Assembly: GCF_001619985.1 (NCBI RefSeq)
Contig: NW_017264208.1
Location: 296,351-352,448, forward strand
Reading direction: 5' to 3'
Length of the DNA stretch: 56,098 bases
DNA from: Xylona heveae TC161
Lineage: Eukaryota > Ascomycota > Xylonomycetes > Xylonales > Xylonaceae
The notes under the pieces were generated by a model. That model saw nothing but the letters and a program-made list of their open reading frames with translations, was not told the origin of the DNA and searched no databases. Position 1 is the stretch's first letter; each line of letters starts with the position of its first letter. Shown piece after piece: positions 1 to 56,098 of this stretch. A program made the position numbers and the translations under genes.

Positions 1-1441
1 AACAATCTACTCAGTTAAAATCAAAAGCATATCCTACTCAGTACATACAAATACTAGCTAAATTAGCTACTATTTTACCTACTACACCAGAGCTAGAATC
101 CTACACAATAACTGAATGGCCCCCATGAAAACAATTTCCAGCTATATCTATCATCAAAGACAAGCACTCTAAGTCTAATATGATAGAAAAACATTAAACA
201 ATACTAAATATCCTTCAAAGACAAATTCCAGAAGAAAATTATATAGTATATACAGATGGATCATTACAAACAACAGTAGGAGCAGGATGTTATATTACAT
301 ACTGTCAAAATATATATACTTTTTCCTGGCATCTAGACTCATATATGGAAATCTATGATGCAAAACTCTTTGCTTTAACTAAAGCAATAAAATGGATAGC
401 ATATAGATCAACTATAAATTCCAAAACTATCTGGATATTTACAGACAATCAAAGTATCTTAGATACAATACAACATTCTATAGCTGGACCTAGACAACAA
501 CTACTACTACAAATCTTTTCTGCTATTCAAGTCCTCAAAGACAACAACATTCAAATCCACCTTCAATGGATTCCAGGACATCAAGAAATACTAGGAAATG
601 AAGAAGTAGATAAAGCAGCCAAGCATAGAACAACATATACTAACAAACTATACAAGGATGCATATACTTCATACAGCTACTTGAAAAGAAAGTTGAAAAA
701 GCTTATCCTTGAGCAATGAATCTACCAATGGCAAACTATTTCTAAAGGAGAATATTATAAACAGTTTCAAACCTTTCTACACTGGAAGCTATTTGAGGGA
801 TACCAAGACCTTAGAAGAAAACTAGTTACAAATGCCATTTAACTCAAGATAGGACATAGTTATTTCAAATCCTACCTATACAGGCTATCTACATATGAGT
901 TAAAAAAATGCAGCTCTATCTACAATTTTACTCAGAGTCCAGCTCATTTATTACTGTCCTGCTCTTAAACAAAAGAAGCTAGGAAAGTTTTATTACAAAA
1001 AGTAAAGAAAAAAGTTCTTACTTTGAAAGTATTATATACTAGAAAAAACTAGAACCACCTACTAGAATATCTAGATACTACTAAAGTAGCATCAAGAACA
1101 TGGTTACTACATCAAGAAGGACAACATCAACAAGAAACATTATGGGACTGGAGTAGACTTCAAGATAAAAGTACCCTTTGAGATTGTTCAAAAAAACAAA
1201 ACTAAACTTTGACTCTCTTTTATTACTTTTATTACTCTTACTTTGTCTATTTTTATTATTTTCTTTATATTGTACTAATTTTTTTTTGTTTTATGTTGAT
1301 AAATGATATCTAGTATCAGCTTGACTAATTCTAGAGTGACTTTCCAAAGCTCAATACATATTTTATGTACTTAAATCATAGACCCTGCCATAGCTTTAAG
1401 ACTGCATACAAAATAAATAAATAAACAAACAAACAAATAAA
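1..1441 (+). mobile_element. Degraded 3' end of a Tad1-like LINE (RNase H region and tail)
   Basis: This is the 3' part of a non-LTR retrotransposon that starts before the window. Read in the frame with codons at multiples of three, it shows an RNase H domain: a YTDGS motif near 249, GAG, the glutamate in MEIYDAK at 345-365, the FTDNQS aspartate near 438, and HQEILGNEEVD near 579-611, so all four acidic catalytic positions and the histidine are still readable. Downstream, from 720, is the C-terminal region typical of fungal Tad/I-type elements, with a C...H...C zinc-like pattern near 909-962. In-frame stops lie at 126, 195, 717, 840 and 966. Several of them could come from CAA to TAA changes, the pattern expected of RIP. 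The element ends in an (AAATA/AAAC)n tail at about 1408-1441. It is not functional. The clade is inferred from motif style only. Confidence 0.8.
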
Positions 1442-2880
1442 AGTTTATTCTATTATTATAATCTATATTATATAGTTAAAATTATTTTTTTAGTAACTAA
1501 TCTTTATATAAAGATATATTTTAGTATAACAAAATACTATAATAAACTAATTAAATTTTGGCATAGTTTTATATAAGGCTTATTTGTTTAAATAATATTA
1601 AACTACTTTATATATAATAAAAAGAAAAAAATACTTATACTAAATAATATTATACAAATTAAAAAAATAAAAAACTTTATCAAGAGTTGTATTATTTTTA
1701 TTAGTCAAAACTTTCAAAAATAGTTTCATGTTAAAAAACTATTTACATTATATTAAAACTAATTATAAGCTTGAAAAGCCTTGCAAAAAATAAATTAATA
1801 GACTTAAAAAGAATTTTTAATATAAAACTAATTTTAATTAAAAATATTAAGTTTAAAATTATTTATATACAAATAGTATAAATTTTTACATTAAATTATT
1901 TATATTTTAGAATATATTTTAATTATTTATATTTAATTAAAATTTTTAATAATTTTATAATAATATTAAATTTTATTAAATACTATAAATTATTTTTTAA
2001 AAAAAAGTACTTTTAGCTCAATAATATAATATTAAGCTTTTAAAATTAAATTAGTTTATAAAGTAAGCTAGTTTCAAATAGAAAACAAATTATTATAATT
2101 TTTTTTTATTTTTTTATATTTTATATTTTTATTATCTTTAAATTATTTTGAATTAATTTAAAATTATTTAAAATTATTAGTATTAGATTGATAATTTTAA
2201 ATTCATTTATATAATATAAAATATTAAGTATTTTAATTAAAAAATATTTTTTAAATAAATTAAAAATTTATACTATCTATATATAATTAATCTATAAATA
2301 ACTTTATAATCTTTTAACTATTGTTATACTATTTTAAAAAGATGACAAACTATTACTTTTATTAAATTCTTTAAGTTTTAAAACTTTAAAATTTTTTATA
2401 TTTAAATTAAAATTATAATATATATATATATTGTTACTTTTTATACATTTTTGTCTATTCAAGTAATTTATTTTATTTTTTAAAAAAATAAAATAATAAT
2501 AAGTTCTTTTTAATTACTAAATTCAAAAATTTTATATTAATATTAATATTTACTTTTTATAAATATTTAATTTTGAACTTATTTATTTTTAAATATTTCA
2601 AATAAATCAAATATATTATAAATTTATTGAAAATATATTTCAAGTTAAACCAATTTAAATGTAAATTATTTTCAAAAAATTGAAAATAACTTTTGAATCT
2701 TTAATATAGATTGAAAATTTTTTGTATCAAAAAGAATTGAAAAAAAAAAAAAAAATTGAATTTAAAAAATATTTTTATAATATAGTAATAAGGTTTATCA
2801 ATCTAGCATTTAAGGTCTAGCTCAAAATATCTAGAATTGTACTCTTAAATTGCACGTTTTATTGAATATTTACTATCTGT
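1442..2880. other. Extremely AT-rich gene-free block
   Basis: This block is almost entirely A and T, rich in TTTAAA, TATA and AATT words, with a run of 14 A near 2739-2755. No reading frame of note occurs and I recognise no coding motif. It is best read as repeat DNA decayed by RIP-like C-to-T change beyond recognition, joined to the LINE relic. The edge at about 2875-2885 is abrupt: composition returns to normal about 140 bp before the DAM1 start codon. Confidence 0.7.
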
Positions 2881-3020
2881 AGCTAAGTGGCTGCGAGGTC
2901 CCTTCCAGCGGTCGCGTTCCACACCTTTGCAAGCGACTGTAAACAACTTCTTACCGTGGCTTCCAAAGATCGAACAAATACACAATTTTCCCTACACCTG
3001 TCGAAATTTACAACGACATC

Positions 3021-3822
3021 ATGGATGCAGATAACCAGCACATTATTCATCGTAACCGGAATCATTCTTCCCGACCTACAACCCCTTTGCGACCGCCATC
3101 TCGCTCCTCTGTCCGAGAAGCACAATCTCATCGCGATGGCAGGGCACCTGCAAGGCAACATCAGCCGCCTCTTGCAAACCTAGAAATGGCGTTCGCTGAA
3201 TTATCCGAATACATGGTTGATCTTGAGGCCAATTTCATGCACCTCCACATAATGCACGAGAGCATTGCGCGCTTTAGTGAGAGTTTTGCTAGCTTCCTTT
3301 ACGGTCTCAATATGAATGCCTTTTGTGTCGATTTCCCAGAGGCAAGGCATCTCTCTATGAAATTCATTGACTATCGCTGAAGCATATTATAGGCACCTGT
3401 TCTGGACTCATTTGAGCGGGCCAGTCATACTTCTGAATTGAGTAAGCTCCTTGGATCCAGAAGTCAAAAAGATAATCATGGATGACCAGCCGGACACAGC
3501 CAGTAATACGGAGGCTAGTCGTGCAGGACTTGATGGAGATACGAGTTTCTTGTGATGATTTCTTGTCCGCGTTATCTGTGATGCTCACACACTGACATTC
3601 GTATTCAGGACTACCGATACGTCCTTCATCACTGATCCCAAACCCCCCTTGAAAGTTCCACCGCATCAGGCGGGATCGAAACTACCCACGAACTCCCATC
3701 CTCTCAAGTATAAAGGCTCCGTACATCGAGATACGGTTGGGAGGGGTAGAAGCCGCGAAACACATAGAAGTGGATTGGCCAGACCAAAGACAACAGGTGC
3801 CAAATATCGAACTGCACCGTAG
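3021..3822 (+). CDS. DAM1: DASH/Dam1 complex subunit Dam1, four exons
   Basis: Dam1 is a subunit of the fungal DASH ring that couples kinetochores to spindle microtubules. Exons are 3021-3341, 3393-3441, 3500-3551 and 3609-3822, giving 211 residues. The family signature is clear: PTTPLRPPSRSS near the N-terminus, then the conserved core (FAELSEYM, DLEANFMHL, ESIARFSESFASFLYGLNMN, AFCVDFPEAP), and the C-terminal TTDTSFI motif at the start of exon 4, followed by a basic tail. Intron 1 (3342-3392) has a GC donor (GAG|GCAAGG); using it restores the family's FPEAP sequence, while reading through gives a short false end at 3380. Introns 2 and 3 are GT-AG (3442-3499, 3552-3608), and intron 3 has a CTGAC branch site. 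The ATG at 3021 fits the family N-terminus. The exon 2-3 junctions are less certain than the rest, because that region is poorly conserved. Confidence 0.9.
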
Positions 3823-3926
3823 ATTTACGATTAATGAGTGCATCACAAACCAATTGACCTAGATGCAGAATCTTTCTGTTAACGGACGTTGCCGAGGATC
3901 ATCTTATGTCTGTTTACTTAAGAATT

Positions 3927-4472
3927 ACGGCTAATTACGCAAATGGGCCGCGTTTTTGCAATCCTTTCAAAAATGGGTTTCGAGACCGTGCAATTACTTG
4001 CATGGACTACATAATTACTCGGATGGGCTCGGTTAAACTAGATAGAGCAAGTTAGACTCCATTCTTTTAACAATATACTAGTAAATTCAGGTACATACCA
4101 GCATACAACGTACTCTGTACAGTGAGTGCCAGGCTGTCCGAGCATCCCAGGACAAGGTGCCTCTAGAGATAACATCCAACAGAATCCATAAGGTACCATA
4201 GCTACCGTAGGAGTCAACAACACAATTGGAGGAGCTGCAAGTTTGTATTGGTGTATATAGACTTGGCAACCAGTTGAAATATCCTAGGAATCACTAGAAA
4301 TCTAGATTATTTATAAGAAAATCACTGAAAGTTGTTCCTGTGCAGCAATATACCTCTGGCCCATCTCAGTAAACCACCCGTCATTTCCATGGTCAATCGC
4401 TGTAATTTTGTATTCTTTTGGCCCATTTCTGAAAGGATCACTTAAACGCGGCCCATTTGTGTAATTAGCCGT
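3927..4472. mobile_element. Non-autonomous inverted-repeat DNA element (MITE-like), 546 bp
   Basis: The ends are inverted repeats: ACGGCTAATTAC(G/A)CAAA and on through ATGGGCCGCGTTT, 29 positions with one mismatch. Similarity resumes further in (ATCCTTTCA(A/G)AAATGGG), so the imperfect terminal repeat spans about 54 bp. The direct repeat AAGAATT flanks it at 3920-3926 and 4473-4479, which fits a 7-bp target-site duplication. Inside each end a unit resembling AATTAC-N3/4-ATGGGC recurs (for example near 4011-4030, and in reverse near 4357 and 4419), like subterminal transposase-binding repeats. No transposase frame is present, so movement would need an enzyme from elsewhere. The superfamily is uncertain: hAT elements make 8-bp duplications, and 7 bp does not settle it. 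Confidence 0.8.
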
Positions 4473-4853
4473 AAGAATTAACTATCAAAGACTCGCGAAA
4501 GTCCTCGAATCGGACACTCCCAGGGTAGTGTAGCTTCATTGTTGAAGGAACGCACCCTGAATGGAAAGGCTTTGGCAGGGTTGATACCCTCTTTACTCAG
4601 AGATCAGCGCTGAGAGGCGAGAAAGTTATCACAACGCGCATACAATAAGTTCAAGTCAGCAAAATTAATTGCCAAATACCGAAGTTTGGACGACAATTAA
4701 ATCGGGTCTCCATTAAATATTATATCTGACTGATTAAAGCTGGTAGAAAAAAGGGTATATGATATCGTTGCCCAAGTCGGGCATCTCATTTCTTTCGTGA
4801 AGCGGATCGAAGTGCAAGAGTAGCATCAATGAAAATATCCTCGTGAGCGATCT
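4473..4853. other. Intergenic, no gene seen
   Basis: After the 7-bp repeat copy at 4473-4479 this stretch holds no convincing reading frame or RNA gene. It would include the 3' untranslated region of the YTP1-like gene, which ends at 4854 on the minus strand. Confidence 0.5.
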
Positions 4854-6881
4854 TCACTGCGCGAGCCATCCGAAGGTCGGCTTGGTTTTCCGCCGGATAG
4901 ACCAACCTCTAATAGATACAACCAACGTGATCCATGCCATAAGGAACGCGGTAACCCCTCCTGTCACCGTGAAAACAAACATGCTGTCGATGTTATACTG
5001 TTCCATGGCCGCCACTGTATCCTTGTTCTTGACAGGGCGTTAGCAAAGATTTAAAATTGAAAACAGGAAGATCTCTACTCACGCTGACCATAAAAATAAG
5101 ACCCCCCGCAATGAGACAAAATGACGCGACTATTTCTGACGGAGGCCGAGAAGGGAGAAAAGATGTTGGCGGAGCGATATAGAAAACCACATAGGTGGCC
5201 AATCTTGCGAGAGCAAAGCCTGCAAACAACGTTCCCCACTGTTTGTGAACCATGGAAGATACCATGGACGCTTGGTGATGAGAACCCATCATCATACCAA
5301 GGAGTAAGATGACTAAGCCTGGTAGAGGGTTCATCGAAAATCCATACGTTTTTGGTGGCTCGAAGAATTGATTAGGGGCTCCGCTTGTAGAATGCAGAGA
5401 GGGTTCGAACGAAGCGTTCAACAATGAACGAACTTTTCTGGATTCAACGAGCATGCCAAGCTGTGGAACGTCAATGAAAAGTCATGGTAGCTAGAACGGA
5501 GCACTGTTGGAAGTCAGTACTTACCAACCCACCACCAAAAAACATAATTGTAATAGCGACATGTTCTAAATCTGAGGGTGCCCATTCGCCTCCCCAATTG
5601 GCAAGGTGTTCAAGGAAAACATTTGTCGAGCCGTAGAAAAAGATGACACTGGATTCCACAAACTCGGCTGAAGGAACAGAAGCTATGCGGGGTCCAACTA
5701 TTTCTTTAGGTGGCTTCACGTTCCAAGCCCAGCCCAAGGCTGCAAAGCATCCCATCCACCGACCTAGAGTTAGGATGCCATACCAGAAGAAAATTCCTCC
5801 TTTGATGAAATGTGCCAATCCGTTAAAAACATTAATACCACGCTTAAATTTAGTCAGCACAATTCCACGACCATCAACATATGTATCATATACGTACAAA
5901 AATCCCTCCAAACGTGACCGCCCCAGTGCAAATCGTCGCAAACCCAAGGACGAGAATGGAACGATCTATAACTTGAGACACAAATTCCACAAAATACCAC
6001 ATTTTTCTTGAGAACACTCGCGGGACTTTTGTGGAAATATAACGTTCTATAGCTGTACTGGGTAAGATGGAGGGCTTTTCGCCATATGCGTGACCCTCAT
6101 CATCATCTTCTTCTGCAAAGCGTCCATCACTCTGAAACCCGGATAACGGGCGTTCTTCATCGCCTTCAATGGGGGAGAATGGATGGCGACCCAAAGAGGA
6201 TGAGTCTCTCTCGGTTCCCTGTCCACTATCCCTTGAATAGCGATGGCAATGGTCGTCATGTGCCTGTTGATGCTCTTCCATAGCCTCAACCGAGATGGGC
6301 AGGAAGTTACCACATTCATGTCGGTCACCGCTGTTCAAATTCGGGCTTTTAGAGTAGAGTCTAATAAAACTCATCACAAGTTGCGCTGCGATGATCCATG
6401 ATACAGCCCACCCAAGCCCATGGTGTATGTTCTTCGGATAAAGTTCCGGCGTTTTGTGATTATAGACAACACCGAGTAGAATCGCAAGGCCGTTAACAAC
6501 AATAAAAATTGATTGGACAGGTATTGCCAGCCGCGAACGTGTGAGATTGAACATAATGCCTGCGAGAACGTTAGCTGGTTGAAGTAGACAGGGAAAGGAT
6601 GAGTAAATTGCACCTATTGGTAAGATAAAAACCCATCCGAGTATCATCAGAAATATATGTGCGTAGATTAGGTTAGAATGCGAAGAGAGTTGAAAATAAC
6701 TCTGAGCTACATTTGTCGCTGAAGGTGCAGCCGACATGGAGATAACTGGACGAGTTGGAGAAATACTGGAAACTGCATTCCCGTCATCCTCAAAAGAGTC
6801 ATGTCCATGTGCAGTTGCAGATGGAAGATGACATAAAAGCGTTATTGCAGTTGAAATGAATAGGACACGGATATACTGCAT
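4854..6881 (-). CDS. YTP1: YTP1-like multi-pass membrane protein, four exons
   Basis: This is a fungal integral membrane protein of the Ytp1 family (N-terminal DUF2427-type region plus Ytp1 C-terminal region). The molecular function is not established. Exons on the minus strand are 6881-5898, 5842-5525, 5460-5083 and 5027-4854, giving 617 residues. Residues 1 to about 24 look like a signal peptide ending before HGHDSF. A run of hydrophobic segments follows, then a long acidic and serine-rich cytosolic-type loop (about residues 190-280), then more membrane spans. Conserved stretches such as FNGLAHFIKGGIFFWYG and LTLGRWMGC lie in exon 2, and KDTVAAMEQYNIDSMFVF in exon 4. Introns are 55, 64 and 55 nt, all GT-AG and all in phase 0, with GCTGAC, ACTGAC and GCTAAC branch-like sites. 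Ending intron 1 at TTTAAG removes a false in-frame extension and restores family sequence. Confidence 0.88.
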
Positions 6882-8317
6882 GTCGACACGCCTGCACCAG
6901 CCTGGATGGAGTATTGTTTAATTTCCAGCAACAATAGCAATAGCGAAAGGCAAGAGACAGAGGTAATGTTGGCAAAGTTGAATGTGAGGAATTCAAGCAC
7001 ATGTGGGGAATTTAGAAGAGGCTAAGACTTGGGTAAGTAGAGAGATGAGCGTTAATAATCAATTGAGGTGGTTGATGTAGGAACTTATCCATCGCATATG
7101 GAAAGACATCTCGGAACTAAGGTTCACCGGTGACCAGTAGCGGCTTGGACTGATGCGGTCATCTACCATGCTTACAGTACTTCGGTAAGTCAGCTACTTC
7201 TACTGTGTAAGCCAGCCAGGCAGGACACCCATGGGGTGATGTTTTGGTTACTGAATCACGGCAAGGATAGTGTGATGTTTGGGGAATATTGGGACTTTGG
7301 AAAGTATGATCACAAGCATGGCTAGATCTGATTGGATGGCATTTTCAACCACGATATGAGAAGCTTGAGGAGATGACAGGGTAAGCGGAAATGTGCGTTT
7401 ACATGGTGGTTAGGATCGCACTCCGTACTTCCGAGCTTTCCGGATCGCTTCGCCTGGCTGGTGATCCTGACGTAATTTACCATGAGCTCAAAATGAGGAG
7501 CTCGGACTAGCAATGCCCTGACCTTAGATAATACCACACAAAAATCACTCACCGACTTATACCGGAGTACACGAATTATTTGGACTAAGTACAGGTACTA
7601 TAAGCCTAGCTCTTTTTATCTCAGCGTTGGTTTCCTCGCTATATATGTTATATAACGCATGACACACCCATGGATTTCAATTTTGCAACGTTGTGCTTGA
7701 CTATATTGAGGTTGCTGCCCTTTCCGCCGGCCTCGGCCGCGTTCGTCCTATGGTTACAGGAAGGAACCATAGTTACCTAAGCTGCGTTCTAATTTTTCCC
7801 CTCTATAGAGTAATAGCTGGGAACTCACTCGAAGAAGATTCCGGCTAAGCGCAATTTTAGCCGGATTGCGATCACACTAGCTTAAGCCAAGTCTCGGCCC
7901 AAGTGCCGAGCTCTAAACTTTGTATCCACAACAATACGTACCAAGGTTATCGACTTTGTTACTCCATTGTTTTTCGTGGTTCTATCATTGCTCTAGCTAC
8001 CATGTAGTTTGCTAGCCATGTTCCAGCTCCTCAAAGAAATCAAGTCCCTTCTAGGCCTGTAGTTCAATCTAACTACGGAAGTACAAATGTGAGGAACAAT
8101 ACCACTCTGACCACCCTTTTTCAGTTGCCTTGGGAAGAATTGCCATGAGCATTCCACGCGAGAAAAATGGAGCCACTTATTCGACGTCGGAGAAGTAGAC
8201 CATTGGTAATACTTGTAGCCCGCATGAGGCGGGGAGCTATTTTACGGGTCGAGGGGGTGGGAAAATAAAATTAGCTTAGTACAGGCTATCAACTAACTAA
8301 CTTCTTTAATAAGCTTA

Positions 8318-8342
8318 GTCAGACATTCGAGTCATGTCTGAC
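8318..8342. repeat. Perfect 9-bp inverted repeat with 7-nt spacer
   Basis: GTCAGACAT and ATGTCTGAC flank TCGAGTC. It could form a hairpin or bind a dimeric regulator. No U-tract follows and no gene is adjacent, so a role cannot be assigned. Confidence 0.35.
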
Positions 8343-8621
8343 GCTCGGACGTTTCGGAAATTAAGCCTGTAGGCCTTCCGCTGCCCTGGGTTGCAAACGG
8401 GTACTCTGGTGGTTTACAATACCCTCAACAAACGGAGATACTGTGAGCAAGAATTTTGATACCCAAAGTTAGTAGTTGAGCATATAGCTTATTTACCTAT
8501 GCAAAATAATGTCTTTCTCAAAGCTGTAGCTGGCAAGGATTTCAGGGGTTTCAAGCTGAGTTTTTAAATTCAACTATACGTATACCTTCAGCATATCCTT
8601 TAGGCACAAATTCCCCTTTTT

Positions 8622-8652
8622 ATCATTATTATTATTTATTTATTTATTTATT
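8622..8652. repeat. AT microsatellite (TTA/TTTA)n
   Basis: A short run of ATT units passes into TTTA units (tattatt then tttatttatttattta). Simple repeat with no gene association. Confidence 0.75.
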
Positions 8653-9166
8653 GGATAAGATATTTTACTTGAGAAAGATACTGAAAAGGGCAACAGAATA
8701 CTGTTCTCTCCCACAATAGACCAAAAATGCCATCCAAATAAAAACATACGCATAACTAAAGTACTCTGGAAACAAGAGAAATTCCTCTTGACTTGCTATT
8801 TTCTACCTGAGTCTACTTTGTTACACTTTAACGACATGAGGGTAAATAATAGTTCGGCTCCGGTAAGTTTCAACTCAAAAACTATTCCTTTTTAAGTATT
8901 TCATTTTTATTCAATTGTATTATAAGCATGCTAAGAGAACCCCTTTCCTTGGCAAGCCTCCAATTATTTCAGCATCACAAAGATCCCAGATCATACCTAG
9001 TCGTGAAGGGATTGGCAGTACAATTGCTTAAGAATGTTGTGCCGAGACCAAAGGACCACGAAGCAGGAAAGACTGTGACGTCAGCCGACCATTGTAACGC
9101 ATATACTGTATCAGATTCTGACAGATCGAGCCACTGAATCTCGAGCATGAGTCCTCTAGCGAAAAG

Positions 9167-11071
9167 CTATAGAGCTCGAACAATGTAAAATAGCAGATAT
9201 GCGTCGGCTTCAAGGACTTCGGCCTCCAATGCTAGCGTTACCTTGTTGTCATCAAACATAAACCACTTAACGAAAGGAAAGAGTTAGGACCGTGTCATTT
9301 GAATAGATAAAAGGGAGAGAAAAGACATACCTCGTTTCCTTCTCGCGAATATGAGATGTAATGACCGGATTCCAAGGACCCTTTATGCACAATTACGCTT
9401 GAAAGCTCATAAACATATGATCCCTGTAAAGAGCCAGACATCAAGCCACTCCTATATCGAGTGGTATATGGCGTCATGTCGAGCTTCAAAGGAAAGTGTA
9501 ATTTAGACTCTATTTTGAACGCCGCGGACCTGGAATGCTCAAACTTCTGCAAAAAGATCATGGTAAGATTTCCCGCAAGCCAAGAAAGAAGGCTGATGAC
9601 AAACCTTGAGTTGTATGCAGAGGATAGGAGGAAGACGCTTCAGTGTCAGTTGTTTAACAGCTCTCTTTGGAGCGACGTGGCAATTCTGACAAGTATATTC
9701 ATCTGGTTCCAGCCTCTCTTCACTGGTATATCTTGCAAGACAATCCTGAAGCTCAATCCGAGGGACAGTAACAGAACCAAAACTCTTATTCTTCGGTAAC
9801 TTCAACTGAGATTGTAAATGAAGGCTTAGATCCATGACAGGATCCTCCGCGGTTGTCGTATTCTGACATTCCTCGCACGTGACTGTACTCTGAAGCTTTC
9901 CATAAAAAAGTTTATGAACGATACAATTGCATTGATCAATTCCGGCTTCCTTTCCACCATTGCTAGAGTGAAGTTGGTTTAGCAGAGACTGGAAGTATTC
10001 ATGCGCATCTTGCTGTTGATAACCAGCCAATGCCTCGAGGACTATCAGCGCGTCATCTCATAGTAAAGGAAAAATGAAATAGCCTTACCTGCTCCGAGGC
10101 CCACGACTTATAGAGCATACCAACAGCACCAAAGCCATCCGATTTCTCAATGGAGAAAAGCTCTGAAAATATTTCATCCAAAGCGCAACTGACACAATTT
10201 TCCAGAGAACATTCATCTGATCTATGACCGTCGGAGAGGAAGAAATTTCTTATAAGAGGATTGTGAATCAAACTCTGCAGTATGACGCTCATAAAGCATG
10301 TTTGACCCATATTGTATAAACCTCTTAGTCCCGCAGCTTGGCAAGGTACAGCATCTGTATTTGCTCCCACGCTACGTTCATGTTCCGTTGATGAAGCAAA
10401 ATCCGTGTATTTCCGCTTTTTGTTCCCTGAAATAGTGAGCAAACGAGAAACGCCATTTGCAACATAGAGGTCACTCACCTAAGCTACCCGTATGTTGATG
10501 TTTGGCTAGTCTTATATCTTCCAGCATAGGGTCATAGACGAAGTCCTCGCAGCAATGGCAATAGAGACATCCAGATCTTGATTCGACGGCTTTACGCTGT
10601 GTCAGATATTTCCAAATAAGCTTCTGAAGACACATGCGGGATCATACCGAAGGAATGACGCTTCGAATTCCAATGGCTTGTCTTTTCTTCCTGGGTGCAG
10701 ATCGTAGGACATTGAAGACATAGATATGTGGGGGTAAATGAGGTAAATTGCCGTTCATATCGTCCTTTAATGAATTTCGCGGTCTGCGAAACCATAGAAT
10801 GCTTTGTAAATATGGCACGTTGGAGTGCAATGTAACCTCGAAGAGACGATTGTATTGTTTCCTGGCTATGCGAAAGTAGTTCTTGAAGGTGTTCTGTGCA
10901 TACATTCAGTTAGTATCGTAAAACCAGCGATGATCCGATATACTAACCACAGCCGTAGGCCGGCCCTCTCAAGTGGTCGGGGGGACAAGAGAATTTCGGG
11001 TTCCATGATGAAGGGGACGTGGAAGCTGTGTTCGAATTTGGAGTAAGCACTATTGTCTCGTTCGAGGCCAT
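9167..11071 (-). CDS. UBP8: SAGA deubiquitinase Ubp8, seven exons
   Basis: Ubp8 removes ubiquitin from histone H2B as the catalytic subunit of the SAGA deubiquitinating module. Exons on the minus strand are 11071-10948, 10893-10648, 10589-10479, 10426-10089, 10033-9605, 9546-9331 and 9265-9167, giving 520 residues. The N-terminal ZnF-UBP domain spans exons 1-3 (GCEHL, YLCLQCPTIC, SHWNSKRHSF, CLYCHCCEDF). The USP domain begins at about residue 193: the Cys box is NMGQTCFM with Cys204, QQQDAHEYF follows, then two CxxC pairs (TCEECQN, TCQNCHV), and the His box is ESGHYISYSRE with His478. FDDNKV near residue 493 supplies the third catalytic residue. Intron 2 appears to use an AAG acceptor (GCGTAAAG) rather than the nearer CACAG, because only this keeps the zinc finger in frame. 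The start at 11071 gives a short N-terminal tail before GCEHL. Confidence 0.93.
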
Positions 11072-11470
11072 AGTCGAAATCAGATCATAAATCTGCCGGG
11101 GAAGTAGAATTCGATACGAATAAGGAACTCCGTAGTACTGTGCAGTGCATTGCCGAAGAGTGGGCGTTTCACGATAGTTAATCTTCTCGAAAATAACTAA
11201 CGTCGATGGAAACAGCCATAAATCATAGGAACAATACTTGAGAAACCATTAAACATAGCCTTGAAATTTGAACAATCTCATTTCGAGGATCCAATGATGT
11301 AAAAACAAAATAATAATAATAATAATAATAATCAATCAACGCAGTGCCTGAGGAGATCCGTGAAGTATCACTTGGTTGGAAATTAGCCCTCGGAGGAGCA
11401 GTTCATTTTCCTTGATTGATTTTGCATTTTGGTATATATTTTTAATTAACCAATCTCTAAATTGTATACT
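11072..11470. other. Divergent promoter region with AAT microsatellite
   Basis: No coding signal. It lies upstream of UBP8 (minus) and of the tRNA gene (plus). An (ATA)n run of about 28 bp occurs near 11308-11333. Confidence 0.5.
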
Positions 11471-11567
11471 GTCGCGATGCCAGAGTGGTTAATGGGTCAG
11501 ACTTGAATTATAAGCATTCTGATATCTGATGGCTTCGGCCTCGCAAGTTCGAATCTTGTTCGCGACG
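11471..11567 (+). tRNA. tRNA-Ser(UGA), intron-containing
   Basis: The acceptor strands GTCGCGA (11471-11477) and TCGCGAC (11560-11566) pair perfectly and are followed by discriminator G, as expected for serine. The A box (ATGCCAGAGTGG) and B box (GTTCGAATC) are good. The anticodon stem TCAGA (11497-11501) pairs with TCTGA (11525-11529) around CT-TGA-A, giving anticodon UGA for UCA codons. A 16-nt intron (about 11508-11523) sits one base 3' of the anticodon, the standard place. The long variable arm (GGC-TTCG-GCC) marks a class II tRNA. A T run from 11570 serves as the RNA polymerase III terminator. Confidence 0.9.
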
Positions 11568-11856
11568 AATTTTTTTGCAACCCCCAACTCCTTTTTTTTT
11601 TGTCAATTTTAGTAACTCTCTCTATTTTGGGCCATGGATGTTTGCCAGTTGCTCTGTTTTATTCCTCAATAATCCTAGCAAGTCACTCGTTGTCAGGGTT
11701 GTTATAAGCTACGTTAGGTACCAATGTATCTCCAACCCATCACCATCCTGAGAACACTCCGGGAAGCGTTACTTAGAATTTGGTAGTTAATTGCTCACTC
11801 CGGGGAACATTCGAGTAAAACCTCAATTTAAAACTCAAACCACGATAGTATCGAGA
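11568..11856. terminator. Pol III T-runs after the tRNA, then upstream region of the MBL gene
   Basis: The T7 run at 11570-11576 and the T10 run near 11591-11600 can end tRNA transcription. The remainder, to 11856, should hold the promoter and leader of the LACTB2-like gene. Nothing else was recognised. Confidence 0.55.
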
Positions 11857-12897
11857 ATGGCTTCGAATTTGATCACTCTACCCGACATTCAGAGGCTCAG
11901 CAATCGAGTCATCCGAATCCTTGGAGCCAATCCGGGCAAAGTATGTTCGTATGATTCGCAAACAAATTGTGAGCTCTTACTTACTTATTTAGTTTACACT
12001 CCAAGGTACGGCGTCTTCAAAATTGTATTGCAGTTTCCCGAGGACAGATGTATTAGTAGCGCAATACTTTTATGCCACAAAGCCTGATTTATCACGAAGC
12101 CAAATAAGAATGACTGCTGAAGAAAAATGCCTCTAGGAACTAATACTTACTTGGTGGGCACTGGTGCCCGCAGGTGGTTAATCGATACTGGGGAAGGCAC
12201 AACCAAATGGTTCGACCTACTTAAACATGTTCTTACATCCGAGAGAGCAACAGTGGAGGCTGCTATCCTGACGCATTGGCATCGTGACCATGTGGGGGGA
12301 GTTTCTGACTTGATTTCTTTATCCCCTGACGTTAAGGTTTACAAACATCAACCAGGCCCAAGAGAGCTTGATGTGGAGGATAACCAGACGTTTAATCTGG
12401 AAGGCGCTACTCTTCGTGTAGTGCTCTCCCCCGGGCACACCACAGACCATGTGGCTGTTGTTCTCGAGGAAGAGAAGGCGATTTTCACTGGCGATAGCGT
12501 ACTGGGACATGGAACAGCGGTTTTTGAAGAACTAGGCACTTATCTCTTGAGCCTTCAGAAAATGAGTAACCAATTCTGCAATAGGGCGTATCCTGGACAT
12601 GGTGATATCATCGAAGATTGCCGAGCACGTATTGCTGAATATATACAGCATAGATATCAACGGGAACACCAAGTCATTGAGATCCTTTCTTCAGCCCCCG
12701 GAAACGAATTTTGGAGTCCTGAGCAGATTGTTAAAATTATCTACAAAGATGTCCCAAACAATCTTCACCTGGCTGCGGAGCGCGGCGTGCTGCTGATTCT
12801 AAAGAAACTGGAACTTGACGGCATCGCTGTCAAAGAAAGCTCTACTAATCGATGGCGATATCAAAACACCAAATTATCGCCTCAAACGGAGGTCTGA
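11857..12897 (+). CDS. LACTB2-like metallo-beta-lactamase-fold hydrolase, three exons with a 13-nt microexon
   Basis: This is an MBL-fold hydrolase like animal LACTB2 (a mitochondrial endoribonuclease) and its fungal relatives; the substrate here is not known. Exons are 11857-11940, 11993-12005 and 12137-12897, giving 285 residues. The 13-nt exon 2 encodes FTLQ plus the first base of the next glycine, restoring the family motif NPGKFTLQGTNTYLVGTG. Without it the conserved strand is lost. The zinc motif HWHRDH gives His79, His81, Asp83 and His84. Further ligands are the FTGDS aspartate and the YPGHG histidine. A winged-helix-like C-terminal domain follows. The exon 1 start MASNLITLPDIQRLS fits the family. 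Gene order is divergent from UBP8, with the tRNA in between. Confidence 0.9.
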
Positions 12898-13443
12898 TAT
12901 CTTCGCTTCCTACCATTTTGCTCGGACGCTCCAGTTTGGAAACACTCGAGACTCGTCGTCCTTCCTTTCCCGTCTTTTGAATTAGGCGAAGCGGCCGACG
13001 CTTCCAAGTTTGACAGCACAACTATTACTGGAGACAGCTTTCATGGTTTTATAACTTGGTGCAAGACATCACTCGGAGTTCAATCCGGACTTATATATAG
13101 GGGTAGCGCTTCAAAAAACATCATAAGTCCAAATCAAAAACGTTGCAAACTGGAAATAATGTTGATATCGATGCTAGTTTCGCTGCTCGAACTTCGACTA
13201 TGAAAAACATATAAAGGGCCAGAAATAAGAGAATTAGTCTGAATTGGACTTTGCAAGAATGACAGAACAGTATGTTTAGTTTAAAATTTGCCAGATTTAC
13301 CATTTTTCGTTGACGTCATTACCATTTGAAACGAAAAATTCAGAAATTACCAAATCTAAATGAACGTTCGATCGTATGTTTGACTGGGGATGAAGAAGCG
13401 ATCTGGGAATCCGAAAGTTTCATGGAATAGCCTCCAGACCTAG
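12898..13443. other. Convergent intergenic region, no gene seen
   Basis: Lies between the 3' ends of the MBL gene (plus) and the complex I subunit gene (minus). No coding or RNA signal was recognised. Confidence 0.5.
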
Positions 13444-15119
13444 CTACTGATCATCAATCACATGCAAAAATTTCTTTTCCTCTCGTCTTTCGCGTTCAGT
13501 TTGCGGTGGAAGGTCATAGAAAGCAGAGCTTCGATATCCTTGCTTTAAATCAGATATGTCAGCAAACTTAGAATAATGTCTACAGCAAGACAAAATTCTC
13601 GGAGCTCACCAGATATTGAAACATCAAATCCTTGATCTCAGCTGGATCTATACCAAGATCCTCGAAAGTTTTGGCCTTGCGATCTATGCTTTGATCGATG
13701 AATTCTCTCTCGACTTCATCGGCAGAGAGCGTCGACCACCACAAGATCTTGTTGAGAAGATTTGCAGCAGGCTTAAGGACAGCTTTTGGAAGGTTGATAT
13801 GGCGACGGTGCTTGATAATTTCTTTATCGACCATCTCAGCAATATCAGCCATAGAGTAATTCTGAGGACCATAGAGTTCATATGTTTGAGATGCAGTATT
13901 GTCATCGTGCATCATGAGCTCAAGAGCATGCCCGACGTCATTTGCCTAGGTGCATTGTATGAGTAAACGAAATCCCGGAATTGCTTATGCTCCTTCCAAT
14001 GGCTTACATGCACCGGCCAAAATCTTTCCTGCATATGATTTGCAGTAAAAAGATTAGTGATTCCAGCAAGTCGATGCAATAGGCGATCCTCAAATCCGAA
14101 CAACGGCGCAGGGCGAACAATAGTAGTTTCCGGGAAAATATTGCGAACAACTTCCTCACCAAGCGCCTTTTGAGCATTAAATTAGCCCTGACGTGGTGAG
14201 TATCAAAGCAAAATTTACCTTAGTACGGAAGAACTCAGACGAGGATCCCAGGTCCGCATTATATGAAGAGACATGAATGAATCTATCCACGTCATACTTG
14301 GCCACAGCTTCCGCAATTCGTTCAGGGCCGTCCACATGCACATCTTGAAGCGTAAAATTCCTATGAATATTTAGCGTCATTATAACATGTGGATAAACGA
14401 CAATAGAAAGCGTAGCACATACTTAGTAGGATACATCCTCCCAATCAAATTGTACACAATGTCTGAATGCCGGACACTTTGTTCTATTGACTCGGTGTTC
14501 CGAAGATCGAATTCCTTAAAGAAGATATCGTCAGAATTAATCATCAAGGATTGGAAGAAACTCAAAAGAATGCTTCAGACCATGAATACAACCCTTCCGA
14601 GATCCCCAGTTACTTTGAGGTGGCGCTTAGCCATCTCCTCCCGATAAGGGATGACCACGGTGCAGCCTTGACGAGCTGCAAAGTGGTTCCGTTCGCGTCA
14701 GATACAGCATTGAAGCTCTGAGACAGAAAGCTTACCAAGTCGATTGACAATGTATCGCCCGAGGAACCCAGTAGCGCCAAATACGGTGGCAGTATGGCCT
14801 TATGGGGTAGGTCAGAGTCATAATTCAGGAGCGCGCTGCAAAGCAATACCTCCAAGGGAAGACCTTTAATTCGTGTTAATCAAACAGGTTGCGTTGAGAT
14901 GAAAATACCCTCGTTCTCTACTTGCCTTCCGCCCTGCACTTTAATAATGGGTTTGCCTGTCCGTGTGACGGCAACATCTTGAAGTCCGCGTCGATAGGAG
15001 AAGCGTGTATGGCACGTGCCTGGTACCCATCTAGGGATAGAAATTCTGGACGCTGGTGTGGCCATTGTGGCTCTTGGCAGAATTGATGCCATATCTCGAA
15101 CCAACGAATGAATAGACAA
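13444..15119 (-). CDS. nuo40: NADH:ubiquinone oxidoreductase 40-kDa subunit (NDUFA9 type), nine exons
   Basis: This is an accessory subunit of mitochondrial complex I with an SDR-type Rossmann fold; it sits at the junction of the peripheral and membrane arms. Exons on the minus strand are 15119-14926, 14863-14850, 14798-14736, 14675-14581, 14514-14423, 14360-14219, 14166-14008, 13945-13610 and 13542-13444, giving 397 residues from the ATG at 15119; the ATG at 15092 is equally possible. The basic, serine- and arginine-rich N-terminus looks like a mitochondrial presequence. The nucleotide-binding motif FGATGFLGRY, then EFDLRNTESIEQSVRHSD, VSSYNAD, VRPAPLFGFEDRLLH and QERFWPVH match the family. 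Intron 1 has a GC donor (AAG|GCAAGT), exon 2 is only 14 nt, and together they restore GGRSSLGGHTATVFG. Intron 4 has a weak donor (GTCTGA). It diverges from RPN9 with 233 bp between start codons. Confidence 0.9.
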
Positions 15120-15352
15120 GCGGAATGTGGAGGTGAGGCAGTCTGGGGGAGCTTGTTGAATGGGGACGCCCCAAACGGCAAGTACCGATCGATCCCGAAG
15201 TTCACCCAGCGACTACGAAATCGCTGACGCTCATCTTAACCTCTTGGTCCAACTACGAACTTATACCTTGAATTCATCCATAGATGACGGCGGCTTGACG
15301 CGATCCAACATCACTTTCACTCAGATTCATTGCAATTACAGTTGATTTACGC

Positions 15353-16619
15353 ATGGATCTAGACACTATTCCCAATTTTCTCGCGGACCAACGCGATGCT
15401 GCGCCAGCCGACCTTCAGCATCTTTTCGTATCTTTTGAGGACTTCTGGGAAAGACGGCTATGGCATCAGCTAACGGATGTGCTTCTTGAGTATTTTCATC
15501 ACTCAGAAAGTGGTCCGCAGCGCATAACGATTTATAAGACCTTTGTCCTGAGCTTTGGCGATAAGATTAACCAGTTGAAACTGGTAATCCTTGGATTGAA
15601 AGCTGCAGCACAATATAAAGGTGATTTCTAGCTTCCACCTCCTGTAAACTTACGCCATCATGCTTACGAAAATATCAATTTTAGATAACCAGGAACGCCT
15701 CAAGTTTCTAAAATCCCTTGCTGATAAAGTGAACAAACCGTCGTCCCAAGACGCCTGGGTGTACGCTACTGCAGCTGTCGCACGCGTAAAGCTCGAGCTC
15801 TCAGACTATGAGGGCGCTCGCAAAGAGCTGGATAGCGCAGAGCGTGCTTTGGATTCTTTTGACTCTGTGGAGACAGTCGTTCATGCCTCTTTCTATCAAG
15901 TCAATGCGGACTTTTACCACGTAAGTATAGCTCAAGGATTGCCCTGTGTTGCGAGAAAAGATGTTAATAGATCCCAGGCCAAGATGGAATTCGCCTCATA
16001 CTACAAAAACGCGCTTCTTTATCTCGCCTGTATAAACATATCGGATCTCACATCGCCTGGGCGGGAAACTAGAGCTTATGACCTAAGCATTGCAGCACTT
16101 GTTTCCGATGACATATATAACTTCGGTGAACTGCTTCTCCACCCTATTTTAGATTCTCTGTCGAATAGCCAACACTCATGGCTTCGTGAATTGTTATTCG
16201 CGTTTAACGGTGGAGACTTGGCTGCCTATGATGTTCTTGCAGGAAACATGTCAAAGAACAAGCTTCTTCATGATCATCAGGAGTTTCTCTACAAGAAAAT
16301 ATCGCTTTCTGCCTTGACTGAAGCTGTATTTCGCCGGCCTCCTCATGATCGTACAATGACATTTGCATCCATCTCGAAGGAGACCAAAGTTCAACCTGAT
16401 GAAATTGAACATTTGGTCATGAAAGCTCTTAGCCTCGGTCTGTTGCGTGGGTCCATAGACCAAGTCTCCCAGATGGCGCGGATAAATTGGGTCCAGCCCA
16501 AAGTATTGGACATGAAACAGATTGACAATATGAGAGCGCGACTCAAGGACTGGGACGCCGGCGTCAACCAGCTTGGTAATTGGATCGAAGGCGTAGGGAA
16601 GGACGTGTGGGCTGCTTAA
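15353..16619 (+). CDS. RPN9: 26S proteasome regulatory subunit Rpn9, three exons
   Basis: Rpn9 (PSMD13) is a PCI-domain subunit of the 19S lid. Exons are 15353-15620, 15685-15920 and 15978-16619, giving 381 residues. Conserved family stretches include FEDFWERRLWHQLTD, DSFDSVETVVHASFY, FASYYKNALLYLACI and, in the C-terminal PCI winged helix, FASISKETKVQPDEIEHLVMKAL. Residues about 270-350 are the winged-helix part that packs in the lid. Introns are GT-AG. The second ends at ATCCCAG rather than the nearer AATAG, because only that keeps frame. The shared 233-bp upstream region with the complex I subunit is likely a bidirectional promoter. Confidence 0.95.
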
Positions 16620-16956
16620 ATGCAAGGATATTGGTCGCTAATTCTCAGTCTATCGGGATGCAGATCCATTCAAGTACAAGTTGAAGACAACATTATGATA
16701 GGTAGCTCTATCTAGCAATGGTATCTGAATTTCGGATAGAATCTGCAAAACATTCTGCCAATTAACACGTCTGAAATCGTCGTCTGTAACTCAATTATTC
16801 TTCTTGCCGAAGGGACATGCAGCATCACGTGGCTTTGACATCTAAGATGATTTCTGCGTAATATGCTATCACTTCGCCAGCAACTGTGCAGCTGTACTTT
16901 AACTTTATCCTGCATAGATAGCACCTCCAACTCAGGTTTGTCACAAATCTTTTTTA
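16620..16956. other. Convergent intergenic region, no gene seen
   Basis: 3' ends of RPN9 (plus) and GAA1 (minus) face each other here. No further signal was recognised. Confidence 0.5.
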
Positions 16957-18924
16957 TCAACAATGCCACAGGACAGCACTGATGAGCCAAGCTGGCCACC
17001 AAAGACACCAAAAAACAACCTGTGTCCACATACCCCAGATATTCCAACCGAATGATGCTTTTTCAAGGATGTTTTCAAGTCGATAATTCCAGTAGCGTCC
17101 GGCAAAAAGAACAATAGTCGACGGTGAAAATGCGTAGAGGATGAGGCAAGAGATCAGTTTCGCTGGAGTTGATATGATACCGGGGCCGATAAAGGCTAAA
17201 GGAGTTGCCAGAAGTCCTATAAGTAAGGAAAGGGAAAAGTTGAGCGTGGCGAGAGCGGAAAGGCACATTCCTACGAAGAGTAGGGAGAAGGACTTTATCA
17301 TGAGGATCTGGCTTTCTTTTGGGAGGAAGAGTCGTTTGAGTGCTGTTGCAATACATTGTGGCGCTATTAGGTTGAATCCACACAAAATTGCAAATGCCAA
17401 CAAAAGAGACTACCGCTATGTTTAGTAGACAAGGCTAGAAAACACAACGAACTTGAACATACCGACTGTGAAGAATGATTGAAGACAAAGAGCGGAGCAA
17501 ACCCCAGAAAATGCACGGCCCCGACGAACAGTAGAGGCAAAAATAACCTTCTTTTGGGTACAACGATTGAAGAATTCGGAACGAGAGCAAGCATGGTATC
17601 TTGCTTGACAAATTCTACACCCTCAGGACGATCTTTAATAAGGTTGCATTTGTCTGAAGCGCAGGAAGTTCGGCCACTCTGGATCCACAAAGCAATGGCC
17701 ATTATTGTGAAGCTAATCGCGACCAACATCGCACTTGGAAGATAAGTCCCAATGCTTACGAAACGATTGGGTTGCATGAGCAGATAGAAGAAAAAACTCT
17801 GGTGGAAATGTTCCAATAGGTTGTTGAGGCTCCTGAAAATGCTTTCCACAGTTCGACCCATGGCCATTTCATCATGCCAACCTTCGCCGACTGCGTGAAG
17901 AGTAACTGCATCGACATGGTAAGGAATAAAGCCGCTATGTGGACCAGACGCGTGACCCAGTCCTTGATTGAGCATTCCACGAAGCATAGTCTGCAGCCTT
18001 GATTTGTAATTGTCATCGTGCTTCCACATCTGCTGCAAGGTAGTTTTGATACCCATTTGTCCGCTTGCGATTGAAACCACTGTGTTGAAAAGATCAAGAT
18101 TTGGCAGTTGACCGTTGATCCCATCATAAATAACGTGCAAAGAATCGAATCGATATGGCTGAGCATAATCTAGGGCAATGACCCCCTGCAATGCTCCGCT
18201 TTTGAGGGATAGGGAAGCTGCTGAGACAGTGGAATGTGCATCGTGGTAAGCATCAGCCCAAGCCTGGGGTCCGGCAGTACTGTCAGCTGCCACCAAAAAT
18301 ATTATATCCTTTGACCATAAAGACCATCCTTGCATTCAATTAGTACATTATTCCATCATGTGGCAGCTTAGGGGCCAACTTCTGAAGTATCGTGCCAAGG
18401 TGAGCACAAGTGCAACCCCATTTACATTAACCCGCCCATCAAGGCTTTTCCATGCACCAACTAAGACTATCGCCTCAGTCGCATCGCCACGAGGAGCAGG
18501 AAGTATGGAATATACGTTCTCGCCAGAAGTATTCTTCCCTGAGAAGGTGTAGCGATACTCCTGCCGCGCAGCCTTGAGCCCGGTCGATTCGAAAATTCCA
18601 GATATCTTTTGTGGGATTCTAGCTTCAAGATTAATACGATGAAGTAAGGCACCCGTAAAAAATATAAAATATGACATGAACATACAGATCGTTATCTTCT
18701 CGGGTCATGGCTTCGACTTCAGCACGATAAGCTTTGAAAATGTGATGCTCACTTCCTCCAAAATATGTGTGTACTTGGCCGGGCAACAACGCGTTTTCCG
18801 AAATATAGGTCTGACGGGAATAATCGTTCAGTGGTAAGAGGAATAACCAGATCACGCCAACTACAATGCAGAAGATAGAGAGATAGGGCGGCACAGCTAG
18901 GATTCGTCGATGATGCTGGAGCAT
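16957..18924 (-). CDS. GAA1: GPI transamidase subunit Gaa1, four exons
   Basis: Gaa1 is an ER membrane subunit of the GPI transamidase, which attaches GPI anchors to secretory proteins. Exons on the minus strand are 18924-18686, 18618-18380, 18328-17463 and 17409-16957, giving 598 residues. After a short cytosolic tail there is one membrane span (residues about 12-33), then the large luminal peptidase-like domain (NALLPGQVHTYFGGSEHH, IVLVGAWKS, WSLWSKDIIFLVAAD, ALDYAQPY), then several membrane spans ending in WPAWLISAVLWHC. Intron 2 has a weak donor (GTTGGC) but a perfect TACTAAT branch site. Intron 3 ends at GCGGTAG, the only acceptor giving an open frame. One client of this enzyme, the GH72 protein, is encoded about 10 kb downstream. 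Confidence 0.92.
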
Positions 18925-19940
18925 AAGTCCAGCGGCTTTGGCAAGTCAGCGGCAGGCGCATATATCGGAGAGAATGACTTGCAGATTAATGCCATTTTGA
19001 CTTCAATTTTTGTGCACTCGGCATAGCATGGCTCTCGCAAACAATCGCGCCATATGTTGCCAAGTTTGACTCAGGGTATATTTGGATCAATTCAGAAAGA
19101 CGAAAAGTCGCGTTAGGATGTTAGTAAAGCGGGTGATTTAGCCGCGGCGCGCGAGACTAGAGGAAATTGAACATCATTTCCGCAGTGACAGGACGAACTT
19201 TTAAAGGAAGAAGCGAACTGTAGTTTGAGTGGGCTTGGTGGCACGTTCAGCCTACCCTTAGCCGCTTTGGAGGTAAAGGAGCCGCCATCCTTGCATGAGT
19301 GCCTCAGCCACCAGATTTATCATTCAATCATGCATCCATTCATTCATTCATCCATTTGTTTTCTCAACTTTTGGGTGGTTTATTGTTTTTGGCCACAATT
19401 AATTGGTTGCTCTCGCCCAGCTTGCCACTACCCTGTTCTAATTATTCCAAAGGCCTTTCTTCCCCAAGTCATCCGCGCACATATACATTCGACCTTCCAT
19501 CCTATGAAGATGGTATTCGCCATCTTCTGAACCTATTCTCTTCCCTGAATCATTTCCTCTATTCAAACTCACCGCACGACTATACCCATATCATCCAGCC
19601 CGGCCTTGCACTCACTCCCGGCATTGACACATAAACCGCTTAAATCTGATGGTGATATTTGATTCAGATGGCAGATTTTAGGCCCCCACATACTAAAGTG
19701 CAAAGTGTTTCAGGAAGTCACACGGATGGAAAGTTATGTGAAACAATAATTAGGCGGACGCTCTCTCAATAAAATATAGTACCAATAAAATATATGCAAA
19801 CAAACTAGAAGAGCCTCGCTCGTTACAAAACCCATCAACTTCCAAACAACCATTCCAACCCTTTGATTATCATGACAGTTTGTGCGAAGACTGGCAAATA
19901 CTGTCGTGTCCTCCGAGCCTTGACCGGGAGCAGACATAAA
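18925..19940. other. Intergenic region upstream of GAA1 and downstream of aconitase
   Basis: Two overlapping reading frames of about 100 codons occur on the plus strand near 19225-19634, but they are proline- and serine-rich, lack family resemblance and contain a CATT/CATC simple repeat (about 19320-19355). I do not call a gene. Confidence 0.45.
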
Positions 19941-22900
19941 TTAAGATTGGTGCGCCTTGGCCATGGTGTTCAGCGCGCTGCCATCCTTGAACCACTCGAT
20001 CTGGGATTCGTTGAAGGTGTGTGAAAGCTTCGCTTCCCAAGTCTTTCCATCCTTGGGGTGCACCCTCAGAGTGATGGGCTTGCCAACAGCGAGTTCGGTG
20101 CAAAGAAGGTCAACCTTGTCATCCGGGTTGATCTTATCGTAATCGGCAGGGTCAGAGAATGTAAGAGGAAGCATTCCCTGCTTCTTCAAGTTCGTTTCAT
20201 GCTGAATTGAGCGTTAGCTTTGCCAGAAAGATTAGAACCATCAAATAAAAACTTACGATACGAGCGAAGCTTCTGGTGATGATGGCAAGACCGCCAAGGT
20301 GTCGTGGTTCGAGCGCCGCATGTTCGCGCGAGCTTCCTTCGCCGTAGTTCCAGTCGCCAATAACTACCCACTTGACTCCCCGCTTCTTGTAGTCTCTGGC
20401 AGTTGCAGGGACGGCATCGAATTCGCCAGTGGCGAAGTTCTGAACATTGTTTGCTTCGCCATTCGCAGCATTGACAGCACCAATCAGCATGTTGTTGGAG
20501 ATGTTATCAAGGTGACCGCGGTACTTGAGCCATGGGCCGGCCACTAAATTATCCTTTTAGCAAAGTTCCATCTTATCAGAAAGGAGTGCACTCACTTGAG
20601 ATATGATCGGTTGTAGTCTTTCCCTGAGCCTTGATCAAGATGGGAATATCAAGGGCATCATTGCCATCCCAGGCCTTAAAGGGAGAAAGGATCTGGAGGC
20701 GATCACTAGAAGGGGAGACAGCGACATTGATAGACTCGCGGTCTGCAGGAGGGGCCTGGTAAGTGTCTCGGCCCGGATCGTAACCCGATGCCGGTAAACC
20801 ATCACCCTGAGGAGGGGAGAGCAAGAAGTCGTTGCCATCCTTGTCCTTGAGAGTGTCGGTAAGGGGGTTAAATTTCAGGGTTCCAGCCAAGGTCATTGCA
20901 ACGACAAGGTCGGGAGAGGTAACAAAGGCATGGGTTGCAGGGTTGGCATCATTGCGACCAGTGAAATTTCGGTTGTAGGAGGAGATGATCGAGTTAGGCT
21001 CGCCCTTTTTCACGTCACGGCGATCCCACTGACCAATGCAGGGACCGCAAGCATTTGCCAGGACCATACCACCAAACTCCTCAAGAGTCTGAAGTTGACC
21101 GTCACGTTCAATAGTAGCACGAATCTGCTCAGATCCCGGAGTCACGGTGAAAGTAGACTTCGCTTTAACTCCGTGATTAAGTGCATCTCGAGCAATGGAC
21201 GCAGCACGGGACATGTCTTCATACGAAGAATTGGTGCACGAGCCAATCAGACCGACCTTCAACTCCTCAGGCCATTTGTTTGCGTCAACGGCCTCCTTGA
21301 ACTGGGAAATCGGGGTAGCCAAGTCAGGTGTGAACGGCCCGTTAATGTGGGGCTCAAGCTCAGAAAGGTTGATCTCAATGAGCTCGTCGTACTCAGCGCC
21401 ATCATCCTCGTGGAGCTCCTTGGCATAGACTCGAGCAAAGTCGCCAATTTCCTTGCGCTTCGTGGCAGCAAGATAATCGTACATGCGATCATTGAAAGGG
21501 AAGAGCGAAGTCGTGGCACCGATCTCGGCACCCATATTGCAAATAGTACCCATACCGGTGGAGGAGAGGGAGCTCACACCAGGACCGTGGTACTCAATAA
21601 TTGCGCCGGTACCGCCCTTGACGGTGAGGATACCAGCAACCTTAAGAATAACATCTAACAGAATACGTTAAAACTCATCTCATGGAACAGCTTCGCAATA
21701 AACCTAAAAAAAAGTACCCACCTTTGGGGGAAGTCCATCCAGACAGCTCGCCAGTCAAGCGGACGCCGATAACTTTGGGGGCCTTGAGCTCCCAGGGAAG
21801 GTTTGCCATAACGTCAACGGCATCGGCTCCGCCAACTCCGATGGCAGCCATGCCAAGACCACCAGCGTTAGGAGTGTGAGAGTCAGTGCCAATCATCAAA
21901 CCACCGGGGAAGGCGTAGTTTTCCAGCACAATCTGGTGGATAATACCAGATCCAGGCTTCCAGAAACCGATATCGTACTTCGCGCAAGAGCTGGACAAGA
22001 AGTCGTAAACCTCTTTGTTGATCTGTTGCGCCCTGGCAAGGTCTTTCTCGCCACCAACTTGAGCTTCAATCAAGTGATCGCAGTGCACGGTAGTGGGAGT
22101 CGCAACTGAGGGCATTCCGGCAGACATGAATTGAAGGATGGCCATTTGCGCTGTAGCATCCTGGCAAGCCACACGATCAGGGCGCAACTTGAGGTAGCTC
22201 TTGCCACGCTCGATCTCCTGGCCATGGGGATCATCAAGATGAGAGTAGAGAATTTTCTCAGCGTACGTGAGAGGCTTGTTCAGCCGGGATCTAACAATAG
22301 CCAGATTCTCTGACATTTTCCTATCGAATCGGTTAGCATAAACAAACTCAAGACGAAATAACCCCATAGAGTGGGAGAACTATGGCTGGCTCGGGCAAGG
22401 CAAGGTTCTTAGACCCATCCACCCAAGCCAGTGGTGCTTTGAAGGCTGGGCATACTTGTAGTTGATGTAATGGCCCTAGATCTCATTGATTAGCCTAATT
22501 GAAACAGTCTCACACATTATAGGATTATAAAAGGGGATGATGAGGAAAGAAGGGTCATTGGGTTGAAGAAAGACTTGCAAGGCGGGGGTCTGAGGAGTAT
22601 TACATACCTTTTCCCAATTGGTCATCTCGACCTTCTTATCGAGAGGGGAGTCGCTAACAGTAGCCAGAGATCGAGACCCGGTGAGCTGGAAACTTCAAGT
22701 CAGAAAAGACTCAATTATGAAGCGAAAAGTAATCTCGCAGCACTACTCTCGTGATGCTTCAAACAAAGGGAAGAAATAGCCCATACCATTCGGAGACTGG
22801 GAGTCTGCACCCAAGGAAAAATTAGCATTCAATTGCTTTCGCATGATATGATGGTGAAGCGCAGAATCCGAGTCCTGGAGAAAAGGAACGCTGAAACGGA

Positions 22901-22960
22901 TTTTGAGAGAATAAAACTCACCAGTCTCCCGACCCGGGCAATTTGCCTTGTCGAGATCAT
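19941..22960 (-). CDS. ACO1: Mitochondrial aconitase, eight exons
   Basis: Aconitase converts citrate to isocitrate in the TCA cycle using a 4Fe-4S cluster. Exons on the minus strand are 22960-22922, 22804-22787, 22685-22608, 22475-22456, 22320-21722, 21654-20596, 20543-20257 and 20201-19941, giving 786 residues. The N-terminus [13 protein letters not shown] is a mitochondrial presequence. Mature sequence starts near [16 protein letters not shown]. Cluster cysteines are seen in [10 protein letters not shown] and [35 protein letters not shown] and, in the swivel domain, [20 protein letters not shown] are family hallmarks. Four tiny 5' exons (39, 18, 78 and 20 nt) precede the main body. All junctions keep frame. 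The long 5' introns could carry regulatory sequence. Length is normal for the family. Confidence 0.97.
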
Positions 22961-23858
22961 CTTGGTCGATATCTCTCTCGCAGCCAACCTAAAAGTAATG
23001 AAGATCACACTCTCTGGTGATACTGCAGGATTGACACGGGAGGATGGTTGGGTTGGACGAGAGCGACGAGAAGAAGTTGTTCCTTCGGGGCGAAGGAGGA
23101 GTCGTTATCAAGAAAGCGCCAGGAGCGCCCGAGGCCTCTTTCGCTGGAGCTAAGCTCGGCAATATTGCGATGTGAAAGCAACCATACCTAAACTGTCACT
23201 CCCCAAAAGAAACAAGGAAAATTGCCAATCGACAGCCCCCAATAATACCTGCAAACATCAATGCAATTGGCTCCTGTAAATCTAGTAGGAGAAATATATA
23301 TATTTTTCTAGTGACTCCATCTGCTTGGCGGTTTTGATGCTACATCTGGGCCGTCAATCGACGAGGGTTTATTTCCCCTTTAGAATTTGTCTCAATTAAA
23401 GCACTGAAATCTCGGCCAATAGGAACCGGCTTATTCATTTTTGCCGAGGGGTCATGCCCCCCCAGAAAAGTTTCGCCTGGCCGAAATTCCGCCAGTACCC
23501 TCGGTAGTACTGCATTACCAAGTACGTAACTCTGTAGCTTCTGCTCGTGACCTACCCTGTCAAGATGCTTTTCGACCAATGAAAGTAATGCTGATTAACG
23601 TTGGCTCAACGGAGGCATCCGTCCCGCAGCAAAATTATAGCAAAAATTCACGTCGGAAAGGGTGGTCATTACGCTTTTGCGAACGGCTTTGGAAAACGAC
23701 GAAAATTAATCTCCAAGCTATTCGGCGTCATAGTCTGAAATTTTCGTTCTTTCCCTACGATCGGGGCTTTTTCGCGAGACACAGAAATAAATCTTTCGTG
23801 TGTCGTGATAAATAAAGGACATTGAAACAATTTGATTGAAAACCGTCTCTCGACTAAG
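22961..23858. promoter_or_regulatory. Divergent upstream region of aconitase and BUD20
   Basis: An 898-bp gap between the aconitase start (minus) and the BUD20 start (plus). No coding signal was recognised. It must contain both promoters. A stretch near 23281-23310 is T/A-rich (tatatatttttc), a possible core promoter element, but no start site can be fixed from sequence. Confidence 0.45.
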
Positions 23859-24447
23859 ATGGGTTCGATACGGCGCGTAAAAACCAAGAGGCGAACCAGG
23901 TAATTGGTTTCTTCCTTCCCACGACCGCTGGGATCAGTACGCTTCCAATAGCTATTGTTTCCTTTCCTTCCTGGCATGATGCACTGTCATTGAAACTGAT
24001 GCGGCTTTGCGAATCCAGAGATCTTGATCAAGTGCATGCAGACTTGCGTTCCCCAAAGCACTTGTTACAGTACAAAACCTCCAAAGCTGCTGAAGATCTT
24101 CCGGGCCTTGGAAAATATTACTGTAAAGAATGTGCCAAATGGTTTGAAGGTGAAAATAGTCTACTCACTCATCGTCGCGGAAAGAACCATAAAAGGAGGT
24201 ATGCGAGCTTGTTTTGCTATATCAGTAGATGCCTCTGCAGCTGAGGTCGTACATTGGAGTTTTGCTAATATTACTCTGTTCCTGCAGGCTACGTCTTTTG
24301 CGTGAAGAACCCTATACTCAGAAAGAAGCCGATGCTGCTATTGGCCTGAGAACAGATAACGGACGCAGTGATAAAGCAAACGCGCAGCCTACGCAGGCTG
24401 AGGGTCTGGTCGCTGCGTCCGGTATGGAGGTGGAAACAGCACAATAA
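23859..24447 (+). CDS. BUD20: Bud20-like C2H2 zinc-finger ribosome assembly factor, three exons
   Basis: Bud20 (human ZNF593) is a pre-60S shuttling factor needed for nuclear export of the large subunit. Exons are 23859-23899, 24019-24198 and 24288-24447, giving 126 residues. The N-terminus MGSIRRVKTKRRTRDLDQ is the basic conserved start. The finger YYCKECAKWFEGENSLLTHRRGKNHKRR has the C-x2-C and H-x5-H spacing of the JAZ-type finger. The tail holds REEPYTQKEADAAIGL, which is also conserved. Intron 1 is 119 nt, intron 2 is 89 nt with a GCTAAT branch and TGCAG acceptor. Normal length for the family. Confidence 0.93.
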
Positions 24448-25155
24448 AATCTGAGTCTTGGACTTCATCCTGGTTCAAAGAAACAAGACAATCTTGTGCA
24501 ATTGCCAAATACTGAAACATGTGTCCAAGGTGGCCTACAGCATACGGTTGGGTTCGGCGTTCTAGAAAAGTTGAAATAACATGCGACTTACGGTTGGATC
24601 CGGCGTTTTGGGAACAGTCTGCTTTTCAAACTCTTTTTTCGCAGATTATGCACAACCCATTTCGCAATGATTGGGTTTTTTGAGAATGGTTTGCTCAAAT
24701 GTAATCTCTGCCGCTGAGATGTGCCTCTGGGTTAAAACTTTGCGATCATTTAAATGTAACATCATTTATTTAGTAGAGTAGACATATCCTTTCCGACCTT
24801 TCCCTAAAATATGATGAAAATACAAATAACAGACATGAATCAGTGATGAGGCGCGACAAGTGATTTTGTGTGGTGATCGATGGCCAAGGGTTGTCATCTT
24901 TCGCTACGGAATTAAATTACTTGCAGAATGAGTATTTCTCGCATCGATGAGATATTAATACACTGGAAGAAACATTTTCGAACCATACAGGACAAAGCCA
25001 TTTGAAGTTCGTCTCTTTATTCGAACCCAAATACAGAGAGAGTTAGCCTTGCGCAATCTATAATACTTCTGTCTTTGGCCGTGTTGAGTCGAGTTTGACT
25101 TTCGAGTCCTGCCCTTTCCTATTATACGGCAAGCGAGCTTCCTCGAGACTCACAA
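24448..25155. other. Intergenic region, no gene seen
   Basis: Contains the BUD20 3' end and the MOG1 promoter. A pair of related phrases (TTGGGTTCGGCGTTCTAGAA near 24548 and TTGGATCCGGCGTTTTGGGA near 24594) forms an imperfect direct repeat about 46 bp apart. No coding signal. Confidence 0.45.
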
Positions 25156-25862
25156 ATGGCCACCTTCAGGCACACAGATCTATTCGGCGGAACTATTGTG
25201 GCAGATCTGCCCTCTGCATTTGTGGATGCAAGGTAAGTCGAAAGTATTGAATTCCTTGTTCATTCACTTTGAAGACTAAAGGCGGCTTCCTGCTCAGCAA
25301 CATCCGACAAGTGCCGGATCATCAGGAAGTATATCTTGACAAAGATGGATATACGAGTATTATCTTCGAAATCACCGAAAGAGTCAATGATTTCAATACC
25401 GACGAGGAAGCTTTAAGTTACCATCTCCAAGACATAGCTGAGGCAGACGAAGGACTTAACATCTTGTCTTCGAGCACTGCGCATCTTCCTAGCTTACCGT
25501 ATGGACTCAACAATTATTCCCAACTGCCCGTGCTCACACGTCTCAGACCTGCTGACTGAATATACCGCAGTGATGACACACCGGCTTATACCATTCTGGC
25601 CACTCAAGAGCCCATTGCTGGTCATCAAGTGAGCAGGCTGTCGATCAGATGTACGGCTTTACTGCTCACTTTGGTACGTCTTGAAAAGCAAAGTGCCGAT
25701 CTACTTATCTCAATCAATGTACCTCTATTGAAAGAGGAGTTCCCGGACGAGAGTGTTGACCTGGAAAATGGAGAAGCGGGAACGTCACTAAATGCCGCCA
25801 TGGCGTACCGCGAGCGTGTTCTCGCCACTCTTGAGATAAAGGATTGGTCTCTATTCGTTTGA
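25156..25862 (+). CDS. MOG1: Mog1-like Ran-binding nuclear import factor, three exons
   Basis: Mog1 binds Ran/Gsp1 and promotes nucleotide release during nuclear import. Exons are 25156-25232, 25298-25498 and 25571-25862, giving 189 residues. The N-terminal FGGTIVADLPSAFVDAS and IRQVPDHQEVYLDKDG are highly characteristic, the C-terminal half has RLEKQSADLLISINVP. Intron 1 is 65 nt. Intron 2 (25499-25570) has a GCTGACTGA branch region and a CGCAG acceptor, and its removal skips an in-frame stop at 25557. Length is normal for the family. Confidence 0.93.
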
Positions 25863-26268
25863 CAAAGACATTGGTCACGGAGTTATTTCAGCGATAGTAT
25901 TCCTCTCTCGATGGACAGAAATAATATCGGGTTGTGGCCATAACCACGCTGCTTGCTCTAGAAAGATAGGTTCATTTGAAGGGAGACATGAAACAACTCC
26001 CACCATTTCTGCACAGTGTCTGGGAAGCTGTTCGCGAGCGTCTCCTGCAAGGGCATCTTCACTGCTCTATATTATTTATTTTATAATTATTGACAGCTAA
26101 GATTAAATTTTATAGTTTCAATTAAAACCACAGTTGGATTTAAAAGGTGGAAAGTAAATTTTCACAAATAAACTACAAATCTTATAAGCAATGGGTTGAA
26201 TGTCAACTTTGATTTTGAACTGCGAATACTAACTTGATATACACTGCTTAAAGCAAAGCTATACCCAT
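25863..26268. other. Convergent intergenic region, no gene seen
   Basis: 3' ends of MOG1 (plus) and the SprT-type gene (minus). An AT-rich patch (about 26068-26120) may include polyadenylation signals for either gene. Confidence 0.45.
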
Positions 26269-28311
26269 TCAAGGGTCTAATGATGACACCTCTAGTGCTC
26301 GAGAGATGACATCCATTTCGAAATCAGGATTGTTATTTTTACCATGTTCATCGCTCTCCAGCTTTACGATTCTGCCCTCGGCCATTTTGTAGGCTTTTCC
26401 CAAGAGTCCCATAAGTTCCTTTTGTGTGCAATGAGGGTGATCCTCCCTGATTGTTTTATAGTTATGTTTCACGAAGAGCTGATAACTCGTAGGACCAGCC
26501 ATTCGAGGTGAAGGACGTGTTTGAACAAGCTGGGACTTGCAATTACCGCAAGCATGCCGCCGAGGATCGATCGATTTCGAGTGTCGCTTATATTCTAGTC
26601 CGCAATCCTGACATTGCCAGGTATATTTGTAGTTGATATCATATGAGTGCTTAGTTGTTACGAGAATGCCACGATTTCCAAACAAAGTTGAACACTTTCT
26701 TGCCCTGGTTTGCATGATTAGTTGAGTCCTTAGAAAAGCTTGGCTCACAACCTTTCGTCCATTTGTTGAGATAGTCGGTAATCGGATTCAAGGGAAAAGA
26801 AAGAGAGAAACAGGTTGAGCACACTACCATTCTTTGAAAGCTTTCCCGTGCGGTTTATCTTGAATGTTATCTATCATGAAGGTTGCGAGATGACAATATT
26901 CATGAGCAATCACATTTAGAAGGCGATCTTACCCGGAAAGAAGTCAGCACTGCCCGCTCGCAAGTATACGTTGCAGCTTACCATTATTGTTGATAACTTT
27001 CTCCGCTAATTCTATCGAAGCATGATGTCGATATTGCGCCGATCGGTTGCTATTAGCTGTACCTGAATTGATCACTTCCCGCTTCCAATTTGCTCTTCCA
27101 GCTGTTGTGTTCAATTTTTTACTCCAAACCAATCGAACACCCCCTCCTGATGCAGTTAACTCAGCAATCTTTCCACCTGTGATCTTCAGATCGAGCTCTG
27201 TTAGGAATGATTCGCCAAGGTCATATTTCTCTTGATCAAATTTTCTCTTGTTTGGGCCCGCCAGATGATCGATTCTTTTATTTATTCCGTGCTGTGCCAT
27301 TTTATCACTGGACCTTGAAACGGCATCCTTATTTTGTCCTTGGTCTTGTAGCGGCACTAATTCGTCCTGGTCATTTGCTTTATCGATCCTTGTTTGACTC
27401 AAGAATTTGTCGTCGCCTTCCTTGTGAACATAGGGAGAATTACCTTTTCTCTTCACTGAGAATCGCTGCTTTGGATAGAGCTGCGGAGGTGTCAGGCGTG
27501 AGGTACTTCCCGCTGAGGAGAACTTGGAGGGAGATTTGGTGTTTGGAGGCGAACTATCATGTTGTAAGTTATCGTAGTCATCGGAAGCGGCAGCAACAAC
27601 ATACTAGATAAGAATAGCCCCAGTATCAATTTCTGGAAAGCTCGCCCGTTCATTTTGAAGTTTCTGGCATTGACCAGTATCCGTATTCACTCTTTTGCAC
27701 CCAGCCGCCTCAACACATTCAGGCTCTTGCCCACTTGATGAGCTTTCGGCATAGAGATAAGAGATGTCAGGGATCCAGGTCCTGCGAGAATTTTCAAGCG
27801 GATGAAAGGGTTCCCTTTTCGAATTCCATTTCCTTGACAACATTTGATTGTTCTCTTGGAGTCTCGAAAAATCTCCCTTTATTTGCGGCTGATCCACCAC
27901 AACCAAAGTTTGCCGATCGGATGCAACGTTATAATGGGGTGATTTCAGGCAAATATGGGAATTTGGGCAAGCTTCTCCACTAGACGGGATCAATTCAGAT
28001 TCGAAATGCGATCTGAACATGTCAATTTTTCCTGGCATTCTCTTCTGGGATTTCCTGGGCGGCGTATTTGAGCACCCCCTTTCACCTTGATAGGATGCCT
28101 CATTACCATGAAGCTTTTTGCAGTGGTCTTCGTTTGTTATTGCTGTCTGCTCATTGAGTGATTGTGAGTTCTTCTTGGTCCACTTCTCACAGTGCCGGTC
28201 TAAAAATTCATTCGATTGAATTTCAGTATCGACGATCCTTTGAGAAAGCTGAAACGTGGCCAGATCAATATCTGGAAACTCGTCATCACTATCAATGTGA
28301 AGACGTGCCAT
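26269..28311 (-). CDS. SprT-type zinc metalloprotease with zinc ribbon and HMG-like C-terminus, four exons
   Basis: This protein resembles the SprT/GCNA group linked to DNA-protein crosslink repair; the role here is inferred. Exons on the minus strand are 28311-27605, 27553-26982, 26927-26828 and 26704-26269, giving 604 residues. Residues 1 to about 330 are low-complexity and acidic or polar, probably disordered, starting MARLHIDSDDEFPDIDL. The SprT domain follows: VRLVWSKKLNTTAGRA, then the zinc motif HEYCH (His435, Glu436, His439) and His453 in DKPHGKAF. A zinc ribbon (CQDC...CGNC) and an HMG-box-like segment (PTSYQLFVKHNY to LLGKAYKMAEG) end the protein. An upstream in-frame ATG at 28377 would add 22 residues, but MARLHIDSDDEFP looks like the true start. 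The catalytic exon 3 is 100 nt. Intron 3 (123 nt) runs to ACCAG at 26705. Confidence 0.88.
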
Positions 28312-28373
28312 ATCAATCAAATGAAGCTCAGGCTTTGTGGTTGACTCGGGGAATTTAAAAAAGCAAGCCAGCA

Positions 28374-28913
28374 TCATGTATTGACATCAGGGCAAAGTTG
28401 ACAATCGACCAGTAGTTGACCGGCCAACGGGACACGTGACATAGGTTCTGCTACGTCCGCTCTGTAAAATTGGTTCACTTCGGGGTGTAGAACGATTTGC
28501 AGCGTACAGTGCTCTGGAAAGTATTTGTGTTCAAACATATGCTCAAGTCGGAAAAGGTCTCGCAAAAAAACCTGTGTTAATTACAAAGGGTGAATTGACG
28601 CGCATGCAGCCACTCCCAAGCACACTATCACACCGCATCCATACCAATTGAGCGCGGGCTGCTCGTATACCTATTTCGTATTTAATAGGGATTCTGGGAC
28701 TTCCATGTAATGAAAATAAACCATCGAGATTGGATAATCTTTGAATTACACTCAATGAGGACTGATCAGAAATACTGACTGCACCGCATATGTCGGCTTT
28801 CCTTTGCATGCTTTGTTGTTCAATCTCAAACTTCCCCTTCCCGAACTACCTACCAGCGTTAGTGGAGGCCGTAGCAATGGCATCAACCGAGAATTAGTTA
28901 GATTCAATATCAT
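28374..28913 (-). CDS. Unrecognised small protein, putative three-exon gene
   Basis: I do not recognise the family. A model with exons 28913-28854, 28761-28645 and 28571-28374 keeps frame across two GT-AG introns and gives 124 residues. The second intron (72 nt) has good signals (GTATGG donor, TAATTAAC then ACAG). Exon 2-3 sequence (YEIGIRAARAQL|VFLRDLFRLEH, FPEHCTLQIVLHPEVNQFY) has protein-like composition, charged and aromatic, with a likely helix. The first intron is less sure, since alternative acceptors exist. The stop codon lies only 62 bp before the preferred start of the SprT gene on the same strand, so this could also be a mis-joined upstream exon set of that gene. No function is proposed. 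Confidence 0.4.
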
Positions 28914-29197
28914 TTCTGGATTGTATACCGCATGGTTAGATCGGACGCAGACAAGTTTACACAAGGAAAAAGTGATTTCCGATTGAATAGTATGCTTCAA
29001 TAACAAATTTTACTTTCAGCCTACAGATCCGCCGTAAGGAGCGAGCATAAACGCTTGACAAAACAACCGTAGGTTGGAAAAGAACATCTTGAAAAGGAAC
29101 TGCACATAAGCAAAGCCGGATAAACCCTTATGAACTTCACCATTTAGGCATTCCGAAAAGTATAAAAAGCAGCTGGAAAAATTGAAGATCGTTACGC

Positions 29198-31059
29198 TTA
29201 AAGCAACAGCATACCAGCTCCGGTAAGGGCGGCACCAAGGACGTATGCGCCCAACTGAAGCATTCCCAAGTTTAGAACTGGTACATTCATCATGGACGCA
29301 GCACCGGTGTGAGTGCTGGTGCCGGTCGATCCCGACTTAGTACCTGATGCAGCACCGGCACCAGTGCCTGTAGGTACAGAGGTAACAGTTCCAGTTCCAG
29401 CAGTGCCCGCCTGCGAAAGCAGCGAAGAGCATGCACCCTGAGCAGAGGTAGGTGACTGGGTATGGGCGACTCCATTGAAATCACAGGCGCTAGGGTTCTG
29501 CTTTGACTCCTTGTAATAGGCATTAGCAGCCCATGAAAGTTGTTCCGTAGCATTACACATGGAGTATGCTCCGTAAACACCGGAAGTGCCATTGGCAGTG
29601 ATTCCGTCGCAAGCAGACTGTGACTGGCCACAAATGTAACCGAAAGTTTTGCCGACTGTTTCGTCAGAAACGGACGATTTGGCAACACAGCTTAGAGATT
29701 CGAACATGCAGCTGCAGAGTTCCTTGTTCGGGGTAGGCGGAAGTGCTGTTGCCGCTTGCCACGCAGTGCCACTGGCCGGGCAGTTTTGAGCCTTCGTGTT
29801 GGTGGGTGTATAGGAGGCAGCATTGACCCCGGTAGGAGTAACCTTTGCAATCTGACTTGACAGAGCCGTGAAATCATCGAGCTTGGAAACCGAATTGCCG
29901 TCGATAGAAACAAGACCTTGTTTGTGTTAATGAATTCCACTAAAGTGGCGAGAAATGGCAGAAACATACCATAGTCATTGGCCTCTTGGAAGTACATGTA
30001 GACAATACCACCAGACCAAACTGGGGTCATCTCAGAACCGTACAAAGCCCCAACTTCTGTGAATTTCCGAGGAGATGGGGTGTTGCAACCGTATTCGGCA
30101 AAAAAGGCTGGAACTGAATAGTTCGAGAACTCCTGAGTTCTGTCCGCGTATCCCGATTGTTGATACGACGAATCTCCACACCATGAGTAAATGTTGTATC
30201 CCCAGAAATCGATGCTCTCTTCAGGCGAGCCACAATTGAAGTAGTCCGCTAGATCTGTTCGAATGCTTGCGTCATCATTGGTGGCATAGCCGACTCCAAT
30301 CTGACGATAGTTGTTTTGCTTGATATAGGCTTTCATATCACGAACCGCAGCTTTCACGAATGCGCTGGCGTCGGTGTTTGAGGCATTGTTGGAGACTTCG
30401 TTACCAGCAAAAAATCCAAGGACATTGGTATAATTTTGGAGAGAATCAACCACGCTGGCATAACGTGCGTAGATCTGGTCATTCCAGGTCGGAGAATCAC
30501 GATTAATAGACAAACCGGGTTGTGAAAGGTCTGCAATCACATAAATGCCTGCATCCTGAAGCATTTGCATGCATTGCGAGTGATCTTGTTCAGGATTGAT
30601 CGCGTAGACACGAACCGTGTTGGTCTGGAGTTCTTGGAGCACTGGGACATCACGCTTGCAGCCGTCCGGATCGGCGAGAGGGTCAGAGTAGTCGTTGCTG
30701 CCAGATGTTCCGTTCCCACTGAAATCCTCTGGGTTGGGGAAATGATAGTTAGAGCAATGCCTGCATTAAACAGTGTCGATAACTTACGTTGGTACGCGAC
30801 ACCTTTGATGAAGCTGTAATGTTTTTGTAAGTATTGGGCTAACGTTTGTATCCATATGAGATACTCACAACTCTGTTCCATTCGTCTTGTAGAAGAATTT
30901 AGAGCCCTTCACGAATTTAGTAACGAGAGCTTGGATCCTCCACCCGCGTATTAGGGACCGTACCTTTATCACAATCGGGTCGACATCTGCATGGGCCGTG
31001 GAGGCAAAAAAGGCTGCGACAGCAGCAATCGTTGTAGACGCGAACGCAGCAGCCTTCAT
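29198..31059 (-). CDS. GH72 beta-1,3-glucanosyltransferase (GEL/GAS), GPI-anchored, with X8/CBM43 domain, five exons
   Basis: Gel/Gas enzymes cut beta-1,3-glucan and transfer it to another chain, elongating cell-wall glucan at the plasma membrane. Exons on the minus strand are 31059-30964, 30906-30869, 30813-30788, 30728-29970 and 29916-29198, giving 545 residues. A signal peptide ([18 protein letters not shown], cleavage near HADVD) opens the protein. Catalytic glutamates are in FFAGNEVS (Glu164, acid/base) and FFAEYGCN (Glu265, nucleophile). A cysteine-rich X8/CBM43 domain follows ([24 protein letters not shown]), then a Ser/Thr/Gly-rich spacer and a hydrophobic end [12 protein letters not shown] typical of GPI addition. 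Exons 2 and 3 are only 38 and 26 nt. It is divergent from FKS1 across 3.2 kb. Adjacent genes of this kind are known in A. fumigatus (gel7 beside fks1), but I cannot assign the exact paralogue. Confidence 0.94.
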
Positions 31060-34000
31060 GGTGACAGTCACCCAAGTAATATCTAGCAGACTGCTGATGG
31101 AAGCGTGGTGTTCCGGTCGAACCAACCGTGTGTTAAGAGCTCAGAGCGAGCGCGATGGACAGTGAATAGCAAGCCCTGCTACGGTTATGTGGGTAGAGCG
31201 AACGATGGAAGCTATTTGAAAAAGTGGACAGACAAGACTTTCGCCAGGATAGGCGTGGTAGTAAAGAGCGTACGAACAGAAGAAAAGATGGAAAGTACAC
31301 AAAGACTGGGCACGATTAGGGAGGAAAAGAACGCGGTTGTAAAGAGAGAGGTAAGTTCTCAGGGCGAAGCCGAATTTAGGCAGAGCGGTCTCCTGGGTCG
31401 AACCTTCGATTCGACAAACCCATGTCCGCCGTGGCAACCCACAGTCTTGCGCTAGTTCTACACTCGGTGAGCTCACCCATGTGTATGTCCAGGGGGCGCC
31501 CGGCCATAACGGGTTCCATTGGACGGAGATACAGTGAAGAAATGAGTACGAAGGTAGCGAATCGCTGGTAGGGGGTTTGGTGTGTTACGACTAGTGTGAT
31601 TGGAGTGTACCATTGCATTACAGTATTGCCATTTAAGTATCGGCTAAGCAAGTTTTACCAGCCACATTTTAGTGGTATCCTCGGTCATTCTCAAGTGACC
31701 GACCGTAATCGCCCTCCTTAAAATCATCCCAGCAACGGTGGATGTGAACGACGCGCAAGCCTTTGGCGGAAGGATGCGAGATGACCGAGGGCCCTCGGGC
31801 ATCCACCCATTCCATTCTGCATTACCATATTCAGAGGTACAGTACGGATACAGGACCCGCAGATCGAAATTTGTCAAGGGCAACCAATCAGGCTCACAAA
31901 ATAGAAGAATGATTACGTCAGGTAAAGCAATCAAATTTGGGAAAGACAACTGGATCACGTTACGGAGACTATGGTACTTTCAATTTCTCCATGTACAGAG
32001 CGTGGGAACTTCTGTCGTGCGAAATTTGGCGAAGCCGTCGTCTTCCTTTTTATTTGGTCTGGCGCCTAATTAATTGACCATGACACCACAGCAAAGCCTG
32101 GTAGGCCAGCATTGCCACTCTGATCCAAGGCTTCATTGAATAAGCTGTAGCACAGTATCTTGGCTTTCCCGTGCCAAATTACGCACGGTTCTTCGTATTT
32201 CATGCTCAAGGCTGAAAAGCCCTGTTTATTAAGCTTTAAGGAGGTGTAGCGAATTATCCCCGGAATAAGTTACTCTAAAGTACGTATATGAGCTGCCACG
32301 CGCTCCTCGCAAAAAGAGGAAGCTAACAAGGCCGAGAGATAAGAGTACAGTATTGTAACTGAGTGGCTTAGACCGCACCCTCCGACAGACATACTCGATA
32401 GTAACGCAAAGAAGGCATGACCCTGACGGCCAGTCAATTTCAAGTATGGTACTTTGTACTTTCAATGCGAAGTGAGAAGTCTTTCGCCGTAATCTTCATC
32501 ATCCTATTGCCCCGATCGCAGGCTCTTTGTCCGTCTTTCGTGGCTTGCCCCTATATAAACCCGCAGCCACTATTAAGCCGTTCCCGCGCCGATACACTTT
32601 TAAAATTGCCCATGTGGACAGAGCAGAGCAGGACTGCATTTCAAAGCCCATATGAAAACATTGATATCGACTCTCCCTAAGGTCCTTTGTCCATGTGGCC
32701 CCGGTGGTACGTCCCATGGAAATGTCCTCCGATAAGTACGGGACCTGGTGATGGTGGTACCAAAGAGTTTTGCTGAGGACGTTGCCAAATAACCAATGCT
32801 AACTACTTGCAGTAAGCAGCAGGGGATTCATGCCGAGACGTTCTCAACCATTCCCCTGGTGGACAGGCCTATTGCCCCATCAAGCCGCGCCGCCCCTTTC
32901 TATTTTTGCATCGCTAGATCGCGTTTAGGTACCTATACCTGTAACGCTGGCTGCCTGCGACATGAACAGGTTATTTGCCACACCGGGTGATACGTGCAAT
33001 TGGAACTTTCGCCCCTTAAATCACTTCGATTATTGGTGGTTTTCCTCGTTCCCTTTTTTTTTTTTTTTTCCCTTTTTTCTTTTTTCTTTTTTTTCTTTTC
33101 TTTTTTCCCCTTTCCGCCCCCCTTTTCATGTTTGACTTTGAAGGGATCAGAGGTGATGGCCATTGCTTTCTCCATGCCGGGCGTCCCAAGGCGCTTATTA
33201 TTCAAGTAGATGTATGGAAACGACTTTCCTATACCAAACCTGCTTGGCCAATTAAGAGCCATATGCTCCAAAAGTCGTAAATATTAGGTAGATTAGAGGA
33301 CCCGACTGGACATTTGTATGGAGCTCTCTTCAGTCAGGATATTGATAGAATTGGCCCCTATCCCGGGCATTAAACTAGGCCCTAAGGCATCGAATCGTCA
33401 GCGGATCCCCCGATCGACGATGGGGGGTCCATAAATTGTTAGCTAAGATAGGCATAAGGATAAAGGAGAAGGGCGGAGTTTTGTCTGGGAGTGGGCCGCC
33501 TTAGTGCGTGGCCTAGTAGCGAAACTCAAGTACCAGTACTTGTACCTGGCAGAGCCGACCGACCCACATCCATCCCGCTAAACGATGCCCGGCCGGCTGT
33601 CTTCCTGTTTTGATGTGGGTTGCGCCTCCTTAGCGAAACGATCCGCGACATTCCTCCCCTCTTTTCTCCTGGCGCTTCTCCCCATCTTGACTTCTACTCT
33701 CCGACTACATCTTCCTGTCTTTCGTTCAATAAATTGTGTACCGTCTTTGCCTTCTTTAGAAGCGGTACATTTCTTCTGCAGCGTTGTTCTGCGAAGGACT
33801 CTGTTGCAAAGACGCCCTTCCAAAAGGACTGGCGACGAGAGTCTTGCAGATACCAGCGACTAATAGGCCCTTGAGGCAACATTCCTTCCATTTCGTTTCA
33901 TTCGTTCTGAGTTTGACGACGCGATTTTCGGTTCAATAGCAAAATTACTCTATCTGAGTTTTCGTGTCAACGGCGCGCGTATTTTCAGAGAAATTGCTTT

Positions 34001-34240
34001 GTTTGGAGCCTTTTTTTAAGGGACTGAAAACTGGTTCTGTGGCCAACTTGAACTACGAGCGAGCCGTGCCCCTTACTTTTTGACTTTCTTACGTGTTTTA
34101 ACGTCGAAAATCTCTTTAATGGGACAATCGGTCAAGGTAGAGCATCCTCTACATTCTGCTTTTGTCGCCCCGTTGGAGGACGGCCCCTAATCCCCGAACT
34201 ACCTCACTAATGTTGTTTCAGGTATTCCATTGAACTGACC
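31060..34240. promoter_or_regulatory. 3.2-kb divergent region between GH72 gene and FKS1
   Basis: No reading frame here has family resemblance. Both neighbours are cell-wall genes transcribed outward, so this region holds both promoters and probably a long FKS1 leader: the TTGTTTCAG at 34213-34221, 20 nt before the ATG, is a good acceptor and may end a 5' UTR intron. A pyrimidine tract lies at 33049-33115. Confidence 0.6.
33049..33127 (+). repeat. Polypyrimidine tract upstream of FKS1
   Basis: Sixty-seven consecutive pyrimidines on the plus strand (33049-33115) are followed by one G and a further C/T run to 33127. Such strand-biased tracts can adopt triplex structure or exclude nucleosomes; here it lies about 1.1 kb before the FKS1 start codon. 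Confidence 0.8.
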
Positions 34241-37200
34241 ATGTCGGCACAACCACACGGCCAGTACGACGATGCCTATGGGCATCATCCTGAATCAACG
34301 GGTTCGTACTACCAGGATGATGCAAACGAAGGATACTATGACCATCAGCGAGACTACCAACAGCCGCAGGCTGGAGAAGGGTATTATGATGACGCGTGAG
34401 TCATGTCTCGATACCACTGTCAGAAAAACACGTGAGCTAAATGGATATCTAGGGGCTATTACAACGCGGAAAATACCAACCCGTACCAAGAGGGTGGCTA
34501 TTACGATGCCCATCCCCAGGGGTATCAGGATGAGTACTATCATGACCAGTACTACGACCAGAATGCCGCTGCAGGAGCTCAACCAGGGTATGGGTAAGTT
34601 TTGAAGTGCACATTCTCTAGGATATCATTATTGACGATTCAAAAGACCAAAGGGGAAACGTCGTGGTCCCGACTCTGAAGAAGAATCGGAGACTTTCAGT
34701 GATTTCACCATGAGGTCGGACATGGCTCGCGCCGCTGAACTGGATTACTATGGCCGTGGCGACGAAAAATATAATAGCTATGGCGACGGTGCCATGGGTG
34801 CAAGGGGCTATCGTCCTCCTTCCTCGCAGATCTCCTACGGTGGAAATCGATCTTCCGGTGCATCAACGCCCGTTTATGGGATGGATCATCCAAACGTCCT
34901 GCCGGCTGGTCAGCGATCCCGTGAGCCTTACCCGGCGTGGACTTCAGATGCGCAGATTCCGCTCTCCAAGGAAGAGATTGAAGATATATTCCTTGACTTG
35001 ACCGCCAAATTCGGCTTTCAACGCGACAGCATGCGTAACATGTACGACCACTTCATGACGCTGTTAGACTCTAGGGCTTCGCGCATGACGCCGAACCAGG
35101 CGTTACTTTCTCTTCATGCTGATTATATCGGTGGAGAGAATGCTAACTACCGGAGATGGTACTTCGCGGCTCACCTTGATCTTGATGATGCTGTTGGATT
35201 TGCAAACATGAAGCTCGGAAAATCTAGCCGACGTGCTCGAAAGGCTCGAAAGGCGGCCAAGAAGAAGGCGCAACAGGACCCTCAAAATGAGGAGCAAACC
35301 CTGGAATCTTTGGAAGGCGACAACAGCTTGGAAGCAGCTGAATATCGGTGGAAAAGCAGGATGAATCGCATGTCCCAGCACGATAGAGTAAGACAGGTTG
35401 CACTCTACTTGCTTTGCTGGGGCGAAGCCAACCAAGTGCGATTCATGCCTGAAGCGCTCTGCTTCATTTTCAAATGTGCTGATGACTATCTGCATTCACC
35501 GGAGTGTCAGAACAGAGTCGACCCCGTCGAGGAGTTCACCTATCTAAATGAGGTGATTACTCCTCTCTATCAGTACTGCAGAGACCAGTGCTATGAGATC
35601 CAAAATGGAAAATACGTTCGACGGGAAAGAGATCACGAGAAAGTGATTGGTTATGACGATATCAACCAGCTTTTCTGGTATCCAGAAGGGATTGAAAGAA
35701 TCATTTTTGAAGATAAGACTCGGCTTGTCGACTTCCCTCCCGGAGAGCGTTTTTCGAAGCTGAAGGATGTCAACTGGAAGAAGGTCTTCTTCAAGACGTA
35801 CAAGGAAACACGTTCTTGGTTCCACATGCTGGTTAACTTCAACCGTATCTGGGTCATCCATGTCTGCACATACTGGTTTTACACTGCTTACAATTCGCCA
35901 TCTTTATACACCAAGGATTATAAGCAACAGATTGATAACAAACCCACACACGCTGCTATGTGGTCGGCACCTGGCTTTGCTGGCACGATCGCCTCTCTTA
36001 TCGAAATCGCTGCCACCATTTGCGAATGGGCCTATGTGCCTCGAAAATGGGCTGGCGCGCAACATCTGACTAAGCGGCTGCTCTTCCTGCTGCTTGTGTT
36101 CGCTGTCAATCTTGGACCGGGAATTTACGTATTTGGAGTGAACCAACATGGTAAAATTGCCCTTATCCTTGGAGTAGTGCAATTTTTTATCGCTATTGCT
36201 ACCTTCTTCTTCTTTGCGGTTATGCCGCTTGGAGGATTGTTTGGCAGCTACCTCACTAAGAACTCGCGTCAGTACGTGGCCAGTCAGACTTTCACTGCCA
36301 GCTACCCGCGTCTTCGGGGAAACGACATGTGGATGTCTTGGGGACTCTGGTTTTTGGTGTTCCTTTGCAAACTCGTTGAATCTTACTTTTTCCTCACTCT
36401 CTCTCTACGAGACCCCATCCGAATTCTAGGGGAAACGAAGATTCACCGGTGTGCGGGTGATGGCATCATTAAGGATAAACTCTGCTATCACCAGCCCAAG
36501 ATTCTACTCGGATTAATGTTCTTTACCGATCTTGTGTTCTTCTTCCTCGATACCTATCTCTGGTACATCATTTGGAACACAATCTTCTCGGTAGCCAGAT
36601 CTTTCTATCTGGGCGTATCAATTTGGACACCATGGAGAAACATCTTCTCGCGTTTGCCGAAACGTATTTATTCAAAGATTCTCGCCACAACTGATATGGA
36701 AATTAAGTACAAACCGAAGGTGTTGATTTCTCAGATTTGGAACGCCATTGTCATATCGATGTACCGGGAACATCTTCTTGCTATCGACCACGTACAGAAG
36801 TTGCTCTATCATCAAGTCCCTTCTGAACAAGAGGGAAAGAGAACTCTCCGTGCACCGACCTTCTTCGTTTCCCAGGAAGACCATTCGTTTAAGACGGAGT
36901 TCTTCCCCCCCTTGAGTGAGGCGGAACGACGTATTTCGTTCTTCGCGCAGTCGTTATCCACCCCCATTCCCGAGCCTTTGCCTGTGGACAACATGCCGAC
37001 CTTTACGGTTTTCATTCCTCACTACAGCGAGAAGATCCTTTTGTCGCTCCGTGAGATTATTAGAGAAGATGAGCCATTCTCCCGAGTCACATTGCTAGAA
37101 TATTTGAAACAATTGCACCCGCATGAGTGGGATTGCTTTGTTAAGGATACAAAGATTCTGGCGGATGAGACTTCTCAATTTAATGGAGACTACGAAAAGA

Positions 37201-40166
37201 CTGAAAAGGACACGGCCAAAGCAAAGATTGATGATCTGCCATTCTATTGCATTGGGTTCAAGTCTGCTGCACCTGAATATACTCTTCGCACACGAATCTG
37301 GGCTTCATTGCGTTCTCAAACTCTGTATCGCACGATCTCTGGTTTCATGAACTACTCGCGCGCCATAAAGCTGCTTTATCGCGTGGAAAATCCAGAAGTG
37401 GTCCAGATGTTTGGCGGCAATTCTGACAAGCTGGAGAGGGAACTCGAGCGAATGGCGAGGCGCAAGTTTAAGATTTGTGTTTCGATGCAGCGATACGCCA
37501 AGTTTACCACGGAAGAACGTGAAAATACTGAATTCCTTCTGAGAGCTTACCCGGACTTACAAATCGCATACTTGGATGAGGAACCACCGGTAAATGAAGG
37601 AGAAGAGCCTCGACTCTACTCTGCACTCATCGACGGCCACTCGGAGATCCTGGACAATGGAATGCGACGACCGAAATTCCGAGTCCAACTTTCTGGCAAT
37701 CCAATCCTCGGTGACGGAAAGTCTGACAATCAGAATCATGCCATTATCTTCTACCGCGGCGAATATATTCAGCTCATTGATGCCAACCAAGACAACTACC
37801 TCGAAGAGTGCTTGAAGATTCGCAGCGTCCTTGCGGAATTCGAAGAGATGACTACCGATAATGTTTCTCCATATACTCCAGGCCTACCATCCACGAGGTT
37901 TAACCCGGTCGCCATCCTCGGCGCTCGTGAATATATTTTCTCTGAAAATATTGGTATACTCGGTGACATTGCGGCTGGAAAGGAGCAAACCTTTGGTACA
38001 CTCTTCGCTCGGACCTTGGCACAGATTGGTGGAAAGCTTCACTACGGTCATCCTGACTTCCTCAACGGTATATTCATGACTACTCGCGGCGGTGTTTCCA
38101 AAGCGCAGAAGGGACTTCACCTCAACGAAGATATCTACGCAGGTATGAATGCCGTGCTTCGTGGAGGTCGGATTAAGCATTGCGAGTATTTCCAATGCGG
38201 CAAAGGTCGTGACCTTGGTTTCGGATCAGTCCTCAATTTCACCACCAAGATTGGTACCGGTATGGGTGAGCAAATGCTGTCCAGAGAGTACTACTATCTT
38301 GGCACTCAACTTCCTCTTGATCGATTCTTGTCATTCTACTATGCTCACCCCGGGTTCCATTTGAACAACCTTTTCATCATGTTGTCCGTCCAATTTTTGA
38401 TGGTTTGTGTCATGAACCTCGGAGCTCTTCGGCATGAAACAATTATGTGCCACTTCAAGCGTGGTATTCCTCGTACCGATCCTCGAACTCCGACTGGGTG
38501 TGCTGATCTCCACCCTATATTGGACTGGGTGAGGAGATGTATTGTGTCTATTTTCATCGTCTTTTTCATCTCATTCGTTCCACTGGTTGTCCAAGAACTC
38601 ACAGAGCGAGGGTTCTGGCGCGCTGCAACGCGTTTGGCGAAGCAGTTCTCTTCGCTGTCGCCTTTCTTTGAGATCTTTGTCACTCAGATATATGCCAACT
38701 CCCTCGGACAAGATCTCTCTTTTGGAGGTGCCCGATACATTGGCACTGGTCGTGGTTTTGCGACCGCCCGAATCCCATTTGGCGTGTTGTATTCACGTTT
38801 CGCTGGCCCGTCGATCTATCTTGGAGCACGTGCATTGCTGATGCTCCTCTTCGGAACGGTCACTGTCTGGGTCCCATGGTTTCTCTACTTTTGGGTTTCG
38901 CTTCTAGCTCTTTGCATTTCGCCTTTCCTGTTTAATCCGCATCAATTTTCCTGGAACGATTTCTTCATCGACTACCGGGACTACCTTCGGTGGTTATCTC
39001 GCGGCAACTCCCGCTCTCATGCATCTTCCTGGATCGCATTCTGTAGACTTTCGCGGACTCGGATTACTGGCTACAAGCGCAAGATACTGGGTGATCCATC
39101 TCAGAAGCTGTCAGGCGATGCGCCTCGGGCACACTTTACAAACTTGTTTTTTGCCGAGATCGTGGGCCCGTTGGTGTGGATTGGTGTATCACTTATTCCT
39201 TACTTGTTCATCAATGCTCAAACTGGAGTCAAGAATCCCCAACCAGCCTCAAACGCGTTGATTCGAGTCGCTATCGTCGCCATGGGACCTGTTGCGGTCA
39301 ACGCTGGAGTTTTGCTCGGTTTCTTCGGAATGGCATGCTGCATGGGGCCACTTCTGAGCATGTGCTGCAAAAAGTTTGGCGCTGTACTTGCCGCAATCGC
39401 GCATGCTATTGCCGTCATTGTTTTACTTGTCTTCTTCGAAGTCATGTTCTTCCTGGAGGGCTGGAATTTTGCCAGAACATTGCTCGGTATGATTACCGTG
39501 ATCACTATCCAGCGTTTCTTCTTCAAGTTGATCATCTGCCTCGCTCTCACTCGAGAGTTCAAGCAGGACTCCGCAAACATCGCTTGGTGGACTGGAAAGT
39601 GGTATGCCATGGGCTGGCACTCTATTTCGCAACCAGGTCGAGAATTCTTGTGTAAGATCACTGAGCTCGGCTTCTTCGCTGCGGATTTCATTCTGGGACA
39701 CTTTATTCTATTCTTAATGCTCCCTGCCCTTTGCGTGCCATATATTGACAAGTTCCATTCCGTCATGCTCTTTTGGCTGCGTCCAAGGTAAGCCGATTCA
39801 TCATTATCTTTAATTCCAGACGCTAATTCGATCTACAGTCGACAAATTCGACCTCCCATCTATTCGCTCAAGCAGTCCAAACTTCGGAGGAGACGTGTCA
39901 TTCGATTTGCCATACTCTATTTTGTCATGGTCGTTATCTTCGTTGCTCTTATTGCGGCTCCTTTGGTCGCCGGTAAAGTTGTACACAATCTGCCCTCAAT
40001 TCCTTTCGACCTGCGTCAACCTACGCATCAGAACAACAACGACACTACGAATCTTCGAACCGGAACCGCTTTGATTCCCGTTGGCTCCTCTCCCACTGCT
40101 AGTTCGGAAGCATCTTCTGGAGCCGCGTCATCGGCATCCTCATCTTCAAAATTGAGATTTTTCTAA
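34241..40166 (+). CDS. FKS1: 1,3-beta-glucan synthase catalytic subunit Fks1, four exons
   Basis: Fks1 is the GT48 plasma-membrane synthase that makes beta-1,3-glucan from UDP-glucose with Rho1; it is the echinocandin target. Exons are 34241-34395, 34453-34593, 34646-39787 and 39839-40166, giving 1,921 residues, the usual size. The N-terminal cytosolic part is Tyr/Gly/Asp-rich ([21 protein letters not shown]). Membrane blocks flank the large central cytosolic catalytic domain. Hot spot 1 reads FLTLSLRDP (residues 681-689, Ser685) and hot spot 2 [10 protein letters not shown] (residues 1392-1401), both of drug-susceptible type. The C-terminus ends in a Ser/Ala-rich tail. Three short GT-AG introns are at the ends, while the catalytic body is one 5.1-kb exon. 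LCB1 follows on the same strand 557 bp later. Confidence 0.98.
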
Positions 40167-40723
40167 TTTGATTGATGTGGAGGGGCACTTGTCCATTTTC
40201 AAGTGGCAAGCTAGAGTTTATTACTCGCGTCGGGATAGGGAGGGTTCTAGATGGAGGCTCTCTCCGCCCTGGGAATATGCACATTCATAAACGCTTTTCA
40301 TTTTCTTCGCCTTCTTCTTTGTAAAGCTGCCTTCCACCGCTGCGTGGTGGCTGCGGCTACTTCGACCGTAATATTTTTATATTAGAGCACATCTGGGCAT
40401 TGCGAATATCAGAAATTTCTTACTCATGAAAATTACGTATTATTTTGTACTTTGCGTTGAATAAGTGAGAATATTTGAGCGGTTCAGCGCGCACCTACCT
40501 AAGCGGTCGTCTTCCAACACGTGATATAATATGATTAGTGCGGGCTGTTCGGCTATGCGGTTGACAATAAAAGCATCAGTGTTCCCGGGTGCCCCGTTTC
40601 GTTCCGGTTAAGGGGCCGTCGGCGCGTCAGAAAGTCTCACATTTGCGAGAACAGCCTTAAGAATAGATTGTTGACCTCTTTTTAGGTTGGACTCGTAACA
40701 ACGTCTCTCTACGCTGAACCGAG
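40167..40723. other. Intergenic region between FKS1 and LCB1
   Basis: Contains the FKS1 3' untranslated region and the LCB1 promoter. No coding signal was recognised. Confidence 0.5.
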
Positions 40724-42484
40724 ATGGATTTGCAGGATATGCAGCACTCCCTCCGTCACGCCTTTAGGGAGCTGGCTGTTCACGTTCAAAGACTACCTGG
40801 TTCAGCGATAATATTGCGATACATCAAGTCAAGCTACCAAAACGATCCAGTACGATCGGCAGTTGAGCTATTCCTATTTCTCTTTGCCGTCAGATATCTT
40901 CTTTCCTCGAAATATTCAACACAAAAGCAGAACTATGTGTCACTGTCAGACGAGGTACATTAATATGGTTGTTCATCCGGACTATTGGATTCCTGTCAAT
41001 AACAGTACCTAGGAAATAGATGAATTGGTTGAAGATTGGAGTCCTGAACCATTAGTTCCGACACAAAGTACTTTCGAGATAGCTGAGAACGAGAAGAGGC
41101 CTGTCATTGTTGGGTTCGCAATCCACATCACAATTTTTTACGGCAAGCGCTAAAATTCGCAGACCTACAGGCCCTAAAACCAAGTTATCCAATGGCCGTA
41201 CAGTCTCGAACCTAGCATCTTTTAATTTCTATAATTTTGTCGCCAACGAGAGCCTTAAAGAGAAGGCAATTCAGACCCTGCGAACTTATGGAGTCGGCCC
41301 ATGTGGACCACCAGGGTTCTACGGGACCCAGGACGTTCACATGAAAACGGAGGCAGATATTGCCGCACATCTGGGTACTCCGGCGTGTATAATATACTCT
41401 CAAGCGTTTTCAACCATCTCCAGCGTCATTCCAGCTTTTTCTAAGAGAGGAGACATAATTGTGGCAGACAAGTCGGTCAATTATGCGATTCGAAAAGGTC
41501 TACAGATATCGAGAAGCACGGTTCGCTGGTTTGAGCACAATGACATGACCGATTTGGAAAGAGTCTTAGAGAAGGTGGTAAATGAACAAGCAAAAAAGCC
41601 CTTGACCCGACGCTTCATAGTTACAGAAGGACTGTTTGAGAACGTTGGAGATGTCGTCAATTTACCAAAGCTCGTATGTCTTTTCTCATTACTTGGAAAG
41701 CAGCACTGACCGTGATTGGCACCAGATCGAGCTGAAGCTGAAGTATAAGTTCAGACTGATCCTTGATGAGACCTGGTCCTTCGGTGTTCTTGGAAGGACT
41801 GGCAGAGGTGTTACTGAGCAACAGAACGTCGATGCAGCTGAGGTTGATATGATAGTGGGCTCCTTGGCGGGTCCTTTGTGTGCAGGTGGAGGATTTTGTG
41901 CTGGTTCGAACGAGATTGTAAAGCATCAGCGAATCACAGCCACAGCGTATACTTTCTCTGCCGCTCTCCCTGCCATGCTAGCCACAACAGCTAGTGAGAC
42001 AATAGGTTTGTTACAAAGCACACCTGAGATAATTATTCAACTTCGCGAGAACATCAAAGCGATGCGCACCCAACTTGATCCTCGCAGTGATTGGGTCTTT
42101 TGTACGAGTTCTACCGAAAGCCCTCTCATGCTTTTAGCGTTGAAACCGAGTGTTGTTGTTTCGAAAAATCTTAGCATTGGCGATCAAGAGTCACTCCTTC
42201 AAGACATTGTTGATGAGGCAAGTTTCCCTAGCTTTTCAATTTAGGCTAGAGGTTCGCTCACTAATATTACCAATTCTTAACCACAGACACTCGTCAATGG
42301 GGTTTTAATCACTCGCCTCAAGTCAGTCCCCGCTGACCTGAACTCTACGCCGCGCGATCCAAATTGGTATCAGCAGCCGGCTCTCAAAGTTTGTATCACT
42401 ACAGGTCTTTCGAAAAAGGAAATCGAGAGAGCTGGGGTTACTATTCGGCATGCCATCACAAAGGTCATGAACAAGCGGAAATAG
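40724..42484 (+). CDS. LCB1: Serine palmitoyltransferase subunit Lcb1, five exons
   Basis: Lcb1 pairs with Lcb2 in the ER to condense serine and palmitoyl-CoA, the first step of sphingolipid synthesis. Exons are 40724-40954, 41013-41113, 41163-41673, 41726-42217 and 42287-42484, giving 510 residues. An N-terminal membrane segment (VELFLFLFAVRYLL) precedes the aminotransferase-fold domain. YGVGPCGPPGFYGTQDVH carries the cysteine equivalent to human SPTLC1 Cys133. The LDETWSFGVLGRTGRG region lacks the PLP lysine, as expected for this non-catalytic subunit. Intron 4 has a GC donor (GAG|GCAAGT); it is needed to reach TLVNGVLITRLK, since reading through stops at 42244. Intron 2 has a weak donor (GTTCGC). 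Confidence 0.95.
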
Positions 42485-45400
42485 CCTTCTCCTATCTGCA
42501 ATGAGCCTAAATGCATCTTTGGTGTCCTTGGACTTTTAAAAGGCAGCAGACTTTAGAATTTTAGTTTTTTCGATTTCTAATAGCGTGTAATGTATAATAT
42601 CTACTCAAAAATTGGAGATGTTGTAATTCTGCAGAATTGTAAAGTATTTGTAGATATTTATGAACGGACATTCCATTTGAAGGAAGGATTTTAAATAGTG
42701 AGATTAGCCAAATTCTCCTCTGATGATTGAGCATATAGTAATGCCGGAGAAAAGTAAGCCCGTTACCTGAATATTTATTGGAATCGCTGCTATATAGAAG
42801 TAAACTGAATAATATATTGTTATGTGGTACTTATGGTCATTTAGAGTAACTGAATCGAGAGGATTGTATTCCATGTGCTGTGCTGTTTCCCACGAGTTTA
42901 GTAATATCGGTGGTAGGTATCTCCGGGAGCCTACCACCGAGTGATATAAGATGATGGCGCAGCAAAATCTCCTGGACAGGGCTGAGGACTTGACGGTTAT
43001 ATTTATTGAGGGGTATGTATGCAGTTGATTCTTTGAAAATTATGATCATTCATCTCGGTCACTGGCATGGTCTTCAGAAAATGCTTCCAGGGACATTTGC
43101 TGAGAATTCAGGAGTATTGACCGAAATAGCGCCAAAGAAAGATAAACACAGGGCGACGGCCCATTTTGATAGTCTTTCATTAGTTTTGCGAGTCGCAAGT
43201 GGTTTTCAAAAACTGCTTGCCAGAACGAAAGTCTTGTTCGAGGGATGTTGTCAATTCGAGAGACCACATACTCCGTACGGAGGTAGCCATTGTTCTACGA
43301 GCACCTTTGTATTTTACGCGCATAGTTATTTCTCGCCATAGTTGCAGGTTTCAACCGCGGGGCGTACGGCAATGCGGCCGAGAACAAAATAAAGGAAGCC
43401 GTCCCTGCGAGCAGACCTTGGGGCGCTAATGCTCTTAGCCCTCGCTGTAACTGTACAAAGAAGATCTTTACTTTAGCGAGACACGGCTCGGGGACATTCC
43501 TGCACGATCCACCAGCGGCCGCATTGCGTGGCCTTCGTTGCCTTGTTCGGCTTTCTCTTTGATATTTAACCGAAACAAGTTGCAGTTGGGTTCTCTGCTG
43601 AGGACTAACCTCCTGCGTAGTCACGATACTTTTTCAAATCGTACGTGAAAGGAACAAGGGATTTGTACCACAGCACCGCCCCCTTTTTTTTTTTCCCCCT
43701 TTAACAGATAACTCTCCATTTCCGGGTTTCTACACAAGATATATGGACTTTCAACAGAAGACCAAAACCACTATTTTGTGCAGCCTGTGCGGTTCGGCAG
43801 ACTGATCATCCATCCAAACTTCTCTGCACCAACGCACTACCGTGTATGTATTAGTAGTAGTAGTGTCGCGCTAGGGTTGATCTGCAATAAGACCGGCTCT
43901 CACCCGCGGGTCGGCGTTCCCATTCGGAACCCTTCAAGAGCGGGCAGAAAGGGCCGAAGATGACACGGCTTCTGATTCTTTGGCTATAATTCAGCCGTAC
44001 GGATGGCTCTTATCTCGTTTACGAGCACTCCATATACACCGTAGTTTTTGGATGGTCTCACTACGGAAGTTCTGTCTTCGTAGAGACGCCTAGTGACAGG
44101 CCAGCGCTTGTCCCTCCGATTTGAGGTTCGCTTCACAGTCCTGTGCCTGAACTAGTGGCAGGTACAGAGGGATTTTTAACGGGTGCACGTGCTCGGTGGG
44201 GGGTTCGAAGAATACCAGGTACGAGTATGATTTTTGAACCAGGCCGTTCGACTAAAACGGCTTTGGAAAGCTGATATAACACATGCAAGTACCTCCTGTA
44301 CAGTACTACAAGATTTTTGCTTTTTCTCCTTTTCCATTGGAGGATCCCATGATGCCGTTTCTTATTGTACTTTGGTGCAGCACAATTTTCCTACCACCCC
44401 CGTGCAAGGTTTTCCTTCATTCTCGCTAAGAGAAAAAAAAAAGGTGTAAGTTTCTCTTTCAGTCAAGGAGATGGCAGGATGATGTCTTCTCCCGTCTTCT
44501 TCAGGTTTTTGAATGTCGGAATTTAAACAGACAAACGTTGATCTAAGATCTTTGTCATTGTACCCAACGACCGTAGTACTCCGTATATACATTTGGATTA
44601 TTGTATTCATACGGATATCTTCGTAGGATAATAGCCAGAGCGCATGGGACACATGCAGGTTGGGAAACCTGTAATGTTCACATTGAATTCTATAAATTAT
44701 CGTCATGTTGCTCATGCGAGTGATGGCTGATCCTCGATTGTTGAGCTTCCTAGTGACAGGGTATCATCAATATGTCCGTTTTGAGAGCACACCTCTCATC
44801 GTGATTATATTGGCATCCCAAGCCACGACGGTGAAGGTCCAGGATACCCCAACATGTTTGGTCGAGGATGACAAAGTACGGTATGAGGTCGTTTGGCGAT
44901 AGCATTGGGTGATCACACGGATGTACCTTCGTACGGAGGAACTCTTTCCCCATGTGGTTCGAAGGCCCCGCTGGAACACGTTGCCGGGATCCACCCTTTG
45001 TTCTACCCCTGCAGGGCCACGTCAAATGATTTTCAACGCATGAACGAGGTTGCGCCGAGTACGCGAATCATACCCTTGGATTGATTCTGTTCCCCCGACT
45101 CTTTCTCTTTCTCTTCATTCTTTTATGTCTTCTTTCCTTTTCTGGTCTCTCTTTGATGTGAAGTGGTTCCCACTAGGTCTGGCGCCGGCTCTGGTAATTA
45201 TTTCGCTTCCCCATGCTTGTCACCGTGGTTGTCGATCTTCAGCTCGTTAGCTTCCAACTGTCTGCTCGACGGCTTGATTTGTGGCGATCACTGTGGGACG
45301 TCTCTCAAAAATTCGACTCGTCTTTACCATGTGTTGCCTTGCCTCGTTGCATGAGGGTTCTCCATGGCCCTGCCCACTCTTTCCAATGGCCGACCCGCCA

Positions 45401-45668
45401 TTCTTTTAAAACAGCCTTTGTCCGCGTCCATGGTCGGAGTCCTTTTTTATCCTCTCACCTTCACTGCCCAGCACCGCCAGAACAGGCTCTCATCATTGCG
45501 GAGACATACTCCTCTTACGTTCCTTGAATCACATTCCTTTTTTGACCGCGTCTGTGACTGCGTCGTTATCTCATTCATTTGCTATCTTCTGCTCTCCTAA
45601 AGCATATTTTCTCTGAACCTCGGACGTAAAGAAGCATCTTTCAACCCGCAATCCCCAAAAAGTACGCA
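42485..45668. promoter_or_regulatory. 3.2-kb gene-free region upstream of the GH17 gene
   Basis: Reading frames here are short and overlapping, without family resemblance. A C/T run at 43679-43702 (about 12 T flanked by C runs) and a CT-rich leader-like stretch at about 45088-45165 point to the upstream region of a strongly expressed gene. Palindrome-like ACTCCGTA/TACGGAG words occur near 43270, 44578 and 44932. A lineage-specific gene or long non-coding RNA cannot be excluded. Confidence 0.5.
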
Positions 45669-46591
45669 ATGAAGACCGGTATCTTCGCCTTTGCCACTCT
45701 TGCTTTGTTGCAATTGACCTCTGGTCAACCTCACCGTAAGACCTAACGATCTAGTCAACATCGCTGAAGAAAAAGATGCTCAACGATTTTTAAGGACGTA
45801 CCCACCAACACCATGCCCGTGACTCAAACGCCTATGGTCTGAGTTACTCCCCTTACAATGACGATGGCAGCTGCAAATCCCAGGATCAGGTCAATGGAGA
45901 CTTCGACAAAATCGACGGATATGATCTTGTGCGCATCTATGGCGTTGACTGCAACCAAGTTTCAACTGTCTTATCTGCCGCAAAGGGTAAAGGCATGAAG
46001 CTATTTGCAGGTCTCTTCGACATCTCCAATGTCGACGGCGATATCCAGACAATTGTCAGCGCTGCTAACGGCGACTGGTCAAGCTTTGACACCGTGGCCG
46101 TCGGCAATGAGCTTTTAAACTCGAAATCAGCAAGCGCTGACGACGTTGTCAATGCCATTAAGACTGCTCGTGGTCTTCTCAACGGTGCCGGTTTCTCGGG
46201 TTCGGTTGTCACAGTGGATACCGCTGCCGCAATCACGTCCAACACTGAATTGTGTGACGCCTCTGACTACGTCGCCCTCAACTGTCACGCATTTTTCGAT
46301 GACAATGTGGAGGCTTCCGGGGCTGGTCCCTATGTGTTGTCTCAGGCGCAGGAGGTCTCGGCCGCGTGCAACAACAAGAAGACTGTCATTACAGAGTCTG
46401 GCTGGCCCTCGCAAGGCGACTCCAATGGAAAGGCTGTGCCATCTACGGAGAACCAAAAGTCTGCCATTGATTCTCTGAAGAACTCGTTCTCTTCCAATCT
46501 CATCCTGTTCACCGCTTTCAATGACATGTGGAAGAAGAACAATGCGGGTACATTCAACGCTGAGCAGTACTGGGGTATCCTCAGCGACTAA
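45669..46591 (+). CDS. Secreted GH17 beta-1,3-glucanase/transglucosidase-like cell-wall protein, two exons
   Basis: GH17 proteins of the Scw4/Scw10/Mp65 group act on cell-wall beta-1,3-glucan. Exons are 45669-45735 and 45795-46591, giving 287 residues. A signal peptide (MKTGIFAFATLALLQLTSG) is followed by a basic, His-rich stretch (QPHRRTHQHHARDS) with dibasic sites suited to Kex2-type processing. The catalytic pair is Glu128 in AVGNELLN (acid/base) and Glu223 in VITESGWPSQGDSNG (nucleophile). YGLSYSPYNDDGSCKSQDQV is the conserved mature start of the group. No GPI signal is visible, so the protein is probably soluble or wall-bound. The intron is 59 nt. The precise activity is unproven for this subgroup. 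Confidence 0.92.
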
Positions 46592-47597
46592 AGTCCCATG
46601 AACAAAATTGGTCCGATTTCTCAACCATGCATTCAAATTATTGATACACAGCTGCACTTTTATACTCTTGCCACGCACACTGCGGGCATAGTCATCGGTG
46701 TATGTCTCAGGAGAATCAAATGAAAGGCGTTTAAGATGGAAGTATTTGATTTGGAAATGAGCCGACTACTATGCGAACAGATGTAGTAGATTTATCTTGA
46801 AGATAAACGTTATATGGAAGATTATTTTCACAACATCGTTTTTGAAACATGCGTGACATGGACCATAGAGTGCTCTGCGTTCAATGCAAAGCTTGATATC
46901 CCCACTCTCAAATTTCTTAGTGATCTCAGTAGCTTCTTTGAACGATTCATCATGTCTCCCATAGAGCGGAGAAATCCATTGAAACATACCCAGAAACGGT
47001 GGTAACCACGTGAAGGCCTTAAACTTCGATCTTTTGTTCTGAAAAGTCGATACAAGGACTAATAGGGCGACGGAATCATTCGACAGACGAGGCGAAGGCG
47101 GGCAAAGGAAAGTAAAGCAGATCATGGTGAGATACAAAAGATTGGCTGGGCTAACCAAAGAGCAGAGAGCTGTGTGTGGATAATTATAATAATCAGCGAA
47201 TTATTGAATAGAACACAATAAAATCATTTAGGGAAAAGAAGGGGGAAAAAAAGGAAAAAAAAAAAAAACGTCGATCTGGATCGAACCAGAGAGTGGGTTC
47301 CAAAGATTACTAAATGGAGTGTTATGCGGGCTTCCAGGTCGTCTCTGGTAAAAGGCAAGAAACGAATTCTAAGCTAAGCCTCGCACTCCAAACAATCGAT
47401 TGGCAACAAAATAATATATAACAAGCGCTATCTTTTGAAAGCATCCAAAACCGCGCATTCGTTGCTCCGGTTAGCTCCTCTAACTGAGGGGCACCTTATT
47501 CCTCTGCTTCTACCTCCGTACTCTAAAATACAAAGCAATAAAAGAGACAATTCTTGTTCTAAGTTGATTTTACTGCTTACAAGACTCCGCGCTCGAT
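46592..47597. other. Intergenic region between GH17 gene and HNT1
   Basis: No gene seen. An A-rich run (47243-47268) directly precedes CGTCGATCTGGATCGAACCA; on the minus strand this reads as a B-box-like GGTTCGATCC ending in a T run, which resembles the 3' part of a tRNA. No matching 5' half was found. Confidence 0.45.
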
Positions 47598-48444
47598 ATG
47601 GCAGCCTGCATCTTCTGCAAGATCATCAAGGGTAGGTAGAATATTCTCTACTGCGCGGCTAGGCAAAGCGCGAAAAATATACTCCAATCCGTTCGATGAC
47701 GTCTATTCTCATTTGTTTGTCTACGTTTAGGGGATATTCCCGCTTTCAAGCTCTTCGAGAGCGACAAGGTACTCGCATTCCTCGATATTCAGCCATTAAG
47801 TTATGGCCATGCGGTATGTATTTGCATTCACCAATCAGACCATGACACATTCGTTATGTCCCTATCGAGTGGTCCTGGAGCTAATCAGAGAAATGGCGTT
47901 CGTTATATTTAATTTAGCTGGTCATCCCTAAGCACCACGGCGCAAAGATCACAGATATTCCCGATGATACTCTGAGCGAAATTCTGGTATGCGATTGCCT
48001 TAGCTACTTCACAAATTCTTGCCGCATCTCTACGGCCGCTTTTACAGCTCACATCCGCCCAAAGAAATGGAGCCGCCGATCAACTCAGCTGATACTTGGA
48101 ATGGTCGCAGCCCGTTATTAAGAAAGTTGCCAGTGCTACTGGTGCCGAGAACTACAACGTGCTTCAGAACAATGGCCGTCTTGCTCACCAAGTCGTCGAT
48201 CATGTAAGTCTGAAACCCTTTGCTTCTGTGCACATTTTCTAATATTCTGTGCGTCTATAGGTTCACTTCCATATGGTTGGTTGCCGCAATGTCACTGTTG
48301 CCCTCTTGCGTTTACAATCGCTGAACACTATCAAAGATTCCCAAGCCAAACGAGGCCGAAGGACTAGGCATCGGTTGGCCAGCCAAGCAGGCTGATATGG
48401 AGAAGCTCAAGCAGCTCTTCGAGACGATCAAGGCCAAGGTGTAA
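47598..48444 (+). CDS. HNT1: HIT-family adenosine 5'-monophosphoramidase Hnt1, six exons with a 15-nt microexon
   Basis: Hnt1/HINT proteins hydrolyse AMP-lysine and other AMP phosphoramidates. Exons are 47598-47631, 47731-47813, 47918-47986, 48111-48203, 48261-48275 and 48337-48444, giving 133 residues. CIFCKIIKGDIPAFKLFESD, LAFLDIQPLSYGHALVIPK and NVLQNNGRLAHQVVDHVH are typical. The HIT motif H-V-H-F-H-M has His93 at the end of exon 4, and His95 and His97 in the 15-nt exon 5, which encodes VHFHM only. The final exon gives IPKPNEAEGLGIGWP. Introns around the microexon are GT-AG (48204-48260 and 48276-48336, the latter with a GTTGGT donor and CAAAG acceptor). Start and length fit the family. 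Confidence 0.92.
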
Positions 48445-49019
48445 TTGGGCAAACGGCGGGTTTCATGGGTTTTAGATGAGTATTAGGAGTCGTCAAGATG
48501 ACATTTCTGGGCAAAGGAGTACCGTTGGCGTAGAGGAGAGTGGGAGCGGGAGAGAATTGAACGGAAGGCATTTCCTCTGATTTATCTACTATCATCCAGT
48601 AAGCCACTAGAGAACGATTTCAGGGACTGCTTTCCATTCAGCGTCGAGCTCATTTAGTAGTTGGATCTCGACTGAGAGGTTGCGTAAAGAAAAACGGCAA
48701 GCGCTTTTAGTTAAAAATGAACCTAGGAAGTATATTGTTACAAAGTTGGTATTTGAAAGATGCCTGCAGAGGACTTGGTGCACGGCTGATCTCAGGAAGT
48801 GCTCTCCCGTAAAATCTTCTCGGAGCGCAGCAGTTATCAGGCCACATAAGGACCGGGCTAGACTGCAACGTGTCCCTGCGTCCTAAGAATGGCAGCCTTC
48901 CAATTGTTCCACATCAAATGGCGAGCAGATGGGGAGATATTCGGAGCAGGAGTGGAGTTAGCTCCAGCGGCATTCCCTTTGGCATTTAGCATCATTGCAA
49001 TTCGCGACCGCTCAACCTA
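48445..49019. other. Convergent intergenic region, no gene seen
   Basis: 3' ends of HNT1 (plus) and RSA3 (minus). A frame of 68 codons at 48680-48886 has no family resemblance and no context. Confidence 0.45.
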
Positions 49020-49627
49020 CTAGCCACTTTTCCCTGCTCTTAGGACAGTTTGGCGTTCGGAAGTAGAGAATATGCCTGTGCCTTGCTTCAATGCGCTCAG
49101 CAGTATTGGCAAAGAATCATCGTCGAAATCATCAGCGGTGCGAATTTTATTAAGATCCTCCGCGAACTCAGTCGCAATTCTTCGCAGATAATACGCTTCG
49201 AAATCGGCGGTCAGATTATTGGGATCAGCCTCCGTTATTCTGGAGGGAACGGGCTCGACATCGTGCTGTATTTCCTCCTGTGTAGAGCCATCGGGAAGAC
49301 TTGGCTGATGTTTATGTCAGTACACTAGCCTCCAACACGGGTTATAGAACGATAATGAAGACACACATTTGCTGTTTGACCAGTTGGAGGCGTCGGAGAT
49401 GCTGCGCGATTACTTTCTTCCGAATCAGAGGAAGACGAGGCGACTGATAGACGCTCAACTGTTAGCAAATGAAGCGAAACTTGATCGAGCAGAGAAGCTC
49501 GGCGCAAAGCGATAGATAATTTGAGATGATATTTTCTGGTGGGAGGTAGTATACCTTCAGTGCGCGCCTTACGCTTCCGTTGCCTTCTGACCTTCCTATC
49601 TTTGCCCTCTGCCTTATCTCGCGCCAT
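49020..49627 (-). CDS. RSA3: Ribosome assembly protein Rsa3, three exons
   Basis: Rsa3 is a nucleolar factor for early 60S assembly, found with Dbp6. Exons on the minus strand are 49627-49555, 49458-49367 and 49304-49020, giving 149 residues. A basic start (MARDKAEGKDRKVRRQRKRKA) and an acidic Ser-rich linker (SVASSSSDSEESN) lead to the conserved domain in exon 3: FEAYYLRRIATEFAEDLNKIR, DDFDDSLPILLSALKQGTGIFS. Intron 1 (49459-49554) is GTATAC...TAACAG. Intron 2 (49305-49366) uses GTGTGT with a CTGAC branch and ATCAG acceptor, the only choice that joins PTGQTAN to PSLPDGS in frame. Exon 3 reading is secure, the linker exon slightly less. Confidence 0.85.
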
Positions 49628-50055
49628 GGAACTCTGCAAGCTCTTCTGTTTTGAGAGTGAACTATAGAAAAAAACTCTCCGGTTATAGACGAATTCAAAA
49701 GTCTTAGTTTCCAGCGAAATTTACACCCCGCACAAAGCTAATATAAAAATAGTTACGCGAAGCCGCCTCAAAACTATACCTAAGATACAAAATGTTCTCG
49801 GCGCCTGAGCCCTGCAAATGAGATGGGATCTGATCCTTTGGTCACGTCGTAAAACGCTACACCGCGACAGATAGCTATGAGACTCACGGAAATAGATTCC
49901 CTTCAGGTATATTTCTTGAAGAATTATAGTCACTTAACATACTGTCTTGACAAATTATTGATCTGCCATGAGAAAAGCGGCAGCCACTGCACTCCAAGAA
50001 ACTGGATCACTACTATTGATAATACACACGAAAACGTCGGCATCAGGACCAAGGC
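49628..50055. other. Intergenic region, no gene seen
   Basis: RSA3 promoter and 3' region of the RSC1/2-type gene, both on the minus strand. No further signal was recognised. Confidence 0.45.
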
Positions 50056-53000
50056 TTAAAACCTTGGGTCAAAATCATCCAAAAAGACTCTGGGTCTTTT
50101 GAATGATATCTCATCCCGCTCCTCCCTTGCACGCGACTGTTCATAATGATATCCTTTATCCACGCTGGCTCTCTCTTGTAGACCCCTCAATCGCGTGGCC
50201 TCGGCTTTCCAGACTTCTTCCCACTTCTCCCCAAACGTCTTCTGATAGATCGCCATTGTTCCGTCTTCCATCTGTTTCTCGAACATGGATTCCAAGTTCT
50301 GAGCCAACCGTGCAACATCCTGAGGAGACCCAGTTCTCTCTGCCAATTTGATTTTCTTGCTTAGGCCAACTTCGTTTTTAAAAGTCGCGTTGGCAAGTTT
50401 GCGCTTCCTCTGTAAGCTCTCACCCCGCTTTGCCTTGGCTGCAAGGTAGCGGGCAGAGTGGCCAACTGCTTCGCCCTTGTTTACTTCTGGGAGGGCATAA
50501 AGGGGAGGGGTGGTGAAAAACAAGATACGGCCGTGTCCATCTTGATGAAACTGATCTCGAATATCCTCCGGAATCGCAAGGTTTGCGGCGTCGCTGAGAT
50601 GATATACTTCAACCGGCTTTGGCGGGTTATACATAGTGCCCGCAGACAGAGATGGGCGAGCTGTTGGTGGAGGAAAGCCGTAACCAACCTGAGCCCCGGG
50701 GAAGCTCGGCTGTTGTGCTGTAGAAAACGGAGTTTGAGGTGGATGAGGCGAATAAGAGATCGGCTGTGTAGCAAATGTATGTTGAAGTGCAGGCGCAGGC
50801 GATGCAGACTGCTTGGTGGCTTGTGGAGCGTTCTGAGGTTGGTATGAAATTGGAGCCGGAGTGGAAGGTGCAGGTGTTGAAACAGAGACTGACGACTGCC
50901 GACCATGCTCGTTCAGAGGCATGTCGGCTCGTGTTTCTTGTCCGTAGGTTGCTGAAGCGTTAAGTGTAGTGCTTGATGCCTGTCTCACTGGCTGCGTCGT
51001 TGCAGGTGGCTGCGGAGGAGGCGAAGGTGTGGGTTCTGGCGGTGGTGATTCCTAATGTGACAACACAGTTAGTGAAGCCAAATTTTCTGCGAGGAGATGA
51101 GGGAAATTCACATTAGATTCACGAGGTCGACGATGCACCGCGCCCACAATGGGCGGTGCATTCTCTGCTCCCCATGTCGGCTCAGGCAATGGATCATCCT
51201 CCTTTGCATCTGCCTTCAGTAGATGCTTGATTGGGCTTGGAACCTTCTTCATCTTCCTGGGCACATCAAACAAATCCATTTCATAGTCCTTCTCCCTAAC
51301 CTCATCCGGTAGACAACTAGCCCATGTCTTGATTTTGTTTAGGCGTTTGTTTTCTTCGTTATAGCGTGCTTCACAGACATAAACCTCTTTGTCTGAAGGG
51401 AATCCCCTCGGACGACCCTTGTTAAAACGGGTAAAGAACATGACATAGCATTTGTCCACCAACTCATCCACATGATGATCACGATATTGTCCAGTTTTTA
51501 CGACTTCATGTTCAAAAAAGTGACGTTCATACCTGTGAACGGTTTGCTCAGGCCGATAGTACCAACATGCGTTGACCCATTTCTGCCCCTCCGCATCTTG
51601 CCAGGTGCGATATATTTGGGCAACAATGGGCTTGGTGACATCGTTAGGGTTTTGTATGTGAACCCAGTCACCTAAATAAAATTACCACATGGCCGTGAAA
51701 CTGGGAGATCTGCAGCGGTCAACTTACCCACTTTCCAGAGCTCTCCATTATGGAGAATGTAATCCAATGGCATCCGACCGTCCTCCATCATAAGCTCACT
51801 GTCGGGCTTCTTCATTTCAATTTCAGCGAGCTTGCGAGCTTCGACCTAGAAGAGAGTATAAGAATCCAGCACTGCGGAATTTGCGGCATAGATGCGCATC
51901 TCAAAGAATTACATACTTGCAGCTCGACAGCATCTTTGTATATCTGACTCTCATCCTCATTATACATCTTAGCATTTTCAAACATGATTTCCATATCCTT
52001 CATAAAATGATCAACTGATTGATACTTCTTCCTTTTTTGCTTCCTCTGTGTGACATATTAGTGCCGGTTATTTCGCTTGCTCGGATGTGATATTATGTCT
52101 CTCGGGGGTCTTGCTCACCTTAATGATATCGATAGCTAAAGGTGTCTTGATTTCCTGGAAATATTCTGGCATCGTAGCCTTATCAGGAAGTTTCTCAAAG
52201 TGAGCAACCTTGAGTTGCCCATCCGGGTTCTTCAATTTCCTGATGCCTTTGAGGATGTTTTTGATCCTAGTTTCCATTGGAGTATCAACCCGCGGAGGTC
52301 GACCGCGCCTTTTCCTCGAATCAGCATCGTTGCCTTTCTGCCCAGCGTCATCCTTTGAGGCGCCACCATCGCGTTTGATTGCTCCCATCCTAGATGCCCT
52401 TTTCCGGCGCCTCCGGACGCCTTCCTCATCAGAATCTTCCCCATCGTCCTCTTCCTCTTCTTCCTCTTCTTCCTCTTCGTCATCATCTTCTTCATTGATC
52501 GGTTGAGGTGACGCTGGTGGAATTTCTCCGAGGTCAGGAAGTACGGTCACCTCAGCGGACACGATATGTCGATCCACGAGCTTTTGAAGCTCGGCTTCAA
52601 GAACAGCCTAAGTCAAGGCGATTTAAACTCAGCAAAATGGAATCGGTCAAACTGATTTGACTAACCTTGAAGGTGAGAGCGTCGTGATAGACCAATGCTT
52701 CTGGTCTGTTGTACAACTGCGCATTGTGTGGAATCTAAAGCTCGTCAGTATATATACCTCCTTTTGCTGACCAATAACTAACCAAAGCAAAGTCCCGAAC
52801 GAACTCTGAGAAATTCTTGTATTCTCTAGCATTGATGCGTTGCTGCAGCGAGATGTCAACTCTGTTATGAAATGGGATTTCGACTGAACATAAAGATCAT
52901 CATATGGGAAAATCCATACTTTGATTGTACTCAAAGCCATAGGTTCTTTGATAACGTCATAATAATCGGGAGTAATCCTTCTGTTCACTTTGCGATGGAA

Positions 53001-53230
53001 ATGTTTCGAAGGATCATGTCCGCTGGCAATCGTTAGTACGCGCAATTCCTACATGGTGCGAAGTCTCGGGCATACTCGCTATTCCTGTGGGCATAAATAT
53101 TTGCCAAAACAGACTGCATCGCTTCCCATTCGTGTTCAGTGACATTGGAGTCTTCGGTCTTTATTTGTGCCCCATCAGTCTCCGTTGATGGCAATGGCGT
53201 TGGACTCGCCGAGGCGCGACCCGACGCCAT
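50056..53230 (-). CDS. RSC1: RSC1/RSC2-type chromatin remodelling subunit (two bromodomains, AT-hook, BAH), nine exons
   Basis: Rsc1/Rsc2 are subunits of the RSC nucleosome remodeller that bind acetylated histones. Exons on the minus strand are 53230-53076, 53022-52920, 52842-52783, 52734-52666, 52607-52119, 52045-51917, 51845-51728, 51671-51112 and 51051-50056, giving 892 residues. Bromodomain 1 (about residues 20-120) has FHRKVNRRITPDYYDVIKEP. A run of Glu and Asp (about 158-180) and an AT-hook core RKRRGRPPR follow. Bromodomain 2 (about 235-335) has PEYFQEIKTPLAIDIIK and MFENAKMYNEDES. The BAH domain (about 375-500) has GDWVHIQNP and DELVDKCYVMFF. The C-terminal third is Pro/Gln/Ser-rich, ending FKRPRVFLDDFDPRF. 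Intron 1 has a perfect TACTAAC branch site. One gene of this type is usual outside yeasts, so RSC1 against RSC2 cannot be told apart. Confidence 0.93.
52440..52500 (-). repeat. GAA/GAG trinucleotide-like run encoding an acidic tract
   Basis: About 60 bp of imperfect GAA/GAG/GAT codons within exon 5 of the RSC1/2-type gene encodes a Glu/Asp run. Such coding repeats often vary in length between strains. Confidence 0.7.
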
Positions 53231-53664
53231 TATGATCGGAATTAAGCTCCCTAAAGCAGAAACCCAAAGGAAGCAAAGCGCTTATACTACTCCGAGCTTC
53301 AAAACGTTCAAAAGAGACTATGTTGACGAGCAAACTTCGAATTGTCTTGTTAGTTCGCGCTACCTATTCGCGATCCAGTGCACATCCAGCGCGACGTTCG
53401 ATGGGGAATTTCCGTAGACCTGTGCTTTGCGCTAAACCTGATTTGCACTAATACCTGGATGTACTTCTGTACCCCAGTCACTACCCCAAAGCCATATAAC
53501 CTCAGCTGTTTGATAAGGAAGCTCATGGTTTTGAATTGTCGTGGAGCCGAGAAGAGACTTTTGAATTGTGGGTTTGAAGGGTCCCAGTTACAGTCTATAC
53601 ATTCGCTGATCTCGAAGAGGAATACCGATTGCTATATTTAACAGGACTCGCATACCTCAACAGC
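53231..53664. promoter_or_regulatory. Divergent upstream region of RSC1/2-type gene and OTU1
   Basis: A 434-bp gap between start codons on opposite strands. No coding family was recognised in it. It probably holds both promoters. Confidence 0.5.
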
Positions 53665-54741
53665 ATGAAATTTAGGATTCGCGGGCCTTCCGGCGTCACA
53701 ACAGCTACCATTCCAGATACAGCCACAATACAAGTCCTTCGAGAAGAAATATTAAAGACAACTTCGCTTCAGGCTTTTGACTTGAAGATTGGATATCCCC
53801 CCAAACCACTTCTACTCGATGAGTACTCTCGCTCAGCAGGACTGAGTGAGCTGGGAATTCAGCTCCATGGGGAGCAGCTCATCGTGAGCACCAAAGAGAA
53901 TCCCCATAAAAACCAATCTCAATCTGATCCCACGTCTAAAGACACACAGAGATACCCAGCAACACCGATCAACAACTCTGATTGGGATATTAATCTGCCG
54001 GAAAAGACACAGGCCTCTGCGGGAAGGGCTGGACAATCGAACGCATCTAATTCGTTTCCCCCATTAATACAAAGAAGTGACGACAATGATCCGCCGGAAC
54101 TGGCAGTCCCTTCTCATGGCGGAACCTTGGTACTTCGAATCATGCCCGATGATAACTCGTGCCTTTTTCGCGCCTTTGGGAGTTCCTTTCTGGGCTCCGT
54201 TGACAGCATGACCGAGCTCCGTTCTCTTATAGCTCAGAATATCCAGGCGCAACCAGATCTATATTCAGAGGCTGTTCTCGAACAAAAGCCGGACGACTAC
54301 TGCAGATGGATACAGACAGAAGATGCCTGGGGAGGTGGAATCGAGCTTAGTATTCTCAGTAGTCATTTTGACATTGAGATATGTTCAATAGATGTCCAGA
54401 CATTAAGGGTAGACAGGTTCAACGAAGGTCGCCCGTTGAGATGCATCCTGGTATACTCGGGCATACATTACGATGCCATCGCTCTTTCTCCTTCAGATCC
54501 ACCATACCACCGCAGCTATGCTCCTCCTGATTTTGATACGAAGGTTTTTGATTCGGCGGACAGCATAATACTGAGCACTGCTACAGAGCTTTGCCGCGCT
54601 CTACAACAAAAGCATTATTTTACCGACACCGCAAGCTTTGCCGTTAGGTGTAATGTTTGCGGTGGAACTTTTGTCGGAGAAAAAGGCGCCACCGAACACG
54701 CCAAACGATCTGGACATCAGGATTTTGGAGAAGCAGAATAA
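53665..54741 (+). CDS. OTU1: Otu1/Yod1-type deubiquitinase, single exon
   Basis: Otu1 (YOD1) is a Cdc48/p97-associated deubiquitinase that trims ubiquitin chains in ER-associated degradation. The intronless frame gives 358 residues from the ATG at 53665; an in-frame ATG 36 bp upstream at 53629 would add 12 residues that do not fit the family. The N-terminal UBX-like domain (MKFRIRGPSGVTT to about residue 80) binds Cdc48. After a polar linker the OTU domain has PDDNSCLFRAFG (Asp163, Cys166), WGGGIELSILSSHF and YSGIHYDAI (His268). A C-terminal C2H2 finger (CNVCGGTF...HAKRSGH) completes the family plan. No part is missing. It diverges from the RSC1/2-type gene. Confidence 0.95.
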   Translation: MKFRIRGPSGVTTATIPDTATIQVLREEILKTTSLQAFDLKIGYPPKPLLLDEYSRSAGLSELGIQLHGEQLIVSTKENPHKNQSQSDPTSKDTQRYPATPINNSDWDINLPEKTQASAGRAGQSNASNSFPPLIQRSDDNDPPELAVPSHGGTLVLRIMPDDNSCLFRAFGSSFLGSVDSMTELRSLIAQNIQAQPDLYSEAVLEQKPDDYCRWIQTEDAWGGGIELSILSSHFDIEICSIDVQTLRVDRFNEGRPLRCILVYSGIHYDAIALSPSDPPYHRSYAPPDFDTKVFDSADSIILSTATELCRALQQKHYFTDTASFAVRCNVCGGTFVGEKGATEHAKRSGHQDFGEAE

Positions 54742-56098
54742 ATTGTATTGGCACTAGTGAGCAGACGGCGGAATACTTATTTGGCCGACTCGCGTCTCTC
54801 TCTCATTCCACGTGGCTAGCAACGCCAAGCGATACAGGAGGAGAATAAGAAGATCACATTATCTGGAACATTCCGATGAGGACCGATTACATGATTATTC
54901 CCCCTTTGAGGACGGAATAAGGCCTGCTATCTTTTTTAATAGACACGTAAACTGCCGTGCATTTTTGTCGATGCCGAATGCCCGGAAGTGAAGAGACCAT
55001 GACATCAACATGTTACACCTTGAACAGTTGCCTTCTAAGAGCAGAGCTATGGTGGTCAGTTGCGGTGTTGTGATGAGTGGTGAGTTATTCGTAACACCAG
55101 CTATGCAGGAGAGCGAGTCTCGAACTTTTCGTGCTGATCATCTAGGATTACGGTACACCCATCTTGGTTGTGCATGAGGGATGGTTGTAATGTGGACGGG
55201 AGGCTGAGATGATCCAAATACAGAAATGCTCACCAGGCTGGACTTTATAGATCCATACCCTTCGCAGAGACAGTAGAGCCTATGCTATTATCCGGGCTGC
55301 ATTCTGTCTTGAGTGAGTTCCTGATGTTCTCGCTCGTTGGACCCGAATTGAATTCGCTCCACCTTAGCTTCTGCGTATCTACTGATCGGCATAAGCACGG
55401 ATTCCTTCTATCTGTAGCGCTATTTATGCATGCATTTCGCAGGCTTGATCTAAATCGCCTAGGTCTAAAGACGGTTTCCCCTTTGAGAGGCGTCATGCAC
55501 ATTAATTAGGTGTCAACACTCCTACGATGACCTTTAGACGACCGAGATTCGTAGTCTCCCATTTCTGTAGGACGTAAAGGGGTAAATCCCAGACTCAGAG
55601 GCCTGCAATGTTCCATGAAATTATGACAGATGACTTGGGTAGTTTGTGCAATACCCATGATGGCAAAAGGAGAAATATGCTAGTGAGCATTCATATGAAC
55701 GTTCGCGATTTGAGTGAGGTCGCCTTTCGAATCGGAACTTTCCAGTATGTACCTACAGTCGGCGATTCCTCTTCCACTCTTGCGACTCTTCAGGGCTGCG
55801 AAGGACTGAGGAAATGCTTTTGTATAATAAGAGTCTAGACGCAGCAGTACGATACTACGGCAGGACAGTACGCAGCATAATAGCGAGTAGCATGTAAAGG
55901 TAACCCAGCCTTAAGTACTGCGGGATAACCGATCGGTGGGTAGTTGGGCTATTGGTAGAATGGGTCACGCTATCATATATCTGAACACAGGAGAATCTTC
56001 AACGATATGTAAATGGTAGAATGGGGAGATGCTAGTTTTTTTCATAAAAATCTCTCAGGTCTCCCAAAAAGTGGGAATATCCCAGCTTTTTATGGAGT
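54742..56098. other. Intergenic region to the window end, no gene seen
   Basis: Short frames at 55245-55509 and 55608-55838 show no family resemblance and no convincing splice context. A gene continuing beyond the window cannot be judged from here. Confidence 0.45.

Follow-up and report, generated by a model that had tools for sequence, protein, structure and literature searches.

The window, by which we mean the whole stretch of DNA analysed here (56,098 nt), forms the end of a 352,448-base contig (contig 16) in a 24.3-Mb genome of 17 contigs. Gene content and short introns suggest a filamentous ascomycete. The final window position (56098) is the last of the contig (352448); neither doubled TTAGGG nor doubled CCCTAA was found in the window, so this telomere repeat does not terminate the contig. 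At the other margin, positions 1-2870 are AT-rich (28% GC over 1-4000). Read by eye, this region looks like a decayed retroelement, perhaps shaped by repeat-induced point mutation, with an RNase-H-like reading at approximately 240-640. Further along, a 242-aa open frame on the plus strand (20930-21658) lies opposite a predicted four-exon gene on the minus strand (19941-22316), the latter read by eye as an aconitase gene. The 242-aa frame is probably a shadow frame.

The plus strand of the window carries a gene of the HNT1/HINT type at 47598-48444, which is split into six exons and encodes a product of 133 aa. Its five introns measure 99, 104, 124, 57, and 61 nt and are all of the GT...AG type; the first is in phase 1, and introns 2 to 5 are in phase 0. 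The features of the gene are collected in Table 1. In the spliced product, the histidine triad H-x-H-x-H reads HVHFHM and spans residues 93-98 (His93, His95, and His97). An earlier note on this DNA had proposed coordinates for exons 4, 5, and 6, all of which hold upon spliced translation of the window. The same translation bears out its central observation, namely, that two of the three histidines in the triad (His95 and His97) come from an exon of only 15 nt and that His93 closes exon 4. The presence of a microexon in HNT1, as first noticed, is therewith confirmed. An exon 4 start at 48089 was also considered and was ruled out, since the reading from 48089 runs into a TAA; the exon starts at 48111.

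Table 1. Features of the HNT1 gene, in window coordinates
Feature	Position	Strand	Evidence and sequence context
Exon 1 (34 nt)	47598..47631	+	ATG; MAACIFCKIIK plus base 1 of the following codon; the 6iq1 alignment begins at residue 2
Exon 2 (83 nt)	47731..47813	+	Translation, 6iq1 alignment
Exon 3 (69 nt)	47918..47986	+	Translation, 6iq1 alignment
Exon 4 (93 nt)	48111..48203	+	Last residue His93 is triad histidine 1; border ...GTCGTCGATCAT / GTAAGT
Intron 4 (57 nt)	48204..48260	+	GTAAGT...CTAAT...TATAG
Exon 5, 15-nt microexon	48261..48275	+	GTTCACTTCCATATG = VHFHM, with His95 and His97; between ...TATAG and GTTGGT
Intron 5 (61 nt)	48276..48336	+	GTTGGT...CAAAG; acceptor very weak, without CTRAY branch motif
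Exon 6 (108 nt)	48337..48444	+	Begins IPKPNEAEGLGIGWP...; border ...CAAAG / ATTCCC; runs to the stop codon
Nine bases (IPK)	48337..48345	+	Lost if the better-scoring in-frame acceptor 48345 is used

The HNT1 product matched 41 distinct PDB sequences at an E value of ≤0.001. The best match was 6iq1 (E value of 4.2e-54), a Hint chain, adenosine 5'-monophosphoramidase, which we take to be the Hint protein of Candida albicans; the NIT-FHIT chain 1ems came far behind, at 8.7e-09. The alignment with 6iq1 covers HNT1 residues 2-131 and contains a single gap, an 8-residue insertion in 6iq1 that falls in the part encoded by exon 4. From residue 72 to residue 131 it is ungapped, running across HVHFHxIPK and both microexon junctions, and both junctions are therefore fixed by protein conservation. 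The IPK that follows the microexon is conserved in 6iq1 and 3ksv. We checked the triad by alignment in 5 of the 41 matched PDB sequences, and H-x-H-x-H stood at the triad position in every one of them. Moreover, the spliced product scored 87.2 bits against the Pfam HIT domain (PF01230), for which the cut-off is 21.5 bits. Among solved structures, its nearest relative by sequence is a HINT enzyme and not FHIT, GalT, DcpS, or aprataxin, and the product classifies as a HINT-branch HIT protein (HNT1), a putative adenosine monophosphoramidase.

No second close copy of HNT1 turned up when the genome was searched in six frames. This search returned six matches, four of which are exons of HNT1. The other two are weak: an FHIT-like sequence at C2:2078655 (26% identity to HNT1) and a sequence at C2:2052164 (L011; 24% identity), in whose frame no HxHxH was found. 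A genome search for HIT relatives gave five matches, two of them HNT1. Of the remaining three, L001 and L002 each score above the cut-off by themselves and L004 below it; the L004 frame was read by eye as GalT-like (HPHGQ). By our own reading of the sequences, L001 is FHIT-like and L002 is aprataxin-like, and each carries its triad (HVHAH and HLHIH, respectively) in one unbroken frame. A scan of viral contigs for relatives produced five pattern matches, none of which was confirmed.

So short an exon could be a chance reading. We searched for the coding pattern VHFH[MVLI] in 512,196 bases, i.e., both strands of 256,098 bases (the window together with 20 further stretches from this genome). The pattern occurred twice, once in HNT1 and once elsewhere (L030). 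When it also had to be preceded by AG and followed by GT, with Tyr or a hydrophobic residue in the middle, HNT1 was the only occurrence left in the 512,196 bases. The rarity of the pattern with splice borders rules out a chance reading. Exon 5 is internal, measures 15 nt, has AG/GT borders, and encodes conserved residues (VHFHM); microexons are described as ranging from 3 to 30 nt in size (PMC11121469). Exon 5 thus looks like a real microexon, and the conservation of the protein argues for its inclusion in the mRNA.

To score the splice sites, we used a gene model trained on the same 256,098 bases (window plus 20 further stretches). This model called 65 genes, and the signals GTRNGT and YAG stand out clearly in its 69 introns; its intron cost was chosen by hand, and an earlier run with too low a cost (over 4,000 introns) was discarded. 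The rank of a site is the number of training sites scoring equal or lower. None of the 69 training introns comes from HNT1, and the training sites are scored in-sample, whereas the HNT1 sites are scored out of sample. The model disfavors very short exons and weak sites: none of its 33 internal exons is under 81 nt, and it predicts no HNT1 intron and misses the microexon. As a check on circularity, we used coding potential alone to call four flat sets of introns (55, 48, 43, and 32 introns). These sets are noisier, with YAG in 39/55, 35/48, 31/43, and 24/32 introns, respectively. A CTRAY branch motif 8 to 50 nt from the acceptor was present in 41 of the 69 training introns versus 11 of 69 after one shuffle.

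The two introns that flank the microexon scored very differently. Intron 4 reached a summed score of 9.94 (donor rank, 48/69; acceptor rank, 33/69; rank of the sum, 48/69), and its branch motif CTAAT lies 18 nt from the acceptor. By these measures, intron 4 is well formed, and the upstream donor finds a good partner nearby. For intron 5, the summed score was 3.48 (donor, 8/69; acceptor, 1/69; sum, 2/69), and no CTRAY motif was found in it or in HNT1 intron 1. The poor acceptor was reproduced in the flat sets, where 0/55, 0/48, 0/43, and 0/32 acceptors scored as low or lower. In contrast, the donor of intron 5 ranked 39/55, 37/48, 31/43, and 26/32 in the same sets. We therefore dropped the notion of a weak donor, which the low rank in the training set had indicated, and only the weak acceptor stands. 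In every one of the four flat sets, the sum for intron 3 was below that for intron 5, and in one of them, the intron 3 acceptor fell below all sites. Since the donor rank was not reproduced and intron 3 sums lower, intron 5 is not uniquely weak.

Nine bases downstream of the normal intron 5 acceptor (48336; score of 0.14), a second acceptor at 48345 scores 3.2, and the two form a possible tandem-acceptor site, in frame, whose use would remove IPK. We rejected 48345 as the normal acceptor given the conservation of IPK noted above and kept it in view as a source of leakage. For recursive splicing around the microexon, in which removal of an internal intron upstream (a stwintron) would rebuild a donor, a single internal acceptor choice was tried; the one rebuilt donor scored (CAT/GTTCAC) is very weak at -0.65, below the lowest of the 69 training donors (-0.56).

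We also spliced the gene in silico in alternative ways. Omission of exon 5 yields an in-frame product of 128 aa, in which VVDH is joined to IPKPNEAEG and one triad histidine is left. As the earlier note had claimed, skipping is therefore frame-neutral and deletes His95 and His97. If skipping extends to 48345, IPK is lost in addition to both histidines, also in frame. Retention of intron 4 leads to a stop ending at 48242. Retention of intron 5 keeps His93/95/97 and gives a frameshifted C-terminal tail with a stop ending at 48395. Use of acceptor 48345 keeps both the triad and the frame at the expense of IPK.

The earlier note had gone further and suggested that splicing could switch the enzyme off and create an inactive dimer partner. 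According to this model, regulated skipping would yield an HNT1 that still folds but has no catalytic activity, and this form would damp the active one by pairing with it. In its favor, the length of the exon is a multiple of three, skipping removes His95 and His97, and the 128-aa form, at 69.3 bits, remains above the Pfam threshold for HIT. By way of the human HVHLH motif, we equate H112 of HINT1 with His95 of HNT1. Catalytically dead HINT1 (H112N) was reported to still promote p53-mediated apoptosis (PMC6648240), which also counts in favor of the model. The splice-site scores point both ways. The skipping pair 48204/48336 scores 6.32 (9/69 training sums are as low) compared to 3.48 for the normal intron 5, and the pair 48204/48345 scores 9.38 (36/69 as low); skipping outscores normal splicing because intron 5 itself is weak. 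On the other side, a good acceptor and a branch motif lie close to the donor of intron 4. The scores alone cannot decide against skipping. The residues encoded by the microexon belong to a core strand of the HIT fold. Since five residues would leave that strand, the 128-aa product is doubtful as a stable dimer partner. Aspergillus niger is a black Aspergillus. In that species, the exon II of rtnA, which is 15 nt in black Aspergilli, is described as skippable in a transcript; however, its skipping depends on a stwintron (PMC6616335), and the single rebuilt donor scored at HNT1 gets only -0.65. Taken together, loss of the motif and preservation of the frame stood up, and the use of skipping as a switch and the stable dimer partner found no support. 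We regard damping by a dead partner as highly improbable.

A broader form of regulation would be conditional skipping (junction 48203/48337 or 48203/48346) or retention of intron 5, resulting in an HNT1 that lacks the triad or has an altered C terminus and that plays a nonenzymatic role of its own. We consider a regulated switch of any of these kinds very unlikely; the regulatory interpretation is unproven and is not the likeliest.

Alternatively, the variable part could be intron 5 and not the microexon, giving rise to an mRNA that retains the intron or to the use of acceptor 48345. Consistent with this possibility, an acceptor as low as that of intron 5 was seen at only 1 of 69 training sites and at none of the flat-set sites, CTRAY is missing, and 48345 is the better-scoring acceptor. 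In plants, moreover, splicing of a flanking intron is reported to lag for 50 of 69 constitutive microexons (PMC8831610). Arguing against it, the low donor rank did not recur in the flat sets, intron 3 sums lower in all four of them, 28 of the 69 training introns and HNT1 intron 1 also lack CTRAY, and the conserved IPK argues for 48336 as the normal acceptor. Variation centered on intron 5 is unlikely.

Our preferred reading, to which we assign a probability of roughly 0.85, is that exon 5 is a 15-nt coding microexon whose inclusion is normally constitutive and that it belongs to the sole HNT1/HINT-type gene our searches of this genome found. The VHFHM codons lie between two phase-0 introns. 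Each of these short introns would be recognized across itself (intron definition) and then removed, and the tiny exon would be joined in, which would rebuild the full triad His93-x-His95-x-His97 in the mRNA. Inclusion in the cell would presumably be near complete. Most ascomycete introns are described as short and as being paired through intron definition (PMC6616335). For this reason, a 15-nt exon would not have to be recognized as an exon at all and need not be an obstacle to splicing. In Cryptococcus, exons are reported to go down to 1 bp (PMC3990503). Several points count against constitutive inclusion: intron 5 is poor, the skipping pairs score higher, and the gene model predicted no HNT1 intron. 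Furthermore, microexons in general splice less efficiently according to a plant study (PMC8831610), and exon skipping occurs in fungi (PMC3990503, PMC6616335), being among the isoform types described for Cryptococcus (PMC3990503). If splicing of HNT1 leaks, retention of intron 5 or use of acceptor 48345 is at least as plausible as skipping because the intron 5 acceptor is weak; any leakage would probably consist mainly of these forms and not of regulated skipping.

HNT1 exon 5 is, then, a neat but ordinary microexon, most likely always included. It provides a clear case of a catalytic motif that rests on a 15-nt exon in a small and widespread enzyme. It is also an annotation trap, in that a gene model without the microexon would call HNT1 triad-less. 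If regulated skipping were true, the arrangement would amount to a compact means of turning a conserved nucleotide hydrolase on and off.

With the Hint chain 6iq1 and human HINT1, HNT1 shares the HIT domain, the HxHxH triad, and a colinear sequence; among HINT-branch HIT hydrolases, only its gene structure is noteworthy. In the open-licence literature, we found no paper joining "microexon" with "histidine triad." Among the papers on HNT1/HINT1 splicing that were listed, none deals with this exon, as judged by titles and the beginnings of abstracts, and the words "exon" and "intron" do not occur in the main text of a paper on a Verticillium HIT protein (PMC13116075).

Microexons of ≤15 nt are described as numerous in plants, where they lie in core protein motifs and are mostly absent from the reference annotation (PMC8831610). 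The plant set includes 69 constitutively spliced microexons, and for 50 of them, a flanking intron is spliced slowly (PMC8831610). The positions of plant microexons are conserved across species (PMC8831610), whereas the present analysis of HNT1 covered one eukaryotic genome. Exon II of Aspergillus rtnA, like HNT1 exon 5, measures 15 nt (in black Aspergilli), and its skipping fuses exons I and III (PMC6616335). However, skipping in rtnA relies on a stwintron that lies upstream, is donor-disrupted, and has alternative acceptors (PMC6616335), and no arrangement of this kind was recognized at HNT1, where one rebuilt donor was scored. In contrast to the HNT1 triad, no catalytic residue is tied to rtnA exon II in the passages of that paper that we drew on (PMC6616335).

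A further parallel is Trichoderma Xlr2, where two of the Zn2Cys6-domain cysteines are encoded by a 20-nt exon that is used in a glucose-dependent manner (PMC11121469). According to the same source, functional microexons had been undescribed in filamentous fungi before Xlr2. Xlr2 differs from HNT1 in that its exon, at 20 nt, is not a multiple of three, in that it encodes a transcription factor, and in that its regulation was measured by RNA-seq (PMC11121469). Retention of the adjoining intron 1 is reported in Trichoderma reesei, and no reads were found to join exons 1 and 3, so that Xlr2 does not represent simple skipping (PMC11121469). The Xlr2 microexon was missed in most gene models (PMC11121469), just as that of HNT1 was missed by the model used here. 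In both genes, a tiny exon of a filamentous fungus encodes part of an essential motif (PMC11121469).
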